Source: Lutibacter maritimus (GTDB taxonomy: Bacteria; Bacteroidota; Bacteroidia; Flavobacteriales; Flavobacteriaceae). From it: a DNA stretch of 64,000 nucleotides. The stretch's first letter is position 1; the number at the start of each line of letters is the position of its first letter. Below the pieces are notes generated by a model that saw only the letters and a list, made by a program, of their open reading frames with translations, had not been told where the DNA came from and did not search any database. This document shows positions 1-64,000 of the stretch, in pieces. The translations under genes were made by a program, and so were the position numbers. The stretch spans positions 636,071-700,070 of the forward strand of contig NZ_FOZP01000001.1 in NCBI RefSeq assembly GCF_900116115.1, written 5' to 3'.

Positions 1-42
1 GAAGAAATGATAATTCCTTGTGCTATTTTTGAACCAAAATAG
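1..42 (+). CDS. 3' end of an upstream gene, probably a PglZ-domain (PorX-like) protein
   Basis: The first 42 bases are open from the window edge to a TAG stop and encode only 13 residues, EEMIIPCAIFEPK. The EEM-hydrophobic-P pattern resembles the tail of PglZ/alkaline-phosphatase domains, which typically end in an LEEM(I/V)VP-like strand. In Flavobacteriia a response regulator fused to PglZ (PorX, regulator of type IX secretion) is often found just upstream of tsaE and alanine dehydrogenase, which fits this position. The identification rests on very few residues plus synteny, so it is tentative; that some coding sequence ends here is more likely. Confidence 0.4.
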   Translation, partial: EEMIIPCAIFEPK

Positions 43-88
43 TTTAATAACTTATACCATAATTAATTTAACATTATTTAATACTTAC

Positions 89-96
89 TATATTTG
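89..96 (+). promoter_or_regulatory. -7 promoter element upstream of tsaE
   Basis: TATATTTG matches the Bacteroidota -7 consensus TAnnTTTG and lies 27 bases upstream of the tsaE ATG. No clear TTG -33 element is seen 17-23 bases further upstream, so the promoter may be weak. It would drive tsaE-ald and the small gene that follows. Confidence 0.5.
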
Positions 97-123
97 TGCT
101 TAATTAATTTATAGTTACATATA

Positions 124-540
124 ATGATTTTAAATTATACATTATCAGATTTATCTGAAATTGCAAATGAAGTGATAAAAAACGCAGCTAACAAAGTATT
201 GCTTTTTTATGGCGAAATGGGTGTTGGAAAAACAACACTTATTAAAGAAATTGTAAAACAATTAGGCGTAAATGATAACGTTAGCTCCCCTACTTTTTCT
301 TTAGTAAACGAATATCATACTACAACTGGAGAAAAAATTTATCATTTCGACTTTTATAGAATTAATAAAGAAGATGAAGCCTTAGATATGGGCGTTGAAG
401 AATATTTTTATAGTAATAACTGGTGTTTAGTAGAATGGCCAAATAAAGTTGAAAATTTAGTACCTTTAAATGCTGTAAGTATTACAATTACATCAAATAA
501 AAATCAACTACGAACTATTACACTAAAAAATAATGGGTAA
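124..540 (+). CDS. tsaE: tRNA threonylcarbamoyladenosine biosynthesis ATPase TsaE
   Basis: TsaE is the small P-loop ATPase that works with TsaB, TsaD and TsaC/TsaC2 to make t6A at position 37 of ANN-decoding tRNAs in the cytoplasm. The 138-residue product has the usual family length. A Walker A motif GEMGVGKT is at residues 30-37, followed by the family's SSPTFSLVNEY block and an LVEWP motif. The ATG at 124 leaves a normal N-terminus a few residues before the first helix. Its last 8 bases overlap the alanine dehydrogenase start, so the two are cotranscribed and probably translationally coupled. Identification is secure. Confidence 0.95.
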   Translation: MILNYTLSDLSEIANEVIKNAANKVLLFYGEMGVGKTTLIKEIVKQLGVNDNVSSPTFSLVNEYHTTTGEKIYHFDFYRINKEDEALDMGVEEYFYSNNWCLVEWPNKVENLVPLNAVSITITSNKNQLRTITLKNNG

Positions 541-1735
541 ACAAATTTCTTCTCCGTTCAGTAAATTCGAATTAATTCCACAAGAAGAGTGTTTAGAAAT
601 TGCTAAACACAAAGGTTCACTTGTTATTGGAATACCAAAAGAAACGCATTATCAAGAAAAAAGAGTTTGTTTGACACCCGATGCAGTTGCGGCACTAACT
701 GCACAAGGACATAAATTTGTTATTGAAACGGGCGCAGGAGATGGCGCTAAATTTTCAGATAAAGAATATTCTGAAGCTGGTGCAAAAATATCATACGATG
801 TTAAAGAAGCCTTTGGTTGCCATATTATTTTAAAAGTTGAACCACCATCTTTAGATGAAATTCAATATATTAATCCGCAAAGTATTTTATTTTCAGCTTT
901 GCAATTAAAAACGCAAACAAAAAAATATTTTGAAGCTTTGGCAAGTAAAAGAATTACAGCCATTGCGTTTGATTATATTAGAGATGAACATGGTGTTTAT
1001 TCGGTTGTAAAATCATTAAGTGAAATTGCAGGAACTGCTTCCATATTAATTGCCGGAGAAATAATGAGCAATGATAATGGTGGAAATGGTTTGCTACTTG
1101 GTAATATTGGAGGTGTTCCGCCTTGTGAAGTTGTAATTTTAGGAGCAGGAACAGTAGCTGAGTTTGCGGCAAGATCTGCCATTGGTTTAGGAGCAAGTGT
1201 TAAAGTTTTTGACAATTCAATCACCAAGTTAAGAGCACTTCAACATAATTTAGGTCAGTTAATTTATACTTCAACAATACAACCCAAAACACTTCAAAAA
1301 GCTTTAATGCGTTGCGATGTTGTAATTGGAGCAGCACGTGGCGATGCTCGTTCGCCAGTTTTAGTTACTGAAACCATGGTTGAACAAATGAAAGAAGGTG
1401 CTGTAGTAGTTGATGTTAGCATAGATAGAGGCGGTTGTATTGAAACTTCTGAAGTTACAACACATAAAAATCCAACCTTTATAAAACACGGAGTAATACA
1501 TTATTGCGTACCTAATATTCCGTCTCGATATTCCAGAACTGCCTCAGTATCAATTAGTAATATTTTCACTCCTTATTTAATGAATATTGCTGAAGAAGGA
1601 GGTTTTGAAAATGCCTCTCGCATAAATAAAAGTTTACAAAGAGGCATGTATTTTTATCACGGAATTTTAACAAACAAAACAGTTGCTGATTGGTTTAATT
1701 TACCTTTTAGAGATATAAATTTATTATTTTTGTAG
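533..1735 (+). CDS. ald: alanine dehydrogenase
   Basis: The enzyme catalyses NAD-dependent reversible oxidative deamination of L-alanine to pyruvate and ammonium. The 400-residue protein has the family's N-terminal GIPKE motif (33-37) followed by the substrate-binding Arg of EKRV (near 44), an NAD-binding Rossmann glycine motif GAGTVAE at 204-210, and the VVDVSIDRGG segment at about 291-301. It carries about 30 residues before the GIPKE motif, longer than the classic Bacillus enzyme; this extension is common in Bacteroidota members of the family. The ATG overlaps the end of tsaE by 8 bases and the next gene starts one base after its stop, so three genes form one unit. Confidence 0.92.
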   Translation: MGKQISSPFSKFELIPQEECLEIAKHKGSLVIGIPKETHYQEKRVCLTPDAVAALTAQGHKFVIETGAGDGAKFSDKEYSEAGAKISYDVKEAFGCHIILKVEPPSLDEIQYINPQSILFSALQLKTQTKKYFEALASKRITAIAFDYIRDEHGVYSVVKSLSEIAGTASILIAGEIMSNDNGGNGLLLGNIGGVPPCEVVILGAGTVAEFAARSAIGLGASVKVFDNSITKLRALQHNLGQLIYTSTIQPKTLQKALMRCDVVIGAARGDARSPVLVTETMVEQMKEGAVVVDVSIDRGGCIETSEVTTHKNPTFIKHGVIHYCVPNIPSRYSRTASVSISNIFTPYLMNIAEEGGFENASRINKSLQRGMYFYHGILTNKTVADWFNLPFRDINLLFL

Positions 1736-1736
1736 C

Positions 1737-2108
1737 ATGACATTTAAGCAACGATTACCATTTTTTTTAGGTGGGTTAACAGTAGGAATTATTATTGTAG
1801 TGTTTTTTTTAGGAAAAAAGAATACCACTTTTGATTACGGTCCTAATGCCAGATTACTTAAAAATATTCGATTGAAAGAACGCATTTTTTCTAATGAAGC
1901 TTTATCAACACTAAAAACTTTTGAAATTGATACAGCCACTATCTCTCAAATATTAAAAGATGGTGATGCGGATATGTGGAACAAAGTTAAATTAGACACT
2001 TGCATTCAATATTCAATTACTGGAAATAATGAATTAAAACATATTTCAATTATTGTAAAAAACTGTGATTCAGTAGCTTTTATTGAAAAAATTACTATTC
2101 AGAAATAA
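1737..2108 (+). CDS. small membrane-anchored protein, DUF4258-like
   Basis: A 123-residue protein with one N-terminal membrane segment (about residues 8-26, rich in G, I, V and F) and a short soluble domain with two cysteines. The pattern (polar start, one helix, then PNARLLKNIRLK and a conserved TATI...GDADMW region) resembles Bacteroidota proteins annotated as DUF4258, usually found after alanine dehydrogenase. Function is unknown. It starts one base after the ald stop and its last 14 bases overlap the end of trmH, which is on the other strand. Confidence 0.7.
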   Translation: MTFKQRLPFFLGGLTVGIIIVVFFLGKKNTTFDYGPNARLLKNIRLKERIFSNEALSTLKTFEIDTATISQILKDGDADMWNKVKLDTCIQYSITGNNELKHISIIVKNCDSVAFIEKITIQK

Positions 2109-2775
2109 TTTTAGAATAATAATTTGTTTTTATTTTCTTAATACTTTTTATTGATTTTTCCAGCCAATCGAGGTATTTTTCTGCTTTTTCTTGTTCAGTC
2201 AATTGCCATTGTACTTTTGATTGCTTCAAACGCTCAGTTACGTTTTGAAGAATGATTGCAGCAGCAACAGATATATTTAAACTCTCTGTAAATCCAACCA
2301 TAGGTATTTGCAAATATCCATCAGCATTATCTAAAACATTATGTGATAATCCCGCTTTTTCAACTCCAAAAAAGAACGCCGATTTTTGTGTAATATCAAA
2401 ATCTTGTAAAACACAAGAATTGTTGTGTGGTGTAGTTGCAATTATTTTATAACCTTTTGCTTTTAAATTATCAATACATTTTAATGTATTGTTTGTGTTT
2501 AACTCATTATATAAAGAAAAATCTAACCATTTTTGAGCGCCTTTTGCAATTTTTCTTGAAGCATAAAATTTATACTTATTTTCAATAATATGAACTTCTT
2601 GAACCCCAAAAACTTCACAACTTCTTACAACAGCACTCGCATTATGTGGCTGAAATAAATCTTCAACAGCCACTGTAAAATGCTTAGTGCGCTCTTCTAA
2701 AACTTTTTTAAACAAGTCCTTTCGCTTAGCTGTTACCAATTTTTCTAAATAGGCTATGTATTGGTGATCAATCAT
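2095..2775 (-). CDS. trmH: tRNA 2'-O-methyltransferase TrmH (SpoU family)
   Basis: SpoU/TrmH enzymes methylate the 2'-OH of a guanosine (G18 for TrmH) using SAM through a trefoil-knot fold. The 226-residue product shows motif 1 (LFQPHNASAVVRSCEVFGV), motif 2 (FFGVEKAGLS) and motif 3 (IPMVGFTESLNISVAAAI), which form the knot and cofactor site. Length and the N- and C-terminal helices agree with TrmH rather than with longer RlmB-like proteins. The ATG at 2775 is preferred over an upstream TTG at 2793 because it lies just below a good -7 element. The target nucleotide is inferred from family resemblance only. Confidence 0.88.
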   Translation of the reverse strand: MIDHQYIAYLEKLVTAKRKDLFKKVLEERTKHFTVAVEDLFQPHNASAVVRSCEVFGVQEVHIIENKYKFYASRKIAKGAQKWLDFSLYNELNTNNTLKCIDNLKAKGYKIIATTPHNNSCVLQDFDITQKSAFFFGVEKAGLSHNVLDNADGYLQIPMVGFTESLNISVAAAIILQNVTERLKQSKVQWQLTEQEKAEKYLDWLEKSIKSIKKIKTNYYSKIISE

Positions 2776-2794
2776 TTTTAATTTTATTAGCAAC

Positions 2795-2802
2795 CAAAGG
2801 TA
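2795..2802 (-). promoter_or_regulatory. -7 promoter element of trmH
   Basis: Read on the minus strand the bases are TACCTTTG, matching TAnnTTTG, 19 bases upstream of the trmH ATG. No convincing -33 TTG is visible. It supports the ATG at 2775 as start rather than the TTG at 2793. Confidence 0.5.
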
Positions 2803-3411
2803 CAGATTTTCTTTTGGTTTTAAGATTCCCTATACGGGTTTTTGAGTATAAAAGAATAGCCCCAAACACTGGAAAACATCAATAAAACGGTATTTTTCGG
2901 TTGGTTGGATAATTAAAATTAATAACTGTTGGCTATTTGCAATCCGCTAAAAAATGGAACCCTATTGCAACTATCATTCAACATTACAACCCTACAAAAC
3001 AATTGTAAACTGTAAACATTAAAGAAACCATTATCATTTTAACAAAGTTGCAATAAAACCTACCAAAACCAATAGAAGAAAATTAATTGTACTGCGCATT
3101 GTTGTTGGAAAAAAATATACTTTTCAACATAAAATTGTTATTAAAATAAAATAAAATAAAAATACTATTTATAATTCCATTATTTTGTAAATTTAAGAAT
3201 TAAAAAAATAAAAAATACCTGCTATGAAAAAACCCTTATACACCCCAATGCCCCTACTTAACACATTGCAACTAAAAACAACGCAATACACTTTTTATTT
3301 AAGCAAAATAAGTCCATAACAACCTTAGGTTTGTATAAATAAACCGACAAAAACAACGCAATTTTAGCAACTTTGGCGTGTAAAACGCACATCAAAAACG
3401 TGCATAAAAAT

Positions 3412-3446
3412 GCTCAAATAGCACAACTATTTGAGCGTTTTTTTTT
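3412..3446 (+). terminator. rho-independent terminator in the islet
   Basis: Perfect 10-bp stem GCTCAAATAG / CTATTTGAGC around the loop CACAA, followed by G and a run of nine T. It has no intact gene upstream, which suggests that a small RNA or a lost gene once ended here. Confidence 0.7.
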
Positions 3447-3449
3447 GGA

Positions 3450-3533
3450 AAAAGTTGCACAACAAATAAAATAAGTTGCAAAACTATTGAAATAAGTTGC
3501 CCAACTTTTAAAAAAAGGTGCTCATAATATAAA
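3450..3533. repeat. 21-bp tandem repeat, four copies
   Basis: Four consecutive 21-base units start at 3450, 3471, 3492 and 3513. Each has the pattern AAGTTGC (GGTGC in the last), then C/A-rich bases and a T- and A-rich tail. Because 21 is a multiple of three, the reverse strand reads as a heptad series (GQLISIV, LQLILFV and similar). I take it as a DNA repeat rather than a gene. Confidence 0.7.
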
Positions 3534-3619
3534 AAAAGCCTCCCAAAAAGTGTTTTTATCATGGTTTTAACGTTTTTAATAGATTTAAACACTTTTACCA
3601 ACTAATAGCGAATTTAATC

Positions 3620-3664
3620 ATAATGGTTACCGTTAGTTTTATGAAGCATAAAAATAACCATTAT
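3620..3664. repeat. 10-bp inverted repeat
   Basis: ATAATGGTTA at 3620-3629 is matched exactly by its reverse complement TAACCATTAT at 3655-3664, with 25 bases between. No T-run follows directly, so it is not a typical terminator; it could be the footprint of a mobile element or an operator. Confidence 0.5.
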
Positions 3665-4021
3665 ATTAATTAATTTACAATTACAATTACAATTAAGCTA
3701 TTTTAGCCTATACATAAGGGCTTCAAAAAGTATCAGCATACATTTATTGAAGTATGTATAGAAATAACAAAATTTTAATTTTACCACTAAAAAAGTGATT
3801 AATTTCTTATTTTTTATTACTTCTATTCTTGAAAAATTACAACTCTTATAAAAAAATTGAAAGCTGATGATGTTTCCATTTTGGTGAATTGCAATGATAA
3901 AAATAGAATAGTTTAAAATATTTTTTGTGTGATTGCTATCGCACATATACAAACAAGATGGGGGTAGCTTTGTGTGACTTTGGTGGTCATATAAATGAGT
4001 AGGCAACATTAAAAATAAACA

Positions 4022-4342
4022 ATGAGAGTAAAGTAAGATATTCCAATATTAGGAAAAGTCACTGTTAACTTCCTTGATTTAAGCGCGAAATTATATCAAC
4101 ATTACATTGATACAGACTCAATACTAGCAACAGGAGAAGATTTGAGCAAATTTATTGAAACATTGAATGATGGCTCTGTATTCAGAAATAAAAAAGAGCA
4201 AAAAATATACACTTCCATTTATAAGTATGAGCACACTGGCTTACTACCTGGATACCAAACTATTGCTACGTATCATTAGGATATTGAAGCTGTGGTTATA
4301 CGATTTGCAAACACAGTAAATTTTGATGGTTATATATGTTAG
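4022..4342 (+). pseudogene. decayed reading frame of unknown family
   Basis: A single frame runs from ATG at 4022 to TAG at 4342 but is broken by in-frame stops at 4034 (TAA) and 4277 (TAG). The central stretch of 80 codons has gene-like composition (for example KVTVNFLDLSAKLYQHYIDT and FIETLNDGSVFRNKKEQ), and the frame continues sensibly after the second stop (DIEAVVIRFANTVNFDGY). Gene-like residues also lie in the same frame upstream (KLKADDVSILVNC near 3857), so the original gene may have been longer. A strong terminator lies 81 bases downstream. I do not recognise the family. Confidence 0.5.
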
Positions 4343-4422
4343 AAATAATGTATAATTGAATCGTTAAAATAGTAATAAAGAATAATTAGCACCAACAATG
4401 GTATCTGTTGTACAAAACCTAT

Positions 4423-4455
4423 AAACACAAGCGCTTTTTAAGGCGCTTGTGTTTT
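4423..4455 (+). terminator. hairpin terminator after the decayed gene
   Basis: Perfect 12-bp stem AAACACAAGCGC / GCGCTTGTGTTT with an 8-base loop; the arm ends in T and A-rich DNA follows. The symmetric A and T ends let it work in both directions. Confidence 0.75.
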
Positions 4456-4624
4456 ATTATAAAATTAGAGAAACGATAAAAAAAAGCACGTTTTTAATGA
4501 TTTCTTTAAGAAATAGCAACTTCTTATAAAAAATATAGGGCAAATGCCGTATAACAATTACGAATTAAAAAAAATAATTTTATCGAAATAAAAAGCTATT
4601 AATCTAATTAAAATCATTTTTATT

Positions 4625-6859
4625 ATGAAATTACATCATTTTTCAACCATATTAAAAGGAATCTTTTTTTCTTTTATAGTCCTAACAATCGCTGTAAGTT
4701 GTTCCAAAGAAGAGGAAGAACCTCCTACAGCTGAATTTACATTTTCTCCTATAAGTCCTAAGGTAAATGAAGAAGTTACTTTTAGTAATTCAAGTACCAA
4801 TGCAACTTCATACCAATGGTCGGCAGCAGGAACAAGTTTTAGCTCTACTGCTCAAAACCCAAAATTTACCTTTACTACAGCAGGCGATTTCAATGTGAAA
4901 TTAGTTGCTACAGGAGCAGGAGGAACAACGGAAATTATTAAAAAAGTTACGGTGTTAGCCCTACCAGTTGCAGGTTTTAGTTTTTCACCTACAAGCCCAA
5001 AAACAGGCGAAGAAGTAACCTTTACCAATACAAGTACTGATGCTACTTCTTACCAATGGTCGGTAGCAGGAACGAGCTTAACCTCTACATCGCAAAATCC
5101 AAAATTCATCTTCTCAACGGCAGGTGATTTTGATGTGAAATTAATAGCAACAGGACCTGGAGGAACAACGGAAATTATTAAAAAAGTTACCGTGTTAGCC
5201 TTACCAGTTGCAGGCTTTAGTTTTTCACCTACAAGTCCAAAAACAGGCGAAGAAGTAACCTTTACCAATACAAGTACTGATGCCACTTCGTACCAATGGT
5301 CAGCAGCAGGAACAAGTTTTAGCTCTACTGCTCAAAATCCTAAATTTACCTTTACTGCGGCAGGTGACTTTGATGTGAAATTAATAGCAACAGGACCTGG
5401 AGGAACAGCTGAAATAACCAAAAAAGTAACAGTATCGGCAGTACAACCAGCACCAGTTGCAGGATTCAGCTTTTCACCTACAAGTCCAAAAACAGGCGAA
5501 GAAGTAACATTTACTAGCACAAGTACCAATGCCACTTCGTACCAATGGTCGGCAACAGGAACAAGTTTTAGCTCTACTGCTCAAAATCCTAAATTTACCT
5601 TTACTACGGTAGGTAATTATAACGTAAAATTAGTAGTTACAAATGCTACAGGAACTAATGAAATAACAAAACAAGTTACTGTAACAGCAGCGTTACCAGC
5701 GCCGGTTGCAAACTTTAATTTTGCACCAGCAAGCCCAAAAACAGGCGAAGAAGTAACATTTACTAACACAAGTACCAATGCCACTTCGTACCAATGGTCG
5801 GCAGCAGGAACAAGTTTTAGCTCCACTGCTCAAAATCCTAAATTTACCTTTACTACGGCAGGTAATTATAACGTAAAATTAGTAGTTACCAATGCTACAG
5901 GAACTAATGAAATAACAAAACAAGTTACTGTAACAGCAACGTTACCAGCGCCGGTTGCAAACTTTAATTTTGCACCAGCAAGCCCAAAAATAGGCGAAGA
6001 AGTAACATTTACTAGCACAAGTACCAATGCCACTTCGTACCAATGGTCGGCAGCAGGAACAAGTTTTAGCTCTACTGCTCAAAATCCTAAATTTACCTTT
6101 ACTACGGCAGGTAATTATAACGTAAAATTAGTAGTTACAAATGCTACAGGAACTAATGAAATAACAAAACAAGTTACTGTAACGGCTGAATCTGGAGGCA
6201 ATAGTAATCCGTGTAATTTACCTGATTGTTATGTTCAAAAAACAACAACCGTTTCTACAGGTGTTACAACAACAATCACCTATGGCTATACCACAGTGAA
6301 TGGGAAAAAAATGATTGCTTCAATTGATACTTTTACTGGCTTTGGAAATGTTGTAGTAAGCATTCAATATGATGCACAGGGAAGAAGAATTAAGGATGAA
6401 TCTAGAGTTGGAGGTACTCTTCAAAACTCTATTGAATATAGCTATAGCAATGGTGATAAAACGGTAAGAGCAAATACTTATGATGCAGGAGGAACATTAA
6501 CGAGTTATACTATAAGTACCTATGACACATCTATGCGTCTTACACGTACCGATAATTATACAGCTACAGGAGCATTAACTGGGTATACTGTTTATTCAAA
6601 TTTCTTGAATATTACCGGAAGTTTTCCGCAGTTAGTTCAAACCTACAATGCAAGTAATGCAATTACGCAAACCGATGTACACACGTATCAAGATTGTCAA
6701 TTAAAAAGTACCGTTTCAAAAGATGGAAGCGGCACTGTAATAGGAGAAGTAACAAATACAATTGATGCACAAAAATTATTACGCACCAGTGTAGCAACTA
6801 TTATTACTTTTGGATTTAATATTACGAGTACAACACAATATGTTTATGATTGTGATTAA
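4625..6859 (+). CDS. surface lipoprotein with six PKD repeats and an RHS/YD-like C-terminus
   Basis: A 744-residue exported protein. The signal peptide ends in a lipobox IAVSC with the lipidated Cys at 26, followed by SKEEEE, the charged run that marks export to the cell surface in Bacteroidota lipoproteins. Residues about 34-521 hold six PKD domains of 80-83 residues (starting PVAGFSFSPTSPK or PVANFNFAPASPK); the DNA units are nearly identical. The last 220 residues contain two near Cys residues (CNLPDC) and tyrosine-rich YD/RHS-like strands such as SIQYDAQGRRIKDES. No catalytic motif is seen. PKD modules usually mediate carbohydrate or protein contacts, so adhesion is a reasonable inference. 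Confidence 0.85.
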   Translation: MKLHHFSTILKGIFFSFIVLTIAVSCSKEEEEPPTAEFTFSPISPKVNEEVTFSNSSTNATSYQWSAAGTSFSSTAQNPKFTFTTAGDFNVKLVATGAGGTTEIIKKVTVLALPVAGFSFSPTSPKTGEEVTFTNTSTDATSYQWSVAGTSLTSTSQNPKFIFSTAGDFDVKLIATGPGGTTEIIKKVTVLALPVAGFSFSPTSPKTGEEVTFTNTSTDATSYQWSAAGTSFSSTAQNPKFTFTAAGDFDVKLIATGPGGTAEITKKVTVSAVQPAPVAGFSFSPTSPKTGEEVTFTSTSTNATSYQWSATGTSFSSTAQNPKFTFTTVGNYNVKLVVTNATGTNEITKQVTVTAALPAPVANFNFAPASPKTGEEVTFTNTSTNATSYQWSAAGTSFSSTAQNPKFTFTTAGNYNVKLVVTNATGTNEITKQVTVTATLPAPVANFNFAPASPKIGEEVTFTSTSTNATSYQWSAAGTSFSSTAQNPKFTFTTAGNYNVKLVVTNATGTNEITKQVTVTAESGGNSNPCNLPDCYVQKTTTVSTGVTTTITYGYTTVNGKKMIASIDTFTGFGNVVVSIQYDAQGRRIKDESRVGGTLQNSIEYSYSNGDKTVRANTYDAGGTLTSYTISTYDTSMRLTRTDNYTATGALTGYTVYSNFLNITGSFPQLVQTYNASNAITQTDVHTYQDCQLKSTVSKDGSGTVIGEVTNTIDAQKLLRTSVATIITFGFNITSTTQYVYDCD
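4724..6187 (+). repeat. six tandem PKD-coding repeats of 240 or 249 bp
   Basis: Units start at 4724, 4964, 5204, 5453, 5702 and 5951; spacings are 240, 240, 249, 249 and 249 bases. Units 5 and 6 differ at only a handful of positions, and blocks such as the TSYQWSAAGTSFSS segment are shared at DNA level by most units. This indicates recent duplication or gene conversion, and copy number may vary between strains. Confidence 0.85.
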
Positions 6860-6887
6860 CAACATTTTGAAAGAAGATTAGCTGAAA

Positions 6888-6925
6888 AATTCTAACTGAT
6901 TTAATTATTGGTTAGAATTTTTTTT
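6888..6925 (+). terminator. terminator of the PKD lipoprotein gene
   Basis: Stem AATTCTAAC / GTTAGAATT with a 14-base loop, followed by T residues, 29 bases after the stop codon. Confidence 0.75.
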
Positions 6926-7089
6926 ATGGGAATTCATAATGATTTAAACACTCAGAAAAGAACAATTAAAAAATTGGAGTATTGGCTACAAACATTTTTA
7001 AATGAGCGAACTAAATAATTTGATTGAGGAAATAAAAAATTGTATTGTTTTTATCAATTAAAATTTTACTTTTAAAAAAAAAATTAAGA

Positions 7090-7776
7090 GTGAAAAATAT
7101 TGTTATTTTAACAGGTGCAGGTATAAGTGCAGAAAGCGGCATACAAACATTTAGAGGTGCTGATGGTTTATGGGAAGGTCACGACGTAATGGAAGTTGCC
7201 TCGCCTATTGGTTGGGAAAAAAATCAACAATTGGTACTCGATTTTTACAATCAAAGACGCTCACAATTACTTACTGTTGAACCAAATTTAGCTCATTCAG
7301 CTTTAAAATTATTAGAGTACAAATACAATGTAACTATTATAACTCAAAATATTGATGATTTACATGAGTGCGCTGGAAGTACAAATATTATTCATTTACA
7401 CGGCGAATTATTAAAATCTAGAAGCACGGTAAATCCAAAATTAATTTATGAATGCTTAAACGATATCAATATTGGTGATACCTGCGAGCTTGGCTCACAA
7501 CTACGTCCTCATATTGTTTGGTTTGGAGAAGAAGTACCTTTGCTTAGTACTGCCGCAAGAATTACTTCACAGGCTGATGTTTTAATTATAGTTGGTACGT
7601 CTATGCAAGTGTATCCTGCTGCCAATTTAATTAATTATGTAAGTTTAGCTACTCATATTTATTTTATTGACCCTCAACCAGTTATTCAAAAAAACTATTT
7701 TCCTAATTTAAAAATTATCGCAGAAAATGCTTCTACAGGTGTTCCAAAAGTTGTTAATCAATTAATTGACTTATAG
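7090..7776 (+). CDS. Sir2-family NAD-dependent protein deacylase, without the zinc cysteines
   Basis: Sirtuins remove acyl groups from lysine using NAD. The 228-residue product (GTG start at 7090, preferred over TTG at 7045 because it puts the first strand MKNIVILTGAG at the N-terminus) has GAGIS at 9-13, TQNID at 85-89 and catalytic His104 in HLHGEL. Tyr53 and Arg56 in FYNQRR match the pair in E. coli CobB and SIRT5 that binds succinyl or malonyl lysine, so desuccinylase activity is likely. The region after the catalytic His has only two Cys (122 and 132) and no CxxC pair, so the structural zinc site of CobB appears lost. Its last 23 bases overlap the opposite-strand DUF6495 gene. Confidence 0.88.
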   Translation: MKNIVILTGAGISAESGIQTFRGADGLWEGHDVMEVASPIGWEKNQQLVLDFYNQRRSQLLTVEPNLAHSALKLLEYKYNVTIITQNIDDLHECAGSTNIIHLHGELLKSRSTVNPKLIYECLNDINIGDTCELGSQLRPHIVWFGEEVPLLSTAARITSQADVLIIVGTSMQVYPAANLINYVSLATHIYFIDPQPVIQKNYFPNLKIIAENASTGVPKVVNQLIDL

Positions 7777-8224
7777 AAGTATATAACTCACCTTTTGAAA
7801 TAACACTTCCTAACTCTATTAATTTAAAAAGTTCTAAATTTCTCTCTAAATCATATTTTTTTGATGCCTTAAAATATTCAATAGAATTATCTAATGGATT
7901 ATTAATAAACCAGTTAAAATCATCATTATTTAAAAAGCTTTTTGAAGAATCATTTAGTTTTATATAAATTCTAAAAATTTTAGTTGCGTCACATTTAAAC
8001 AAATTCATGTGATTTTCTGATATATGTTCTAAAAAGGATGTTTTTGTTAGTACATCTTCCCAAACAACATCACTAAAAACAGCCAATTCTTCATCTGCCA
8101 TAGATGGTTTTTCTTTTTTTATAGTTTTCCATTCTTCCGAATCAATTTGTTGGGTTGCTAAAAACTTTGAAAATTCTTCGTGTAGTTCTTGTAATTGTTC
8201 TTTTGTTAAAAGTCTGTATTTCAT
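7754..8224 (-). CDS. DUF6495 family protein
   Basis: A 156-residue soluble acidic protein beginning MKYRLLTKEQLQELHEEFSK, the typical start of the flavobacterial DUF6495 family, with the following FLATQ.ID..EW.TIKKEKP and FSDVVWEDVL blocks. No signal peptide, membrane segment or catalytic motif is visible, and function is unknown. It lies after the ribosomal operon on the same strand but is separated from it by two hairpin terminators. It converges with and overlaps the sirtuin gene. Confidence 0.75.
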   Translation of the reverse strand: MKYRLLTKEQLQELHEEFSKFLATQQIDSEEWKTIKKEKPSMADEELAVFSDVVWEDVLTKTSFLEHISENHMNLFKCDATKIFRIYIKLNDSSKSFLNNDDFNWFINNPLDNSIEYFKASKKYDLERNLELFKLIELGSVISKGELYTSISQLID

Positions 8225-8235
8225 ATTTTTTTGAA

Positions 8236-8261
8236 TAAAAAACCGCCAAATAAAAGCGGTT
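8236..8261 (-). terminator. second terminator after rplI
   Basis: On the minus strand the stem AACCGC / GCGGTT with a 9-base loop is followed by a T run. It stands between rplI and the DUF6495 start as the second of two tandem hairpins. Confidence 0.65.
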
Positions 8262-8304
8262 CAAATATATTAAATTTTAACCCTTTTGGTATAATTTAAT
8301 CATA

Positions 8305-8330
8305 AAAAAACCCACTATAAAGTGGGTTTT
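8305..8330 (-). terminator. terminator of the rpsF-rpsR-rplI operon
   Basis: Perfect 9-bp stem AAACCCACT / AGTGGGTTT with a 4-base loop; on the minus strand it is followed by T residues. It lies 23 bases after the rplI stop. Confidence 0.8.
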
Positions 8331-8352
8331 AATAACTAAAAAGTTATAAATA

Positions 8353-8805
8353 TTATTTTGCTTCAGCAATAATATCAATAGGTAATTCAACAACTACTGA
8401 TCTATGTAATCTAATAGTAGCATTGTATTTTCCAATTCTTTTAATATTACCACCTTCAACTTTAATATATTTTTTATCAACTACTTGACCTGCAGCAGCT
8501 AAAGCCTCTGCAACATCTGCATTGTTAACTGAACCAAATAATTTTGAACTATCAGCAGTTTTTGCAGTAATTTTAATATCTAATTCTTTTAAAGCGTCTG
8601 CAATAACAGTAGCGTCTTTTATTAACTTTTCTTCTTTAAAAGCACGTTGCTTTAAAGTTTCAGCTAATACTTTTTTTGCTGATGTTGTTGCTAATACTGC
8701 TAATCCCTGAGGAATTAAGAAGTTACGTCCGTAACCGTTTTTTACAGTTACAATATCGTCAATAAAACCTAAGTTTTCAACGTCTTGTTTTAATATAATT
8801 TCCAT
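8353..8805 (-). CDS. rplI: 50S ribosomal protein L9
   Basis: L9 binds 23S rRNA near the L1 stalk and helps keep the reading frame. The 150-residue product starts with the invariant MEIILKQDVENLG and contains the GYGRNFLIPQGLAV motif of the N-terminal RNA-binding domain, then a long connecting helix and the C-terminal domain ending in VVVELPIDIIAEAK. Length is typical. It is last in rpsF-rpsR-rplI, 13 bases after rpsR. Confidence 0.97.
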   Translation of the reverse strand: MEIILKQDVENLGFIDDIVTVKNGYGRNFLIPQGLAVLATTSAKKVLAETLKQRAFKEEKLIKDATVIADALKELDIKITAKTADSSKLFGSVNNADVAEALAAAGQVVDKKYIKVEGGNIKRIGKYNATIRLHRSVVVELPIDIIAEAK

Positions 8806-8818
8806 AATCCTTCTTCTT

Positions 8819-9112
8819 TTATTTTAATAAATCACCAACATATGGCATTAAAGCTAAGTGACGTGCTCTTTTAATAGCAACAGACACTTTACGTTGATAT
8901 TTTAATGAAGTTCCAGTTAAACGACGAGGTAAAATTTTACCTTGCTCATTTACTAAATATAATAAGAAATCAGCATCTTTATAATCAATATACTTGATAC
9001 CGTTCTTTTTGAAACGACAGTATTTTTTTACTTCTTTAGTATCAATATCTAACGGAGTTAGGTAACGAACATCACCAGTTTTTCCTCCTTTTGCTTGTTG
9101 TTCTATAGACAT
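8819..9112 (-). CDS. rpsR: 30S ribosomal protein S18
   Basis: S18 pairs with S6 on the 30S platform. The 97-residue protein has the family core [35 protein letters not shown] and [11 protein letters not shown]. The N-terminal tail ([20 protein letters not shown]) is longer than in E. coli, as usual in Bacteroidota. It sits 5 bases after rpsF and before rplI. Confidence 0.97.
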
Positions 9113-9117
9113 ATCTC

Positions 9118-9468
9118 TTATTTTTTAGCTGCTTTAGCGTTACTATTTCTTTGTCTTCTCTTTTCAGCCCAAGCAACAGCATGTTTATCTAACGCTACGG
9201 TTAAATAACGCATAATGCTATCATCTCTTCTAAATTCAAGTTCAAACGGAGCAATTACTTCTCCAGCAACTTTGTATTCAAATAAGTGATAAAATCCACT
9301 TTTTTTGTGTTGGATTGTGTAAGCTAATTTTTTTAGCCCCCAATCTTCTTTTGATATCATTTCGGCACCTTTAGAAACAAGATAGTCCTCAAACTTCTTT
9401 ACTGTTTCCTTTACCTGAACATCAGATAAAACGGGATTCAAAATGAAAACAGTTTCGTAATGATTCAT
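9118..9468 (-). CDS. rpsF: 30S ribosomal protein S6
   Basis: S6 forms a heterodimer with S18 on the 30S platform. The 116-residue product begins [16 protein letters not shown] and contains the [18 protein letters not shown] strand and [10 protein letters not shown] motif of the family; the C-terminus is Lys/Ala rich. It is first in the operon, 34 bases below a strong -33/-7 promoter. The priA gene lies upstream on the same strand, separated by 130 bases holding that promoter. Confidence 0.97.
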
Positions 9469-9501
9469 AATTAATTATTTAAGTTTTTACTTTTAAGGGT
9501 G

Positions 9502-9531
9502 CAAATATACTGTTATTTAATTAAATGGCAA
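9502..9531 (-). promoter_or_regulatory. promoter of the rpsF operon
   Basis: Minus-strand TTG (9531-9529), a 19-base spacer, and TATATTTG (9509-9502) match the Bacteroidota sigma-A consensus TTG/TAnnTTTG. The ATG of rpsF is 34 bases downstream. Confidence 0.75.
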
Positions 9532-9598
9532 GTGCTAAAGCCACAAATTTAATATAGATTTTTAGCAACTTAACTAAAAGCATAAAATCAACGCCAAT

Positions 9599-12043
9599 TT
9601 AATAATTATCTACATCAATTGTTAATTTAATTGAACGAAACTCTTTTATTGCCTGAAAAGCATTTACCACTCTAATTATTTTATTTTTTGATGCTGCAAT
9701 AGATTGTTTTGGTGGAATTTTTATAATAATTTGACGAATATAATAATTTCTAATTTTCGAAATGGCTGGTGTTGTAGGTCCTAAAATCTGTTCTTTTACA
9801 TTAGCAGTTAAAGATTTCCCCAACCAATTTGCTCCATCTTCTACAGAATTAAAATTTTTGTGTCGTAACGTAATTTTAATAATTCTATAAAATGGCGGAT
9901 AATGGTATTGCCAGCGTTCTTGCAACTGTTCCTTAAACATTTCATCATAAGAATTTGTAGAAACTTGTTGCAATATTTGATGATACGGATTAAATGTTTG
10001 TATAGCTACTTTCCCTCTTTTTTGATCACGCCCTGCCCTACCCGAAACTTGCACCATTAATTGATAACTACGCTCATGCGCTCTAAAATCTGGAAAATTT
10101 AGCATGTTATCGGCATTCATAATACCAACCAACGATACATTTGCAAAATCCAATCCTTTTGATAGCATTTGCGTTCCCACTAAAATATCTATTTCCTGAG
10201 CCTGAAATTGCCCTAATATTTTTTGATAGCCATATTTTCCTCGTGTAGTATCTAAATCCATTCGACCAATATTAACATTTGGAAACAGTTCCTGCAATTC
10301 CAACTCTATTTGTTCAGTTCCAAAACCTTTTGTATTTAATTTTTCGCTGCCACAAGCACCACAATTATGCAACATTGCTTGACGGTAACCACAGTAATGG
10401 CAACGTAATTCCTTTCTATAACTATGAAAGGTTAAGCTAACATCGCATTGCGGACATTGTGGAGAAACGCCACAAGTTTCGCACTCAACAACTGGCGCAA
10501 ATCCTCTTCTATTTTGAAATAAAATAACTTGCTCTTTTTCTTTAAGTGCATCTGAAATCATTTCTAATAATCGATCAGAAAAATGACCTTTCATTCTTTT
10601 TTTTCGATGCTTTTCTTTAACATCTACCAATTCTATTTCTGGTAATAATACATTTCCAAAACGTCTGTTTAACTCTACAAACCCATATTTGCCTTGTTGC
10701 GCGTTGTAAAATGTTTCTATACTTGGCGTTGCAGAACCCAACAATACTTTTGTGTTATGTTGATTTGCTAAAACAATTGCAGCATCACGAGCATGATATC
10801 GTGGCGACGGATCATATTGTTTAAACGATGGTTCGTGCTCTTCATCAACTATAATTAAACCTAAATCAGAAAATGGCAAAAATAACGAGGAACGTGCTCC
10901 TAAAATAAGTTGTGCTTTTTGATTATTTTCTAAAACATTATTCCATACTTCTACACGTTCATTCATAGAATATTTAGAATGAAATATGGATAAATATTCA
11001 CCAAAATAAATTTGCAAACGCTCTATTAGTTGGGTGGTTAGGGCAATTTCTGGTAATAAATACAAAACTTGTTTCCCTTGTTCTAATTGTTGCTTTATTA
11101 ATTTAGCATAAATCTCTGTTTTCCCGCTACTTGTAATTCCTTTTAACAAAGTTACTTGTTTAGTTTCAAAACATTTTTTAATAGCTAAAAAAGCTTCTTC
11201 TTGATGTGATGTTAATATTTTTATTTCTTTTGAATTACCATCAAAATTTATTCTATCGGTTTGAATAAAATAATATTCCAAAATATCTTTATCAACCAAC
11301 GATTTTATAACAGCTGCTGAACTATTCGCTTTTTCTTGAAGATCTACAACCTTTATTGGTTTTTTAGTGGTTTGAAGCTGAAAATATGTTAAAATAACAT
11401 CGCGCTGTTTTTGCGCTCTGCTTAAAGTTTCTAATAATTCTGAAAGTTTTTCTTTTTCATTCCAAACAGCATTTAACCGAACATATTTTATTAATTTAGG
11501 TTTGTATTGTTCGTAAATTTGTTCTTTTACGTTGATTACATTTTTTTCAATTAAATCTTTAATCACTGGAAAAACTGCCTTTTTTCCAAGTATTTCAACT
11601 ATCTGATTTATGGTTAATTGCGTTTGATGTTGCAGCGCTTCATAAATTAAAAACTCATCATCATTTAATAGTTCTTCAGTTGTAAACCCAATATTTTGCT
11701 GAATTACTGTTTCGCTTTCTAATAAAAAGGCTGATGGTAATGCTGCTCTAAAAACTTCACCTAAAGAACACATATAATAATTTGAAATCCATTCCCAATG
11801 CGCTAACTGAATTTCATTTACAATAGGAGTTTCATCTAAAATTTGAAATATTTCTTTGGCTTCATAACCTACTGGCGGTTCGTTATGGATAGTATATACC
11901 AACGCTGTATAAATTTTAGATTTTCCAAATTCTACAGCAACACGCATTCCTGACTTTAAAAATGCAGCTTCGGCTTCTGTAATTTTATAGGTAAATTGCT
12001 TTTGAAGCGGAATTGGTAATATGACGTTTATAAAATTATTCAA
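9599..12043 (-). CDS. priA: primosomal replication restart helicase PriA
   Basis: PriA recognises stalled forks and D-loops and reloads the replisome. The 814-residue protein has the N-terminal 3'-DNA-binding domain (starting FINVILPIPLQKQFTYKI), Walker A GITSSGKTEIY, the DEEH box, a zinc-binding insert with eight Cys (from CETCGVSPQCPQC to CGACGS), and helicase motifs ending GRAGRDQKRG. TTG at 12043 is preferred as start because it places the conserved strand right at the N-terminus; another in-frame TTG at 12073 would add ten residues, and no ATG is available. In E. coli the S6-S18-L9 operon carries priB; here priA is next to it instead. Confidence 0.93.
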   Translation of the reverse strand: MNNFINVILPIPLQKQFTYKITEAEAAFLKSGMRVAVEFGKSKIYTALVYTIHNEPPVGYEAKEIFQILDETPIVNEIQLAHWEWISNYYMCSLGEVFRAALPSAFLLESETVIQQNIGFTTEELLNDDEFLIYEALQHQTQLTINQIVEILGKKAVFPVIKDLIEKNVINVKEQIYEQYKPKLIKYVRLNAVWNEKEKLSELLETLSRAQKQRDVILTYFQLQTTKKPIKVVDLQEKANSSAAVIKSLVDKDILEYYFIQTDRINFDGNSKEIKILTSHQEEAFLAIKKCFETKQVTLLKGITSSGKTEIYAKLIKQQLEQGKQVLYLLPEIALTTQLIERLQIYFGEYLSIFHSKYSMNERVEVWNNVLENNQKAQLILGARSSLFLPFSDLGLIIVDEEHEPSFKQYDPSPRYHARDAAIVLANQHNTKVLLGSATPSIETFYNAQQGKYGFVELNRRFGNVLLPEIELVDVKEKHRKKRMKGHFSDRLLEMISDALKEKEQVILFQNRRGFAPVVECETCGVSPQCPQCDVSLTFHSYRKELRCHYCGYRQAMLHNCGACGSEKLNTKGFGTEQIELELQELFPNVNIGRMDLDTTRGKYGYQKILGQFQAQEIDILVGTQMLSKGLDFANVSLVGIMNADNMLNFPDFRAHERSYQLMVQVSGRAGRDQKRGKVAIQTFNPYHQILQQVSTNSYDEMFKEQLQERWQYHYPPFYRIIKITLRHKNFNSVEDGANWLGKSLTANVKEQILGPTTPAISKIRNYYIRQIIIKIPPKQSIAASKNKIIRVVNAFQAIKEFRSIKLTIDVDNY

Positions 12044-12196
12044 TTCATAAAAATAAAAAGTAAAAGTATTCAAATTAAAATGTCTACAAAAGCAATTTAT
12101 AATTTATGTCACTTTATTTGCTTCCTTAGGTAATTTAAGTTGCTTTAACCCATTCATTTTTAAATAAATTTATATTAATTTTTTAAAATATTTATA

Positions 12197-13216
12197 ATGA
12201 AAAATATATTTATACTGTTCGTTTTTATAATTAGCATGATTAGTTGTAAAGAATCTAAAAATGATAAAAAAGTAGACGAAAATCCAGAGTACGTAGCTTT
12301 ACAAAAAACAGCTTCCTCTATGTTTGGTAAATTACCTAAAATAGTTGAAAATCCGAATAATAAAGTAACCCAAGAAAAAGTGGAGTTAGGTAAAAAACTA
12401 TTTTTCGATAACAGATTATCTAAAGACAATACGCAAAGTTGTAACACGTGTCATAATTTAGAAACATATGGTGTTGATAATTTGAGGACTTCACCAGGAA
12501 ATGATGGTGGTTTTGGTGCTAGAAATTCACCAACAGTTTTTAATGCAGCATTACACATGTCACAATTTTGGGATGGTAGAGAACCTGATGTAGAAGCGCA
12601 AGCTGGCGGACCAATTTTAAATCCGGTAGAAATGGCTATGCCAAGTGAAACTATTGTTGTTGAGCGATTATCTGCAATTGATGAGTACAACAGCCTGTTT
12701 GCAAAAGTTTTCCCAACTGATAAAAACCCTATTAACTATAAAAATATTCAAAATGCTATTGGAGCTTTTGAACGAACGTTAGTAACTCCTTCTAGATTTG
12801 ATGAATTTATTAATGGAGATTTAAATGCCCTAACAACTGATGAAAAAGAAGGTTTAAAATTATTTATTAGTACAGGTTGTGTAGCTTGTCATTCTGGAAA
12901 TGTGTTAGGAGGAAATATCTATCAAAAATTTGGAGTGTATGATAATTATTGGAAATATACAAAAAGCACAAAAATTGACGAAGGAAAGTTTGAAGTTACA
13001 AAAAATGAAAATGATAAATATGTTTTTAAATCACCTTCTTTAAGAAATATTGAAAAAACATATCCATATTTTCATGACGGAAGCGTTTCAGATTTAAAAG
13101 AAGCTATTAGAATAATGGGAAAGATACAATTAAATAAAGATCTTTCAGAAAAAGATTTGAATTCCTTGATTTCATTTTTAAATTCTTTAACAGGTGAGCT
13201 ACCTAAAAACATTTAA
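12197..13216 (+). CDS. di-haem cytochrome c peroxidase, lipoprotein
   Basis: Bacterial cytochrome c peroxidases (CCP/MauG family) reduce hydrogen peroxide in the periplasm with two c-type haems. The 339-residue protein has two haem-binding motifs, CNTCH at 82-86 and CVACH at 228-232, plus family blocks FFDNRLSKDNTQSC, ARNSPTVFNA, FWDGREPDVEAQA and LNPVEMAMP. The signal peptide ends SMISC with the lipid Cys at 17, so it is membrane-tethered. Close to the classic length of about 330. Divergent from priA and monocistronic, with its own terminator. Confidence 0.93.
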   Translation: MKNIFILFVFIISMISCKESKNDKKVDENPEYVALQKTASSMFGKLPKIVENPNNKVTQEKVELGKKLFFDNRLSKDNTQSCNTCHNLETYGVDNLRTSPGNDGGFGARNSPTVFNAALHMSQFWDGREPDVEAQAGGPILNPVEMAMPSETIVVERLSAIDEYNSLFAKVFPTDKNPINYKNIQNAIGAFERTLVTPSRFDEFINGDLNALTTDEKEGLKLFISTGCVACHSGNVLGGNIYQKFGVYDNYWKYTKSTKIDEGKFEVTKNENDKYVFKSPSLRNIEKTYPYFHDGSVSDLKEAIRIMGKIQLNKDLSEKDLNSLISFLNSLTGELPKNI

Positions 13217-13251
13217 AATATATTTTTAATACCCTGATTTTAAGAACTATA

Positions 13252-13281
13252 TATGCCCAATTTTATTGGGCATATTTTTTT
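13252..13281 (+). terminator. terminator of the cytochrome c peroxidase gene
   Basis: Perfect 9-bp stem TATGCCCAA / TTGGGCATA with loop TTTTA and a run of T. The T run touches the sigma-54 promoter that follows. Confidence 0.85.
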
Positions 13282-13296
13282 GGCACGCTGTTTGCT
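13281..13296 (+). promoter_or_regulatory. sigma-54 (RpoN) promoter
   Basis: TTGGCACG, four bases, TTGCT matches the RpoN -24/-12 consensus (YTGGCACG-N4-TTGCW) at every conserved position; the GG is at 13282-13283 and the GC at 13294-13295, with the standard 10-base spacing. Transcription should start near 13307, about 49 bases before the next ATG. No TAnnTTTG element is present in this gap. Confidence 0.85.
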
Positions 13297-13355
13297 TCCT
13301 ATTATGCAGAATGCTAACCAATAATATTTAGTATGAACCCTTTAAATTTTTTATT

Positions 13356-14495
13356 ATGAAAAACACATTATTTTTATTCGCAACATTTGTATTAGTTAGC
13401 TTTGGATCTATTGCTTCAACTAACAATACTGTAAGTTCTGCATATGTATATCCAGATTATAATAATTATGATAATTCATTCACTTTTGTAGAAAGAGGCG
13501 TAACTTTTGCCATTTTCCAAAATGGAGAATTTGATTTTTACATTAACCCAAGAAACGGATTGCATGTAGGATATCACGGAAACGGCATGGATATCACTTT
13601 TAACTCTGGTTATAACTATGATGCTTATGTACAATATGACGATTTTGGCGCAGTTATTCAAGTTGAAGATATTTATATAGATTATGATTATTATGGTAGA
13701 GTTTCAAGAATTGGAAATACACAAATAAATTATAGAAATGGTAGATTAATAACTTTAGGCGGATTGCACGTTTATTATAATAGCCGAGGATTATATTCAC
13801 ATTGTTCAGGATATATAAATACATACAACCGTCATTATGTGTACCATCCATATCATAATTACTTTGTAAGACCATTGTTTGATTTTAGAATTGTAAGCTA
13901 CAAACCATATAGAAATCACTACAAACCAATACGTTATACATATTATAGTGATCATTCTAGAAATAAATATTACAATAAAAACTATAGAAATTATAATCAA
14001 AGAAATAATGGAAACACTAATCATTCAAGAGTAGCAACTATTAAAATTCCTAAAATAAATGATGATAGAAGTTATTCAAGAGTGGAAAGTACCAATAGAA
14101 GAACTGCTAATACTTCAAACAATAATACTAATAGAGGAAACGCAACAAACAGATCTATAAATTACGGTAAAAATAGTACTAATAGAAATACAAATGTTGA
14201 ACGTACTATAGATAAAAATAGAAATAATGTTGATAGAACAGTTTATAAAGATAGAACAAACGGTAATAGAAATTCAAATGATAGAACTGCAACAATTACT
14301 AAACGTTCACCTGAAAAATCTGTAAAAACAGATAGAACTAAAGTAGAAAACAGAAATTATAAAAGTTCAGATAATAATAAACGTGTTTTTAATACTTCTA
14401 ATAAAAATACTAGAGAATCAAGTAGAACTAAAAATAATGCTTCAAAATCTAAAGTGCGTAGTTCAGACTCCGATTCAAGAAGTAGAAGAGGATAA
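13356..14495 (+). CDS. secreted Tyr/Asn-rich protein with strand repeats and a basic disordered tail
   Basis: A 379-residue protein with a Sec signal peptide (MKNTLFLFATFVLVSFGSIA). Residues about 25-140 carry repeated short strand units such as YDYYGRVSRIGNTQINYRNG and LHVYYNSRGLYS, like the FGRVKRIG repeats of other flavobacterial secreted proteins of unknown function. Residues 140-200 are His/Tyr rich, and the last 180 are low-complexity, basic and rich in N, R, S, T and K (likely disordered). No enzyme motif is present. It is transcribed alone from a sigma-54 promoter, suggesting stress- or signal-controlled expression, and ends at a shared terminator. Confidence 0.8.
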   Translation: MKNTLFLFATFVLVSFGSIASTNNTVSSAYVYPDYNNYDNSFTFVERGVTFAIFQNGEFDFYINPRNGLHVGYHGNGMDITFNSGYNYDAYVQYDDFGAVIQVEDIYIDYDYYGRVSRIGNTQINYRNGRLITLGGLHVYYNSRGLYSHCSGYINTYNRHYVYHPYHNYFVRPLFDFRIVSYKPYRNHYKPIRYTYYSDHSRNKYYNKNYRNYNQRNNGNTNHSRVATIKIPKINDDRSYSRVESTNRRTANTSNNNTNRGNATNRSINYGKNSTNRNTNVERTIDKNRNNVDRTVYKDRTNGNRNSNDRTATITKRSPEKSVKTDRTKVENRNYKSSDNNKRVFNTSNKNTRESSRTKNNASKSKVRSSDSDSRSRRG

Positions 14496-14531
14496 ATTAA
14501 ATAGTATTAGTTAGCATTTTCGTAAAAAAAC

Positions 14532-14565
14532 AAAAGCCTTTTAGTATCAAAACTAAAAGGCTTTT
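14532..14565. terminator. bidirectional terminator
   Basis: A 14-bp stem AAAAGCCTTTTAGT / ACTAAAAGGCTTTT with a 6-base loop, with A before and T after. It lies between two convergent genes and can serve both. Confidence 0.85.
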
Positions 14566-14585
14566 TAATCAACCAAACTCAAAAT

Positions 14586-15980
14586 TTATCGCCAACCACC
14601 ACCTAATGCTTTATATAAATCAATAGTATATTTTAATTGATTGAATTGTGCGTTTATTAATCCTAGTTGCGAATTCAAAGCATTTTCTTGTGCATTAAGC
14701 ACTTCTAAATAATTTGCTAAACCATTATTTAATAACTCTTGTGAATAGCTACTTGCTGTATTATAAGCATTAAACTCTTTTTCTTTAATTGCAATTTTTT
14801 CTGTTGCAGCTTTATAACTATACATTGCATCAGACACTTCTTTACTAGCATTTAACAGCGTTTCTTTAAATCTCAACAACGCTTGCTCTTGTTGTGCTTT
14901 TGAAACTTCATATTGCGTTTTAATTTTTTTACTATTAAAAATTGGTTGAGTTAGCCCACCTAATACATTTGAAAACAAAGAGCTAGCATTAAAAAAATTA
15001 TCAAAATCTAAACTTTGAAATCCACCAGATGCAGTTAAAGTAATAGTTGGATAAAAATTACTTCTTGCCACATTTGTTAACTCAAATGCCTGCATAAAAC
15101 GCGATTCTGCTGCTATTACATCTGGTCTATTACTCAGTAACAAAGCTGGAACTCCTATTTCTAAAGGAATCGCTATTTTTTGTTCACTAAAAGTACTTCT
15201 TTCAATTTTTGATGAAGATTTTCCCAACAAAATAGACATGGTATTTTCTAACAAATGAATTTGCTCATTTAAATCAATTAAAATAGATTTTGCTGTATAT
15301 AATTGAGCTTCTGTTTGTTTTACTGCAATTTCGGTAACATATCCAGATTCTTTTAGCGCTTGTGTTGTTGTTAAACCTTTTTCTCTGGTTTCAATAGTTT
15401 CTTTAGTTATTTTCACCTGTTCATCTAACGATAATAATTGATAATAAACAGCAGCTATTTGAGAAACCAAGGTAGTTTTTATTGCCTGATGTGCAGCAAC
15501 AGATTGCAAATACGATGCCTCAAATGCACGTTTATTACTTCGTATCTTTCCCCATATATCAGCTTCCCAAGATAAATTAGCTCCTAAACTATATTGATTT
15601 GCAGATGATATAGCGTAGCCCATATTATCTGAATTTTCTTGATGATTAAATTGCAAACTTCCATTTAAAGTAGGTAAATAACCTGCTTTTCCTTGCTTTA
15701 AATAAGCTTGAGCAGCAATAATTTGTTGTAAAGCAACTCTATTATCAATATTATTTATCAACCCTTCATTAATATATTTTTGAAGAAATTGATCAGTAAA
15801 TAGTTCTTTCCAAGAAACTACAGCCATTGATAAACTATCTTTAGAAATGGCATCTGTTCTAAAACTATTTTCTGAAATAATCGTTTCTGGTCTACTATAC
15901 TCTTTTGCTGCAAAACACGATGATAAAAGTATTGGCAAACCAATAATTAAAAGTATTTTATATATTTTTTGTGTTTTCAT
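14586..15980 (-). CDS. TolC-family outer membrane efflux lipoprotein (OprM/NodT type)
   Basis: Outer membrane channel of a tripartite drug efflux pump. The 464-residue protein has a lipoprotein signal ending LLSSC (Cys22), as in OprM, and two OEP domains with alternating long helices and barrel strands (NSQLGLINAQFNQLKYTIDLYKALGGGW at the end is the usual OprM/NodT finish). Typical length. It begins 2 bases after the RND pump gene and is the last gene of the operon regulator-adaptor-pump-channel. Confidence 0.93.
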   Translation of the reverse strand: MKTQKIYKILLIIGLPILLSSCFAAKEYSRPETIISENSFRTDAISKDSLSMAVVSWKELFTDQFLQKYINEGLINNIDNRVALQQIIAAQAYLKQGKAGYLPTLNGSLQFNHQENSDNMGYAISSANQYSLGANLSWEADIWGKIRSNKRAFEASYLQSVAAHQAIKTTLVSQIAAVYYQLLSLDEQVKITKETIETREKGLTTTQALKESGYVTEIAVKQTEAQLYTAKSILIDLNEQIHLLENTMSILLGKSSSKIERSTFSEQKIAIPLEIGVPALLLSNRPDVIAAESRFMQAFELTNVARSNFYPTITLTASGGFQSLDFDNFFNASSLFSNVLGGLTQPIFNSKKIKTQYEVSKAQQEQALLRFKETLLNASKEVSDAMYSYKAATEKIAIKEKEFNAYNTASSYSQELLNNGLANYLEVLNAQENALNSQLGLINAQFNQLKYTIDLYKALGGGWR

Positions 15981-15982
15981 TT

Positions 15983-18900
15983 TTAAGCTTTTTCTTCTAA
16001 ATTTTCAACAATAATTGGTGTTGGAGCACCAGTAATTTTTTCTTGTAACCATTGAAATACAACAAACAAAACTGGTATTACAAAAATTCCAAAAATAGTT
16101 CCAATCAACAAACCACCAGCAGCTCCTGTACCAATAGAATTATTTCCTTCTGCACCAACTCCTTTTGCTAACACCAATGGCAATAACCCCAAAATAAAAG
16201 CAAATGATGTCATTAAAATTGGACGCAATCTTACTTTTGCTCCTTCTATTGCTGCATCGGTTAATGTAAATCCTTGTTTACGTTTTTGTATTGCAAATTC
16301 TACAATTAAAATGGCATTTTTAGCTAATAAACCAATTAACATAATTAAAGCAATTTGAAAGTAAATGTTGTTTTCTAATCCTGAAAAATAGGTGGTTAAA
16401 TATGCTCCGGCAATACCTACTGGCAATGAAAATATAACCGATAATGGCAATAAGTAACTTTCATATTGGGCTGCAAGTAAAAAGTAAACAAAGAGTATGC
16501 TAATAATGAAAATAATAATACTTTGCCCAGCAGAAGCTATTTCTTCACGTGTAATTCCAGAATAAGCAATTGAATAACCATCAGGTAATTCAGTTTCAGC
16601 TAATTTATCAATTATCTTAATTGCATCACCTGAACTATATCCAGGAACTGGAGATCCGTTTACAGTAACAGAATTAAATAAATTAAAACGATTAATTGTT
16701 TGAGGTCCATAAACTCTATTTAAAGTTACAAATTGAGAAATAGGTGCCATTTCACCACTTGGAGTTTTAACAAACATACTATTTAAACTAGCTTCATTAG
16801 TTCTATCATCTGGTAACGCTTGAATAAATACTCTAAATTGCTTTCCAAATCTACTAAAATCGGCAGCATAATAACCACCAATATATCCTTGAATAGTAGC
16901 TAAAATAGTATTGATAGAAACGCCGGCTTGTTTAGCTCTTTCTTCGTTTATATTTAATTCTAATTGTGGGTAATTTGTACTAAATGAGTTTGAAACAAAC
17001 GCAATTTCAGGTTGTTGCCTTAAGGTGTTTAAAAAGCTTTTAGATGTTTCATCTAATTTTTTTAATTCACCAGCAGACTTATCTAAAATACGCATTTCAA
17101 ATCCTTCAGATGAACCAAAACCTGGAACACTAGGTGGTGTAAAAAAAATGATATTAGCTTCACTTATAGTTGCTGTTTTCTGAAAAAGTTGTCCAACAAT
17201 AGCATTTACAGATTCTTGAGCCGATTTTCTATCTGCCCAATCTTCTAAAATAATAAATCCTAATGCGTTAGAACTTCCTTCACCAGCAAAAAAATTTCTA
17301 CCATTTACAAATGAACCTGTTTTAATTCCTTTTATGGTTTTAATTATTTTTGAAAGCTCTTCAGTTACTTGAAATGTTCTATCTAAAGATGAACCTGCTG
17401 GCAATTCTATATTTGCAAAAATAACCCCACGATCTTCTGTTGGTACAAATCCAGTTGGAATAATTTTACCTATAAAAACAATAATTGCAATACTTATTGC
17501 TAAAATACCAACAGTAACCCATTTAAATTTAATTAAAAAACCTAAAGATTTTGCATACTTGTTTGCTGTAGCATTAAAGCCCGTATTAAATGCACCATAA
17601 AAACGTTGCAATAAACTTTGATTTTTTTCATCAGCATGTTTATATTTTCTTAAAAATATTGCACATAATGCAGGAGTTAATGTTAGTGCATTTAAGGCCG
17701 AAATAAATATAGCAATCATAAGTGTTACACCAAACTGTTGATAAAACACACCCGAAGGTCCTGTTATAAAAGTAATTGGTAAAAACACCGCAATCATAAC
17801 CAATGTAATTGAAACAATTGCTCCACTTATTTCGCTCATAGCAGAAACTGATGCTTTTCGCGCATCTTTCATTCCTCTTTCTAATTTTACGTGTACAGCC
17901 TCCACAACAACAATAGCATCATCAACAACAATACCTATAGATAATATTAAAGCAAATAGCGTTAATAAGTTTATGGAATATCCGAATAAATTTAAGAAAA
18001 AGAACGTTCCAATAATTGAAACGGGTACAGCAATTGCTGGTATTATTGTAGATTTTAAATCTTGTAAAAAAATAAACACCACCACAAAAACCAATAAAAA
18101 TGCTTCAATTATGGTTGTTTTAACTTTACCTATTGATGCTGTTAAAAATTTATTGGTATCATAATTTACTAAATAATGAACACCTTCAGGAAAATCTTTT
18201 TCTAATTCATCAAATTTGTTATAAATATTTTTAATGATTTCCTGAGCATTAGAACCTGGTGTTTGAAATACACCAAAATTTAATGATGGAAAACCTTTAG
18301 AACGCGAAGTACTTGAGTACGAAAACGCATCTAATTCAATTTTAGCAACATCTTTAACCCTTAAAAACTGACCGTTTTCTAAAGCTTTAATAATGATATC
18401 ACCATATTCTGTAGCTGTTTTATAACGTCCTTTATATTTTATTACATATTCAAAAGATTCACCGGCATTTTGGCCTAACGAACCTGCTGCAGCTTCTAAA
18501 CTTTGTTCATTAATTGCTGCAATAACATCTGAAGGAACCAATTGGTAATTAGCCATTTTATTCGGATCTAACCAAACGCGCATCGCGTAATCTTTTCCTC
18601 CAAATACATTTAAAGCACCTACTCCATTTACACGTAATAATTCTGGTTTTATATTTATATTTAAATAATTTTGAAGATACGTATCATCATACTCTGGATT
18701 TTCAGAATAAATTGCCGCATATAGCAATGCAGAGTTTTGTTGTTTTGCTGTTGTAACACCAGCTCTTATCACTTCTGAAGGCAATGATGAATTGGCTCTT
18801 GAAACTCTGTTTTGTACGTTTACAGCTGCAATATCGGCGTCATAACCTTGTTCAAAAAATACTTGAATACTTGCACTACCTGAATTACTTGCTGTTGAAG

Positions 18901-19135
18901 TTATATAAGTCATACCTTCAACACCATTTATTTGCTCTTCAATAGGAATAATTACACTTTCTAATATTGTTTCTGCATTTGCTCCAGGATAGGATGCTGT
19001 AACTTGAACTGTTGGTGGCGCAATATCTGGATATTGAGTTACGGGTAACTGCGATAAACCTAACACCCCTAGTATAACTATTATAATAGAGATAACTGTT
19101 GAAAGCACTGGTCTTTCAATAAATGTCTTTAACAT
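15983..19135 (-). CDS. RND multidrug efflux permease (AcrB/HAE1 family)
   Basis: Inner membrane proton-driven pump that exports hydrophobic compounds through the partner channel. The 1050-residue length and the start MLKTFIERPVLSTVISIIIV are typical of HAE1. The proton-relay aspartates D405 and D406 are present in GIVVDDAIVVVEAV of TM4, and the second half has the matching LLAKNAILIVEFA motif. Porter-domain segments such as QYPDIAPPTVQVTASYPGAN and TAKQQNSALL are intact. The gene is followed by the channel gene 2 bases later and preceded by the adaptor 14 bases earlier. Confidence 0.96.
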   Translation of the reverse strand: MLKTFIERPVLSTVISIIIVILGVLGLSQLPVTQYPDIAPPTVQVTASYPGANAETILESVIIPIEEQINGVEGMTYITSTASNSGSASIQVFFEQGYDADIAAVNVQNRVSRANSSLPSEVIRAGVTTAKQQNSALLYAAIYSENPEYDDTYLQNYLNINIKPELLRVNGVGALNVFGGKDYAMRVWLDPNKMANYQLVPSDVIAAINEQSLEAAAGSLGQNAGESFEYVIKYKGRYKTATEYGDIIIKALENGQFLRVKDVAKIELDAFSYSSTSRSKGFPSLNFGVFQTPGSNAQEIIKNIYNKFDELEKDFPEGVHYLVNYDTNKFLTASIGKVKTTIIEAFLLVFVVVFIFLQDLKSTIIPAIAVPVSIIGTFFFLNLFGYSINLLTLFALILSIGIVVDDAIVVVEAVHVKLERGMKDARKASVSAMSEISGAIVSITLVMIAVFLPITFITGPSGVFYQQFGVTLMIAIFISALNALTLTPALCAIFLRKYKHADEKNQSLLQRFYGAFNTGFNATANKYAKSLGFLIKFKWVTVGILAISIAIIVFIGKIIPTGFVPTEDRGVIFANIELPAGSSLDRTFQVTEELSKIIKTIKGIKTGSFVNGRNFFAGEGSSNALGFIILEDWADRKSAQESVNAIVGQLFQKTATISEANIIFFTPPSVPGFGSSEGFEMRILDKSAGELKKLDETSKSFLNTLRQQPEIAFVSNSFSTNYPQLELNINEERAKQAGVSINTILATIQGYIGGYYAADFSRFGKQFRVFIQALPDDRTNEASLNSMFVKTPSGEMAPISQFVTLNRVYGPQTINRFNLFNSVTVNGSPVPGYSSGDAIKIIDKLAETELPDGYSIAYSGITREEIASAGQSIIIFIISILFVYFLLAAQYESYLLPLSVIFSLPVGIAGAYLTTYFSGLENNIYFQIALIMLIGLLAKNAILIVEFAIQKRKQGFTLTDAAIEGAKVRLRPILMTSFAFILGLLPLVLAKGVGAEGNNSIGTGAAGGLLIGTIFGIFVIPVLFVVFQWLQEKITGAPTPIIVENLEEKA

Positions 19136-19149
19136 ACGTGTTTAATTAA

Positions 19150-20289
19150 TTATTTAAATACTGTTTGAAATGAGTTGGTAATACTATCTAGTGGAGTTAA
19201 AATTGGCGCTATTTTCATCCCTGGTTTTACTTTACCTACACCTTTTGCCAAAATTATAGTTCCTTCTTGCAAACCACTTTCAATGATATATAATTTATCT
19301 GAAGAGTCCAAAACTGAAATAGAGGTATTTACTAGAGAGTCTCCTTGAACTGTATAAACAAACTTTTTCCCTTGATTTTCAAAGGTAGATTCTGCAGGAA
19401 TAACCAATGCATTTTTGTAAATTTTAGGAACTGAAATTGTACCACTACTACCATTTCTTAACAAACCTGCTTCGTTATTAAATTTTGCTCTAAATGTAAC
19501 TGAACCTGTTTGTTGGTTAATATCTCCTGTAATGGTTTCTATAATTCCATCTTGTTCATAAACTTTCCCATTTGCCAATTCTAACTGCACTTTTGGAAGG
19601 GCTTTAATTTTTTCTTCAATAGTTTTTCCTTCTGCATTTTGAATAAATTCGATAAATGCTTTTTCATTCATTGAAAAATACGCATACACATTTTCTATAG
19701 ATGATACACTTGTTAAAGGTAAAGAGTTTGAAGCGCTAACCAAAGCTCCTTTTCGGTAATTAATTGAACCTACAACACCATTAACTGGACTTTTTACATT
19801 AGCATAATTAATAGTTGCAATTACACTATTATAAGCGCTTTTGGCTTGTTCTAACTGAGCTTTTGCTGTTTCAAGTTGAATATTACTTATAATATTTTTT
19901 TCAACTAATGGAATCAATTTATTTACTGCTAATTGCGCTGTATTAACATTCGCTTTTGCAGCTGCAGCATCTTGACTTAAAGATTGCGTTTCTAATTTAA
20001 ATAACAACTGACCTTGTTTAACAATATCACCTTCATCAACTAATACATCTTGTATATATCCTGTTACTTTTGGCCTAACTTCACTATTAATTTCTCCCTC
20101 AATACTTGCAGGAAATTTTTGAAAACTTGTAGTATTTTGCTGTACAACTTTAACCACTGGAAATGGCAAAACCATACTTTTAGGTGCTGCTTGTTTTGTA
20201 TTTTCACTACCATAGCTACTAATACTAATTACAATACCTAAAATAATAATTACACCAGGTATTAAATAGTAGATTATTTTATTTTTCAT
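19150..20289 (-). CDS. RND periplasmic adaptor (AcrA/MexA family)
   Basis: Membrane fusion protein that bridges pump and channel. With the ATG at 20289 the product has 379 residues: an N-terminal anchor (MKNKIIYYLIPGVIIILGIV), beta-barrel and lipoyl halves (EVRPKVTGYIQDVLVDEGD and VKSPVNGVVGSINYRKGA), an alpha hairpin with Ala/Gln-rich heptads between them, and a C-terminal membrane-proximal domain. An upstream start at 20349 would add 20 basic residues and overlap the regulator gene, so it is less likely. Second gene of the efflux operon. Confidence 0.93.
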   Translation of the reverse strand: MKNKIIYYLIPGVIIILGIVISISSYGSENTKQAAPKSMVLPFPVVKVVQQNTTSFQKFPASIEGEINSEVRPKVTGYIQDVLVDEGDIVKQGQLLFKLETQSLSQDAAAAKANVNTAQLAVNKLIPLVEKNIISNIQLETAKAQLEQAKSAYNSVIATINYANVKSPVNGVVGSINYRKGALVSASNSLPLTSVSSIENVYAYFSMNEKAFIEFIQNAEGKTIEEKIKALPKVQLELANGKVYEQDGIIETITGDINQQTGSVTFRAKFNNEAGLLRNGSSGTISVPKIYKNALVIPAESTFENQGKKFVYTVQGDSLVNTSISVLDSSDKLYIIESGLQEGTIILAKGVGKVKPGMKIAPILTPLDSITNSFQTVFK

Positions 20290-20329
20290 GTGTTTTAAGT
20301 CTTTAATTATTTTTAATTTTTTATACGTT

Positions 20330-20830
20330 TTAAATATGATGTTTTTCAATTAATTTTTTTCTTAATATAGATATTGATGCAGTTGCTTCATTTAAAAATG
20401 TGATAAAATCTGTATGAAATTCTAAATCAAATTTTGATTCATCATCCGTTGTTTCCAATTGATTATAAGAATCTTTAAATTCTTTAATTTCTTCATGTAA
20501 TATCTTTTGAGAAGTCCAAGTAGCAATCATATTATCCATATTTTGTACAAGATGATCTTTATTAACCACAAAATATTTTTTGCGGTCACCTGTTTTAGTA
20601 TAATACAAAATCTTTTTTAAACTTTGTAAATGAGTTAAATGTGTTGAAACAGTACTTTTACTAGCGCATAAATTTGTAACTAACTGTTCAAAAGTTGCGC
20701 CTTTTCTTCCATTTAAAATTATAAAAGCTACAATTCTAGCCGCTAATGGTGCGTAATGGTCATTAGCTTCTATATGAACTCCTAACTTTTCTATTAGTTC
20801 CTTCTTTTTTAAATCAAAATCTTTTAACAT
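20330..20830 (-). CDS. GbsR/MarR-type transcriptional regulator of the efflux operon
   Basis: A 166-residue winged-helix protein. Residues about 28-100 give the helix-turn-helix and wing (LAARIVAFIILNGRKGATFEQL, then SKSTVSTHLTHLQSLKKI and YYTKTGDRKKYFVV), followed by C-terminal dimerising helices. This arrangement is seen in the GbsR group of MarR proteins that often head RND operons in Bacteroidota. It is the first gene of the operon, 40 bases before the adaptor ATG. A perfect palindrome next to its promoter suggests autorepression relieved by a pump substrate. Confidence 0.85.
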   Translation of the reverse strand: MLKDFDLKKKELIEKLGVHIEANDHYAPLAARIVAFIILNGRKGATFEQLVTNLCASKSTVSTHLTHLQSLKKILYYTKTGDRKKYFVVNKDHLVQNMDNMIATWTSQKILHEEIKEFKDSYNQLETTDDESKFDLEFHTDFITFLNEATASISILRKKLIEKHHI

Positions 20831-20847
20831 AATTTAAAATATTTTTG

Positions 20848-20855
20848 CAAATATA
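20848..20855 (-). promoter_or_regulatory. -7 element of the efflux operon promoter
   Basis: Minus-strand TATATTTG, an exact TAnnTTTG match, 17 bases upstream of the regulator ATG. The expected -33 position falls within or just beyond the palindrome at 20859-20882 and has no clear TTG at usual spacing. Confidence 0.6.
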
Positions 20856-20858
20856 CAA

Positions 20859-20882
20859 TTAGTTCGGTATTTTCCGAACTAA
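20859..20882. promoter_or_regulatory. operator palindrome of the efflux operon
   Basis: Perfect 9-bp inverted repeat TTAGTTCGG / CCGAACTAA with a 6-base centre. It lies 3 bases upstream of the -7 element, between -7 and -33, the classic place for a repressor to block RNA polymerase. Half-site geometry suits a dimeric winged-helix regulator such as the one encoded downstream. Confidence 0.75.
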
Positions 20883-21028
20883 CAAAACTATATTTTTAAT
20901 AAAATAATGAAATTAAAGTTTATTTAATTATAAATATCTAATATACAGATATTTATATTTTTAACAAGTATACAATAAAATTTAAGATTTTGTATAAAAG
21001 ACACTAATAAATGTTTATTGAGCAAAAA

Positions 21029-21074
21029 AAATGTTGATTTTAACTCTTCAGTAGCAGAACCAACATCAACATTT
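21029..21074 (-). terminator. terminator of the THUMP methyltransferase gene
   Basis: On the minus strand a 10-bp stem AAATGTTGAT / ATCAACATTT with a 26-base loop is followed by a T run. It begins 26 bases after the stop at 21100. The long loop makes it less certain than the others. Confidence 0.6.
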
Positions 21075-21099
21075 ATAATTAAAAATATAGCTTAATTAT

Positions 21100-22269
21100 T
21101 TAGCTATCTAAGTTATTCTTTTTTGCTTTTCTACTACCTTCATACATATCATAACGGACATAAATACAATCTAAATCACCATTTTTAAGTGGAATTCTAC
21201 GTGAAGTTTTTAAACCTACATGTTTAATAGCTTCTATATTTGAAGTTATAAACCAAACTGTTGAACCTGGATAACCGCTTTTTAAGGTATCGCCAATATT
21301 TTTGTAAAAAGCCTGCATATCAATATCTAAACGTTCACCGTAAGGAGGGTTAAACAAAATGGTTGTTTGTCCGAACACTTCTTTTACAGAGTTAAAAAAA
21401 TTCACATGATGCACGCCAATAAATTCTGATAGATTAGCATTTTCAACGTTTTCAGTTGCTTTTCTAACCGCAGATGGAGCTTTATCAAAACCCATGATTT
21501 TAAAATGAGAACTTCTAATTTTTTTCAACAAAGCATCTTGAATTGTAAAAAATAAATCTTCATCATAATCTTTCCACTTTTCAAAACCAAATTCTTTTCT
21601 GTTAATATTGGCCGGAATATTATTAGCAATCATTGCAGCTTCAATTAAAATAGTTCCTGAACCACACATTGGATCAATAAAATTGCAATCACCAGTATAA
21701 CCTGAAAGTAACACCAAGCCTGCAGCTAAAACTTCGTTAATTGGTGCAATATTAGTAGCGCTTCTATAACCGCGTTTGTGTAAAGAATCTCCTGAACTAT
21801 CTAATGAAACAGTACATAAATCGTTTTGTATATGTACATGAATTTTTAAATCTGGATATTTCACATCAACATTGGGTCTTTTATGGTATTTATGCCTAAA
21901 ATAATCGGCAATTGCATCTTTAGATTTTAATGCAATATAATGTGAATTTGTAGTGAAATTTTTAGAATTTACAACTGCACCAATTGCAAATGTGCTATCT
22001 ACATCCATTTCACGCTCCCAATCAATAGTTTGTAATTTTTTATATAAATCATCTTCATCTCCTACTTTAAAACGTTTTATAGGTTTTAAAACTCTTATAG
22101 CTGTTCGCAATGCAATATTTGCTTTGTACATAAAACCTTTATCACCCGAAAAAGATACGTTTCTAACTCCTATTTCAACATCTTGTGCTCCTAAATTTTT
22201 AAGTTCTTCGGCTAAAACTTCTTCTAAACCAAAAATTGTGGTAGCAACCATTTTAAAATTACGACTCAT
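21100..22269 (-). CDS. THUMP-domain SAM-dependent RNA methyltransferase (RlmL N-half/YpsC type)
   Basis: Predicted N2-guanine methyltransferase of rRNA. The 389 residues comprise an N-terminal ferredoxin-like plus THUMP domain (about 1-160, including the SLDSSGDSLHKRGYR hinge) and a Rossmann methyltransferase with motif I DPMCGSGTILIEAA and catalytic NPPYGERL. E. coli RlmL has this unit fused to RlmK; here only the RlmL-like half is present, which is common outside Gammaproteobacteria. Monocistronic, transcribed away from the next methyltransferase gene. Confidence 0.9.
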   Translation of the reverse strand: MSRNFKMVATTIFGLEEVLAEELKNLGAQDVEIGVRNVSFSGDKGFMYKANIALRTAIRVLKPIKRFKVGDEDDLYKKLQTIDWEREMDVDSTFAIGAVVNSKNFTTNSHYIALKSKDAIADYFRHKYHKRPNVDVKYPDLKIHVHIQNDLCTVSLDSSGDSLHKRGYRSATNIAPINEVLAAGLVLLSGYTGDCNFIDPMCGSGTILIEAAMIANNIPANINRKEFGFEKWKDYDEDLFFTIQDALLKKIRSSHFKIMGFDKAPSAVRKATENVENANLSEFIGVHHVNFFNSVKEVFGQTTILFNPPYGERLDIDMQAFYKNIGDTLKSGYPGSTVWFITSNIEAIKHVGLKTSRRIPLKNGDLDCIYVRYDMYEGSRKAKKNNLDS

Positions 22270-22378
22270 AAATAATATTTTTGCAAAAGTACTTAATTAA
22301 TAAGTTTTAAATATACTGTTAAACAGTTTTTAAAATTTAAATGGCTTGAAAAATTTCTTCATTAACAAAACAAATGAT

Positions 22379-22386
22379 TATTTTTG
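22379..22386 (+). promoter_or_regulatory. -7 element before the class I methyltransferase gene
   Basis: TATTTTTG matches TAnnTTTG and lies 16 bases before the ATG at 22403, supporting that start over an in-frame TTG at 22346. The nearest TTG upstream is 29 bases away, too far for a standard -33. Confidence 0.4.
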
Positions 22387-22402
22387 TTTCAATTTAAAAA
22401 TT

Positions 22403-23131
22403 ATGACTAAAACTAAAGAATGGTTTGTTTCTTGGTTTGACACCAATTATTACCATACATTATATAAACATAGAGATTATAAAGAAGCTGAAAATTTTAT
22501 GCAAAATTTAATAGCTTTTTTAAAGGTAAAAAAAGATGCTCTTTTGTTAGATTTAGCTTGTGGCAAAGGCAGACATGCCATATATTTAAACTCTTTAGGC
22601 TACAATGTTATTGGCGCAGATTTATCTAAAAACAGTATAAAAAAAGCAAAAAAACATGAAAATGAAAGAATGCATTTTATTGAACATGATATGCGTAACC
22701 CATTTAAAATAAAGTTTGATATTATTTTAAATTTATTTACAAGCTTTGGTTTTTTTGAAGACGATGCAGAAGATATAGCCATTTTAAAAAATATTAAAAA
22801 TGGATTAAATAAAAATGGAATTGCAGTTATTGATTTTATGAATTGTACACATGTAATTTCTAATTTAGTTGCTGAAGAAATACAAATAATTGATGGAATT
22901 ACATTTAAAATCAACCGTTATTTAGAAAATGGATTTATAGTAAAAGAAATTAATTTTGAGGCAGATGGAAAACAACATAAATATTTTGAAAAAGTTAAAA
23001 GTTTAGACCTTCAAAAAATTAATTTATATTTAAATTCTGTAGGTTTTAAAATAAAACATACTTTTGGAAACTATCAATTAGAAGAATTTAATGAACAAAC
23101 TTCTGATCGATTAATTTTAGTTTTAGAATGA
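22403..23131 (+). CDS. class I SAM-dependent methyltransferase
   Basis: A 242-residue Rossmann methyltransferase. Motif I is LLDLACGKGRHAIYL, followed by the acidic ribose-binding strand VIGADLS and a motif-IV-like FDIILNLFTSFGFF. The fold resembles Methyltransf_11/25 proteins, whose substrates range from small molecules to lipids; nothing here fixes the substrate. ATG at 22403 gives MTKTKEWFVSWFDTNYYH, a start common in Bacteroidota orthologues. The stop overlaps the ZIP transporter start by 4 bases (ATGA), so the two are coupled. Confidence 0.8.
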   Translation: MTKTKEWFVSWFDTNYYHTLYKHRDYKEAENFMQNLIAFLKVKKDALLLDLACGKGRHAIYLNSLGYNVIGADLSKNSIKKAKKHENERMHFIEHDMRNPFKIKFDIILNLFTSFGFFEDDAEDIAILKNIKNGLNKNGIAVIDFMNCTHVISNLVAEEIQIIDGITFKINRYLENGFIVKEINFEADGKQHKYFEKVKSLDLQKINLYLNSVGFKIKHTFGNYQLEEFNEQTSDRLILVLE

Positions 23132-23802
23132 CTTATATAGCGCTTATCTCTTCGGTTTTAGTTGGTGTTTTAATTGTTTTTGGTTTAAAACCTGGCAATA
23201 AAACAGTACAACTATCACTTTCATTTAGTGGAGCTTATTTACTATCTATCACCATTTTACATTTATTTCCTGAGATTTATACGGCATCAAATCATTCTAA
23301 TATTGGTTTATTTATTTTATTAGGACTATTATTGCAACTAATTTTAGATTTTTTCTCAAAAGGTGCAGAACATGGCCATATTCATGTACAAGAAAACACC
23401 GCTTTTCCCTGGGCTTTATTTATAAGTATTTGTGTTCACGCATTTATGGAAGGAATTCCTTTAGCGCATAATCACAACCACGAGCATTTATTGTGGGCAA
23501 TTGTTATACATAAGGTTCCAATTGCAATTATTTTAGGAACATTTTTTGTGAAGTCTAAAATATCTAAAATAAATGCAATTTTATTTTTATTATTATTTTC
23601 ATTGATGTCGCCATTTGGAAGTTTTGCAGGAGAAAATATTACATTTTTAACTACTTACAAAACTGAAATTACAGCAATAATTATTGGAATATTTTTACAT
23701 ATTTCTACCATTATCCTTTTTGAAACTTCAAAAGATCATAAATTTAATTTGCTGAAATTTATTGCTATTTTAGTTGGAATGCTCGTAGCATATTTGGCCT
23801 AA
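23128..23802 (+). CDS. ZIP family divalent metal transporter
   Basis: ZIP proteins import zinc, iron or manganese into the cytoplasm. The 224-residue protein is almost wholly hydrophobic with about seven to eight membrane helices. The metal-binding signatures are HAFMEGIPLAHNHNHEHLL in one helix and its loop and IVIHKVPIAIILG in the next. A small His-containing loop (GAEHGHIHVQE) sits between helices. It overlaps the upstream methyltransferase gene by 4 bases and ends at a strong bidirectional terminator. Confidence 0.85.
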   Translation: MTYIALISSVLVGVLIVFGLKPGNKTVQLSLSFSGAYLLSITILHLFPEIYTASNHSNIGLFILLGLLLQLILDFFSKGAEHGHIHVQENTAFPWALFISICVHAFMEGIPLAHNHNHEHLLWAIVIHKVPIAIILGTFFVKSKISKINAILFLLLFSLMSPFGSFAGENITFLTTYKTEITAIIIGIFLHISTIILFETSKDHKFNLLKFIAILVGMLVAYLA

Positions 23803-23827
23803 AAAGCTTTTTATAATATATAAAAAA

Positions 23828-23866
23828 ACCGCCACTTTGAAATTTATTCAAAGTGGCGGTCTTTTG
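23828..23866. terminator. bidirectional terminator between the ZIP gene and recQ
   Basis: Perfect 14-bp stem ACCGCCACTTTGAA / TTCAAAGTGGCGGT with loop ATTTA. T residues follow on the plus strand and seven A precede it, so it works for both convergent genes. Confidence 0.9.
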
Positions 23867-23889
23867 TGCTTTTTTTAGTGAAATTTATT

Positions 23890-26088
23890 TTAATTTGCTA
23901 CTTTACTTATAAATTTTATACGCATTAAACGCAATTCATCTTCATCATAATCTCCATCAAATTCATCTAAAGCATCTTGAATTCTATCGCTTTCAGATTC
24001 CATAAAATAATCAAAAATTTCTTCTTGTTGGTCTTCATCTAGTAATTCATCAATACAATAATCAATGTTTAATTTTGTACCGCTATACACAATACGTTGC
24101 ATTTCCTCAATTAGTTCGTTAAATGCCAAACCTTTAGATTTTGCAATATCTTCTAATGGAATTTTTCTATCTGTATTTTGAATGATATATAATTTTAATC
24201 CTGAGTTTTCTCCTGTACTTTTAACAATAAAATCATCGGGTCTTAAAATATCATTTTCTTCAACATATTTTGCTATTAATTCAACAAACGGTTTTCCAAA
24301 TTTTGATGCTTTCCCTTCTCCAACGCCATAAATATTTTTTAATTCTTCTATGGTTATCGGATATTTTAAAGCCATATCCTCTAAAGAAGTTTCCTGAAAA
24401 ACAGCATAAGGTGGCACACCATTTTTCTTTGCAACTGATTTTTGTAAATCTTTTAACAATTTAATTAAAACTTCGTCAGCTACACCACCGCCACCTTTTG
24501 TATTTACAGAAATAGATGCATCTTCATTTTCACTGTAAATATGATCTTCAGACATCATAAAAGAAAATGGATTTTTGATATATTCTAATCCTTTATCTGT
24601 TATTTTAACCACTCCGTATTGTTCAATTTCTTTTTTAATAAAACCTGCAACCAGTGCTTGTCTAATTAATGCCATCCAATATTTATCGTCATGATTTTTA
24701 CCTGAACCAAAGTAAGGTTTTTCATCGGTTTTATGCGATTTTAACAAGGCATTTACTTTACCTATTAACGTGTTTACTAATTCTTTAGATTTATATTTTT
24801 GATTGGTTTCTTTAACTACTTCTAATAAGTTTTTCAGTTCAGCTTGTGCTTCTTTTTTAACTTTTGGGTTTCTTACATTATCATCCATATTAGCACCTAA
24901 GCCATTTACTTCATCAAATTCTTCACCAAAATAATGTAATAAATATTTTCGGCGAGACATAGAAGTTTCTGCATATCCTACAACTTCTTGTAACAATGCA
25001 TTTCCAATTTCTTGTTCAGCAATTGGTTTGCCTGATAAAAATTTCTCTAATTTTTCAATATCTTTATACGCATAATAAGCTAAACAGTAACCTTCTCCTC
25101 CATCTCTTCCCGCTCTTCCTGTTTCTTGGTAATAACTTTCTAAACTTTTTGGAATATCATGGTGAATTACAAAACGAACATCTGGTTTATCAATACCCAT
25201 TCCAAAAGCAATAGTTGCAACTACTACATCTACATCTTCCATCAAAAACATATCTTGATGTTTAGAGCGCGTTTTTGCATCTAAACCTGCGTGGTATGGA
25301 ACTGCTTTTATTCCGTTTACTTGTAAAAGTTGCGCAATATCTTCAACTTTTTTTCTACTTAAACAATAAATAATTCCCGATTTTCCTTGATGTTCACGTA
25401 TAAAGCGAATAATATCCGAATTAATATTGTTGGTTTTTGGACGCACATCATAAAATAAATTAGGTCTGTTAAACGATGCTTTAAATGTTTTAGCATCACT
25501 CATTCCTAAGGTTTTTAAAATATCCTCTTGTACTTTTTGAGTAGCTGTTGCAGTTAAACCAATAATTGGAACATCATCAATTTTTTCAATAATTGTTCTT
25601 AAATTTCGGTATTCTGGTCTAAAATCATGCCCCCATTCTGAAATACAATGTGCCTCATCTATGGCTACAAATGAAATTTTTTGCGATTTTAAGAAGTCTA
25701 TATATTCTTCTTTTATTAATGATTCTGGAGCAACATATAATAATTTTGTAATCCCTTTTTCTATGTCTGATTTTACAATGTTTACTTCCGTTTTATTAAG
25801 TGATGAGTTTAAAACGTGGGCAATGCCTTGTTCTGCAGAAATTCCTCTTATAGCATCCACCTGATTTTTCATTAACGCAATTAAAGGTGAAACTACAATT
25901 GCAGTTCCTTCTTTTGCTAATGCAGGCAATTGATAACATAACGATTTTCCTCCTCCAGTTGGCATAATAACAAATGTATCATTACCATCAATTATACTTC
26001 TAATTACATCTTCTTGTAAACCTTTGAATTTATTAAACCCAAAATACTTTTTCAAAGCGCCGTGTAAATCAATTTCTTTATTGTTCAT
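23890..26088 (-). CDS. recQ: ATP-dependent DNA helicase RecQ
   Basis: RecQ unwinds DNA 3'-5' in recombination repair. The 732-residue protein has Walker A MPTGGGKS (42-49), the DEAH box (AIDEAHCISEWGHDFRPEY), motif VI QETGRAGRDG, then RQC winged-helix and HRDC domains. The RQC zinc region appears reduced: the helix after motif VI (RRKYLLHYFGEEF) is followed by GLGANMDDNV in place of the usual CGNCDNC cluster, so zinc binding is probably lost, as in many Bacteroidota RecQ. An acidic tail (DEEQ/DEFDGDYDED) ends the protein. Confidence 0.93.
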   Translation of the reverse strand: MNNKEIDLHGALKKYFGFNKFKGLQEDVIRSIIDGNDTFVIMPTGGGKSLCYQLPALAKEGTAIVVSPLIALMKNQVDAIRGISAEQGIAHVLNSSLNKTEVNIVKSDIEKGITKLLYVAPESLIKEEYIDFLKSQKISFVAIDEAHCISEWGHDFRPEYRNLRTIIEKIDDVPIIGLTATATQKVQEDILKTLGMSDAKTFKASFNRPNLFYDVRPKTNNINSDIIRFIREHQGKSGIIYCLSRKKVEDIAQLLQVNGIKAVPYHAGLDAKTRSKHQDMFLMEDVDVVVATIAFGMGIDKPDVRFVIHHDIPKSLESYYQETGRAGRDGGEGYCLAYYAYKDIEKLEKFLSGKPIAEQEIGNALLQEVVGYAETSMSRRKYLLHYFGEEFDEVNGLGANMDDNVRNPKVKKEAQAELKNLLEVVKETNQKYKSKELVNTLIGKVNALLKSHKTDEKPYFGSGKNHDDKYWMALIRQALVAGFIKKEIEQYGVVKITDKGLEYIKNPFSFMMSEDHIYSENEDASISVNTKGGGGVADEVLIKLLKDLQKSVAKKNGVPPYAVFQETSLEDMALKYPITIEELKNIYGVGEGKASKFGKPFVELIAKYVEENDILRPDDFIVKSTGENSGLKLYIIQNTDRKIPLEDIAKSKGLAFNELIEEMQRIVYSGTKLNIDYCIDELLDEDQQEEIFDYFMESESDRIQDALDEFDGDYDEDELRLMRIKFISKVAN

Positions 26089-26247
26089 TCTTATTTTTTA
26101 GTTATATACTTACTTCAAACTATTGCAAAGTAAATTTAACATATTACATTTATTTTTTTTTATAGATTTCTATTTTACTAACTTAAATAAATTAATTTTG
26201 TTAGCTATTAAATATAAAACATTTTTTTAATTCAAAAACTTAAACTT

Positions 26248-27216
26248 TTGAAAAAAATTAAAAATACAATTTTACAAAACGCACAGCAAACTATATTAGC
26301 TGAATCTAACGCAATAGCAAATTTAGTTAATTTTTTAAATGAAGATTTTGAAAATGCTGTTAATTATATTCATAATTCTAAAGGAAGAGTTATTATTACG
26401 GGTATTGGAAAAAGTGGTTTAATTGCAACAAAAATTGTGGCTACTTTTAATTCTACAGGAACACCAGCAATTTATATGCACGCAGCTGATGCTATTCATG
26501 GTGATTTAGGTACCATACAAAAAAACGATGTAGTAATTTGTATTTCAAAAAGTGGAAATACTCCTGAAATTAAAGTATTAGTACCATTTATAAAAAATTA
26601 TGGTAACAAAATAATTGCAATTACAGGAAATACCGAATCATTTTTAGGAAAGAATGCTGACTTTTGTTTAAATGCTTTTGTTGAAAAAGAAGCCTGTCCA
26701 AATAATTTAGCGCCAACATCAAGCACAACCGCACAATTGGTTATAGGTGATGCGCTAGCTGTTTGTTTGTTAGATATGAATCATTTTTCAAATGAAGATT
26801 TTGCAAAATACCACCCAGGCGGTGCGTTAGGTAAAAAACTATATTTGCGTGTGAGCGATTTAATTAGCAAAAATGAAGTACCTATGGTTACGCCATTAAC
26901 GCTAATTAAAGATGTTATTATTGAAATTTCAAAAAAACGATTAGGAACAACTGCTGTTCTAGAAAACAATGCACTTGTTGGAATTATTACTGATGGAGAT
27001 TTACGACGCATGTTAAAAGATAATTCCGATATTAGCAACCTAGTTGCAAAAGATATTATGAGTTTAAACCCAAAAACAATTTCTGTAGATGCCATGGCAA
27101 TTGAAGCTCTTGAAACTATGGAAAATAATAACATTACTCAAATATTAGCAGTAGACAATACCCAATATGTGGGCGTTGTTCATTTACATGATTTATTAAA
27201 AGAAGGAATATTTTAG
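26248..27216 (+). CDS. KpsF/GutQ-type arabinose-5-phosphate isomerase
   Basis: Interconverts ribulose-5-phosphate and arabinose-5-phosphate, the first step to KDO for lipopolysaccharide. The 322-residue protein has a SIS domain (about 30-170; GIGKSGLIATKIVATFNSTG and ISKSGNTPEIK), the invariant APTSSTTAQLV segment, and two CBS domains from about residue 208. TTG at 26248 is the only start giving the normal N-terminus (MKKIKNTILQNAQQTI). It begins a four-gene run with tatC, an AhpD-like gene and lptB; together with lptB it points to outer-membrane biogenesis. Confidence 0.92.
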   Translation: MKKIKNTILQNAQQTILAESNAIANLVNFLNEDFENAVNYIHNSKGRVIITGIGKSGLIATKIVATFNSTGTPAIYMHAADAIHGDLGTIQKNDVVICISKSGNTPEIKVLVPFIKNYGNKIIAITGNTESFLGKNADFCLNAFVEKEACPNNLAPTSSTTAQLVIGDALAVCLLDMNHFSNEDFAKYHPGGALGKKLYLRVSDLISKNEVPMVTPLTLIKDVIIEISKKRLGTTAVLENNALVGIITDGDLRRMLKDNSDISNLVAKDIMSLNPKTISVDAMAIEALETMENNNITQILAVDNTQYVGVVHLHDLLKEGIF

Positions 27217-27217
27217 T

Positions 27218-28033
27218 ATGGCAAAAGAATTAAAAGACATGTCTTTTTTAGACCATGTTGAAGAATTAAGATGGCATTTGGTACGATCATCATTTGCAAT
27301 AATGATTTTTGCAACAGTAGCCTTTTTTTTAAAGGATTTAATCTTCAATCAAATATTATTTGCACCCAAAGATCCAAATTTTATTACCTATCGTTTTTTC
27401 TGCAAGGTCTCCCAATTTTTTGGAACCGATGGTTTATGTATTGACGATATGCCTTTTACATTTCAAAGTTTGGCAATGGGCGAACAATTTAGTGTGCATA
27501 TTTGGACATCAATTACTGTTGGTTTTATAATTGCATTTCCTTTTATTATCTGGGAATTTTGGAAATTTATTAGTCCAGGATTGTATGAAAACGAACGTAA
27601 AAATGCCCAAAGTTTTATTATCATTTCTTCCTTTTTATTTTTTGTAGGAGTATTATTTGGCTACTATGTAGTTACACCGCTTTCGGTTAATTTTTTAGGA
27701 AATTATTCAATTAGTGACTTGGTAGAGCGAAATATTAAAATTGATTCATACATTTCTTTGGTACGTTCATCATTACTAGCGTGTGGTTTAGTATTTGAAT
27801 TACCTATTGTAATGTATTTTTTAACTAAAATTGGGTTGGTTACTCCAAGCTTTTTAAAAAAATATAGAAAACATGCGTTGGTACTAGTACTAATTTTGGC
27901 AGCTGTAATAACTCCGCCAGATATAATTAGTCAAATTATTGTTGCTATTCCAATATTATTGCTTTACGAAGTAAGTATTTTTATTTCAAAAATTGTAATT
28001 AAACGTCAAACAAAAAAAGAAAAAAATGCCTAA
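27218..28033 (+). CDS. tatC: twin-arginine translocase subunit TatC
   Basis: TatC recognises twin-arginine signal peptides and forms the core of the Tat pore with TatA. The 271-residue protein begins with the conserved MSFLDHVEELRW segment and has six membrane helices, with FPFIIWEFWKFISPGLYENERK and FELPIVMYFLTKIGLV as family motifs. It starts one base after the isomerase stop and overlaps the next gene by 8 bases. No tatA/tatB is seen in this window, so the partners must be elsewhere. Confidence 0.95.
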   Translation: MAKELKDMSFLDHVEELRWHLVRSSFAIMIFATVAFFLKDLIFNQILFAPKDPNFITYRFFCKVSQFFGTDGLCIDDMPFTFQSLAMGEQFSVHIWTSITVGFIIAFPFIIWEFWKFISPGLYENERKNAQSFIIISSFLFFVGVLFGYYVVTPLSVNFLGNYSISDLVERNIKIDSYISLVRSSLLACGLVFELPIVMYFLTKIGLVTPSFLKKYRKHALVLVLILAAVITPPDIISQIIVAIPILLLYEVSIFISKIVIKRQTKKEKNA

Positions 28034-28376
28034 TCAAGTAGAAGAATTTAACGCATATAGAAAAAAAATGAATGAAAAAATTTTAGCTGATGATAATAAA
28101 GTTATCAAGCGAATTTTTAATTTAGATACCAATGCGTATGCAAAAGGACATTTAGATGTTAAAACAAAAGAATTGCTAGGTTTAGTTGCTTCAGCAGTTT
28201 TAAGATGCGATGACTGTGTAAAATATCATCTTGAAACTTGTTACAAAGAAGGTGCAACAAAAGCAGAAGTTATGGAAACTTTATCTATTGCAACCTTAGT
28301 TGGCGGCACTATTGTTATTCCACATTTAAGAAGAGCTTATGAATTTTGGGATGAATTGGAATCAACAAATCAATAA
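28026..28376 (+). CDS. carboxymuconolactone decarboxylase / AhpD-like protein
   Basis: A 116-residue helical protein of the CMD/AhpD family. The CxxC redox pair and downstream His are at C61, C64 and H68 (CDDCVKYHLETC), the active-site arrangement of AhpD-type peroxidases. A third Cys (72) follows. The family core KTKELLGLVASAVLRCDDCV and TKAEVMETLSIATLVGG are intact. It overlaps the end of tatC by 8 bases, and lptB follows after 35 bases. Peroxide or disulfide chemistry is likely; a decarboxylase role is unlikely given the CxxC. Confidence 0.88.
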   Translation: MPNQVEEFNAYRKKMNEKILADDNKVIKRIFNLDTNAYAKGHLDVKTKELLGLVASAVLRCDDCVKYHLETCYKEGATKAEVMETLSIATLVGGTIVIPHLRRAYEFWDELESTNQ

Positions 28377-28411
28377 AACTAACCAACACATCAATTAAAA
28401 ATTAAAAAAAA

Positions 28412-29146
28412 ATGATTTTAAGAGCTGAAAATATAAAAAAGAAATACGGAAGTAGGTATGTTGTAAAAGGTATTTCACTTGAAGTAAAACAAGGCGAAAT
28501 TGTGGGATTATTAGGTCCAAATGGCGCTGGAAAAACCACTTCATTTTATATGATTGTTGGAATGATTAAACCTAATGAAGGAACTATTTTTTTAGACAAT
28601 CAAAATATTACTGACTTTCCGATGTACAAAAGAGCGCAAGAAGGTGTGGGTTATTTAGCACAAGAAGCTTCTGTTTTTAGAAAACTTTCGGTTGAAGATA
28701 ATATTATGTCTGTATTAGAATTTACAGGACTATCAAAACAAGCTCAAAAAGATAAATTAGAATCATTAATTTCAGAATTTAGTTTAGGACACGTTAGAAA
28801 AAATAGAGGCGATTTATTGTCTGGTGGTGAACGAAGAAGGACAGAAATTGCGCGCGCCTTAGCATCAGACCCTAAATTTATATTATTAGATGAACCTTTT
28901 GCTGGAGTTGACCCAATTGCTGTAGAAGATATACAAAGTATTGTGGCGCATTTAAAAGATAGAAATATTGGTATTTTAATTACAGACCACAACGTACAAG
29001 AAACGTTAGCTATTACTGATAAAACTTATTTAATGTTTGAAGGAGGAATTTTAAAAGAAGGAACTCCAGAAGAACTTGCTGAAGATGAAACTGTTAGACG
29101 TGTTTATTTAGGGAAAGACTTTCAACTTAAAAAGAAAAAATTCTAA
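28412..29146 (+). CDS. lptB: LPS export ABC transporter ATPase LptB
   Basis: LptB powers extraction of lipopolysaccharide from the inner membrane with LptFG. The 244-residue protein has Walker [10 protein letters not shown] (35-43), the LptB-type signature LSGGERRR, Walker [13 protein letters not shown] and a conserved His in [10 protein letters not shown]. The [17 protein letters not shown]-loop is characteristic of LptB rather than LivF. The ATG follows the CMD-like gene by 35 bases; isomerase (KDO precursor) and LptB in one unit make functional sense. Confidence 0.94.
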
Positions 29147-29160
29147 CTTTTTTTTCGTTT

Positions 29161-30075
29161 ATGAAGTACAATAAAATATTCAAAAAAGTTAATAGTGAAC
29201 TTGCTAATTTTGAAAATTTAGGTAACGTTGCTTCATACATACCAGAACTTTGCAATGTAAATCCTTCAAAATTTGGCGTACATCTAACTACTATTGCAAA
29301 CAAACATTTTAATTTTGGTGATGCTGATGAAAAGTTTTCAATACAAAGTATTGCAAAAGTTTTATCACTTACATTAGCTTACAAAATAGAAGGTGAAAAT
29401 CTTTGGCAACGTGTAGGTGTTGAGCCATCTGGCACACCATTTAACTCACTTATTCAGTTAGAACACGATTTAGGAATTCCAAGAAACCCTTTAATAAATG
29501 CTGGGGCGCTTGTTATTTGCGATATTCTTATAACACATTTAACCAACCCAAAAGAAGAATTAATTACTTTTATTAGAAAAGTTTCTGGCATACCAACTAT
29601 TGATTACTGTAGTAGAATTGCTGATTCTGAAAAATCTGTGGGTTACAAAAATGCCGCCTTAATTAATTTAATGAAATCCTTCGGAAATATTAATAATGAT
29701 ATTGATGTTGTCCTAGATTTTTATTTTAACCTTTGCTCTATTGAAATGACTTGCAAAGAGTTATCTCAAACTTTTTTATTTTTAGCCAATTATGGTGTTT
29801 GTCCGTTTTCAAAAGAAATTATTTTAAGTAGAAGTAAATCTAAACGTATTAACGCAATAATGCAGTTATGTGGTTTTTACGATGAAGCTGGAGATTTTTC
29901 TTTTAAAGTTGGCTTACCAGGTAAAAGTGGCGTTGGCGGTGGTATTGTAGCTATTCACCCTAACAAATACTGCATAGCCGTTTGGAGTCCTAAATTAAAT
30001 GAAAAAGGAAATTCTAATAAAGGCATAAAGTTTTTAGAGCTTTTTACTTCAGAAACCGAAGTCTCTATTTTTTAA
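29161..30075 (+). CDS. glsA: glutaminase A
   Basis: Hydrolyses L-glutamine to glutamate and ammonia in the cytoplasm. The 304-residue protein has the beta-lactamase-like active site S63-x-x-K66 in FSIQSIAKVL, plus the family blocks RVGVEPSGTPFNSL, NPLINAGALV, LANYGVCPF and GLPGKSGVGGGIVAI. Length matches E. coli YbaS/YneH. It follows lptB by 14 bases and could be cotranscribed. Confidence 0.94.
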   Translation: MKYNKIFKKVNSELANFENLGNVASYIPELCNVNPSKFGVHLTTIANKHFNFGDADEKFSIQSIAKVLSLTLAYKIEGENLWQRVGVEPSGTPFNSLIQLEHDLGIPRNPLINAGALVICDILITHLTNPKEELITFIRKVSGIPTIDYCSRIADSEKSVGYKNAALINLMKSFGNINNDIDVVLDFYFNLCSIEMTCKELSQTFLFLANYGVCPFSKEIILSRSKSKRINAIMQLCGFYDEAGDFSFKVGLPGKSGVGGGIVAIHPNKYCIAVWSPKLNEKGNSNKGIKFLELFTSETEVSIF

Positions 30076-30097
30076 ATCATCATGTATTAAAATCACT

Positions 30098-30466
30098 ATG
30101 AAATCAGTTGTAACAATTGTATTGCTTATTTTGTCGAACACTTTTATGACACTAGCTTGGTACGGACATTTAAAATTTGCTGAATGGAAATGGTTTAATA
30201 AACTGGGTTTAATTGCCATTGTACTTATTAGTTGGGGAATTGCTTTTTTTGAATATTGTTTTCAAGTGCCAGCTAATAAAATTGGTTTTAAAGGTAACGG
30301 CGGACCTTTTTCATTAATTCAATTAAAAGTTATTCAGGAAGTAATTACATTGGTGATTTTTGTGATTTTCACCATCCTTGTTTTTAAAAAGGAAACTTTT
30401 AGGGTAAACCATGCAATAGGTTTTGTATTTTTAATTTTAGCCGTTTATTTTATTTTTAAAAAGTAA
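30098..30466 (+). CDS. DMT family protein (DUF486), four-helix membrane protein
   Basis: A 122-residue protein with four predicted membrane helices. Family DUF486 signatures include NTFMTLAWYGHLKF, AFFEYCFQVPANKIG and the FSLIQLKVIQEVITL helix. Related to small multidrug-resistance-like DMT proteins, but the transported substrate is unknown. It ends exactly one base before the convergent pssA gene, leaving no room for a terminator. Confidence 0.87.
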   Translation: MKSVVTIVLLILSNTFMTLAWYGHLKFAEWKWFNKLGLIAIVLISWGIAFFEYCFQVPANKIGFKGNGGPFSLIQLKVIQEVITLVIFVIFTILVFKKETFRVNHAIGFVFLILAVYFIFKK

Positions 30467-31207
30467 TTACAACTTATTTTCTTTATAAAACAACGATAAA
30501 AATATATATAATAAAATAACTAGTGAAATTGCAATAAACTGAAAAGCAACAACTAACAACATTGTACACATTAAAAAAACAAATTTTAGTTGATTATCTT
30601 TCCAAGTAAAGTTTTTAAATTTTAATGAAAAAAGCGGAATTTCAGCATTCATTAAAAAACTTAACACAAGTGTTAACACCACTAAAAACCATTTATTTTC
30701 AATAATTGTTGCGGCAAATTCAAAAGAAGTAAACTCTAAAATTAATGGTAACGATAAAACTACCAACGATGCTCCTGGAGTTGGCAACCCAATAAATGAA
30801 CTTGTCTGACGCTCATCTATATTAAATTTTGCTAACCTGTATGCTGCTGCTAAAGTAATAAACAATCCTACAAAAGGTAAAAACTCAATTTTTTGAGGTT
30901 CCCAAGAAATAATTTCTGTATTTAAAATTTCTAATGTATTTTTTGTTTTTAACAATTGATACAGCACTATTCCAGGCACTACTCCACTTGTAACAACATC
31001 TGCTAAAGAGTCTAATTGTTTTCCTAATTCGCCTTGAACATTTAATAACCTTGCTGCAAAACCATCAAAAAAATCAAAAAATATACCTAAAAAAACAAAA
31101 TATGCCGCTAAAACTAATTCGCCTTGCACAGCAAAAATTGCAGCTATAGTACCTGATAATAAGTTTAATAAGGTTAAAATATTTGGTATAGATTTTTTAA
31201 AATTCAT
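30467..31207 (-). CDS. pssA: CDP-diacylglycerol-serine O-phosphatidyltransferase
   Basis: Makes phosphatidylserine from CDP-diacylglycerol and L-serine; the next step gives phosphatidylethanolamine. The 246-residue membrane protein carries the complete CDP-alcohol phosphotransferase motif, DGFAARLL...G..D...D, in the segment starting DFFDGFAARLL with the final aspartates in KQLDSLADVV. The NILTLLNLLSGTIAAIFA first helix is typical of type II PssA. Six to eight helices. Convergent with DUF486, divergent from the hydrolase. Confidence 0.92.
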   Translation of the reverse strand: MNFKKSIPNILTLLNLLSGTIAAIFAVQGELVLAAYFVFLGIFFDFFDGFAARLLNVQGELGKQLDSLADVVTSGVVPGIVLYQLLKTKNTLEILNTEIISWEPQKIEFLPFVGLFITLAAAYRLAKFNIDERQTSSFIGLPTPGASLVVLSLPLILEFTSFEFAATIIENKWFLVVLTLVLSFLMNAEIPLFSLKFKNFTWKDNQLKFVFLMCTMLLVVAFQFIAISLVILLYIFLSLFYKENKL

Positions 31208-31284
31208 TTGGTTTTGTTTCTGGTAAATTTAATAAACTATTTTTTAGTAAGATTTATTTATATTTATTTTTTAAAAAAATAACA

Positions 31285-32253
31285 ATGCCTTTAATTCAAT
31301 CAACCTATAAACCTACACTTTTATTTAAAAGTGCGCATATTAATACCGTGTACAAAACGTTATTTTACAACAACACCAATCAATATAAAAGAACAAGAAT
31401 TACAACTCCTGACAATGATTTTTTAGATTTAGATTTTTCTACAATTGCCTCTAAAAGCCTAGTTATTGCATTACACGGATTGGAAGGAAGTTCAAAATCT
31501 AAATACATTATATCATTAGTTAACTTTTTAAACTCGAAAAATGTTGATTCAGTTGCTGTAAATTTTAGAGGTTGTAGTGAAGAAGATAATAAACAAATTT
31601 ATTCATACAATAGTGGGAAAACAGACGATTTAAACACCGTAATTAACTATATTTTAGAGAATTACAATTATAAAAACATTTTTGTAGTTGGCTATAGTAT
31701 GGGCGGAAATATTACACTTAAATATTTGGGAGAAAACACAAAACTACCTTCCGAAATAAAAGGAGCCATTACAATTTCTGTTCCAACAGATTTAGAAGGT
31801 TCTTCTAATGCGCTTTCTCATTGGGAAAACAAAGTGTATATCAAACGTTTTTTAATTTCATTAATAAAAAAAAGTGTAGCAAAACATCAAAAATTTCCAA
31901 ATTCAGCGCTTAATCCTACTGCTATTAAAAATGCTAAAAATTTTATTGATTTTGATAATGCTGTAACAGCTCCATTATTTGGTTTTAAAAATGCTCAAGA
32001 TTATTGGACAAAATGTAGTTCAAAGCAATTTTTAAAAAATATTAACATACCTACTTTGTTAATAAATGCGTTAGATGATACTTTTTTATCAGAAAGTTGT
32101 TATCCGTTTAAAGAAGCCTTAGAAAATAAGAAGCTTTATTTTGAAACCCCAAAATATGGCGGACATGTTGGTTTCAATACATATATTGGCAAAAGAGATC
32201 TTCTTTGGAGTGAAAACAGAGTGTTAGAATTTATGAATCATATAATTTCATAA
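31285..32253 (+). CDS. YheT-type alpha/beta hydrolase
   Basis: A 322-residue cytoplasmic hydrolase. The nucleophile elbow is VGYSMGGN, the oxyanion region LHGLEGSSKSKY, the acid NALDDTFLS and the His GGHVGF, completing an esterase triad. The N-terminal HINTVYKTLFYN and the NFRGCSEEDNK block are typical of the YheT/embryogenesis-associated protein EMB8 group. Natural substrate is unknown; lipid esters are the usual guess. Confidence 0.87.
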   Translation: MPLIQSTYKPTLLFKSAHINTVYKTLFYNNTNQYKRTRITTPDNDFLDLDFSTIASKSLVIALHGLEGSSKSKYIISLVNFLNSKNVDSVAVNFRGCSEEDNKQIYSYNSGKTDDLNTVINYILENYNYKNIFVVGYSMGGNITLKYLGENTKLPSEIKGAITISVPTDLEGSSNALSHWENKVYIKRFLISLIKKSVAKHQKFPNSALNPTAIKNAKNFIDFDNAVTAPLFGFKNAQDYWTKCSSKQFLKNINIPTLLINALDDTFLSESCYPFKEALENKKLYFETPKYGGHVGFNTYIGKRDLLWSENRVLEFMNHIIS

Positions 32254-32307
32254 TTTTAAACAGAATCTTACAAAGTTTTTTTACATTCGCTTTAAAATTT
32301 ATATTTC

Positions 32308-33372
32308 TTGAAAAAAAGTTTACTCCTCTTACTATTTGTCTACCAATTAGCTTTTAACCAGTCAGTTAGAAAGTATTCTAATGAATTTTTAAACATTGGA
32401 GTTGATGCTGCTGCTTTTGGAATGAGTAAAGCTGTTGTTGCCACTAGTAATAATGTAAACTCAGTGTATTGGAATCCTTCTGGTTTAGTTGGTATCAAAG
32501 ATTATCAAGGTGCAATTATGCACGCTGAGTATTTTGAAGGAATTGCAAAATATGATTATGTAGGTTTTGCAATGCCAATAGATGATAGCAGTGCTTTAGG
32601 AATTTCATTAATTAGGTTTGGAGTGGATGACATTTTAAACACAACTGAACTTATAGATAACAACGGAAATATAGATTATAATAGAATTAGTTTATTTTCT
32701 GCAGCAGATTATGCCTTAAATTTTGCCTACGCAAGAAATTTACCAGTACAAGGCTTAAATATTGGTTTAAATACAAAAATTGTACGAAGAATTATTGGCG
32801 ATTTTGCAACTTCTTGGGGATTTGGTTTTGATGCCGGAATTCAGTTTAAAAAAAATAATTGGCAATTTGGAGTGATGGTTCGTGATATTACAACCACTTT
32901 TAATAGTTGGAGTATCGATGAACTGGAATTTGAAAAAATAAAAAATTCAATTCCAGATCAAAATCAAGAATTACCCGAAACTACTGAGCTAACACCACCA
33001 AAAGCACAGTTAGGTATTGCCAGAAAATTTGAAATTTCACGCGATTTTAATTTACTTTCTGAAATTGATTTAAATCTTCGTTTTTCAAAAACCAATGATA
33101 TTATTTCAACAGATTTTATAAGTATTGATCCTGCTATAGGCGTGCAGGCTGATTATTTAAATACTGTATTTTTACGTTTAGGTGTTGGAAATATTCAAAA
33201 TGAATTACGATTTGACAACACCAAAGAAATATCCTTTCAACCCAATTTAGGCGTTGGTTTTAAATACAAAGGAATTCAAATTGATTATGCTTTAACAAAT
33301 ATAGCAAGTGTTGGAAATGCCTTATATTCAAACGTGTTTTCATTAGTATTAGATTTTGATTATTTTAGATAA
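32308..33372 (+). CDS. PorV2-like outer membrane protein (type IX secretion associated)
   Basis: A 354-residue predicted outer-membrane beta-barrel. TTG at 32308 starts a Sec signal peptide (MKKSLLLLLFVYQLAFNQ). The mature N-terminus YSNEFLNIGVDAAAFGMSKA and NNVNSVYWNPSGLVGIK match the PorV/PorQ family, in particular the group named PorV2, and the chain ends with an aromatic residue pattern (VLDFDYFR) expected of barrels. PorV shuttles type IX cargo; the role of PorV2 is not established. The DUF4105 gene follows after 2 bases. Confidence 0.8.
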   Translation: MKKSLLLLLFVYQLAFNQSVRKYSNEFLNIGVDAAAFGMSKAVVATSNNVNSVYWNPSGLVGIKDYQGAIMHAEYFEGIAKYDYVGFAMPIDDSSALGISLIRFGVDDILNTTELIDNNGNIDYNRISLFSAADYALNFAYARNLPVQGLNIGLNTKIVRRIIGDFATSWGFGFDAGIQFKKNNWQFGVMVRDITTTFNSWSIDELEFEKIKNSIPDQNQELPETTELTPPKAQLGIARKFEISRDFNLLSEIDLNLRFSKTNDIISTDFISIDPAIGVQADYLNTVFLRLGVGNIQNELRFDNTKEISFQPNLGVGFKYKGIQIDYALTNIASVGNALYSNVFSLVLDFDYFR

Positions 33373-33374
33373 TT

Positions 33375-34565
33375 ATGTTTCAAAAAAAATTAGTAACCTT
33401 ACTTTTTTCTATTTCCTTTTTTATAGGTTTTACTCAATCTGTTTTAACAGATAAAGCAACTATAAGCGTTTTAACTTGTGGTCCTGGAAGTGAACTTTAT
33501 ACCACATTTGGACATAGTGCTTTTAGAATTCACGATCCAAAAACGGGATTTGATAAAGTTTACAATTATGGCACTTTTGATTTTAATGCACCAAACTTTT
33601 ATTTAAATTTTGCCAAAGGAAAACTTACTTATCAGCTATCAACTACAAGATTTCAATATTTTTTAGCAGAATACAGGTATGAAAACAGATGGGTAAAAGA
33701 ACAGGTTTTAAATTTAAATGAAAATGAAGTTGTGCAGGTATTTAATTTTTTAGAAAATAATGCCAAACCTGAAAATAAAAATTATCAGTACGATTTCTTT
33801 TTTGATAATTGTTCAACCAAAATTGAAGAAGTTTTAAAAAAAGCGCTACCAAATACAATCACCTTTAACAACAATCACATTACAAGCCATAAAACACATA
33901 GAGATTTAATTGCAGATTATACAAAAAATCAAAAATGGGGGAAATTTGGAATTGATTTAGCTTTAGGTTCTGTTATTGACAAAGAAGCAACCAAAGATGA
34001 ATATAAATTTTTGCCTGATTATATTTTTAAAGCATTTGAAAATGCTACTATAAATACAGATACTATTAAACTTCCTTTAATAAAAAATGAACTTACTATA
34101 ATTGATGAAAAGCCAATTACAAAAGCGCCATTTTCATTCAGTTTTACTCCATTATTTATATTTTCAATCATAAGTTTTATGATATTATTTATAACATATA
34201 AAAACTATAAATTAAAAAGAAGAACCAAAATTTTAGACTTTCTAATTTTATTTGTTACAGGTATTGTTGGTGTTGTAGTTTTATTATTATGGTTTGCAAC
34301 ATCACACACTGCAACCTATAAAAATTTAAATTTTTTATGGGCTTTTGCTCCAAATTTAATAATCGCTTTTTACATCACAAAAACTAATTTAAAAAACTGG
34401 ATAACAACATATTACAAAGTATTAACTATTTTATTAGTGATTACAATAATTGTTTGGATTTTTAAAATTCAAGTTTTTAATATAGCCATTTTACCACTTA
34501 TCATTTCTTTAATTATTAGGTATTTATATGTCATTTTTATAGGCAAAAAAATACAGAACTCTTAA
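33375..34565 (+). CDS. DUF4105 membrane protein
   Basis: A 396-residue protein with a signal peptide, a periplasmic DUF4105 domain (about 20-180), and a C-terminal membrane region with about four to five helices. Conserved residues visible in the domain are CGPGSELYTTFGHSAFRI and FFDNCSTKIEEV; the His and Cys positions recall NlpC/P60-like or LRAT-like enzymes, but activity is unproved. It starts two bases after PorV2-like and precedes a sugar permease by 12 bases. Confidence 0.82.
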   Translation: MFQKKLVTLLFSISFFIGFTQSVLTDKATISVLTCGPGSELYTTFGHSAFRIHDPKTGFDKVYNYGTFDFNAPNFYLNFAKGKLTYQLSTTRFQYFLAEYRYENRWVKEQVLNLNENEVVQVFNFLENNAKPENKNYQYDFFFDNCSTKIEEVLKKALPNTITFNNNHITSHKTHRDLIADYTKNQKWGKFGIDLALGSVIDKEATKDEYKFLPDYIFKAFENATINTDTIKLPLIKNELTIIDEKPITKAPFSFSFTPLFIFSIISFMILFITYKNYKLKRRTKILDFLILFVTGIVGVVVLLLWFATSHTATYKNLNFLWAFAPNLIIAFYITKTNLKNWITTYYKVLTILLVITIIVWIFKIQVFNIAILPLIISLIIRYLYVIFIGKKIQNS

Positions 34566-34577
34566 AACCATTTTATT

Positions 34578-35987
34578 TTGAACACAAAAAAAAACTATAG
34601 CAAATCATTTTCATTATTAACATCGTTATTTTTCATGTGGGGATTTATAACTGTAATGAACGACATTTTAATTAATACATTTAAAGGTGTTTTTGATTTA
34701 ACTCCTACACAAAGAGCTTTAATTCAGTTTTCTTTTTTTGGTGCTTTTTTTATCATTTCTCTAATTTATTATTTGATTTCTTCTTCAAGTGGAAAAGATC
34801 CTATCAATAAAATTGGATATAAAAATGGGATGGCAATTAGTTTATTAATTTGTGGAATTGGTTGTATAAGCTTTTTTGGTTCGGCACATTTAAATTCTTA
34901 TTATTCATTTTTAATTTCTTTATTTATTTTAGCTTCAGGAGTTACTTTGCTTCAAATTTGCGCAAATCCTTATGCTACAATTTTAGGAAATAAAGGTTCT
35001 GAAAGCAGTCGTTTAAATTTAGCACAAGGTTTTAACTCATTAGGTACAACTTTAGGTCCAATTGTAGGAACAATTTTAATTTACAAAGTATTTTCAACCG
35101 GTGAATTAAATGCATTTTCAATAAGTAAAACCTATTTAGCCTATGGAATTATATTTGTTGTTTTGGCTTTAGTTGTAAAATTTAGCAATATGCCATCTTT
35201 TCAAAATACCGAAAAAATTGAATCTGGTGGTGGCGTTTTTAAACACAGACAATTAACATTAGGTATTTTAGCTATTTTCTTTTATGTAGGCTCTGAAGTA
35301 GCTATTGGAAGTTGGATTGTTGAATATTTAAAAGATGATACTATTGTTGGAATGACTGAAGAAAACGCTAGTTACTTTCTATCATTTTTTTGGGGTGGAC
35401 TTATGATTGGTAGATTAATGGCAAGCTACGCGTTAAATGTTGAATTAACAAAACGTAAAAAATACTTTTCAATGGCTATTGTTGGATTAATTGTCTTTTT
35501 TGGAATTTATTTAGTAACTGGCATAAAAATGCATGAAGGCTCGTTTGCTTTTCATCCAGTTCCTTTTGGAAACATAGCGATGTATTTAGCATTTATTGCA
35601 TTGTGTTTTGTGGCATTTATTTTAGGTGAAGGAAAAGCTTCAAAATCGTTAGTAATTTTTTCAGTTATAAACTTTATTTTATTAACAATTGCACTATTAG
35701 CTAAAGGTCAACTTGCTTTTATAGTAATTATTAGTACTGGTTTATTCTTTTCAATTGGTTGGACAAACATTTTTTCGTTGGCAATTAATAATTTGGGTAA
35801 ATATACTTCACAAGGATCATCATTATTAGTAATGGCAGTAGTTGGTGGTGCTATTTTACCGATGATACAAAGTGTTATTATTGAAAAAGTAAATGTTCAA
35901 ACCTCATTTATAATTCCAATAATAGGAATGCTATATTTAATATTTTATGGTATTTCAGGCTATAAATCAAATGAAATACTAAAATAG
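34578..35987 (+). CDS. sugar MFS permease (FucP/GluP family)
   Basis: A 469-residue major facilitator with twelve membrane helices. The FucP/GluP hallmark FFMWGFITVMND in helix 1, the LLQICANPYATILG motif and the LNLAQGFNSLGTTLGP motif of helix 5 are present. These permeases import hexoses with protons. TTG at 34578 gives a normal N-terminus (MNTKKNYSKSFSLL). It follows the DUF4105 gene by 12 bases, with no sugar-metabolism gene nearby to fix the substrate. Confidence 0.88.
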   Translation: MNTKKNYSKSFSLLTSLFFMWGFITVMNDILINTFKGVFDLTPTQRALIQFSFFGAFFIISLIYYLISSSSGKDPINKIGYKNGMAISLLICGIGCISFFGSAHLNSYYSFLISLFILASGVTLLQICANPYATILGNKGSESSRLNLAQGFNSLGTTLGPIVGTILIYKVFSTGELNAFSISKTYLAYGIIFVVLALVVKFSNMPSFQNTEKIESGGGVFKHRQLTLGILAIFFYVGSEVAIGSWIVEYLKDDTIVGMTEENASYFLSFFWGGLMIGRLMASYALNVELTKRKKYFSMAIVGLIVFFGIYLVTGIKMHEGSFAFHPVPFGNIAMYLAFIALCFVAFILGEGKASKSLVIFSVINFILLTIALLAKGQLAFIVIISTGLFFSIGWTNIFSLAINNLGKYTSQGSSLLVMAVVGGAILPMIQSVIIEKVNVQTSFIIPIIGMLYLIFYGISGYKSNEILK

Positions 35988-36099
35988 TTTAATACTTTAT
36001 TGATAAATATTACACCAACTTTTTTATGTATTAAATTTAAATTGTGAAGTAATTATTTTAATTTATATTTATGTAATTAAACATAAATCAATTTAATAA

Positions 36100-36795
36100 A
36101 TGTATCAAATACAATATTTTATAATTACTATCTTACTATTATTTTCTTGTTCAAACAAAAATAATAACACTGAGCCATATCAAATGGAAATTGAACCACA
36201 AATAACAAAAAATTATTTAGCACTTGGCGATAGTTATACCATTGGCGAAAGTGTTTCTGAAAATGAACGTTTTCCAGTAATTCTTGTTGATAATTTAAAT
36301 ACTAAAAACTTCAATTTTAATCTACCTAAAATTGTTGCTAAAACAGGTTGGACAACTGGAGAACTAAAATCAGCTATTTTAAAAGAAAATATTGATAACA
36401 ACTATGATTTGGTTACTTTATTAATTGGAGTAAACAATCAATATAGAGGATATAATATTGAAGAATTTAGAACTGAATTTTCAGAATTATTAAATATGGC
36501 CATAATTTTCGCAAAAAATAACAGCGATAATGTTTTAGTAATTTCTATACCTGATTGGGCTGTAAGTCCGTTTGCTAAAAATAGAGATCGAGATAAAATA
36601 AGTGCTGAAATTGATGCTTTTAATGCCGTAAAAAAAGAAGAAACATTAAAAAGAAATGTAAAATTTATTGATATTACTCCAATATCTAGACAAGGGTTAA
36701 ACAAACCTGAATATTTTGCTTCTGACGGACTTCATTTTTCTGGTTTAATGCATCAATTATGGGTGAATGAAATCATTCAAAAAAAATTCAATTAA
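36100..36795 (+). CDS. SGNH/GDSL-family hydrolase, lipoprotein
   Basis: A 231-residue esterase-like lipoprotein. The signal ends LLFSC (Cys17) followed by SNKNNN. Block I GDSY places the nucleophile Ser at 45, block III is GVNNQY (Asn) and block V is SDGLHFSG (Asp and His), so the triad is complete. It is anchored in the envelope and could act on acyl or acetyl esters of lipids or polysaccharides. Kynureninase follows 9 bases later, so they may be one transcript. Confidence 0.88.
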   Translation: MYQIQYFIITILLLFSCSNKNNNTEPYQMEIEPQITKNYLALGDSYTIGESVSENERFPVILVDNLNTKNFNFNLPKIVAKTGWTTGELKSAILKENIDNNYDLVTLLIGVNNQYRGYNIEEFRTEFSELLNMAIIFAKNNSDNVLVISIPDWAVSPFAKNRDRDKISAEIDAFNAVKKEETLKRNVKFIDITPISRQGLNKPEYFASDGLHFSGLMHQLWVNEIIQKKFN

Positions 36796-36804
36796 ACAAA
36801 AATT

Positions 36805-38079
36805 ATGGATACTTTTTTAAAAAAAGCTATTACTCTAGATAAAACAGACCATTTAGCGCACTTTAAAAATTATTTTGAGAATGACCCAGCTATGATTTAT
36901 TTAGATGGAAATTCTTTAGGGAAATTGCCTTTAAAAACCATTGAAACAACCTCAAATATTGTAAATAATCAATGGGGAAAACGCCTTATTAGAAGTTGGA
37001 ATGAAAATTGGATGGATCTTTCAGGGGATATTGCTAAAAAAATTGCGCAAATAGTTGGAGCCCAACCTGATGAAATTTTTGTTGGTGATACAACTTCAAT
37101 TAATTTATACAAACTTTTATTTGCTTCACTTTCAATTCAAAAAGATAAAACAGAAATTATTACTGATGATTTAAATTTTCCTACAGATTTATACATTATT
37201 CAAGGACTTATAAATCAACAATTTAAAAATCATACTTTAAAAGTTTTAAAAAGTGAAAATGAAATTTTTATGGATGATTTAAAAATTAAATCGTCATTAA
37301 ATACTAAAACAGCTGTTATAACTTTAAGTTTGGTAAGCTATAAAAGTTCATTTTTATACAACATGGAAACCGTTAATAATTTAGCTCATAAAAATAATAG
37401 CTTGGTTATTTGGGATGTGTCACATGCGGCTGGAGCTACTACTATAAAACTAAATGAAACCAATGCTGATATGGCCGTAGGTTGCACTTATAAATATTTA
37501 AATGGTGGACCAGGAGCGCCTGCATTTTTATATGTTAGAAAAGATTTACAAGAAAAATTAAACAATCCAATTTGGTCATGGTTTGCACATAAAAACCCAT
37601 TTGATTTTGATTCAAATTTTGTAGAAAACCCTGGAATTCAAAAGTTTGCAATTAGCACTCCTTCTATACTTTCATTAGGTGCAATAGCACCTGGATTGGA
37701 TGTAATTTTAGAAGCTGGCATTAAAAATCTTCAAACAAAAAGTAACAATCAAAGTGAATTTTTAATTGAGTTAATTCAACATTATTTAGTTCCTTTAGGA
37801 TTTAAAATGGTTTCACCTTTAAACAATAAACAAAGAGGTTCTCATATTGCTATTGAACATCCTGAAAGTTATAGAATTAATCTAGCAATGATTAATCCTA
37901 TAAATAAAAAAGAAAAAGTGGTAATTCCTGATTTTAGACCTCCAAGTTTTATTAGAATTGGAATTACGCCACTTTACACTACTTATTTAGATTTATATGA
38001 GGCTGTTATTAGAATTGTTGAAATTGTAAAAACCAAAGAGTATGCGGCTTTTTCTACTACAAAATTAAAAGTAACTTAA
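36805..38079 (+). CDS. kynU: kynureninase
   Basis: PLP enzyme that splits kynurenine into anthranilate and alanine (or 3-hydroxykynurenine into 3-hydroxyanthranilate). The 424-residue protein has YLDGNSLGKLP, VIWDVSHAAGA with the PLP-binding Asp, and the Schiff-base Lys in GCTYKYLNGGPG, then FRPPSFIRIGITPLYTTYLD at the C-terminus. No other kynurenine-pathway gene lies in the window, so tryptophan breakdown must continue elsewhere. It ends at a hairpin terminator. Confidence 0.93.
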   Translation: MDTFLKKAITLDKTDHLAHFKNYFENDPAMIYLDGNSLGKLPLKTIETTSNIVNNQWGKRLIRSWNENWMDLSGDIAKKIAQIVGAQPDEIFVGDTTSINLYKLLFASLSIQKDKTEIITDDLNFPTDLYIIQGLINQQFKNHTLKVLKSENEIFMDDLKIKSSLNTKTAVITLSLVSYKSSFLYNMETVNNLAHKNNSLVIWDVSHAAGATTIKLNETNADMAVGCTYKYLNGGPGAPAFLYVRKDLQEKLNNPIWSWFAHKNPFDFDSNFVENPGIQKFAISTPSILSLGAIAPGLDVILEAGIKNLQTKSNNQSEFLIELIQHYLVPLGFKMVSPLNNKQRGSHIAIEHPESYRINLAMINPINKKEKVVIPDFRPPSFIRIGITPLYTTYLDLYEAVIRIVEIVKTKEYAAFSTTKLKVT

Positions 38080-38093
38080 ATAGTTATCAAAAT

Positions 38094-38134
38094 AAAAAAA
38101 TCCCAAAATGAAATGTCATCTTGGGATTTTTTTT
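38094..38134. terminator. bidirectional terminator after kynU
   Basis: Stem AATCCCAA / TTGGGATT extended by A- and T-rich ends, with a 14-base loop. It lies between convergent kynU and the PEGA-repeat gene. Confidence 0.75.
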
Positions 38135-38160
38135 AGTATATTATATTTTTTTCATAAAAA

Positions 38161-39465
38161 TTAAAGTCTCGATTGCGCTTCTTCTATAATATTTTTATAC
38201 TTTTTTAATATTCTACCCCATTCATCAAACTTCTGATCATCTTTTACGCTTACTGCACCATCTGCTCTCTCACTACTAATTTTCATAACATATTTTAATG
38301 GATTAGAATCACCTAATTTAACAATAATTCTTGTTCTAATCGTACTACCACTAAAACCTTCTACTTGCCATGCAGTTCTCATATAACCTGTTTCTTTATC
38401 AATTACTTCTAAAACATCAAATTCCGTTGTAACAATAGAGCTTAATAACTTCCACGCATCATCTTCAGAAACATCAGGATTAACCACAATTGTAAAATTT
38501 ACATTCGCTAAATCCGTAGCAATTGACTGTTTATAAGCCTCGTCTTCAACTAGTTCTAAATGATCTCTAAAAGGTGGTGCTTGATAATCATTTGAATTGC
38601 AATAATTTTTTTTAATAGATAAAAAACTTTCTTTACTAACTATTACTTCTACACACGTATTTTCTGGCACTTTCAAATCATATACACCTACACCTACAAC
38701 TTTTCCATCAACAAAAATTTCGGAATCATTAGGCGTAACTTCTAACTTTACTAATCTATCAATTAAATTAAATTGATAATTAACTGGAGGTTCTGTATCA
38801 TTTTCTTTATTGCAAAAAACTTTTTCTTCAGAAACAAAACCATCTTTTTTTACTTGCACAACAACACATTCTCCTTTAGGTATAATAACTTCTGAATACC
38901 CTATTCCTTGAGAATTTTGATTTACAAAAATTTCTGAATCAGCTGGAGAAACTTTTACTTGCACCATTCTATCAGCTAATGATAAATTTGCATTAAATGG
39001 TGGAACTTCTTTATTATTGGTATTATAATAAGTCTTTATTATAGGTTTATATCCTTTCTTTTTAATTTCAACAGTTGCATTAAAATCCTTCTTAACTACT
39101 AAATTGTATTTTTTATTACCAACAAAATGACCATCTACATAAATTCCAGCATCATATGGCTCAACATTAAGTTCAATTAATCTATTTTCAAGGTTAACTT
39201 GAACATTTTTTGGCCATTTTCTGGTTCTTGGAAATTCTTGAATTACTGATTGAAATCCTTCTTTAACAACAATAATTTTATTCAGCTCATTTTTTTCAAG
39301 TTTTAGAACTATTGAACCAACTCCTAATGCGGGTTTTATAATATCATTTCCTACTACTTTATAGAAAGTTGCATCAGTATAATTTGCAGTAATTGTAATC
39401 TTACTTTGAGAATATGACAAAGAAAACGTTAAAAATAGTATAGAAAAAATATAATTCTTCAGCAT
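38161..39465 (-). CDS. secreted PEGA-repeat protein
   Basis: A 434-residue exported protein (signal peptide MLKNYIFSILFLTFSLSYS). About residues 90-310 hold three PEGA-like repeats of about 68 residues, each with a V.P.(D/G)(A/S).I.V(D/N) strand and a cysteine-bearing (K/N)Y(C/Y)N end: EPYDAGIYVDGHFVG, SPADSEIFVNQNSQG and TPNDSEIFVDGKVVG. The last 120 residues form a separate alpha/beta domain (VNPDVSEDDAWKLLSSIVT). PEGA units are structural surface modules. Function unknown. It lies 44 bases after a ferredoxin gene on the same strand. Confidence 0.8.
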   Translation of the reverse strand: MLKNYIFSILFLTFSLSYSQSKITITANYTDATFYKVVGNDIIKPALGVGSIVLKLEKNELNKIIVVKEGFQSVIQEFPRTRKWPKNVQVNLENRLIELNVEPYDAGIYVDGHFVGNKKYNLVVKKDFNATVEIKKKGYKPIIKTYYNTNNKEVPPFNANLSLADRMVQVKVSPADSEIFVNQNSQGIGYSEVIIPKGECVVVQVKKDGFVSEEKVFCNKENDTEPPVNYQFNLIDRLVKLEVTPNDSEIFVDGKVVGVGVYDLKVPENTCVEVIVSKESFLSIKKNYCNSNDYQAPPFRDHLELVEDEAYKQSIATDLANVNFTIVVNPDVSEDDAWKLLSSIVTTEFDVLEVIDKETGYMRTAWQVEGFSGSTIRTRIIVKLGDSNPLKYVMKISSERADGAVSVKDDQKFDEWGRILKKYKNIIEEAQSRL

Positions 39466-39509
39466 AATTTATAAAATTTGAAATTTTTTAATTAGGCGAA
39501 TATAATAAA

Positions 39510-39860
39510 TTATTCTTTATGCAAAAAACGTTGTTTAGCAAGTAATTGTTCTTCCGTTTCTTCATTCTCTTCATCTGGCACACAACAATCTACTGGGCAA
39601 ACAGCTGCACATTGTGGTTCATCATGAAAGCCTTTACACTCCGTACATTTATCAGTTACTATAAAATAATACTCATCACTAACTGGTTCTTGCGAATCTT
39701 CTGCATTTACAGTTTTTCCATTTGGTAATACTAACTTTCCTGAAAGTGAGGTTCCATCAGCATAACGCCATTCTTCAGATGCTTCATAAATGGCATTGTT
39801 AGGACATTCAGGTTCACAAGCGCCACAATTAATACATTCATCGGTTATTTTTATTGCCAT
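39510..39860 (-). CDS. 2[4Fe-4S] ferredoxin
   Basis: A 116-residue ferredoxin of the Alvin/long-loop type. Cluster ligands are [11 protein letters not shown] near the N-terminus and [21 protein letters not shown] near residue 75-95; the second cluster has an extended loop between its first Cys pair and the remaining ligands. The ATG at 39860 gives [13 protein letters not shown], the standard start. The C-terminus is acidic ([16 protein letters not shown]). Electron partners are unknown. The promoter faces that of the divergent acyl-CoA reductase gene. Confidence 0.92.
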
Positions 39861-39882
39861 ACTATTATTTAGATTATTTTTG
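39854..39882 (+). promoter_or_regulatory. promoter of the acyl-CoA reductase gene
   Basis: TTG (39854-39856), an 18-base spacer and TATTTTTG (39875-39882) match the Bacteroidota consensus, 38 bases before the ATG at 39920. The -33 lies inside the start of the ferredoxin gene. Confidence 0.6.
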
Positions 39883-39884
39883 TG

Positions 39885-39892
39885 CAAATATA
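39885..39892 (-). promoter_or_regulatory. -7 element of the ferredoxin promoter
   Basis: Minus-strand TATATTTG, 24 bases upstream of the ferredoxin ATG. A minus-strand TTG at 39920-39918 is 25 bases upstream, slightly beyond usual spacing. The element lies only 2 bases from the opposite-strand -7, so the two promoters should exclude each other. Confidence 0.5.
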
Positions 39893-39919
39893 AAATTTTA
39901 AATCTAAAAAATTATTTCA

Positions 39920-40981
39920 ATGAATTTAGCGCAACGGATAAATGCATTTCAAAAATTGGGTATTTTCTTTAAACAATTTTCAACAGCTAAAATTGAAAAA
40001 CATTCAAATTCTGAAATAAATACATTATTTTTTGATGCTTTTAAAATGCAAATTGAACGGGCACAAGAATTTAATGGTTGGTTTACCAAAGAAAATGTTT
40101 TAAAAGCCTTTGAAAGTTGGAGTGAAGCTTTAAGCGTAGAAAATTTAATTGAATGGACTTCTAAATATAGTTTCTCCAAAAACACATCTCCTAAAACTAT
40201 TGCCATTATAATGGCTGGTAACATTCCTTTAGTTGGCTTTCATGATTTTTTATCGGTATTAATAACTGGAAATAAAGCGCTAATAAAACAATCATCTAAC
40301 GACAAACATTTTTTGCCATTAATTGCTAAGTTTTTAGAACACACAAATCCATATTTTAAAAATAAAATTACTTTTACTGATACTGTTTTAACTGATTTTG
40401 ATGCGGTTATTGCAACTGGAAGTAATAATACTGCACGATATTTTGAGCATTATTTTGGAAAATATCCTTCAATTATTCGTCAAAACAGAAATTCTGTAGC
40501 TATTTTAACAGGAAAAGAAACTGAAGAAGAATTAGCATTATTAGGCGAAGATATTTTTCAATATTTTGGATTAGGTTGCAGAAGTGTTTCAAAATTATTT
40601 GTACCAAAAAATTATAATTTTGATATGCTTTTTAAAGCCATTTACAAATTTAATAACATTATAAATTATAAAAAATACGAGAACAATTACGACTATAACA
40701 AAGCAGTTTATATTATGAGTTTGTTCAATATTTTAGAAAACGGATTTGTAATGTTAAAAGAAGATAAAAGCTACGCATCTCCCATAGCAACAGTATTTTA
40801 CGAATTTTATGATGATTTTGATAATTTACTAAATAAACTAAATACTGAAAAATCAGATATTCAATGCGTTGTAAGCAACGAAAACGTTGTAGATTTCGTA
40901 AAATTTGGGCAAACTCAACATCCTAAATTATGGAATTATGCAGATAATGTTGATACAATTTCATTTTTACTAAAATTATAA
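39920..40981 (+). CDS. acyl-CoA reductase, LuxC family
   Basis: A 353-residue aldehyde-dehydrogenase-fold protein similar to LuxC, which reduces activated fatty acyl groups to aldehydes. Recognisable family segments are TIAIIMAGNIPLVGFHDFL, KALIKQSSNDKHFLPLI, DAVIATGSNNTARYFEHYFG and the catalytic-cysteine block GLGCRSVSKLFVPKNYNF. No luxD or luxE, or luciferase genes, are present, so bioluminescence is not implied. Flavobacteria carry this gene between ferredoxin and serC, but its role is unclear. The serine operon begins 79 bases downstream. Confidence 0.82.
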   Translation: MNLAQRINAFQKLGIFFKQFSTAKIEKHSNSEINTLFFDAFKMQIERAQEFNGWFTKENVLKAFESWSEALSVENLIEWTSKYSFSKNTSPKTIAIIMAGNIPLVGFHDFLSVLITGNKALIKQSSNDKHFLPLIAKFLEHTNPYFKNKITFTDTVLTDFDAVIATGSNNTARYFEHYFGKYPSIIRQNRNSVAILTGKETEEELALLGEDIFQYFGLGCRSVSKLFVPKNYNFDMLFKAIYKFNNIINYKKYENNYDYNKAVYIMSLFNILENGFVMLKEDKSYASPIATVFYEFYDDFDNLLNKLNTEKSDIQCVVSNENVVDFVKFGQTQHPKLWNYADNVDTISFLLKL

Positions 40982-41060
40982 CCTTTTTTTTAGTAAATAA
41001 ATTAGGGCTATTTCTCTTTTTTTCACGAAATTTGTTTGAACTAAACTCATATTATAAAAA

Positions 41061-42122
41061 ATGAAAAAACATAATTTTAGTGCAGGTCCTTGTATTTTAC
41101 CACAAGAAGTTTTAAAAAAAGCTGCTGATGCAGTACTTAATTTCAACAATTTAAATTTATCATTAATTGAAATATCGCATAGAAGCAAAGATTTTGTAGA
41201 TGTAATGGAAAATGCGCGTAGTTTAGTAAAAGAACTATTAAACTTACCCGAAGGCTATTCTGTATTATTTTTACAAGGTGGCGCAAGTCTAGAATTTTTA
41301 ATGACACCTTACAATTTATTAAAAGTAAATGGAAAAGCTGGCTATATGAATACTGGAACTTGGAGTACAGCAGCTATTAAAGAAGCAAAAATGATGGGAG
41401 AAATTAATGTGTTTGCCTCATCAGAAGATAAAGGCTTTAATTATATACCAAAAAATTACACAGTTCCAACAGATGTAGATTACATCCATTGCACATCTAA
41501 CAACACAATTTACGGAACACAATTAAAAACATTCCCTAAAACTGATAGCTTATTAGTTTGTGATATGAGCTCAGATATTTTTTCTCGCCAATTAGATTTT
41601 ACTCAATTTGATTTAATTTATGCTGGTGCACAAAAAAATATGGGCCCTGCAGGAACAACTTTAGTAGTTGTTAAAGATGAAATTTTAGGAAAAACAGGCA
41701 GAACAATCCCTTCAATGCTTGATTATCAGGTTCATATTAAAAAAGACAGTATGTATAATACACCGGCTGTTTTCCCTGTATATGTTTCAATGTTAACTTT
41801 ACAATGGTTAAAAGATTTAGGTGGAATTTCAGCAATTGAAAAAATTAACGAAGAAAAAGCGGCTCTTTTATATGCAGAAATTGATAGAAATCCGCATTTT
41901 GTTGGATATGCAGCAAAAGAAGATAGATCTTTAATGAACGTAACTTTTAACTTAACAAATGAAAGTGATAAAGAAGCTTTCGATAAAATTTGGAATGAAG
42001 CAGGAATAAGCGGAATTAAAGGTCACAGATCAGTTGGTGGATACAGAGCAAGTATGTACAATGCTTTACCTTTAGAAAGTGTTAAAGTTCTTATTAAAGC
42101 CATGCAACAACTAGAAAAATAG
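41061..42122 (+). CDS. serC: phosphoserine aminotransferase
   Basis: PLP enzyme converting 3-phosphohydroxypyruvate and glutamate to O-phosphoserine and 2-oxoglutarate. The 353-residue protein begins KKHNFSAGPCILP, with EISHRSKDF, FLQGGASLEF and the PLP-Lys segment IYAGAQKNMGPAG. Length and the C-terminal GHRSVGGYRASMYNALP are standard. The serA gene follows 24 bases later. Confidence 0.95.
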   Translation: MKKHNFSAGPCILPQEVLKKAADAVLNFNNLNLSLIEISHRSKDFVDVMENARSLVKELLNLPEGYSVLFLQGGASLEFLMTPYNLLKVNGKAGYMNTGTWSTAAIKEAKMMGEINVFASSEDKGFNYIPKNYTVPTDVDYIHCTSNNTIYGTQLKTFPKTDSLLVCDMSSDIFSRQLDFTQFDLIYAGAQKNMGPAGTTLVVVKDEILGKTGRTIPSMLDYQVHIKKDSMYNTPAVFPVYVSMLTLQWLKDLGGISAIEKINEEKAALLYAEIDRNPHFVGYAAKEDRSLMNVTFNLTNESDKEAFDKIWNEAGISGIKGHRSVGGYRASMYNALPLESVKVLIKAMQQLEK

Positions 42123-42146
42123 CATAACTAAAAAAATAAATATAAA

Positions 42147-43097
42147 ATGAAAGTATTAGCAAATGACGGTTTAGCTAAAAGTGGTATTGCAGCACTTGGT
42201 TTAAATGGTTTTGAAGTAGATTTAACTACTGTAGCACAAGACCAACTAGTAGATTATATAAATAAAAATAATATTGATGTATTACTTGTTAGAAGTGCTA
42301 CAAAAGTTAGAAAAGATATTATTGACAATTGTCCTTCTTTAAAAATTATTGGTCGTGGTGGTGTTGGAATGGATAATATTGATGTAGAATATGCCCGAGG
42401 AAAAGGACTAAAAGTAATAAACACACCAGCTGCTTCATCACATTCTGTTGGAGAATTAGTATTTGCTCATTTATCAGGATTAGTGCGTTTTTTACCTGAA
42501 TCAAATAGAAATATGCCATTAGAAGGCGATGCTAAATTTGGTGCACTTAAAAAAAACTATGGTAAAGGAATTGAATTAAAAGGAAAAACATTAGGTGTTT
42601 TAGGCTTTGGAAGAATAGGACAAGCAACCGCAAAAATTGCATTAGGTTTAGGAATGAAAGTAATTGCTTTTGATCCATTTATTGATGCTGTAAATTTAGA
42701 AGTTGAATTTTTTGATGGTCAAGCGTTATTTTTTAATATCAATACCATTTCAAAAGAAGAAGTTTTAAAACAAGCTGATTTTATTACACTTCATGTACCG
42801 GCTCAAAAAGAGTACGTAATTTCTACAAAAGAATTAGATTTAATGAAAGATGGTGCTTTTGTTGTAAATGCTGCTCGTGGTGGTGTTATTGATGAAGTTG
42901 CTTTAGTAAAAGCAATTGAATCTGGTAAAATTGCAGGTGCTGCATTAGATGTTTTTGAAAATGAACCAACGCCTGAAATTCAATTATTAATGAATCCTGC
43001 TTTATCTTTAACACCTCATATTGGTGCAGCAACAGCTGAAGCTCAAGATAGAATTGGAACAGAACTTGCTGAACAAATTGTAAGTATTTTAAAATAA
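42147..43097 (+). CDS. serA: D-3-phosphoglycerate dehydrogenase
   Basis: First step of serine synthesis, oxidising 3-phosphoglycerate with NAD. The 316-residue short form (no ACT or ASB regulatory domain) has RGGVGMDNID, Rossmann motif LGFGRIGQATAKIALGLG, catalytic AARGGVIDE (Arg), VFENEPTPE and HIGAATAEAQDRI (His). The short form is usual in Bacteroidota and probably lacks serine feedback inhibition. Position after serC supports the assignment over other D-2-hydroxyacid dehydrogenases. A compact terminator follows. Confidence 0.88.
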   Translation: MKVLANDGLAKSGIAALGLNGFEVDLTTVAQDQLVDYINKNNIDVLLVRSATKVRKDIIDNCPSLKIIGRGGVGMDNIDVEYARGKGLKVINTPAASSHSVGELVFAHLSGLVRFLPESNRNMPLEGDAKFGALKKNYGKGIELKGKTLGVLGFGRIGQATAKIALGLGMKVIAFDPFIDAVNLEVEFFDGQALFFNINTISKEEVLKQADFITLHVPAQKEYVISTKELDLMKDGAFVVNAARGGVIDEVALVKAIESGKIAGAALDVFENEPTPEIQLLMNPALSLTPHIGAATAEAQDRIGTELAEQIVSILK

Positions 43098-43120
43098 TTA
43101 CAAATACCAAAATAAATTAA

Positions 43121-43149
43121 AAGGATGCTAAAATAGCATCCTTTTTTTT
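43121..43149 (+). terminator. terminator of serC-serA
   Basis: Stem AAGGATGCTA / TAGCATCCTT with a 3-base AAA loop and a T run. It ends just before the promoter of the DUF1015 gene. Confidence 0.9.
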
Positions 43150-43178
43150 GATTAAAATGTAATATTAACGTATATTTG
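43148..43178 (+). promoter_or_regulatory. promoter of the DUF1015 gene
   Basis: TTG (43148-43150), a 20-base spacer and TATATTTG (43171-43178), an excellent Bacteroidota sigma-A match. The TTG is made by the end of the serA terminator's T run plus G. The ATG is 43 bases downstream. Confidence 0.8.
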
Positions 43179-43221
43179 AATAGCTAATTTATCAATAACG
43201 CAACAAACTCATTTTATCAAT

Positions 43222-44463
43222 ATGGCAAATATCAAACCATTTAGAGCAATTAGACCTACACGAGATAAAGCTGCTCTTGCAACATCAAGATCATATGATC
43301 AATATTCTAAAAGAGAGTTAAAAGCACAATTAAGTTACAACCCTTACTCCTTTCTTCATATAATAAAACCTGGATATGTAAATGACATTAATTTATCGGG
43401 CGAAGAAAAATTTAAAATGGTACATAAAACTTATCAAGATTTTAAAGACCAAGAAATTTATAAAAAAGACACAAAACCAAATTATTATCTACATCAAAAA
43501 TCGTACGGAAAAGATGTTTTTTGGGGAATTATTGCAGCAGTTCATGTAGAAGATTATCAAAATAACATCATAAAAAAACACGAAGATACATTAAAGGAAA
43601 GAGAAGAACTTTTCGGGAATTATTTAGGTATTGCAGGCTTTAATGCTGAGCCTGTACTACTCACCTATCCTGATAATAATTCTTTAAATAGAATTTATAG
43701 AAAATACTCACAACACAGAGCAGAATATGAGTTTATGACTCATACAAAACGACTGCATAAAATGTGGATTATTGATGATGAATTTGATATTGAAACCATC
43801 TCTGAAGAATTTAAAAAAATGAATGCTATTTATATTGCCGATGGACATCATAGAACAGCTTCATCTAATTATTTAGCAAATAAATTGAAAACTGAGAATC
43901 CAAATCATACTGGTGAGGAATGTTATAATTATTTTATGGGATATTTAATTTCTGATGCCAATTTAAAAATATCAGAATTTAACCGATTTGTAAAAGATTT
44001 AAATGGTTATACCAGCGAACAATTTTTAGAAAAACTAAGTGAATTTTATACCATTGAATTAAAAGGTGAAAAAGTATATAAGCCAAGTAAAAAACATCAT
44101 TTTAGTATGTATTTAAACGGTAATTACTACTCGTTGTACTTAAAAAATACCAATTATAAAATTAACAATGCACTTTCTGACCTAGACACGCACATCATTC
44201 ATAAAACAATATTAAAACCTATTTTAGGAATCTACGATTTAAAAACGGATCCTAGAATTAAGTGCCTACCAGCTATTTTAGACAAAAAACAATTAAAAAA
44301 AGAAGTAGATTCTGGTGGTTTTAAAGTTGGATTTGGTTTGTTTCCTGTTTCTGTCGATCAGCTAAAAGCAGTTGTAAACGAAGATTTACGTATGCCACCA
44401 AAAAGTACATACATTGAACCAAAATTAAGAAGTGGTTTAACCATTTTTGAAATAAATGATTAG
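43222..44463 (+). CDS. DUF1015 family protein with a DGHHR motif, candidate serine kinase
   Basis: A 413-residue cytoplasmic protein of the DUF1015 family, starting MANIKPFRAIRPTRDKAALA and containing SYDQYSKRE, NPYSFLHIIKPG and ADGHHRTASSNYL near residue 215. The DGHHR motif resembles the active-site motif of ParB/sulfiredoxin-fold free serine kinases such as archaeal SerK. Together with its place after serC-serA this suggests a role in serine or phosphoserine metabolism; that is inference. It has its own promoter and is followed by yggS after 42 bases. Confidence 0.85.
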   Translation: MANIKPFRAIRPTRDKAALATSRSYDQYSKRELKAQLSYNPYSFLHIIKPGYVNDINLSGEEKFKMVHKTYQDFKDQEIYKKDTKPNYYLHQKSYGKDVFWGIIAAVHVEDYQNNIIKKHEDTLKEREELFGNYLGIAGFNAEPVLLTYPDNNSLNRIYRKYSQHRAEYEFMTHTKRLHKMWIIDDEFDIETISEEFKKMNAIYIADGHHRTASSNYLANKLKTENPNHTGEECYNYFMGYLISDANLKISEFNRFVKDLNGYTSEQFLEKLSEFYTIELKGEKVYKPSKKHHFSMYLNGNYYSLYLKNTNYKINNALSDLDTHIIHKTILKPILGIYDLKTDPRIKCLPAILDKKQLKKEVDSGGFKVGFGLFPVSVDQLKAVVNEDLRMPPKSTYIEPKLRSGLTIFEIND

Positions 44464-44474
44464 CAAAATTAAAG

Positions 44475-44482
44475 TATCTTTG
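44475..44482 (+). promoter_or_regulatory. -7 element before the YggS gene
   Basis: TATCTTTG matches TAnnTTTG, 23 bases before the YggS ATG. A TTG at 44447-44449 is 25 bases upstream, slightly longer than the usual spacer. Confidence 0.45.
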
Positions 44483-44505
44483 AACTTTAATAGCATTTAT
44501 ATTTT

Positions 44506-45174
44506 ATGAGTATCGCAGAAAACCTACAACACATTAAAAAATTATTACCAAAAGAAGTTACCTTAATTGCTGTTTCAAAAACAAAACCTGAATCTGATAT
44601 TTTAGAAGCCTATAACGCAGGGCAACGTGTTTTTGGAGAAAATAAAATTCAGGAAATGGCTGAAAAATATGAAGCGCTGCCTAAAGATATTCAATGGCAT
44701 ATGATTGGACATTTACAAAGCAACAAGGTAAAATATATGGCATCTTTTGTAAGTTTAATACACGGTGTTGATAGTTTTAAAAAACTAGAAGAAATTAACA
44801 AACAAGCTATAAAAAATAACCGCGTTATTGATTGTTTGCTTCAAATAAAAATTGCTTCTGAAGATACCAAATTTGGATTATCAACAACTGAAGCAACTCA
44901 ACTATTAGCATATGAGAATCTTAAAAATTTAAATAACATTTGTATAAAAGGATTTATGGGAATGGCTACTTTTACAGATGATGAAACTATTATAAAAAAT
45001 GAGTTTAGAATACTAAAAAATTACTTAAATTCATCAAAAAAATACAAAACAACCAATTTTAACCCCACAATACTTTCAATGGGAATGAGTGGCGACTATG
45101 AAATAGCCATTGAAGAAGGTAGTACAATGGTAAGAATTGGTAGTTCAATTTTTGGAACAAGAAACTATAATTAA
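44506..45174 (+). CDS. YggS family PLP homeostasis protein
   Basis: Binds pyridoxal phosphate and keeps free PLP and amino-acid pools balanced. The 222-residue TIM-barrel protein has the PLP Lys in LIAVSKTKPESDI, the GENKIQEMAEKYE and WHMIGHLQSNKVK blocks, and C-terminal LSMGMSGDYEIAIEEGSTMVRIGSSIFG. The next gene begins 3 bases later, so exonuclease and YggS are cotranscribed. Confidence 0.92.
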   Translation: MSIAENLQHIKKLLPKEVTLIAVSKTKPESDILEAYNAGQRVFGENKIQEMAEKYEALPKDIQWHMIGHLQSNKVKYMASFVSLIHGVDSFKKLEEINKQAIKNNRVIDCLLQIKIASEDTKFGLSTTEATQLLAYENLKNLNNICIKGFMGMATFTDDETIIKNEFRILKNYLNSSKKYKTTNFNPTILSMGMSGDYEIAIEEGSTMVRIGSSIFGTRNYN

Positions 45175-45177
45175 TTT

Positions 45178-46257
45178 TTGTACGCAATATTAGACATAGA
45201 AACCACGGGCGGTAAATTCAATCAAGAAGGAATTACTGAAATTGCTATTTACAAATTTGACGGGCATCAAATAGTTGATCAATTTATTAGTTTAATTAAT
45301 CCTGAAAGAGAAATTCAACCTTTTGTAGTGAATTTAACTGGCATAAATAGCGGAATGCTTAAAAATGCTCCTAAATTTTACGAAGTTGCAAAACGTATTG
45401 TTGAAATAACTACAGATTGTGTTTTAGTGGCACATAATGCCAATTTTGATAATAGAATTTTAACAACCGAATTTAGACGTTTGGGTTTTGATTTTGAAAG
45501 AAAAACGTTGTGTACGGTAGAATTAAGTCAAAAATTAATTCCAGAACAAGATTCCTATAAATTAGGAAAACTTTGCAGATCGTTAGGTATACCTGTTTCT
45601 AGTAGACATAGAGCTGAAGGTGATGCCCTTGCCACCGTACAATTATTCAAACTTTTACTAAGTAAAGACGTTCATAAAGAAATTATTAAAAGTGCTATTA
45701 AAATTGATACAACAAGAAAATTAGCACCTAAATTATTAAATATTTTAGATGAACTTCCTAAAAAGATTGGCTTGTTTTATGTACATAATTGCACCAGCAA
45801 CATTCTTTATATTGGCAAAGGTTTAAATATACAAAAAGCAGTTAATCAGTTATTTTTAAGATCTTCCAAAAAAGCAACTATTATACAAAACAGTGTAGTG
45901 TCTGTTTCTTATGAAGAAACAGGAAACGATTTAATTGCACAACTAAAATATTTAGAAGAAATTAAAACCAACAAACCTAAATTCAACTTTACAAAAAAAC
46001 AACAGTTTTCTAAAATTGAATTTAGCAACGAAAATTTATTAGTGATTGATAAAGGGCGATCTATTGGCGAAAAATCTGTTTTACTTATTGAAAACAATCA
46101 ATTTAAAGGCTATTGCTACGTAAATTTAGAATATCAGATTAATAATATAGAAATACTAAGAACCCTTATTTCACCAATGGAAAACTCTATTGAAAATAGG
46201 TATATTATAAAAAATTACTTACAAAAAAACAAAGTCGAAAAGCTCATTCGATTTTAA
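45178..46257 (+). CDS. DEDDh exonuclease fused to a GIY-YIG-like domain
   Basis: A 359-residue protein with two parts. Residues 1-165 form a DnaQ-type 3'-5' exonuclease: Exo I LDIETTG, Exo II VAHNANFDNRIL and Exo III SSRHRAEGDALAT (His and Asp). After a linker, residues about 195-275 form a GIY-YIG-like nuclease (GLFYVHN, ILYIGKGLNI), as in the UvrC-Cho-like DnaQ/GIY-YIG fusions. It lacks polymerase III clamp features, so a repair role is likelier than proofreading. TTG at 45178 puts the LDIETTG strand at the N-terminus. Confidence 0.85.
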   Translation: MYAILDIETTGGKFNQEGITEIAIYKFDGHQIVDQFISLINPEREIQPFVVNLTGINSGMLKNAPKFYEVAKRIVEITTDCVLVAHNANFDNRILTTEFRRLGFDFERKTLCTVELSQKLIPEQDSYKLGKLCRSLGIPVSSRHRAEGDALATVQLFKLLLSKDVHKEIIKSAIKIDTTRKLAPKLLNILDELPKKIGLFYVHNCTSNILYIGKGLNIQKAVNQLFLRSSKKATIIQNSVVSVSYEETGNDLIAQLKYLEEIKTNKPKFNFTKKQQFSKIEFSNENLLVIDKGRSIGEKSVLLIENNQFKGYCYVNLEYQINNIEILRTLISPMENSIENRYIIKNYLQKNKVEKLIRF

Positions 46258-46268
46258 ACTTAAAAAAG

Positions 46269-48230
46269 ATGAAAAAGATTGCTACCCTTATTATTACATT
46301 ACTTTTAATTTCAACCACAATTGCTCAAAATTTTGATAACTATAAATTTGGCATTGTATCAAAAGAAGAACTCGATTTAAAAAAATATGATAAAGATACT
46401 TTAGCCAATGCTGTTGTACTCTTTGAAATGGGTGCTACAACATTTGATCTTAAAAATGATAAAATAATTATTAGTACAAAATTTTATAAAAAAATAAAAC
46501 TCTTTAATTCTAACGGATTTGAACATGGAACTTTTAGTATTAAATTGTATAAAACAAATAATGCACGCGAAGAAGTAATTGATATTAAAGCAATAACTCA
46601 TAACGGTTTTACAAAAACATATTTAAATAAGTCTCAAATTTTTAAAGATAAATTGACTGAGAATGTAAATGAAGTTAAATTTACAATGCCCAATTTAAAA
46701 GACGGAAGTGTTATAGAATTAGAATATACGGTAGACTCTCCTTTTAAATTTAATTTAACAGGATGGAAATTTCAATCTAGTATTCCTAAAGTTTACAGTA
46801 TATACAAAGCTTCAATACCAGGAAATTATTACTACAACCGAATTTTAAATGGTTATTTAAAACTAGATGTTAATTCTTCAGATATTAAAAAAGATTGCTT
46901 TAGAGTACCTGGATATGTAAATACTGCAAATTGTGAAAATGTAACGTATGCCATAAAAGACATTCCTGCTTTTACACCTGAAGATTACATGACTAATGAG
47001 GAAAACTTCATATCAAAAATTAAATTTGAATTAGCAGATTTTATTTGGTTTGATGGTAGAAAACAAAAATACACAACAACCTGGGAAGCAGTTGACCGTG
47101 AATTTAAAACAGATAAAAATATAGGTGGACAATTTAAAAAAACTAACTTTTTTAAAGATAAATTACCGCCAGAAATTGATACAATAACTTCAGAATTAGA
47201 TAAAGCAAAAGCTATTTATAGTTATATTCAATCTTATTATACCTGGAACAAAAAATACAACATTTTTAAAGATATAGATATTAAAGAAAGTTATAAAACC
47301 AAAATAGGAAATGTAGGTGAAATTAATATTTCACTAATTAATTCCCTGAAAGCAGCCAATATAAACTGTGATCTTGTATTAATTTCAACTCGTGAAAATG
47401 GTTTTCCAACAAAATTGCATCCAGTAATTTCTGACTTTAATTATATTATTGCAAAAACTACCATAAACAATACCACCTATTTTCTTGATGCTACTGATAA
47501 ATTTACGCCGTTTGGCACATTACCTTTTAGATGTTTAAATAAAGATGGAAGAGTAATGGATTTTGAAAATGACAGTTATTGGACAGATATTATTCCAATA
47601 GAAAATTCAAAAAGTCAGTTAAATGTAGATTTAAAATTAGATGAAAATGGTACAATTACTGGAAAAATAAAAAAATTGAGTTTTGGTTATGATGCCATTT
47701 CTGAACGTAAAAAAATTGAAAATAGAAGTATTGAGTATTTAATGTCTGATTTTGAAAAAGACTTCAATAAACTGGAAGTAACAGATTATAAAATTGAAAA
47801 CAAAGACAATTTAAATGAACCGCTTATACAAATTATTGATATTGTAATTGAAAATAAAACAAACGCAACAACACATCTTATAAATCCATACTTTACAGAA
47901 CAATTTAAACAAAACCCTTTTAAACAAAATAAAAGATTATATCCTGTTAATTTTGGTCATCCAAAAAAGTATGTGGTTAATTTTATGTTAGAAATACCTG
48001 AAAACTATAAAATTGAATCATTTCCAAACAATGTAGCCATAAGTTTACCAGAAAATGGCGGAAAATTTATTCATACTACCAAAAAATTTAGTAATTCTAA
48101 ATTAGGATTGTTCAGCACAATTACTATAAATAAGGCAGTATACTACAATTCAGATTATGAGTTTTTACAAGAATATTTTAAACAAATTATAATAACTCAA
48201 AAACAACCTATTTCAATTAAAATAATTTAA
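46269..48230 (+). CDS. exported DUF3857/transglutaminase-fold protein, active Cys missing
   Basis: A 653-residue periplasmic protein with signal peptide MKKIATLIITLLLISTTIAQ. The N-terminal DUF3857 domain (about 50-220) is followed by a transglutaminase-like domain (about 280-420) and a C-terminal beta-rich DUF3858-like region. Where active transglutaminases have a catalytic Cys (G-x-C-x-D), this protein has IGNVGEINISLINSL, so the nucleophile is replaced. His in TKLHPVISDFNYII and Asp in FLDATD are still visible. A binding or scaffolding role is inferred. It starts 11 bases after the exonuclease. Confidence 0.85.
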   Translation: MKKIATLIITLLLISTTIAQNFDNYKFGIVSKEELDLKKYDKDTLANAVVLFEMGATTFDLKNDKIIISTKFYKKIKLFNSNGFEHGTFSIKLYKTNNAREEVIDIKAITHNGFTKTYLNKSQIFKDKLTENVNEVKFTMPNLKDGSVIELEYTVDSPFKFNLTGWKFQSSIPKVYSIYKASIPGNYYYNRILNGYLKLDVNSSDIKKDCFRVPGYVNTANCENVTYAIKDIPAFTPEDYMTNEENFISKIKFELADFIWFDGRKQKYTTTWEAVDREFKTDKNIGGQFKKTNFFKDKLPPEIDTITSELDKAKAIYSYIQSYYTWNKKYNIFKDIDIKESYKTKIGNVGEINISLINSLKAANINCDLVLISTRENGFPTKLHPVISDFNYIIAKTTINNTTYFLDATDKFTPFGTLPFRCLNKDGRVMDFENDSYWTDIIPIENSKSQLNVDLKLDENGTITGKIKKLSFGYDAISERKKIENRSIEYLMSDFEKDFNKLEVTDYKIENKDNLNEPLIQIIDIVIENKTNATTHLINPYFTEQFKQNPFKQNKRLYPVNFGHPKKYVVNFMLEIPENYKIESFPNNVAISLPENGGKFIHTTKKFSNSKLGLFSTITINKAVYYNSDYEFLQEYFKQIIITQKQPISIKII

Positions 48231-48282
48231 GTTTTAATTAATTTATGTATGTAAAAACAGGCTTTGCAATAAATTCAATTTT

Positions 48283-48369
48283 CGCATAAAAAATCATTAA
48301 AAAAATATCGTAATATAAAATATACGGCATTTAGCGTATTTTTTATGTTATGCGTAAAATTTATATTTG
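48283..48369 (+). promoter_or_regulatory. repeat-rich promoter region of the papain-like/caspase-like operon
   Basis: The -7 element TATATTTG is at 48362-48369 with no TTG at normal -33 distance. Upstream lie several CGTA or TACG half-sites (48309, 48323, 48335 and 48353), the partial palindrome ATACG/CGTAT (48322-48339), and the pair CGCATAA (48283-48289) / TTATGCG (48348-48354). Such a cluster with a poor -33 suggests activator-dependent transcription. Confidence 0.45.
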
Positions 48370-48370
48370 T

Positions 48371-48395
48371 AAATGAGCACTTTAAAAGCTCATTT
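48371..48395 (+). promoter_or_regulatory. hairpin at the start of the protease-operon transcript
   Basis: Perfect 8-bp stem AAATGAGC / GCTCATTT with a 9-base loop, right after the -7 element, so it would form the 5' end of the mRNA 28 bases before the ATG. It may stabilise the message or regulate translation. No T run follows. Confidence 0.45.
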
Positions 48396-48422
48396 ATTAA
48401 TTATAAATAAAATCTGTCAGCA

Positions 48423-49844
48423 ATGAAAAAAATTACGCTCTTATTTTTATGCTTCACTTCCATCATTTTTAGTCAAGAACAATTTACAACAGGATTGTTA
48501 TTAGACAAAGAAAAGTATGAGGCTATTGAATTAACCGCTCCATTAACAACAAGAAGTTTAGATGATTTACCAGCTTCCTACAGTTTAAAAGCATATTGCC
48601 CAACGCCACAAAGTCAAGGAGCTCAACCATCATGTGTTGGATGGGCAAGTGGTTTTGGAGCAAGAACAATTTCAAATGCGATTAAAAATAAATGGGCAAA
48701 TAACATTGCTAAAATAAATGAAAACACTTTTTCACCAGCATTTGTATATAACTTAATTAAAGGACCTACAGACACCGCTTGTAAAAACGGATCTTATGTT
48801 TCGGATGCCATGTTGCTTATTAAAAAATATGGCATTTTAAAATTAAGTGATTTCAATTACAATCAACAAAGTTGCACCTTATTGCCTACTGATAGCGCAC
48901 TTGAAATTGCAGGTATGAATAAAATTGAAAATTTTGAAAGGTTAGCAAATTGGGACAATCCTTCTAACCTAGCCTTAAAAGTAAAAAAAGCAATTGCAAA
49001 TAACAATCCGGTAGTAATTGGTATGCAAATATCAGATACATTTCATTATACCAAAGGAACTTGGAGCGGATTACAATCAGGCAGAATTGGTGGACATGCA
49101 ATGGTAGTAGTTGGTTATGATGATAACAAAGATGGCGGTGCTTTTGAAATTATGAATTCTTGGGGGGCAACTTGGGGAAACAACGGATTTATTTGGGTAA
49201 AATATAATAACTTTGAAAGTTATGTAAAAACTGCCTATGTAATGATTGATAAAATTGAAGAACCTAAACCTGAAACTATTGCTTTACAAGGTTCTATGAA
49301 ACTTCAATTAAGCAATGGAACAACTATGAAAGCGCAACTTTTACCAGATGCAACAAGAAACTTTAATATAGTTGCAGCAAGCAAAAGCACCTACAAAATT
49401 GTTGATTCATATAGTTCTGGAACTCAATTCAGAATTTATTTTGATAGCCAACAAGCTGCTTATATTTATTTAATTGGTTATGGCGGTAGCGATAAATCTA
49501 TCAATCAATTATATCCTTTTGAAAACTACAGCGCTTACTTTGGATACTCAAAAAGTGAAATTGCCATTCCAAATGAAGATTATTTTATTGAATTTGATAA
49601 CAAGCCTGGTACAGATATTTTATGCATTTTATACAGTACAAAAATGCTTGATTTAAATTCAATATTTACATCCTTAAAACAAATGAACGGAGAATTTACG
49701 AGTAATTTAAAATCTATATTAAAACCTTATTTATATGCTGGTAAAGATTTACAATTACAAGAAAACTCAATTGCTTTTAAAGCAACTTCAACAAATAAAA
49801 ATGCAGCTATTGTACCATTATTTATAGAAGTAAACCATAAATAG
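48423..49844 (+). CDS. secreted C1 (papain-like) cysteine protease with DUF4384-like domain
   Basis: A 473-residue exported protein (signal peptide MKKITLLFLCFTSIIFS). Residues about 50-265 are a papain-fold protease with oxyanion Gln65, nucleophile Cys71 in QPSCVGWAS, His225 in GGHAMVVVGYDD and Asn245 in IMNSWGATWG, so the active site is complete. There is no obvious long inhibitory propeptide before Cys71. Residues about 270-420 form a beta domain like DUF4384 (FRIYFDSQQAAYIYLIGYG...YSTKMLD). No type IX sorting domain is present. The caspase-like gene follows after 6 bases. Confidence 0.88.
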   Translation: MKKITLLFLCFTSIIFSQEQFTTGLLLDKEKYEAIELTAPLTTRSLDDLPASYSLKAYCPTPQSQGAQPSCVGWASGFGARTISNAIKNKWANNIAKINENTFSPAFVYNLIKGPTDTACKNGSYVSDAMLLIKKYGILKLSDFNYNQQSCTLLPTDSALEIAGMNKIENFERLANWDNPSNLALKVKKAIANNNPVVIGMQISDTFHYTKGTWSGLQSGRIGGHAMVVVGYDDNKDGGAFEIMNSWGATWGNNGFIWVKYNNFESYVKTAYVMIDKIEEPKPETIALQGSMKLQLSNGTTMKAQLLPDATRNFNIVAASKSTYKIVDSYSSGTQFRIYFDSQQAAYIYLIGYGGSDKSINQLYPFENYSAYFGYSKSEIAIPNEDYFIEFDNKPGTDILCILYSTKMLDLNSIFTSLKQMNGEFTSNLKSILKPYLYAGKDLQLQENSIAFKATSTNKNAAIVPLFIEVNHK

Positions 49845-49850
49845 AATACT

Positions 49851-52649
49851 ATGAAACTTAAAGCTCTTTTTCTTGTATTATTTTGTTTTCAAACCATTAT
49901 AGCTCAAAATAGTACAGAAATTTTTTCAGACAATTTCAATTCAAACATCAACAATTGGTATGAAGGAAGTGATAACAAAAGAACTTTTTCAGTTCGAGAT
50001 GGCTTTTATTATTTTGAACATAAGCAACTACAAGGAAGCTGGCTAACAACTCAAAATATAACAATTGATACCAAAAGAGACTATAAAATTGAAGCTGCAA
50101 TTAAAAAAATTAGCGGCGTTAAAAACTCTGGTTATGGTTTAGATTGGGGTACTGATAATGATTATTATGAGTTTTTAATAACCAGCCAGGGCTATTTTTC
50201 TTTATACAATTACAACAAATCTACCAATCAATTTGTTGCATTAAAAAATTGGGAATATACAAGTTATACTAATAATTCCGAAGAAGCTTCAAACATACTA
50301 AGTATTAGTAAAATAGGAAATACCACCAATTTTTATGTAAATAACAAATTAATTTATACAGCAACTTTAAAAGCAATTGATGTTAATAGAGTTGGATTTG
50401 TTGTAAATCAAAATCAAAAAATTGGAATTGATAACATAAATGTTTCGTATTTATCTAATGGGCAAAATTTTGCTTTTAATGAACAATTTTCCTCAAATAC
50501 AAATTATTGGCCAACAGGATCAAATGCTGATGTGAATACTTATTTACAAGCTGGAAATTATTATTTTGATCAATTTAAAAAATCATCAGGTATTTACAGA
50601 TTTATCAATGCTCCAATAGATTCATACAAAGATTTTGAAATTGAAACTGAATTAACACGAATTTCTGGTGAAAATAATAGTGGTTATGGATTAGTTTTTG
50701 GAAGAAACGATGCTAATAATCAATACTTATTTAATATTTCGGGTACTGGTTTTTATAGAATATCAAAATATGAAAATGGCGTATATACTAATATTATAGA
50801 TTGGAAAACTACAGATGCAATTAACAAAAATATAGGAGTAGCCAATAAATTAAAAATAAAAAAAGATCAAAATAAATATACATTTTATATTAATGATACG
50901 TATGTAAATGAAATTTCTTATGCACCATTTTTTGGCAATAATATTGGTTTTGTGGCTTTTTCAACGCAAAAATTTGCAGTAAACTATTTAACAATTCAGT
51001 ATTTAGATGGCAAAAAAAATGTAATTGTAACAAATGACAATAATGATAAAGATTATATCATTAATGAAGATTTTAGCAATAACAGCGCTTCGTGGGTATC
51101 TGCAAATACTGAAAATTATTATTCGTACGTTGCAAATGGCAAATACCACATTGAGCACAAAAGAGAAACTGGTGGATGGTACTTTGGTAAAAATGTAACT
51201 ATTAATCAATCTAAAGATTTTGAAATTGAAACCACTTTAGAAAGAAAAACAATGGCAAATACAAGTTTAGCATTTGTATTTGGCAAAAAAGACGACAATA
51301 ATAAATATGAATTTTTTATTACCAATAATGGCAGTTATTTACTCCGCAAATATATAAATGGAGAAAAAACAATTGTTTTTGATTGGACAGAGAGTCCGTA
51401 TATTGCAACAGGAACCGCACCAAACCATTTAAGTATTCGTAAAAACGGAAATCAATTTAGGTTCTTTATCAACAATCAATATTTAGATAAAATTGATGTA
51501 TATTCATTGCCAGGTACAGGATTTGGCTGGGTAATTTATGATAAAACAGTATTAGAAATTGATGATTTTAAAATTAAATACCTTCAAGAAGATTTTAATA
51601 ATCCTCCAGAAATAGAAATTATTGAACCAGAAGTTGTTTCAAGAGGATTTAAAATTGTAAAAACAAAAAATATTCAAGTTAGAGGTAAAGCAACCGATAA
51701 AGATGGTATTTACTACGTAAAAATTAACGATATTGATGCCTATGTTACAGCAAATGGAGATTTTAATGCAGATGTTCCTTTAAAATATGGCGATAATGAA
51801 TTGATAGTTACAGCGGCTGATATTAAAGGAAAAACAACAACAAAAAAATTCTTTTTCAAAAGAGAATCTCCGGTAGTGGTTGTTAATAATAACAACAATA
51901 ACAATGATGATGACGATAATGACAATGTTGTTACCACCAATAACGGAGAATATTATGCACTTTTAATTGGTGTTAGTGAATATGGTGATGCAAAAATTGT
52001 AGATTTAGAAGATTTACCAAATAAAGATGCCGAAGGTTTAGCCACTATATTAAAAACATTTTATAATTTTAAGCCTGAAAATGTAAAAGTATTGGTAAAT
52101 GCTAAAAGAACTGAAATTTTAAATGCTTTTGATGATTTACGAAAAAAATTAACTGATGAAGATAATTTATTAATTTTTTATGCTGGCCACGGTGTTTATG
52201 AAGAAGATTCTGAAGTTGGATATTGGTTACCTTCGGATGCTGAAAAAGAATACACTGCAAATTGGATTCAAAATTCTGTAATTGTTTCAACAATTAAAAG
52301 AATAAAATCTAAACATACATTACTAATTTCTGATGCTTGTTTTAGTGGAAGTATCTTTAAATCTAGAGCATTAACAGAAGATGCACCAACGGCATTTAAA
52401 AAATTATATGAATTACCAAGTAAAAAAGCAATTACAAGCGGAACTTTAAAAACAGTTCCAAATAAAAGTGTATTTTACAAATACTTAATCGATAGATTAA
52501 AAAATAATAATGAAAAATATATGTCTGCATTAGACTTATTTAGTGCCATAAAAACACCTGTTGCAAATAACAGTCCTAATGTTCCGCAATACGGTGTAAT
52601 ACATGGTATTGGTGATGAAGGTGGAGACTTTATATTTATTAAAAAATAA
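49851..52649 (+). CDS. secreted caspase-like (C14) protease with three lectin-like domains
   Basis: A 932-residue exported protein (signal peptide MKLKALFLVLFCFQTIIAQ). Three repeats of about 190 residues (about 22-200, 205-385 and 400-578) share an F.DNF/DFSNN start, a GYGL-WG-like core and a C-terminal ID-I-V-YL strand, like concanavalin/LamG sandwiches. A bacterial Ig-like domain (about 585-675) and an Asn/Asp linker follow. The C14 domain (about 700-932) has catalytic His780 in YAGHG and Cys830 in SDACFSGS. Adhesive domains and a protease on one chain suggest a surface or envelope target. It lies 6 bases after the papain-like gene. Confidence 0.88.
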   Translation: MKLKALFLVLFCFQTIIAQNSTEIFSDNFNSNINNWYEGSDNKRTFSVRDGFYYFEHKQLQGSWLTTQNITIDTKRDYKIEAAIKKISGVKNSGYGLDWGTDNDYYEFLITSQGYFSLYNYNKSTNQFVALKNWEYTSYTNNSEEASNILSISKIGNTTNFYVNNKLIYTATLKAIDVNRVGFVVNQNQKIGIDNINVSYLSNGQNFAFNEQFSSNTNYWPTGSNADVNTYLQAGNYYFDQFKKSSGIYRFINAPIDSYKDFEIETELTRISGENNSGYGLVFGRNDANNQYLFNISGTGFYRISKYENGVYTNIIDWKTTDAINKNIGVANKLKIKKDQNKYTFYINDTYVNEISYAPFFGNNIGFVAFSTQKFAVNYLTIQYLDGKKNVIVTNDNNDKDYIINEDFSNNSASWVSANTENYYSYVANGKYHIEHKRETGGWYFGKNVTINQSKDFEIETTLERKTMANTSLAFVFGKKDDNNKYEFFITNNGSYLLRKYINGEKTIVFDWTESPYIATGTAPNHLSIRKNGNQFRFFINNQYLDKIDVYSLPGTGFGWVIYDKTVLEIDDFKIKYLQEDFNNPPEIEIIEPEVVSRGFKIVKTKNIQVRGKATDKDGIYYVKINDIDAYVTANGDFNADVPLKYGDNELIVTAADIKGKTTTKKFFFKRESPVVVVNNNNNNNDDDDNDNVVTTNNGEYYALLIGVSEYGDAKIVDLEDLPNKDAEGLATILKTFYNFKPENVKVLVNAKRTEILNAFDDLRKKLTDEDNLLIFYAGHGVYEEDSEVGYWLPSDAEKEYTANWIQNSVIVSTIKRIKSKHTLLISDACFSGSIFKSRALTEDAPTAFKKLYELPSKKAITSGTLKTVPNKSVFYKYLIDRLKNNNEKYMSALDLFSAIKTPVANNSPNVPQYGVIHGIGDEGGDFIFIKK

Positions 52650-52652
52650 TAA

Positions 52653-53483
52653 TTGAAAGAAACTAAAACAACTTTCGAGAAACAGAAAGAAAAAATACAT
52701 CAAATTATTTACGAAGCAGATACTCCTGCTGGAAAATGGTTTGACATACTTTTGATACTCACTATTATAGTGAGTATCATTTTAGTTATGCTAGAAAGTA
52801 TTGAAAGCATAAATAAAAATTATCACAACTTTTTAAATATTGCAGAATGGATAATTACCATTTTATTTACCATTGAATACGTTTTACGGATTTTTACTAT
52901 AAAAAAACCAAGTTCATATATTTTTAGTTTTTACGGAATTATAGACTTGTTAGCCACCATACCAAAATATATATCTTTAATATTTGTTGGTACTCACGCA
53001 TTAATTGCATTACGTGCATTACGCCTTTTAAGAGTCTTTAGAATTTTAAAACTCGCCCGTTATTTAGGTGCATCAAAAATTTTAACTACAGCCTTAAAAG
53101 CCAGTAGAATTAAAATTATTGTGTTTTTATTAACCGTTTTAGTGCTTACCATTATTTTAGGAACAATTATGTATTTAGTTGAAGGTCCTAGAAACGGTTT
53201 TACAAGCATTCCTTACAGTATGTACTGGTCAATTGTTACCTTAACAACAGTTGGCTATGGAGATATATCACCACAAACTCCTCTTGGGCAATTTATTGCA
53301 AGTATTGTTATGATTTTGGGTTATGGAATTATTGCCGTACCAACAGGGATTGTTTCTTCTGAAATGGCTAAAATAGATAACGTTCCTAAAAATACACAAC
53401 ATTGTGCAAACTGTGGCTCAGATAAACATTTAGACAATTCAAGTTTTTGTAGTAACTGTGGCGAAAAATTAAATTATGAATAA
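52653..53483 (+). CDS. voltage-gated potassium channel with C-terminal zinc ribbon
   Basis: A 276-residue six-helix channel. The S4 voltage sensor is LRALRLLRVFRILKLARYLG, with Arg/Lys at every third position; the selectivity filter TTVGYGD is at 198-204. The last 35 residues form a zinc ribbon with four Cys (CANCGSDKHLDNSSFCSNC). TTG at 52653 gives a charged cytoplasmic start. It begins 3 bases after the caspase-like gene and overlaps miaA by 8, so readthrough is likely. The ribbon is unusual and may serve as a ligand-binding or oligomer contact. Confidence 0.9.
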   Translation: MKETKTTFEKQKEKIHQIIYEADTPAGKWFDILLILTIIVSIILVMLESIESINKNYHNFLNIAEWIITILFTIEYVLRIFTIKKPSSYIFSFYGIIDLLATIPKYISLIFVGTHALIALRALRLLRVFRILKLARYLGASKILTTALKASRIKIIVFLLTVLVLTIILGTIMYLVEGPRNGFTSIPYSMYWSIVTLTTVGYGDISPQTPLGQFIASIVMILGYGIIAVPTGIVSSEMAKIDNVPKNTQHCANCGSDKHLDNSSFCSNCGEKLNYE

Positions 53484-54387
53484 GTATTTAATTGCTGTTG
53501 TTGGAGCAACTGCTATCGGAAAAACAACATTAAGCATTCAATTAGCAAAACATTTGAATACTGAAATTATTTCATGTGATTCTCGCCAATTTTATAAAGA
53601 AATGGAAATTGGCACTGCAGTTCCCAACAAAGAAGAATTGAATGCAGTAAAACATCATTTTATACAAAACAGATCAATTTTTGATGATTATAGTGTAGGC
53701 GATTTTGAAAAAGATGCAATCAAAAAATTAGAAGAGTTATTTAAAAAACATAATGTAGTGGTGCTTGTTGGAGGAAGTGGTTTATATGCCAACGCTGTAA
53801 TTGACGGGTTAGATTATTTTCCAGAAGTTTCTCCTGATATTAGAAAACAACTGAATCATCAGTTACAACAAAATGGAATTACCGCACTTCAAGAACAATT
53901 AAAAAAATTGGATATTGAAAGTTACCAAACCATTGAAATAGCAAACCCTCAAAGATTAATTAGAGCCTTAGAAATTTGTATTGGTACAGGAAAAACCTAC
54001 GCTTCATTTAAAAATAAAAATAAACATCCAAGAAATTTTAAAACTATAAAAATAGGATTAACAGCTCCAAGAGAAATCATGTACCAACGTATCAATCAAC
54101 GAGTTGATATAATGATGCAACAAGGTTTGCTAGAAGAGGCTAAAAAACTACATCCACACAAAGACTTAAATGCCTTGCAAACTGTTGGTTACAAAGAACT
54201 ATTTAGCTATTTTGAAAATGAGTTTACTTTAGATTTTGCCATTGAAGAGATTAAAAAAAATACCAGAAGGTTTGCTAAAAGACAAGTTACTTGGAATAAA
54301 AAAGATACTGATATTCATTGGTTTAACTTTGATGAAAATACCGCTGAAATCATAAAAAAAATAACCGAATTATTACATTTTGAATAA
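53476..54387 (+). CDS. miaA: tRNA dimethylallyltransferase MiaA
   Basis: Adds a dimethylallyl group to N6 of A37 in tRNAs reading UNN codons. The 303-residue protein has the P-loop GATAIGKT (10-17), the ISCDSRQFYKEMEIGTAVP block (DSxQ motif), the VGGSGLYANAVIDGL segment and NPQRLIRALEI. Length is standard. It overlaps the channel gene by 8 bases and the TIGR02757 gene by 8, forming a tight run. Confidence 0.95.
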   Translation: MNKYLIAVVGATAIGKTTLSIQLAKHLNTEIISCDSRQFYKEMEIGTAVPNKEELNAVKHHFIQNRSIFDDYSVGDFEKDAIKKLEELFKKHNVVVLVGGSGLYANAVIDGLDYFPEVSPDIRKQLNHQLQQNGITALQEQLKKLDIESYQTIEIANPQRLIRALEICIGTGKTYASFKNKNKHPRNFKTIKIGLTAPREIMYQRINQRVDIMMQQGLLEEAKKLHPHKDLNALQTVGYKELFSYFENEFTLDFAIEEIKKNTRRFAKRQVTWNKKDTDIHWFNFDENTAEIIKKITELLHFE

Positions 54388-55144
54388 AACAGAACTAAAA
54401 CAATTTTTAGATGAAAAAGTAATTCAATACAATCATCCAAAATTTATTGAAAGTGATCCTATTCAAGTTCCTCATTTATTTTCATTAAAACAAGATATTG
54501 AAATTGCAGGGTTTTTAACTGCAACTATTGCTTGGGGAAATAGAAAAATGATTATTAAAAATGCTCATAAAATGATAGACTTAATGGGTAATTCTCCTTT
54601 TGATTTTGTAATGAACCATAAAAAAGAACATTTAAATACCATTGATAATTTTGTGCATCGAACCTTTAACAGTGACGATTTTTCCTATTTTATAACTGCA
54701 TTAAATCATATTTATAAAAATTATAACGGTTTAGAAACTATCTTTCAAAATTCAGCTACAAAAAACTCGTTACAACCTGCTATACATCAATTCAAAAATG
54801 TTTTTTTTGAAATTAATCATTTAAAACGTACCGAAAAACACATATCAGACCCTTTAAAAGGTTCGGCTGCAAAGCGGATCAATATGTTTTTACGGTGGAT
54901 GGTTAGAAATGATGCAGCTGATGTAGATTTTGGTATTTGGAAACATCTCTCTCCTGCTCAATTATCGTGTCCGCTAGATGTGCATTCTGGAAATGTTGCC
55001 CGAAAATTAGGATTGCTTAAAAGAAAACAAAACGATGCTAAAGCATTGGCTGAACTTGATAGCAACTTAAGGAAAATGGATAAACTTGATCCTGTAAAAT
55101 ACGATTTTGCGTTGTTTGGTTTGGGAGTTTTTGAAAAATTTTAA
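54380..55144 (+). CDS. TIGR02757 (DUF2400) family protein
   Basis: A 254-residue cytoplasmic protein of unknown function. Family landmarks are SDPIQVPHLFS, TATIAWGNRKMIIKNAHKMIDLMG, the FLRWMVRND helix and LDVHSGNVARKLGLLKRK. TTG at 54380 overlaps the miaA stop. DNA-glycosylase-like helix pattern (long C-terminal helical part with a D near the end) suggests nucleic-acid binding, but this is unproved. It converges with the sugar transferase gene, overlapping it by 4 bases. Confidence 0.85.
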   Translation: MNKTELKQFLDEKVIQYNHPKFIESDPIQVPHLFSLKQDIEIAGFLTATIAWGNRKMIIKNAHKMIDLMGNSPFDFVMNHKKEHLNTIDNFVHRTFNSDDFSYFITALNHIYKNYNGLETIFQNSATKNSLQPAIHQFKNVFFEINHLKRTEKHISDPLKGSAAKRINMFLRWMVRNDAADVDFGIWKHLSPAQLSCPLDVHSGNVARKLGLLKRKQNDAKALAELDSNLRKMDKLDPVKYDFALFGLGVFEKF

Positions 55145-56523
55145 TTTCCTCTAAAAAATAAAACGGTACTAATTGTTTTAACAATAATTTTAAAGTCCAT
55201 CAACAAATTTCGCTCTTTAATGTAATATAAATCGTACATTAATTTATCTTGCTGATCTTGAAAAGTACTGGCGTACGGATGCATTACCTGCGCCCAACCT
55301 GTTAAACCTGGTTTAATTACATGACGCATGGCGTAATAAGGAATTTCATTTTCTAATTGTTTCACAAATTCAGGTCGTTCAGGTCTTGGCCCAATTAAAC
55401 TCATTTCACCTTTTAAAACATTTATAAATTGAGGAATTTCATCAATTCTAGACTTACGCAACAATCTACCAAATTTGGTAACACGCATATCATTTTTTTG
55501 AGCCCAAACTGCACCATCTTTTTCAGCATTAGAAACCATTGAACGAAATTTAATAATTTTGAATACTTTGCCTCTTTTTCCAACACGCAATTGTGTATAA
55601 ATTAACTTTCCTCTATTGCCCAATAAATTTCCTAAAAGTACTACAGGAACTAAAATTACAAGTGTAAGTATTCCTATAATAGCAATAACAATATCTAAAA
55701 TTCTATGAAAAGCCATGTATAAATTATTTTGATGACTTTTACTAAATGTAAAATAATTATAAAAATTATGTGTTAGTTTATTTTCTGAAACTCTAAAAGT
55801 TTCATCTTCAATAAAACTATCAACGCTTTTAATATTCAATCCTTTTTCAAAAATTGCAATTAACTGATTATTAATACTTTTAGTAATTAACTTACTATTG
55901 TTTGATGCTACAACAATTTCATTAATAGCATATTCTTTTACCAAAAAAGCAATATTAGCATCGTTAACATTTATAAAATTTAGAGTGTCATTTTCAATTC
56001 TTTCATTGGAAACATAACACTTAATAGTATTTATTTCTTGATGTTGTTTACAGGCCAATATTTTTTCAATTTCTTCTTCTTCAGCAATAACTAATATATT
56101 TTTTAAAAATCGTGGAGAAAAAATAAATTTGATGTAAATAAATCTGTGGCATAAAATTGCAACTAAAAGTACTCCGAAAAAATAAAGTATTTGTAACCTG
56201 TTTTGGGGTAGTAAAGGAGAATAATACGGTGTAAAAACATAAAACAACGTTGCAAACACTACGGTAAGTATGGTACTTCTAAGGGTTAAATAAATATCAC
56301 TTGCTACTTTTAAGTTATACATTTCAAATATTTCACCAAAAAATAACAAGTAAATACTTAACGAAATACTCCAGGTAAAAATCTGTGGATTATTAAAATT
56401 AAAATACTGATAATCTGTAAGTAAACTAATTAAATAAAAGCTAAAAATGGGGAAAAACATATCTAAAAATCGCAAATATAATTTACGTTCAGATAGGGAG
56501 AAATGTATTTTAGAATTTGGCAT
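55141..56523 (-). CDS. polyprenyl-phosphate sugar-1-phosphate transferase (WcaJ/WbaP type)
   Basis: Starts repeat-unit assembly by moving a sugar-1-phosphate to undecaprenyl phosphate. The 460-residue protein has four or five N-terminal membrane helices, a Rossmann-like middle part (KNILVIAEEEEIEKIL), a further helix, and the C-terminal transferase: KIIKFRSMVSNAEKDG, then SRIDEIPQFINVLKGEMS and LIGPRPERPEF. Being last in the polysaccharide operon is unusual but found in Bacteroidota. The sugar cannot be told from sequence. Confidence 0.92.
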   Translation of the reverse strand: MPNSKIHFSLSERKLYLRFLDMFFPIFSFYLISLLTDYQYFNFNNPQIFTWSISLSIYLLFFGEIFEMYNLKVASDIYLTLRSTILTVVFATLFYVFTPYYSPLLPQNRLQILYFFGVLLVAILCHRFIYIKFIFSPRFLKNILVIAEEEEIEKILACKQHQEINTIKCYVSNERIENDTLNFINVNDANIAFLVKEYAINEIVVASNNSKLITKSINNQLIAIFEKGLNIKSVDSFIEDETFRVSENKLTHNFYNYFTFSKSHQNNLYMAFHRILDIVIAIIGILTLVILVPVVLLGNLLGNRGKLIYTQLRVGKRGKVFKIIKFRSMVSNAEKDGAVWAQKNDMRVTKFGRLLRKSRIDEIPQFINVLKGEMSLIGPRPERPEFVKQLENEIPYYAMRHVIKPGLTGWAQVMHPYASTFQDQQDKLMYDLYYIKERNLLMDFKIIVKTISTVLFFRGN

Positions 56524-56553
56524 TTAATTTTTATGAAATACAAGTAAAAACAA

Positions 56554-57297
56554 TTATTTCAAAATTTTTTTTATAATTAAAATGAACATCAATTTTAATG
56601 ATTGTAACAATTTAATTTTTTCAAATTTACGATAAACTATCCAATTATATTTTAATAGCAATAATTTATTGCTTGAAATTGAATTATTTCTTTTGGTATA
56701 ATATGCTAAAGGCTTATCTATGCCAATTGCTTTTATTCCTGTTTTTGTTATAGCTAACCATAAAGCCCAATCTTGTCGCTTTAATATATTTGGAAAATAC
56801 ACTTTCCCTAAAGCATCAACAGAATACATTACCGTTAAGCAACCAATATAGTTGTTTGTCAATAAATCAGTATAATTAACTATGTGTTTAGGCTTTACTA
56901 ATTTTAACTCTTGATTGTCTTCACTCACTACATAATACCCTGTAAATGTAAAAGATAGCTCATTTTCAAGCATTGTTTTAATTTGAATTGCTAATTTATT
57001 TACATCCCAATAATCATCACTATCCAAAAAAGCAATATAAGTACCTGACGCTTGTTTAATACCTAAATTTCTGGTACTTGCTGGTCCCGAATTATGAGGT
57101 GTTTTAAAAAGTTTTATTCGCGCATCTTCTAAAACAAATTTTTCTATTATTTCAACTGAATTGTCTGTAGAACAATCATCAACAATTAGCAGTTCCCAAT
57201 TTTTATACGTTTGATTAAGCACACTATTTATTGTGCGCGAAATAAATTGACTTGCGTTAAAATTGGGAGTAATAATAGAAATTAAAGGGTTATTCAT
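56554..57297 (-). CDS. GT2 family glycosyltransferase
   Basis: A 247-residue GT-A glycosyltransferase. The nucleotide-sugar part runs from ISIITPNFNASQFI through LIVDDCSTDNSVEII to the DxD segment FLDSDDYWD; the acceptor half ends with DWALWLAITKTG. No membrane helix is needed, though the last 20 residues are hydrophobic. It lies 3 bases after the CapK-like gene, in the middle of the polysaccharide operon. Confidence 0.9.
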   Translation of the reverse strand: MNNPLISIITPNFNASQFISRTINSVLNQTYKNWELLIVDDCSTDNSVEIIEKFVLEDARIKLFKTPHNSGPASTRNLGIKQASGTYIAFLDSDDYWDVNKLAIQIKTMLENELSFTFTGYYVVSEDNQELKLVKPKHIVNYTDLLTNNYIGCLTVMYSVDALGKVYFPNILKRQDWALWLAITKTGIKAIGIDKPLAYYTKRNNSISSNKLLLLKYNWIVYRKFEKIKLLQSLKLMFILIIKKILK

Positions 57298-57300
57298 GTA

Positions 57301-58584
57301 CTAAATTGTTGAAATAAAACTTTCTTGTTTTTTTAAGTTAGATGAAATTCTCTGATTATATGTAATTTCAGCAACTATATCTGTATTAAAATAAGCAAAA
57401 ATTTCTTTATTTAAGATTTCTAATTGCCCCATACTTAAATCTTGTTCTATTAAAAATAGTAATTTTCCCTTTTCGTGTTGCTTTACTTGATAATTTAAAT
57501 ATAACTGGTATTTTAACCCTAAGTTTTTAAAAATATAATAAAAATATAAACTCGGATATTGTTCTTTAAACCCTAAAACAACTTTACCAACTCTTCCTGT
57601 AACTTCTTTAATTATAGTATGTTGTATTCCACAAGCACACTGAACTTTAACATCACTTAACGTAACGTAATCTCCTAATTTATAGCGCAATATGGGAAAT
57701 GAAGTTTGCTGTAAGTTTGTAACCAATATTTCATTATTAACCTCTTCAACAATTACACCTTCCATATTTAAATGCATATTTCCTTTAGGGCATTCAAATG
57801 CAATAATACCAGTTTCAGCAGCTCCGTATTCATTAATTATTGGCAATCCAAACGCTTTGATTATCTCATTTTGATAGGCCGGAAATACTTTTTCAGAAGT
57901 GCCTTTTATCATTTTTAATTTTTTAGGTTTTTCTAAATGCAGTTTGTTGTAAATTTTAGCAACTTCATAAATCATAGAGGAATAACCGTGAATATAGGAA
58001 AGGCTTGAAAATTTAGGAATTATTTTTTTTATGGTATTTTCATTGTAACTAAACATTCTAAATCTGTTTTGTAACCCATCTAAAATACTATATTTAATTT
58101 TTGAAACTACAGAAAATTGGAACCCCCAAAAATATAAATTTCGCTCCCAAGGATTTACATTATACCAAGAATAACCTCTAAAAATGCTTGCTCTATTAAA
58201 TGAATCGGCATGTTCATCTTTCCAAAATGTTAATGAGCTACCTGAAGTACCAGAAGTTGATGCTTTAAATTTCTTTCTTATTTTTTTTGAAGTGTGAATT
58301 GTAGCGTTATAATGAATCAGTTCATGTTTAGATATTGTTGGTATTTTTTTTATGTCATTCAATGATTGAATGTCTTCTGGTTTTAAACCAATTTCATCAA
58401 AAATGGTTTTATAATAAAGTGAAGTTTGGTAACAAAATGTAACTAATGCTTGTAGTTTTAACAGTTGATATGCTTGTAATTTTTCTAAAGACCATTTTTC
58501 TGAAGCCTTCAAAAACAAGTAATTATTTGTTAATGAAGGGTTTCTAAAATATTGACCAATTTTAAAAATTAATTTATAGAGCAT
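57301..58584 (-). CDS. PaaK/CapK-like AMP-forming ligase of the polysaccharide cluster
   Basis: A 427-residue member of the phenylacetate-CoA ligase family. The adenylate-binding loop is STSGTSGSSLTFW and the later INEYGAAETGIIAFECPKGN matches the A5 motif; a Cys pair (VQCACGIQH) is present. Such proteins (CapK) occur in capsule and O-antigen clusters, where they may acylate or activate a carboxylic acid for decoration. Start is ATG at 58584, which shares one base with the previous gene's stop (TAATG); an upstream GTG would add only seven residues. Confidence 0.85.
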   Translation of the reverse strand: MLYKLIFKIGQYFRNPSLTNNYLFLKASEKWSLEKLQAYQLLKLQALVTFCYQTSLYYKTIFDEIGLKPEDIQSLNDIKKIPTISKHELIHYNATIHTSKKIRKKFKASTSGTSGSSLTFWKDEHADSFNRASIFRGYSWYNVNPWERNLYFWGFQFSVVSKIKYSILDGLQNRFRMFSYNENTIKKIIPKFSSLSYIHGYSSMIYEVAKIYNKLHLEKPKKLKMIKGTSEKVFPAYQNEIIKAFGLPIINEYGAAETGIIAFECPKGNMHLNMEGVIVEEVNNEILVTNLQQTSFPILRYKLGDYVTLSDVKVQCACGIQHTIIKEVTGRVGKVVLGFKEQYPSLYFYYIFKNLGLKYQLYLNYQVKQHEKGKLLFLIEQDLSMGQLEILNKEIFAYFNTDIVAEITYNQRISSNLKKQESFISTI

Positions 58585-59588
58585 TATTTTAATAAATTTA
58601 ACCACATTTTTTTTACAATAGCCTCATCAAAATGTGTCACTTGTTGTTTTGCATTTTTCGTAATTTCAATACCTAAAGATGAATTTTCAATAATACTTTC
58701 TATAGTATTTACCATTTGTAAAACATTATTTTTAGCAACTAATTTTCCTGTAACACCATCTTCAATTAGATAAGGCATTCCTCCTACATTTGTTGAAATA
58801 ACAGGCAAACCCAATGCCATAGCTTCAATAATACTTACAGGCATATTATCAAAATTAGTTGTATTTATAAAAAAACTATAGTTTTTAGATTTTTTAATCC
58901 ATTCCTGTTTACTTAACAATCCTGTATATTCAATAGAGTCAGCTACACTTTTAGTTTTAGCCAAATCAATTACTTCTTGTAAGCTACCATCTTTATCAGG
59001 ACCAACCATACACAACGCTGCATTTTTATATTTCTTTTTTAACTCAAAAAGTACTTCTACTGCCATTTTTGGATTGTAAATTTCATCAAAAGCACGTACC
59101 CATAAAAGCTTTGGAGTAAACACTGATCTTAAAGTGAACGGATACAAACGCATTGAAATTGCATTAGGTATATAGATTGTATCATAACCTGATTTTGAAA
59201 ATTCATGATACAAGTACTTAGAAGGTGAAACATTTATATAAGAATTCTTAAAAATCATTTTTGACAATAAGGTACTGTTTTTTAACCTATTAGGTAAATT
59301 TCCACCATGTAATATCGGAATATATTTTATATGCAATAGTCTTGCTATTTGTGATGTTATAAATGTATAATAAAAATTAGCGGTGCTATAAGTATCAATT
59401 AAAATGTATGATGCATTATAATTTTTTATGATTCCCCAACACATATCCAATAATCTAAAAAATATATTTTTCTTATTAGAATATACCAATACTTCAACAT
59501 TTTCAGTTTTTAAGGCTAAAGACAGTTGTATAATGGTGGTTGGATTTCCATGAGAAAGATTATTTCCTATATACAGTAGCTTCTTCAT
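58584..59588 (-). CDS. GT4 family glycosyltransferase
   Basis: A 334-residue GT-B retaining transferase. N-terminal KKLLYIGNNLSHGNPTTI, the hinge LLWVRAFDEIYNPKMAVEV, the phosphate-binding GLLSKQEWI, and the EX7E-type segment SIIEAMALGLPVISTNVGG are visible. It overlaps the upstream Wzy-like gene by 29 bases and the following gene by one base, so it is translated as part of the same chain. Confidence 0.9.
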   Translation of the reverse strand: MKKLLYIGNNLSHGNPTTIIQLSLALKTENVEVLVYSNKKNIFFRLLDMCWGIIKNYNASYILIDTYSTANFYYTFITSQIARLLHIKYIPILHGGNLPNRLKNSTLLSKMIFKNSYINVSPSKYLYHEFSKSGYDTIYIPNAISMRLYPFTLRSVFTPKLLWVRAFDEIYNPKMAVEVLFELKKKYKNAALCMVGPDKDGSLQEVIDLAKTKSVADSIEYTGLLSKQEWIKKSKNYSFFINTTNFDNMPVSIIEAMALGLPVISTNVGGMPYLIEDGVTGKLVAKNNVLQMVNTIESIIENSSLGIEITKNAKQQVTHFDEAIVKKMWLNLLK

Positions 59589-60912
59589 TTTCTTTATCTT
59601 TTTCTAAAATTATTAAGCTTAAACCATAAATAAAAGCAGGAAATGCTACACGCATGGCAGAATGGTTGATGGTTAAAAACCAAAATATTAAAAAAGCACT
59701 TAAAAATGCTACTGTTAGTAAAGGTTGTTTAAACATATTACGTATTGGAATAATTAAAAGAATTCCCAAAATTAGTAAACCAATCATACCATGTTCTCCT
59801 AAAAGTCTACTTATTTCATTATGTGATGCTGCTACAATATCAGATTCGTCTATTCTTTTATATTTTGACCCCCCAACTCCAATTCCAAAAAATGGGTGTT
59901 CAAAAAAAGCCTCCAGTTCACTTTCAAATAAATCAATTCTTCCAGTACTAACATCTTCCTTTACAACACCAGCTGCATTTTTATTAGCATATCTATTGGT
60001 TAACATGCCTCCTGTTAAATCAGCAGAATATATCCAAGTAATTAACAAAAACAATGTCATTAACCCAGCATATTTTAAAAAACTTATTACTCTATCTTCT
60101 CTAGATAAAATATAAAAAAAGGCAAAAGCAACAATCGCAATAAATGCAGTTAGCATTCCTCCTCTTGACAGTGTAATCAATCCTCTAAATAACAAATATA
60201 ACAGCAACAAAATATCTAGACTAAAAACAAATAAAAAGCGCTTTTTTAAAAAAAGATGCACAACCAAAATAAAAACCCCCAATCCCAATATCGTAGCTAC
60301 TTGATTAGGGCCATAACCTCCAGAAGTCTCAAAATTTGCAGTTCCTCCAAATGCTATATCTTTTATATCAGGTGTTTTAAAATACAAATAACTTAGCATG
60401 GAAATAATAGGTAAACACATTACAAATAATACATTTAAAAGTGCTGTTAATGTTATTTTTCTTCCATAAAAATAAATAGCAGCTACACCTAGAAGAATTG
60501 GACCACTTAAATTAAAAGCAATAGCTTTTCGTATAGATTCATTAAAAGGAATATCAACAAAGGCAATGCCAATTAATAATAATAATATATATATGAGGTA
60601 ACTTACGGATACATGATGTCTTTTGGTCTCTACCATTAATCCCATAAATAAAAATAGTAACACTGCATATTTTGGTAACTCATGAAAAAACATACCACCT
60701 GACATTCTAAACAATACTTCTCCACCAACCAAATAACCACTCCAAAACATAGCTTCATTATGTTTATTTTTAGTTTTAAAAATAACTAACAAGCCAATAA
60801 ATAATATAAGAATTGAATAAATCTTACTAACACTACCTAATAACAATAAAACACCTAATACCAAATGTAATAATGTTAAAAATGTGCGTGTATATTTTGA
60901 AAAGCTATACAA
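59560..60912 (-). CDS. O-antigen polymerase/ligase family membrane protein (Wzy/WaaL-like)
   Basis: A 450-residue protein with ten to twelve predicted helices and the large periplasmic loop of the Wzy_C/O-antigen ligase family (about 290-360), where FGIGVGGSKYKR precedes ASHNEISRLLGEHGMIG; the H-N-E pattern in that loop is a family mark. It would polymerise lipid-linked repeat units or transfer the chain. Start is TTG at 60912, overlapping the previous gene by 8 bases. Whether it is polymerase or ligase cannot be decided. Confidence 0.85.
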   Translation of the reverse strand: MYSFSKYTRTFLTLLHLVLGVLLLLGSVSKIYSILILFIGLLVIFKTKNKHNEAMFWSGYLVGGEVLFRMSGGMFFHELPKYAVLLFLFMGLMVETKRHHVSVSYLIYILLLLIGIAFVDIPFNESIRKAIAFNLSGPILLGVAAIYFYGRKITLTALLNVLFVMCLPIISMLSYLYFKTPDIKDIAFGGTANFETSGGYGPNQVATILGLGVFILVVHLFLKKRFLFVFSLDILLLLYLLFRGLITLSRGGMLTAFIAIVAFAFFYILSREDRVISFLKYAGLMTLFLLITWIYSADLTGGMLTNRYANKNAAGVVKEDVSTGRIDLFESELEAFFEHPFFGIGVGGSKYKRIDESDIVAASHNEISRLLGEHGMIGLLILGILLIIPIRNMFKQPLLTVAFLSAFLIFWFLTINHSAMRVAFPAFIYGLSLIILEKDKENEEATVYRK

Positions 60913-62008
60913 ATTGGTATCTATTAATTAATTCATTTATATATTTTTCCTTAGAAAAATATTTAGTTACAAATATATGCAATGCAGCTCCTAATTGAAT
61001 GCTTGTATCTTTGTTATTTATTAAATTCAATAATGCCTCACTTAATTTTAAATGATTAGCAGCAGGAATCAATATACCCGTTTTATTTGCAATAATTACA
61101 TTACGTATCGCTCCAACATCTGTTGCAACTACCGGTAAAGAAACCAGTCCGTATTCCAATAAACTAACAGGTAAGCCTTCAGATTTTGATGCCAGTACTC
61201 CTATAGATGCTTGTTTTAAAATTTCAAAGGTATCTGCACAGTTACCATAAATAAATACAAACGCTTGCAATCTTTCTTTTTGTATAAATTCTTTTAGTTC
61301 TGAAGCGTATTGGTCATTTAAATCAGTTCCCACTAAATGTAACGTCCAATCAGGACAATATTGGTGCACTATTTTAAAAGCATTTAATAAATTTAAATGA
61401 TCTTTTTGAGGGCGCAAATTGGCTAAACATAGTATTCTTTTCCCTTCTATGCCTTTTAAAAATGTTTTCTTTTCAACAGTAGTATTTAAATGAGCAAAAT
61501 TTGCTAAATACTTTTTATTTTTACTATGTAAATTTATAGTTGCCCAATCTAACAATAATTGATTAACTGCAATACTAGTTTTAAAAAAATAGGAACAAAA
61601 TTTTAACACAAAACTTTTTCTTTCGTGTAATAACTCACTATTTCCATAATGGTCGTGCCAAATAATTTGAATTGATGGCTTTACTATTTTCAACAATACT
61701 GCCACAAAAAATGACGATGAATGTGCGTGAACAATAGTTATTTGATGTTTAGTAACATAAGATCGTAACTTTAAAATTGCTTGTATATCTAATGTGTGCT
61801 TTCTATTTAAAAACAAATAACCAACTCCATTAGCAATATTATTTTTTAAAGAACCTTCAACACGAGTGGCACACAAATGCGATTCAACTCCCTGCTCATA
61901 CAAACCATTAGCAATATTTACTGCCATCATTTCAGCACCTCCTGGATGTAGAGAATCTATAATTTGTATGACTTTTATGGTTTTGTTCATTAATTTATTT
62001 TCATTCAT
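60905..62008 (-). CDS. GT4 family glycosyltransferase
   Basis: A 367-residue GT-B transferase. It has VIQIIDSLHPGGAEMMAVN at the N-terminus (glycine-rich acceptor loop), IVHAHSSSFFVAV, the hinge ILCLANLRPQKDHLNLLNAF, and the nucleotide-binding SKSEGLPVSLLEYGLVSLPV. ATG at 62008 is taken as start; ATG at 61990 would shorten it by six residues and is also possible. It overlaps the membrane polymerase gene by 8 bases. Confidence 0.9.
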   Translation of the reverse strand: MNENKLMNKTIKVIQIIDSLHPGGAEMMAVNIANGLYEQGVESHLCATRVEGSLKNNIANGVGYLFLNRKHTLDIQAILKLRSYVTKHQITIVHAHSSSFFVAVLLKIVKPSIQIIWHDHYGNSELLHERKSFVLKFCSYFFKTSIAVNQLLLDWATINLHSKNKKYLANFAHLNTTVEKKTFLKGIEGKRILCLANLRPQKDHLNLLNAFKIVHQYCPDWTLHLVGTDLNDQYASELKEFIQKERLQAFVFIYGNCADTFEILKQASIGVLASKSEGLPVSLLEYGLVSLPVVATDVGAIRNVIIANKTGILIPAANHLKLSEALLNLINNKDTSIQLGAALHIFVTKYFSKEKYINELINRYQFV

Positions 62009-62034
62009 CACATTTCCCCTCTTGGATGGGAATA

Positions 62035-63543
62035 TTACAATAACTTTTTAATCTCATCTTCAAACTTTTCCAATGTATACAATGTAGACCAATCCATACC
62101 ATTTTGAGCGTGATGAGCATACAAACTGTCATTATTAACATAGTTTTCTACAGCATTTACAATCTCATCTAAATTAGCAGTAACAATAGTTCCTCTACTA
62201 CCATTTCCCAACATTTCTGGAACACATGATACATTACTTGTCATAGGAACACATCCCCAAAACATAGCTTCTGCAACTACTTTTGGCCATCCTTCAGATT
62301 TTGAAATAAATACTAAAAAATGAGCTTGTTGATAGGCCTTTTTTACAATTTCTTTTGAAGTATTTCCATGTAAAATTATAATACCTTCTAATGAGTTATC
62401 TAAAATATAATCTGTTATTTTAGCTTTTTCAACACCATCGCCATACATATCTAACTGAACATTATAGCCATTCTTTTTCAGTTTATGAATTACTTGAACA
62501 CTTAACAATGGTTGTTTTCCTGGTGTTAATCCACCAACATAGATGAATTTTAGTATTCCGTCATTCCGCACTTGATGCGGAATCTGTTTGTCGAAATCCA
62601 AATCTTGAGATCCCCAGTCAAGCTGAGGATGACGTTCTGAATCGACATGCTGAACTTCATTTGATTCTTGCCCATCGTATCCGTCATTCCGCACTTGATG
62701 CGGAATCTGCTTCTTAAAACCCAAAACGCTTCTAATTTCAATCGCTTCAATCTCCTTTTCTGAATAACTTGCAGTAAAAAAGGGTACAATATTCTTTGAT
62801 TGGTTCGGCCATTCTCCATATACCAATACTTTACAATTTCTAGTTAAAAAAGTATTTGAAAGTATCCATTTTTGAAGCCTGTAACTTCTTGGCTGCTTAC
62901 TTGTTCGATCCCAATTTCCAGCATATTTTACCGTTTTTGGTTTCTTTGGAAATAATATTTGTACAAAACATCCTAACAATCCAATATTTCCTGGGCAGCG
63001 CAAATGAATATGATCTGCCCATTGCATGGCTTGGTAAATTTTATAACAAATTTTTGGAATTTTTAGCAATGCATTCATACTATTATTCAATGAAGTGATA
63101 TCAAACGAAGGTATGCCAATTAGTTTTATTCCATCATTCCGGACTTGATCCGGAATCTTATACTCGTTTTCCAATTCTTGAGATCCCCAGTCAAGCTGAG
63201 GATGACGTTTGCTGTCGCCAAGCTGAGGATGACGTTTGCTGTCGCCAAGCTGAGGATGACGTTTGCTGTCGCCAAGCTGAGGATGCCGTTCAGATTCGTC
63301 TTGCTGAATTTGATTTGAGACCTGTACTACGTATTCGTCATTCCCAACTTGATTGGGAATCTGTCTCTTTAGTTGATAACTACTATCAATTTCACTTCTC
63401 TTACCCTTAGCAACCGGAGCAACAATTTGAACCTCATCAATATGCTTCAACCATAAATTCATTTCTTTCACATAGGGTTCATACGCAACTATTTGCTGCT
63501 CATGAATTTTATGTTCGGCATGTGTTATTATAGCGAATTTCAT
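62035..63543 (-). CDS. GT4 glycosyltransferase carrying two translated DNA-element inserts
   Basis: A 502-residue GT-B protein. Normal GT4 parts are KICYKIYQAMQWADHIHLRCPG, the hinge IYVGGLTPGKQPLLSVQVI and the SKSEGWPKVVAEAMFWGCVP site. Two foreign stretches interrupt it: residues about 61-138 and about 278-329. Both read IP(H/N)QV-ND, then SERHPQL-DWGSQ, then IP-QVRNDG, encoded by a palindromic element. Removing both leaves about 372 residues, the usual GT4 size. The inserts fall before a loop and between the two Rossmann domains, so the enzyme may still work. It starts 5 bases after the next gene upstream. Confidence 0.85.
   Translation of the reverse strand: MKFAIITHAEHKIHEQQIVAYEPYVKEMNLWLKHIDEVQIVAPVAKGKRSEIDSSYQLKRQIPNQVGNDEYVVQVSNQIQQDESERHPQLGDSKRHPQLGDSKRHPQLGDSKRHPQLDWGSQELENEYKIPDQVRNDGIKLIGIPSFDITSLNNSMNALLKIPKICYKIYQAMQWADHIHLRCPGNIGLLGCFVQILFPKKPKTVKYAGNWDRTSKQPRSYRLQKWILSNTFLTRNCKVLVYGEWPNQSKNIVPFFTASYSEKEIEAIEIRSVLGFKKQIPHQVRNDGYDGQESNEVQHVDSERHPQLDWGSQDLDFDKQIPHQVRNDGILKFIYVGGLTPGKQPLLSVQVIHKLKKNGYNVQLDMYGDGVEKAKITDYILDNSLEGIIILHGNTSKEIVKKAYQQAHFLVFISKSEGWPKVVAEAMFWGCVPMTSNVSCVPEMLGNGSRGTIVTANLDEIVNAVENYVNNDSLYAHHAQNGMDWSTLYTLEKFEDEIKKLL
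62559..62710. repeat. composite palindromic element, copy B
   Basis: Two copies of CGTCATTCCGCACTTGATGC with following GGAATCTG (62559-62586 and 62682-62710) flank a middle block TCCCCAGTCAAGCTGAGG (62611 onward). Each end forms a 7-bp stem TTCCGCA/TGCGGAA with loop CTTGA. The element lies in frame inside the glycosyltransferase gene. Confidence 0.8.
63132..63363. repeat. composite palindromic element, copy A, with expanded middle
   Basis: Same order and orientation as copy B: a palindrome TTCCGG/CCGGAA (63137-63155), the middle block TCCCCAGTCAAGCTGAGG (63184 onward), and a palindrome TTCCCAA/TTGGGAA (63341-63359). The end stems differ in sequence but each keeps self-complementarity (compensatory changes), which suggests that the hairpin matters. 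The middle block is expanded into 27-bp repeats. Confidence 0.8.
63193..63290. repeat. 27-bp tandem repeat inside copy A
   Basis: AAGCTGAGGATG recurs at 63193, 63220, 63247 and 63274, exactly 27 bases apart, with GACGTTTGCTGTCGCC between. The minus strand reads it as nine-residue repeats KRHPQLGDS, keeping the frame. Confidence 0.85.
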
Positions 63544-63547
63544 ACGG

Positions 63548-64000
63548 TTATTTAGGTTTATTCAAAAATAATGAAAACCAACCAACCAATCTACCTAAAG
63601 CTTCTGTAAATGCTTCTTTTTTATGACTTCCAGTAATACTATTGATAAAACGCAGTTTTAATAACACAATTACATTTAGGTGAAATAACAATTTAGCTTT
63701 TAATGTTGGTTTCGGGTATTTTACACGCCAAACATACCAACCATTGCGTACTACCATTTTACCGTACTTGTACTTGTTTGGTCTTCCTGCTTCGTGATGA
63801 TCATGCGCTAATTGAGCTGCTGTGTTTACATACAAATTTCCCAGTTTCGCAACTCGCAAACAAAAATCTAGATCTTCATATAAACCATAGCCTTCAAAAT
63901 AGGTAGAAAACTGAATTTTATCAACTACTTCTTTTTTATAGGAAGCCACTCCACCCATAAAGAACTCCACAGGATAAACTTTATTACTAGGAGGTAAATG
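63548..64000 (-). CDS. GT2 family glycosyltransferase, C-terminal part
   Basis: The frame is open to the window edge, so the N-terminal part is missing. The visible 150 residues hold the acceptor side of a GT-A transferase: FFMGGVASYKKEVVDKI and GYGLYEDLDFCLRVAKLG (the ED of the catalytic loop), then LAHDHHEAGRPNKYKYGK, and a hydrophobic stretch (LLFHLNVIVLLKL) suggesting membrane contact. It is the first gene of the polysaccharide run seen here, 4 bases before the insert-bearing glycosyltransferase. Confidence 0.88.
   Translation of the reverse strand, partial: HLPPSNKVYPVEFFMGGVASYKKEVVDKIQFSTYFEGYGLYEDLDFCLRVAKLGNLYVNTAAQLAHDHHEAGRPNKYKYGKMVVRNGWYVWRVKYPKPTLKAKLLFHLNVIVLLKLRFINSITGSHKKEAFTEALGRLVGWFSLFLNKPK

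Follow-up and report, generated by a model that had tools for sequence, protein, structure and literature searches.

Putative in-frame arrays of CGTC-type REP palindromes in two loops of a GT4 glycosyltransferase within one flavobacterial genus

A GT4 glycosyltransferase gene in the window (the whole 64,000-nucleotide stretch of Lutibacter maritimus DNA that was analysed) carries two in-frame palindromic inserts, which most probably derive from CGTC-type REPs that lodged in two loops of the enzyme within this genus and have persisted there as arrays kept in frame, with lengths and REP types that shift between species, a reading to which we give a probability of roughly 0.8. Palindromes inside genes have already been described in Rickettsia (PMC3767692), and scattered cases are known elsewhere (PMC3733652). 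What is new here is that REPs are concentrated in two loops of a single enzyme, form a length series and follow a phase rule.

The features of the gene are the following:

62035..63543 (-), GT4 glycosyltransferase gene, 502 aa, an intact ORF holding both inserts
62557..62721 (-), site-2 insert (copy A), aa 275-329, 55 aa, composed of hairpin, inverted hairpin and hairpin
62560..62585 (+), CGTC-type REP hairpin of copy A, 8-bp stem ATTCCGCA/TGCGGAAT, loop CTTGA
62608..62633 (-), middle block of copy A, an inverted CGTC-type hairpin translated as RHPQLDWGS
62683..62708 (+), CGTC-type REP hairpin of copy A, identical to 62560-62585
63130..63375 (-), site-1 insert (copy B), aa 57-138, 82 aa, the same composite plus 27-bp tandem repeats
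63133..63158 (+), REP hairpin of copy B, tag CATC instead of CGTC, stem ATTCCGGA/TCCGGAAT, found with a relaxed pattern
63181..63206 (-), middle block of copy B, an inverted hairpin found by pattern scan
63192..63299 (-), 27-bp tandem repeat, in frame, including half of the middle hairpin of copy B
63337..63362 (+), REP hairpin of copy B, stem ATTCCCAA/TTGGGAAT

Two in-frame palindromic composites with the same order and orientation had been reported for this gene in an earlier note, and both are indeed present in an intact ORF; the span given there, 62559-63363, holds both inserts but also takes in about 400 bp of ordinary gene between them. The inserts have a G+C content of 46-47%, against 32% for the remainder of the gene, and without them the protein would count 365 aa, with the borders set in this analysis, where the loci compared included no close insert-free relative with matching flanks. 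Pfam PF00534 (Glycos_transf_1) matches aa 318-482 (4.2e-23), and the site-2 insert lies immediately N-terminal of the GT4 C-terminal domain, to which the match in a search of solved structures was also confined. The AlphaFold2 prediction from the single sequence has a mean pLDDT of 31, and a shallow model built with five sequences reaches a mean of 52.6 and is confident mainly in the C-terminal domain. In the latter model both inserts are predicted as coil (block pLDDT mostly 23-32), falling between strands 37-44 and 139-145 at site 1 and between strands 237-241 and 331-336 at site 2; since the confident part is mainly C-terminal, the loop placement in the N-terminal half is tentative. The gene adjoins other ORFs with glycosyltransferase domains. 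A phage origin was also considered and rejected: in a blastn search of 50,697 phage records, the span hit four, over about 27-34 bases and at E 0.9.

Each composite consists of a hairpin, about 22 nt, an inverted hairpin, a spacer and a further hairpin, in the order hairpin, TCCCCAGTCAAGCTGAGGATGACG, hairpin, so that the element previously described as a middle block is itself an inverted hairpin. In copy B the 27-bp tandem units start at 63192, 63219, 63246 and 63273, and each adds nine residues in frame. The terminal hairpins had been said to differ between copies and still pair. More exactly, copy A has the same outer hairpin twice, and each outer hairpin of copy B departs from this one and from its counterpart through paired stem changes. 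Such changes preserve the pairing but give different residues (IPHQVRND, IPDQVRND, IPNQVGND), which points to renewal of the palindrome at the DNA level and not to conservation of the peptide.

By tag, stem and loop the elements belong with the CGTC REPs, the letters of the tail excepted, as judged from the sequence. An unpaired tag of the expected kind (CGTC, or TGTC/CCTC, at one end) is found, with CGTC in five of the window's six full hairpins inside the gene and CATC at 63132-63135; the stem has the 8-9 bp and initial AT, and the loop the 4-5 nt, of this class (ATTCCGCA/TGCGGAAT, CTTGA); and the copies are many and mostly intergenic, with no dedicated transposase by a search for PF01797. 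The bases following the stem are CTG, CTC or CTT in the window hairpins, versus the CCA of most CGTC REPs. These REPs, described by Di Nocera, De Gregorio and Rocco in 2013 (PMC3733652), share with ours the tag type, the 8-bp stem starting with AT and the 5-nt loop, as well as the formation of dimers and clusters, and differ in the tail, which is CTN here and CCA in most of theirs. They include dRS3 and RPE-4/6, lie mostly between genes and sometimes in ORFs, have no associated transposase and count Bacteroidetes among their hosts (PMC3733652). The Neisseria dRS3 elements, which are CGTC-1 REPs in large clusters (PMC3733652), resemble the present arrays by description.

The hairpins are not a product of chance, given that the pattern GTCATYC N8-16 GRATCT has 60 matches in the window's own genome (G000) and its reversal none, and that GTCATTCC N9-11 GGAATCT occurs in 175 of 397 family genomes and its reversal in three. 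They had been suggested to spread through coding DNA, for which we found no support: 54 of the 60 exact hairpins lie outside stop-to-stop ORFs of at least 120 aa, five are in the GT4 gene and one borders another ORF. In relatives, 90 loci were considered, comprising 30 brought by the family pattern scan and 60 stretches of our choice among the places listed by it; of the 104 hairpins that they contain, only one is clearly interior to a gene, that for TrpF in L096, and five are at N-terminal edges, 0-29 codons from the first possible start. The TrpF gene (L096:1521-2219, PRAI domain), from another genus, carries an in-frame pair of CGTC-type hairpins in its middle.

Within the window's genome, 51 of the 60 exact hairpins are clustered at C10:242-247k, C10:261-263k, C19:698-699k and C20:9.7-31k. 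Ten proteins were tested in C10:256-271k and C20:1-20k, of which one is of the cation-efflux type and nine are of polysaccharide type, with polysaccharide-synthesis, nucleotide-sugar, aminotransferase, glycosyltransferase or ABC-transporter domains. A second palindrome family has copies, similar to each other, at two contig ends (C19:709177-709230 and C20:11-64), so that C19 and C20 may be neighbours.

The GT4 protein was compared with 299 family genomes, of which 245 have a match at E ≤0.001, the best alignments being interrupted at both inserts. In a set of 28 orthologues, 26 have open frames of 371-384 aa, and the other two are of 446 aa (the frame being open upstream of the start) and 454 aa (with another repeat insert). 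Inserts of the window type are absent from all 28, the site-2 loop having 19-21 aa and the site-1 loop 54-58 aa in the 27 measured for each; one orthologue, L050, failed the site-2 measurement, and BLAST leaves 11 residues there. Insert-free orthologues, on which the earlier note had made its reading depend, thus exist. A search of genome contigs with the insert peptides gave 49 pattern matches and one confirmed locus, L077 (Flavobacteriaceae). This orthologue likewise has inserts at site 1 and site 2, and its GT4 shares 100% identity with the one in G403, a genome of the window's genus. With the L077 protein, a search of 149 relatives (E ≤1e-40) found the gene in 17 genomes of this genus; its frame is open over 378 to 950 aa, except in one genome where a contig end truncates it. 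For at least 20 other genomes of the genus there was no match to this protein at E 1e-40.

Loop lengths were measured between fixed sequence anchors. Outside the genus, 39 of 46 genomes were measurable at site 2 (one failed the anchor and six did not parse), and all 39 have 19-21 aa there, with 44-62 aa at site 1. Inside the genus, the site-2 loop has 35-223 aa, that is, 15-203 aa extra, in 15 of the 16 measurable genomes; it has 74 aa in the window, where the site-1 loop has 134 aa. The sixteenth genome, G424, is insert-free with a site-2 loop of 20 aa, and in G425 a REP-like site-2 insert begins before the gene is cut by the contig end. At site 1 the outside range is exceeded in seven of 15 measurable genomes (G000, G403, G405, G408, G416, G420 and, by little, G427), so that eight genomes of the genus have site-1 inserts if we count G415, whose array runs off the contig. 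The latter (L214:4209-5814) is built of in-frame 240-bp units, 6.7 in number and 100% identical, and is either a recent expansion or an assembly artefact. The one-contig genome G408 has inserts at both sites. Two scans found no hairpin in the site-2 inserts of G404, G406, G417 and G427, and only one of them found a hairpin in that of G429; the inserts of G404 and G406 match little else, and these five hairpin-poor inserts are therefore only putative REPs. In the gene tree the genus rows do not form one clade, two changes being needed, with one change in 52% of bootstrap trees; the tree is compatible with ancestral absence or with loss of the inserts in G424. Within one genus, one enzyme offers a natural length series, its two fixed loops having gained anywhere between no and about 500 residues, which together with the insert-free relatives makes it directly testable whether palindrome-coded peptides are tolerated or selected.

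G000 and G416, sister rows in the gene tree (support 99/88), have different REP peptides at the same sites, IPxQVRND/HPQLDWGS in the former and LKQVQHDE/RHPEFSSGS in the latter. In the seven species with sizeable inserts at both sites, site 1 resembles site 2 of its own species more closely than sites of different species resemble each other (median 91.5 versus 43 bits, rank test p 0.0007), and the same site across species is not more alike than different sites (p 0.56), p-values that are indicative only because the rows share ancestry. The partner in the same species is the best match for only six of 14 inserts in the two-site species. On the whole, inserts match the remainder of their own locus better than that of other species (p 0.001, the compared stretches being unequal in size); of 23 inserts, six are clearly best matched at home, two tie and 10 have no match in their own locus. 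In the window's genome each composite matches its partner, over 100 and 97 nt, and matches elsewhere are of at most 34 nt with two exceptions, C8:154902-154959 (58 nt, 83%) and C10:246825-246897 (73 nt, 74%). The comparison of sequences suggests local exchange among REP copies.

Different REP types at the same sites in the sister rows would also be expected if an active mobilising enzyme put the resident REP type into both permissive loops in each species, selection keeping the in-frame events, and such independent fresh insertions are a tentative possibility, the occupation of a third GT4 loop by other repeats in G241, G007 and G257 also speaking for them. However, the site-2 insert is present in 15 of 16 genomes inside the genus and in none of the 39 outside it, although some of the insert-free outsiders are rich in hairpins (48 in G288, 29 in G179, 27 in G096 and 20 in G084), which favours an old founding event followed by turnover; the lack of a Y1 transposase match in G000 also counts against fresh insertions.

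The core of the GT4 is under purifying selection as estimated from sequence pairs, with dN/dS of 0.08-0.17 in five pairs (0.11 for the window versus the G416 copy), dS being above 1.2 in three of the five. The inserts themselves keep a strict register. A phase scan covering 58 in-gene hairpins in 20 arrays from 13 genomes found that forward hairpins are read as CGT CAT in 31 of 31 cases and reverse hairpins as xAT GAC G in 27 of 27, so that one phase per orientation, stop-free and hydrophilic, is used in all 58. The elements had been described earlier as tuned to be open in this frame, which proves too simple, as two forward phases are stop-free and the hydrophilic one alone is used: forward phase 1 is stop-free in 31 of 31 hairpins but hydrophobic (mean GRAVY +0.67 versus -1.40), and is never used. 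Reverse hairpins have an alternative, phase 0, that lacks stops in 11 of 27. When each insert is taken as a whole, 22 of 23 have the frame in use as their most hydrophilic one; only G406 departs from this, by 0.02, and the other two frames are stop-free in one and none of the 23. The TrpF insert of L096 uses the same two phases as the GT4, in another genus.

Neighbouring hairpins share a phase in 18 of 18 pairs inside genes, versus 28 of 59 intergenic pairs, or 18 of 49 if the G416 array is set aside. This array, at L208:1705-2373 beside the G416 GT4, is co-phased in 10 of 10 pairs, open over 222 codons and apparently intergenic. The REP arrays of the window's genome are not open by nature, since intergenic windows are seldom so (113 of 2834 combinations of window and frame at 165 bp, and four of 1900 at 246 bp); shuffled insert sequence is open in 1-2%. 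Because of shared ancestry, the phase rows are best read as a consistent rule and not as 58 independent trials; six of the forward hairpins counted come from repeats of a single G415 unit, and the constant phase may in part descend from one founding insertion with register-preserving exchange. A looser hairpin scan also gave two hairpins in the insert-free G424, and another four when run on 13.9 kb of core sequence. We infer translation of the inserts from frame, phase and selection, and in the two length-variable loops repeat DNA appears to be tolerated, and to be shaped, at the protein level. The phase rule would be a simple signature of selection on translated repeat DNA that can be searched for in other genomes.

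The inserts are thus best read as a frame-filtered REP array that turns over in two linker loops. The GT4 loops would tolerate a soluble, unstructured peptide, units arriving or expanding in the right phase would survive and the others would be purged. Turnover would occur mainly by copying and recombination among REP copies, with slippage in addition, the exchange partners being the copies within the GT4 gene and the arrays in the adjoining intergenic DNA. Stem complementarity may be renewed by hairpin-templated correction or by conversion from other copies, which we propose because the paired changes alter the encoded residues.

A bolder extension, which we consider unlikely, is that the two loops are standing docking sites, which keep taking up selfish palindromes and turning them into hydrophilic linkers locked in frame. 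As a CGTC REP gives a stop-free hydrophilic peptide in either orientation at a fixed phase, REPs would then act as ready-made coding modules, and their turnover would diversify a polysaccharide enzyme between species. It is also unlikely, judging from the sequences, that the variable loops are adaptive, with changes in length and charge altering activity, partner binding or regulation and the REPs serving as raw material; the presence of inserts in 15 of 16 measurable genomes of the genus with large length differences, the position beside the C-terminal domain, the exclusive use of the hydrophilic phase and the neighbouring glycosyltransferase-domain genes would all fit, but mere tolerance of soluble linkers predicts the same pattern and G424 does without the insert.

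Among known systems, REPINs and BIMEs are marked by a GTAG tag and a RAYT transposase gene. The alternation of palindromes in orientation recalls them, and movement of the present elements by a REP-associated tyrosine transposase is nevertheless very improbable, as the tag here is CGTC and not GTAG, the G000 genome has no match to PF01797 (Y1 transposase), and among 44 genomes of our choice this domain is found in 12 of 22 with high copy number versus nine of 22 with zero copies (Fisher p 0.55); the elements are accordingly not assigned to this class.

The Rickettsia palindromic elements, which had been named as the precedent for in-frame palindromes, are rightly so named, since orthologues with RPE-4, RPE-6 and RPE-7 carry inserts at the same site (PMC3767692). 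The R. japonica paper describes 18 orthologues with RPE inserts in an intracellular genus (PMC3767692). RPE-4, RPE-6, RPE-7 and eRPE-4 share with the GT4 inserts the same-site position with element types varying by species, the solvent-exposed placement and an ATGAC motif (PMC3767692). In contrast, the GT4 case concerns two sites of a single enzyme, its arrays reach about 500 codons, and most of the other copies are intergenic. As the RPEs are defined as families in Rickettsia genomes and the L077/G403 host belongs to the Flavobacteriaceae, the inserts, which work like RPEs, are not filed among them. Two copies in one gene, presented before as a special trait, are present here, but double REP insertions in one ORF are already in print for uvrB of R. 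conorii, uvrA genes of O. terrae and uvrA of Thioalkalivibrio (PMC3733652). The parts of PMC3733652 compared here neither follow a single gene through a genus nor give a phase rule or a length series, the intragenic list being in the supplement, and its main text has no word beginning with "glycosyl". In the titles and abstract openings of the open-licence literature on Bacteroidetes, flavobacteria and glycosyltransferases, we found no account of the GT4 case.

That the arrays are misassembled repeats, or the gene a pseudogene open by chance, has a negligible probability: some assemblies are fragmented (e.g., G399, G411 and G429, with 270-350 contigs) and the G415 and G425 genes meet contig ends, but the frame is open over the whole gene in 15 genomes, one of them a single contig, and from the contig end in G415, the core dN/dS given above is low, and the gene has like neighbours in G000, G403, G408 and G416 by our reading of the ORFs.

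A third loop of the enzyme, following RGILL, is long in G241, G031, G007 and G257 only, with 77-102 aa versus 29-31 aa among the loci measured; these orthologues (L117 in G241, L109 in G007, L110 in G257 and L108 in G031) are from outside the genus. In G007 and G257 this loop contains a CAGTTCGAGT...GTATCGAGAAC palindrome, of which there are five copies in G007, one in G257 (that of the third loop) and nine in the window's genome. In G241 it is made of GTGGTCAGTGG tandems, present elsewhere in that genome too, and in G031 it is repeat-like. In G031 and G257 the GT4 is fused to a second glycosyltransferase-like part, giving ORFs of 818 and 846 aa, respectively, with the two parts joined by a repeat-like linker.
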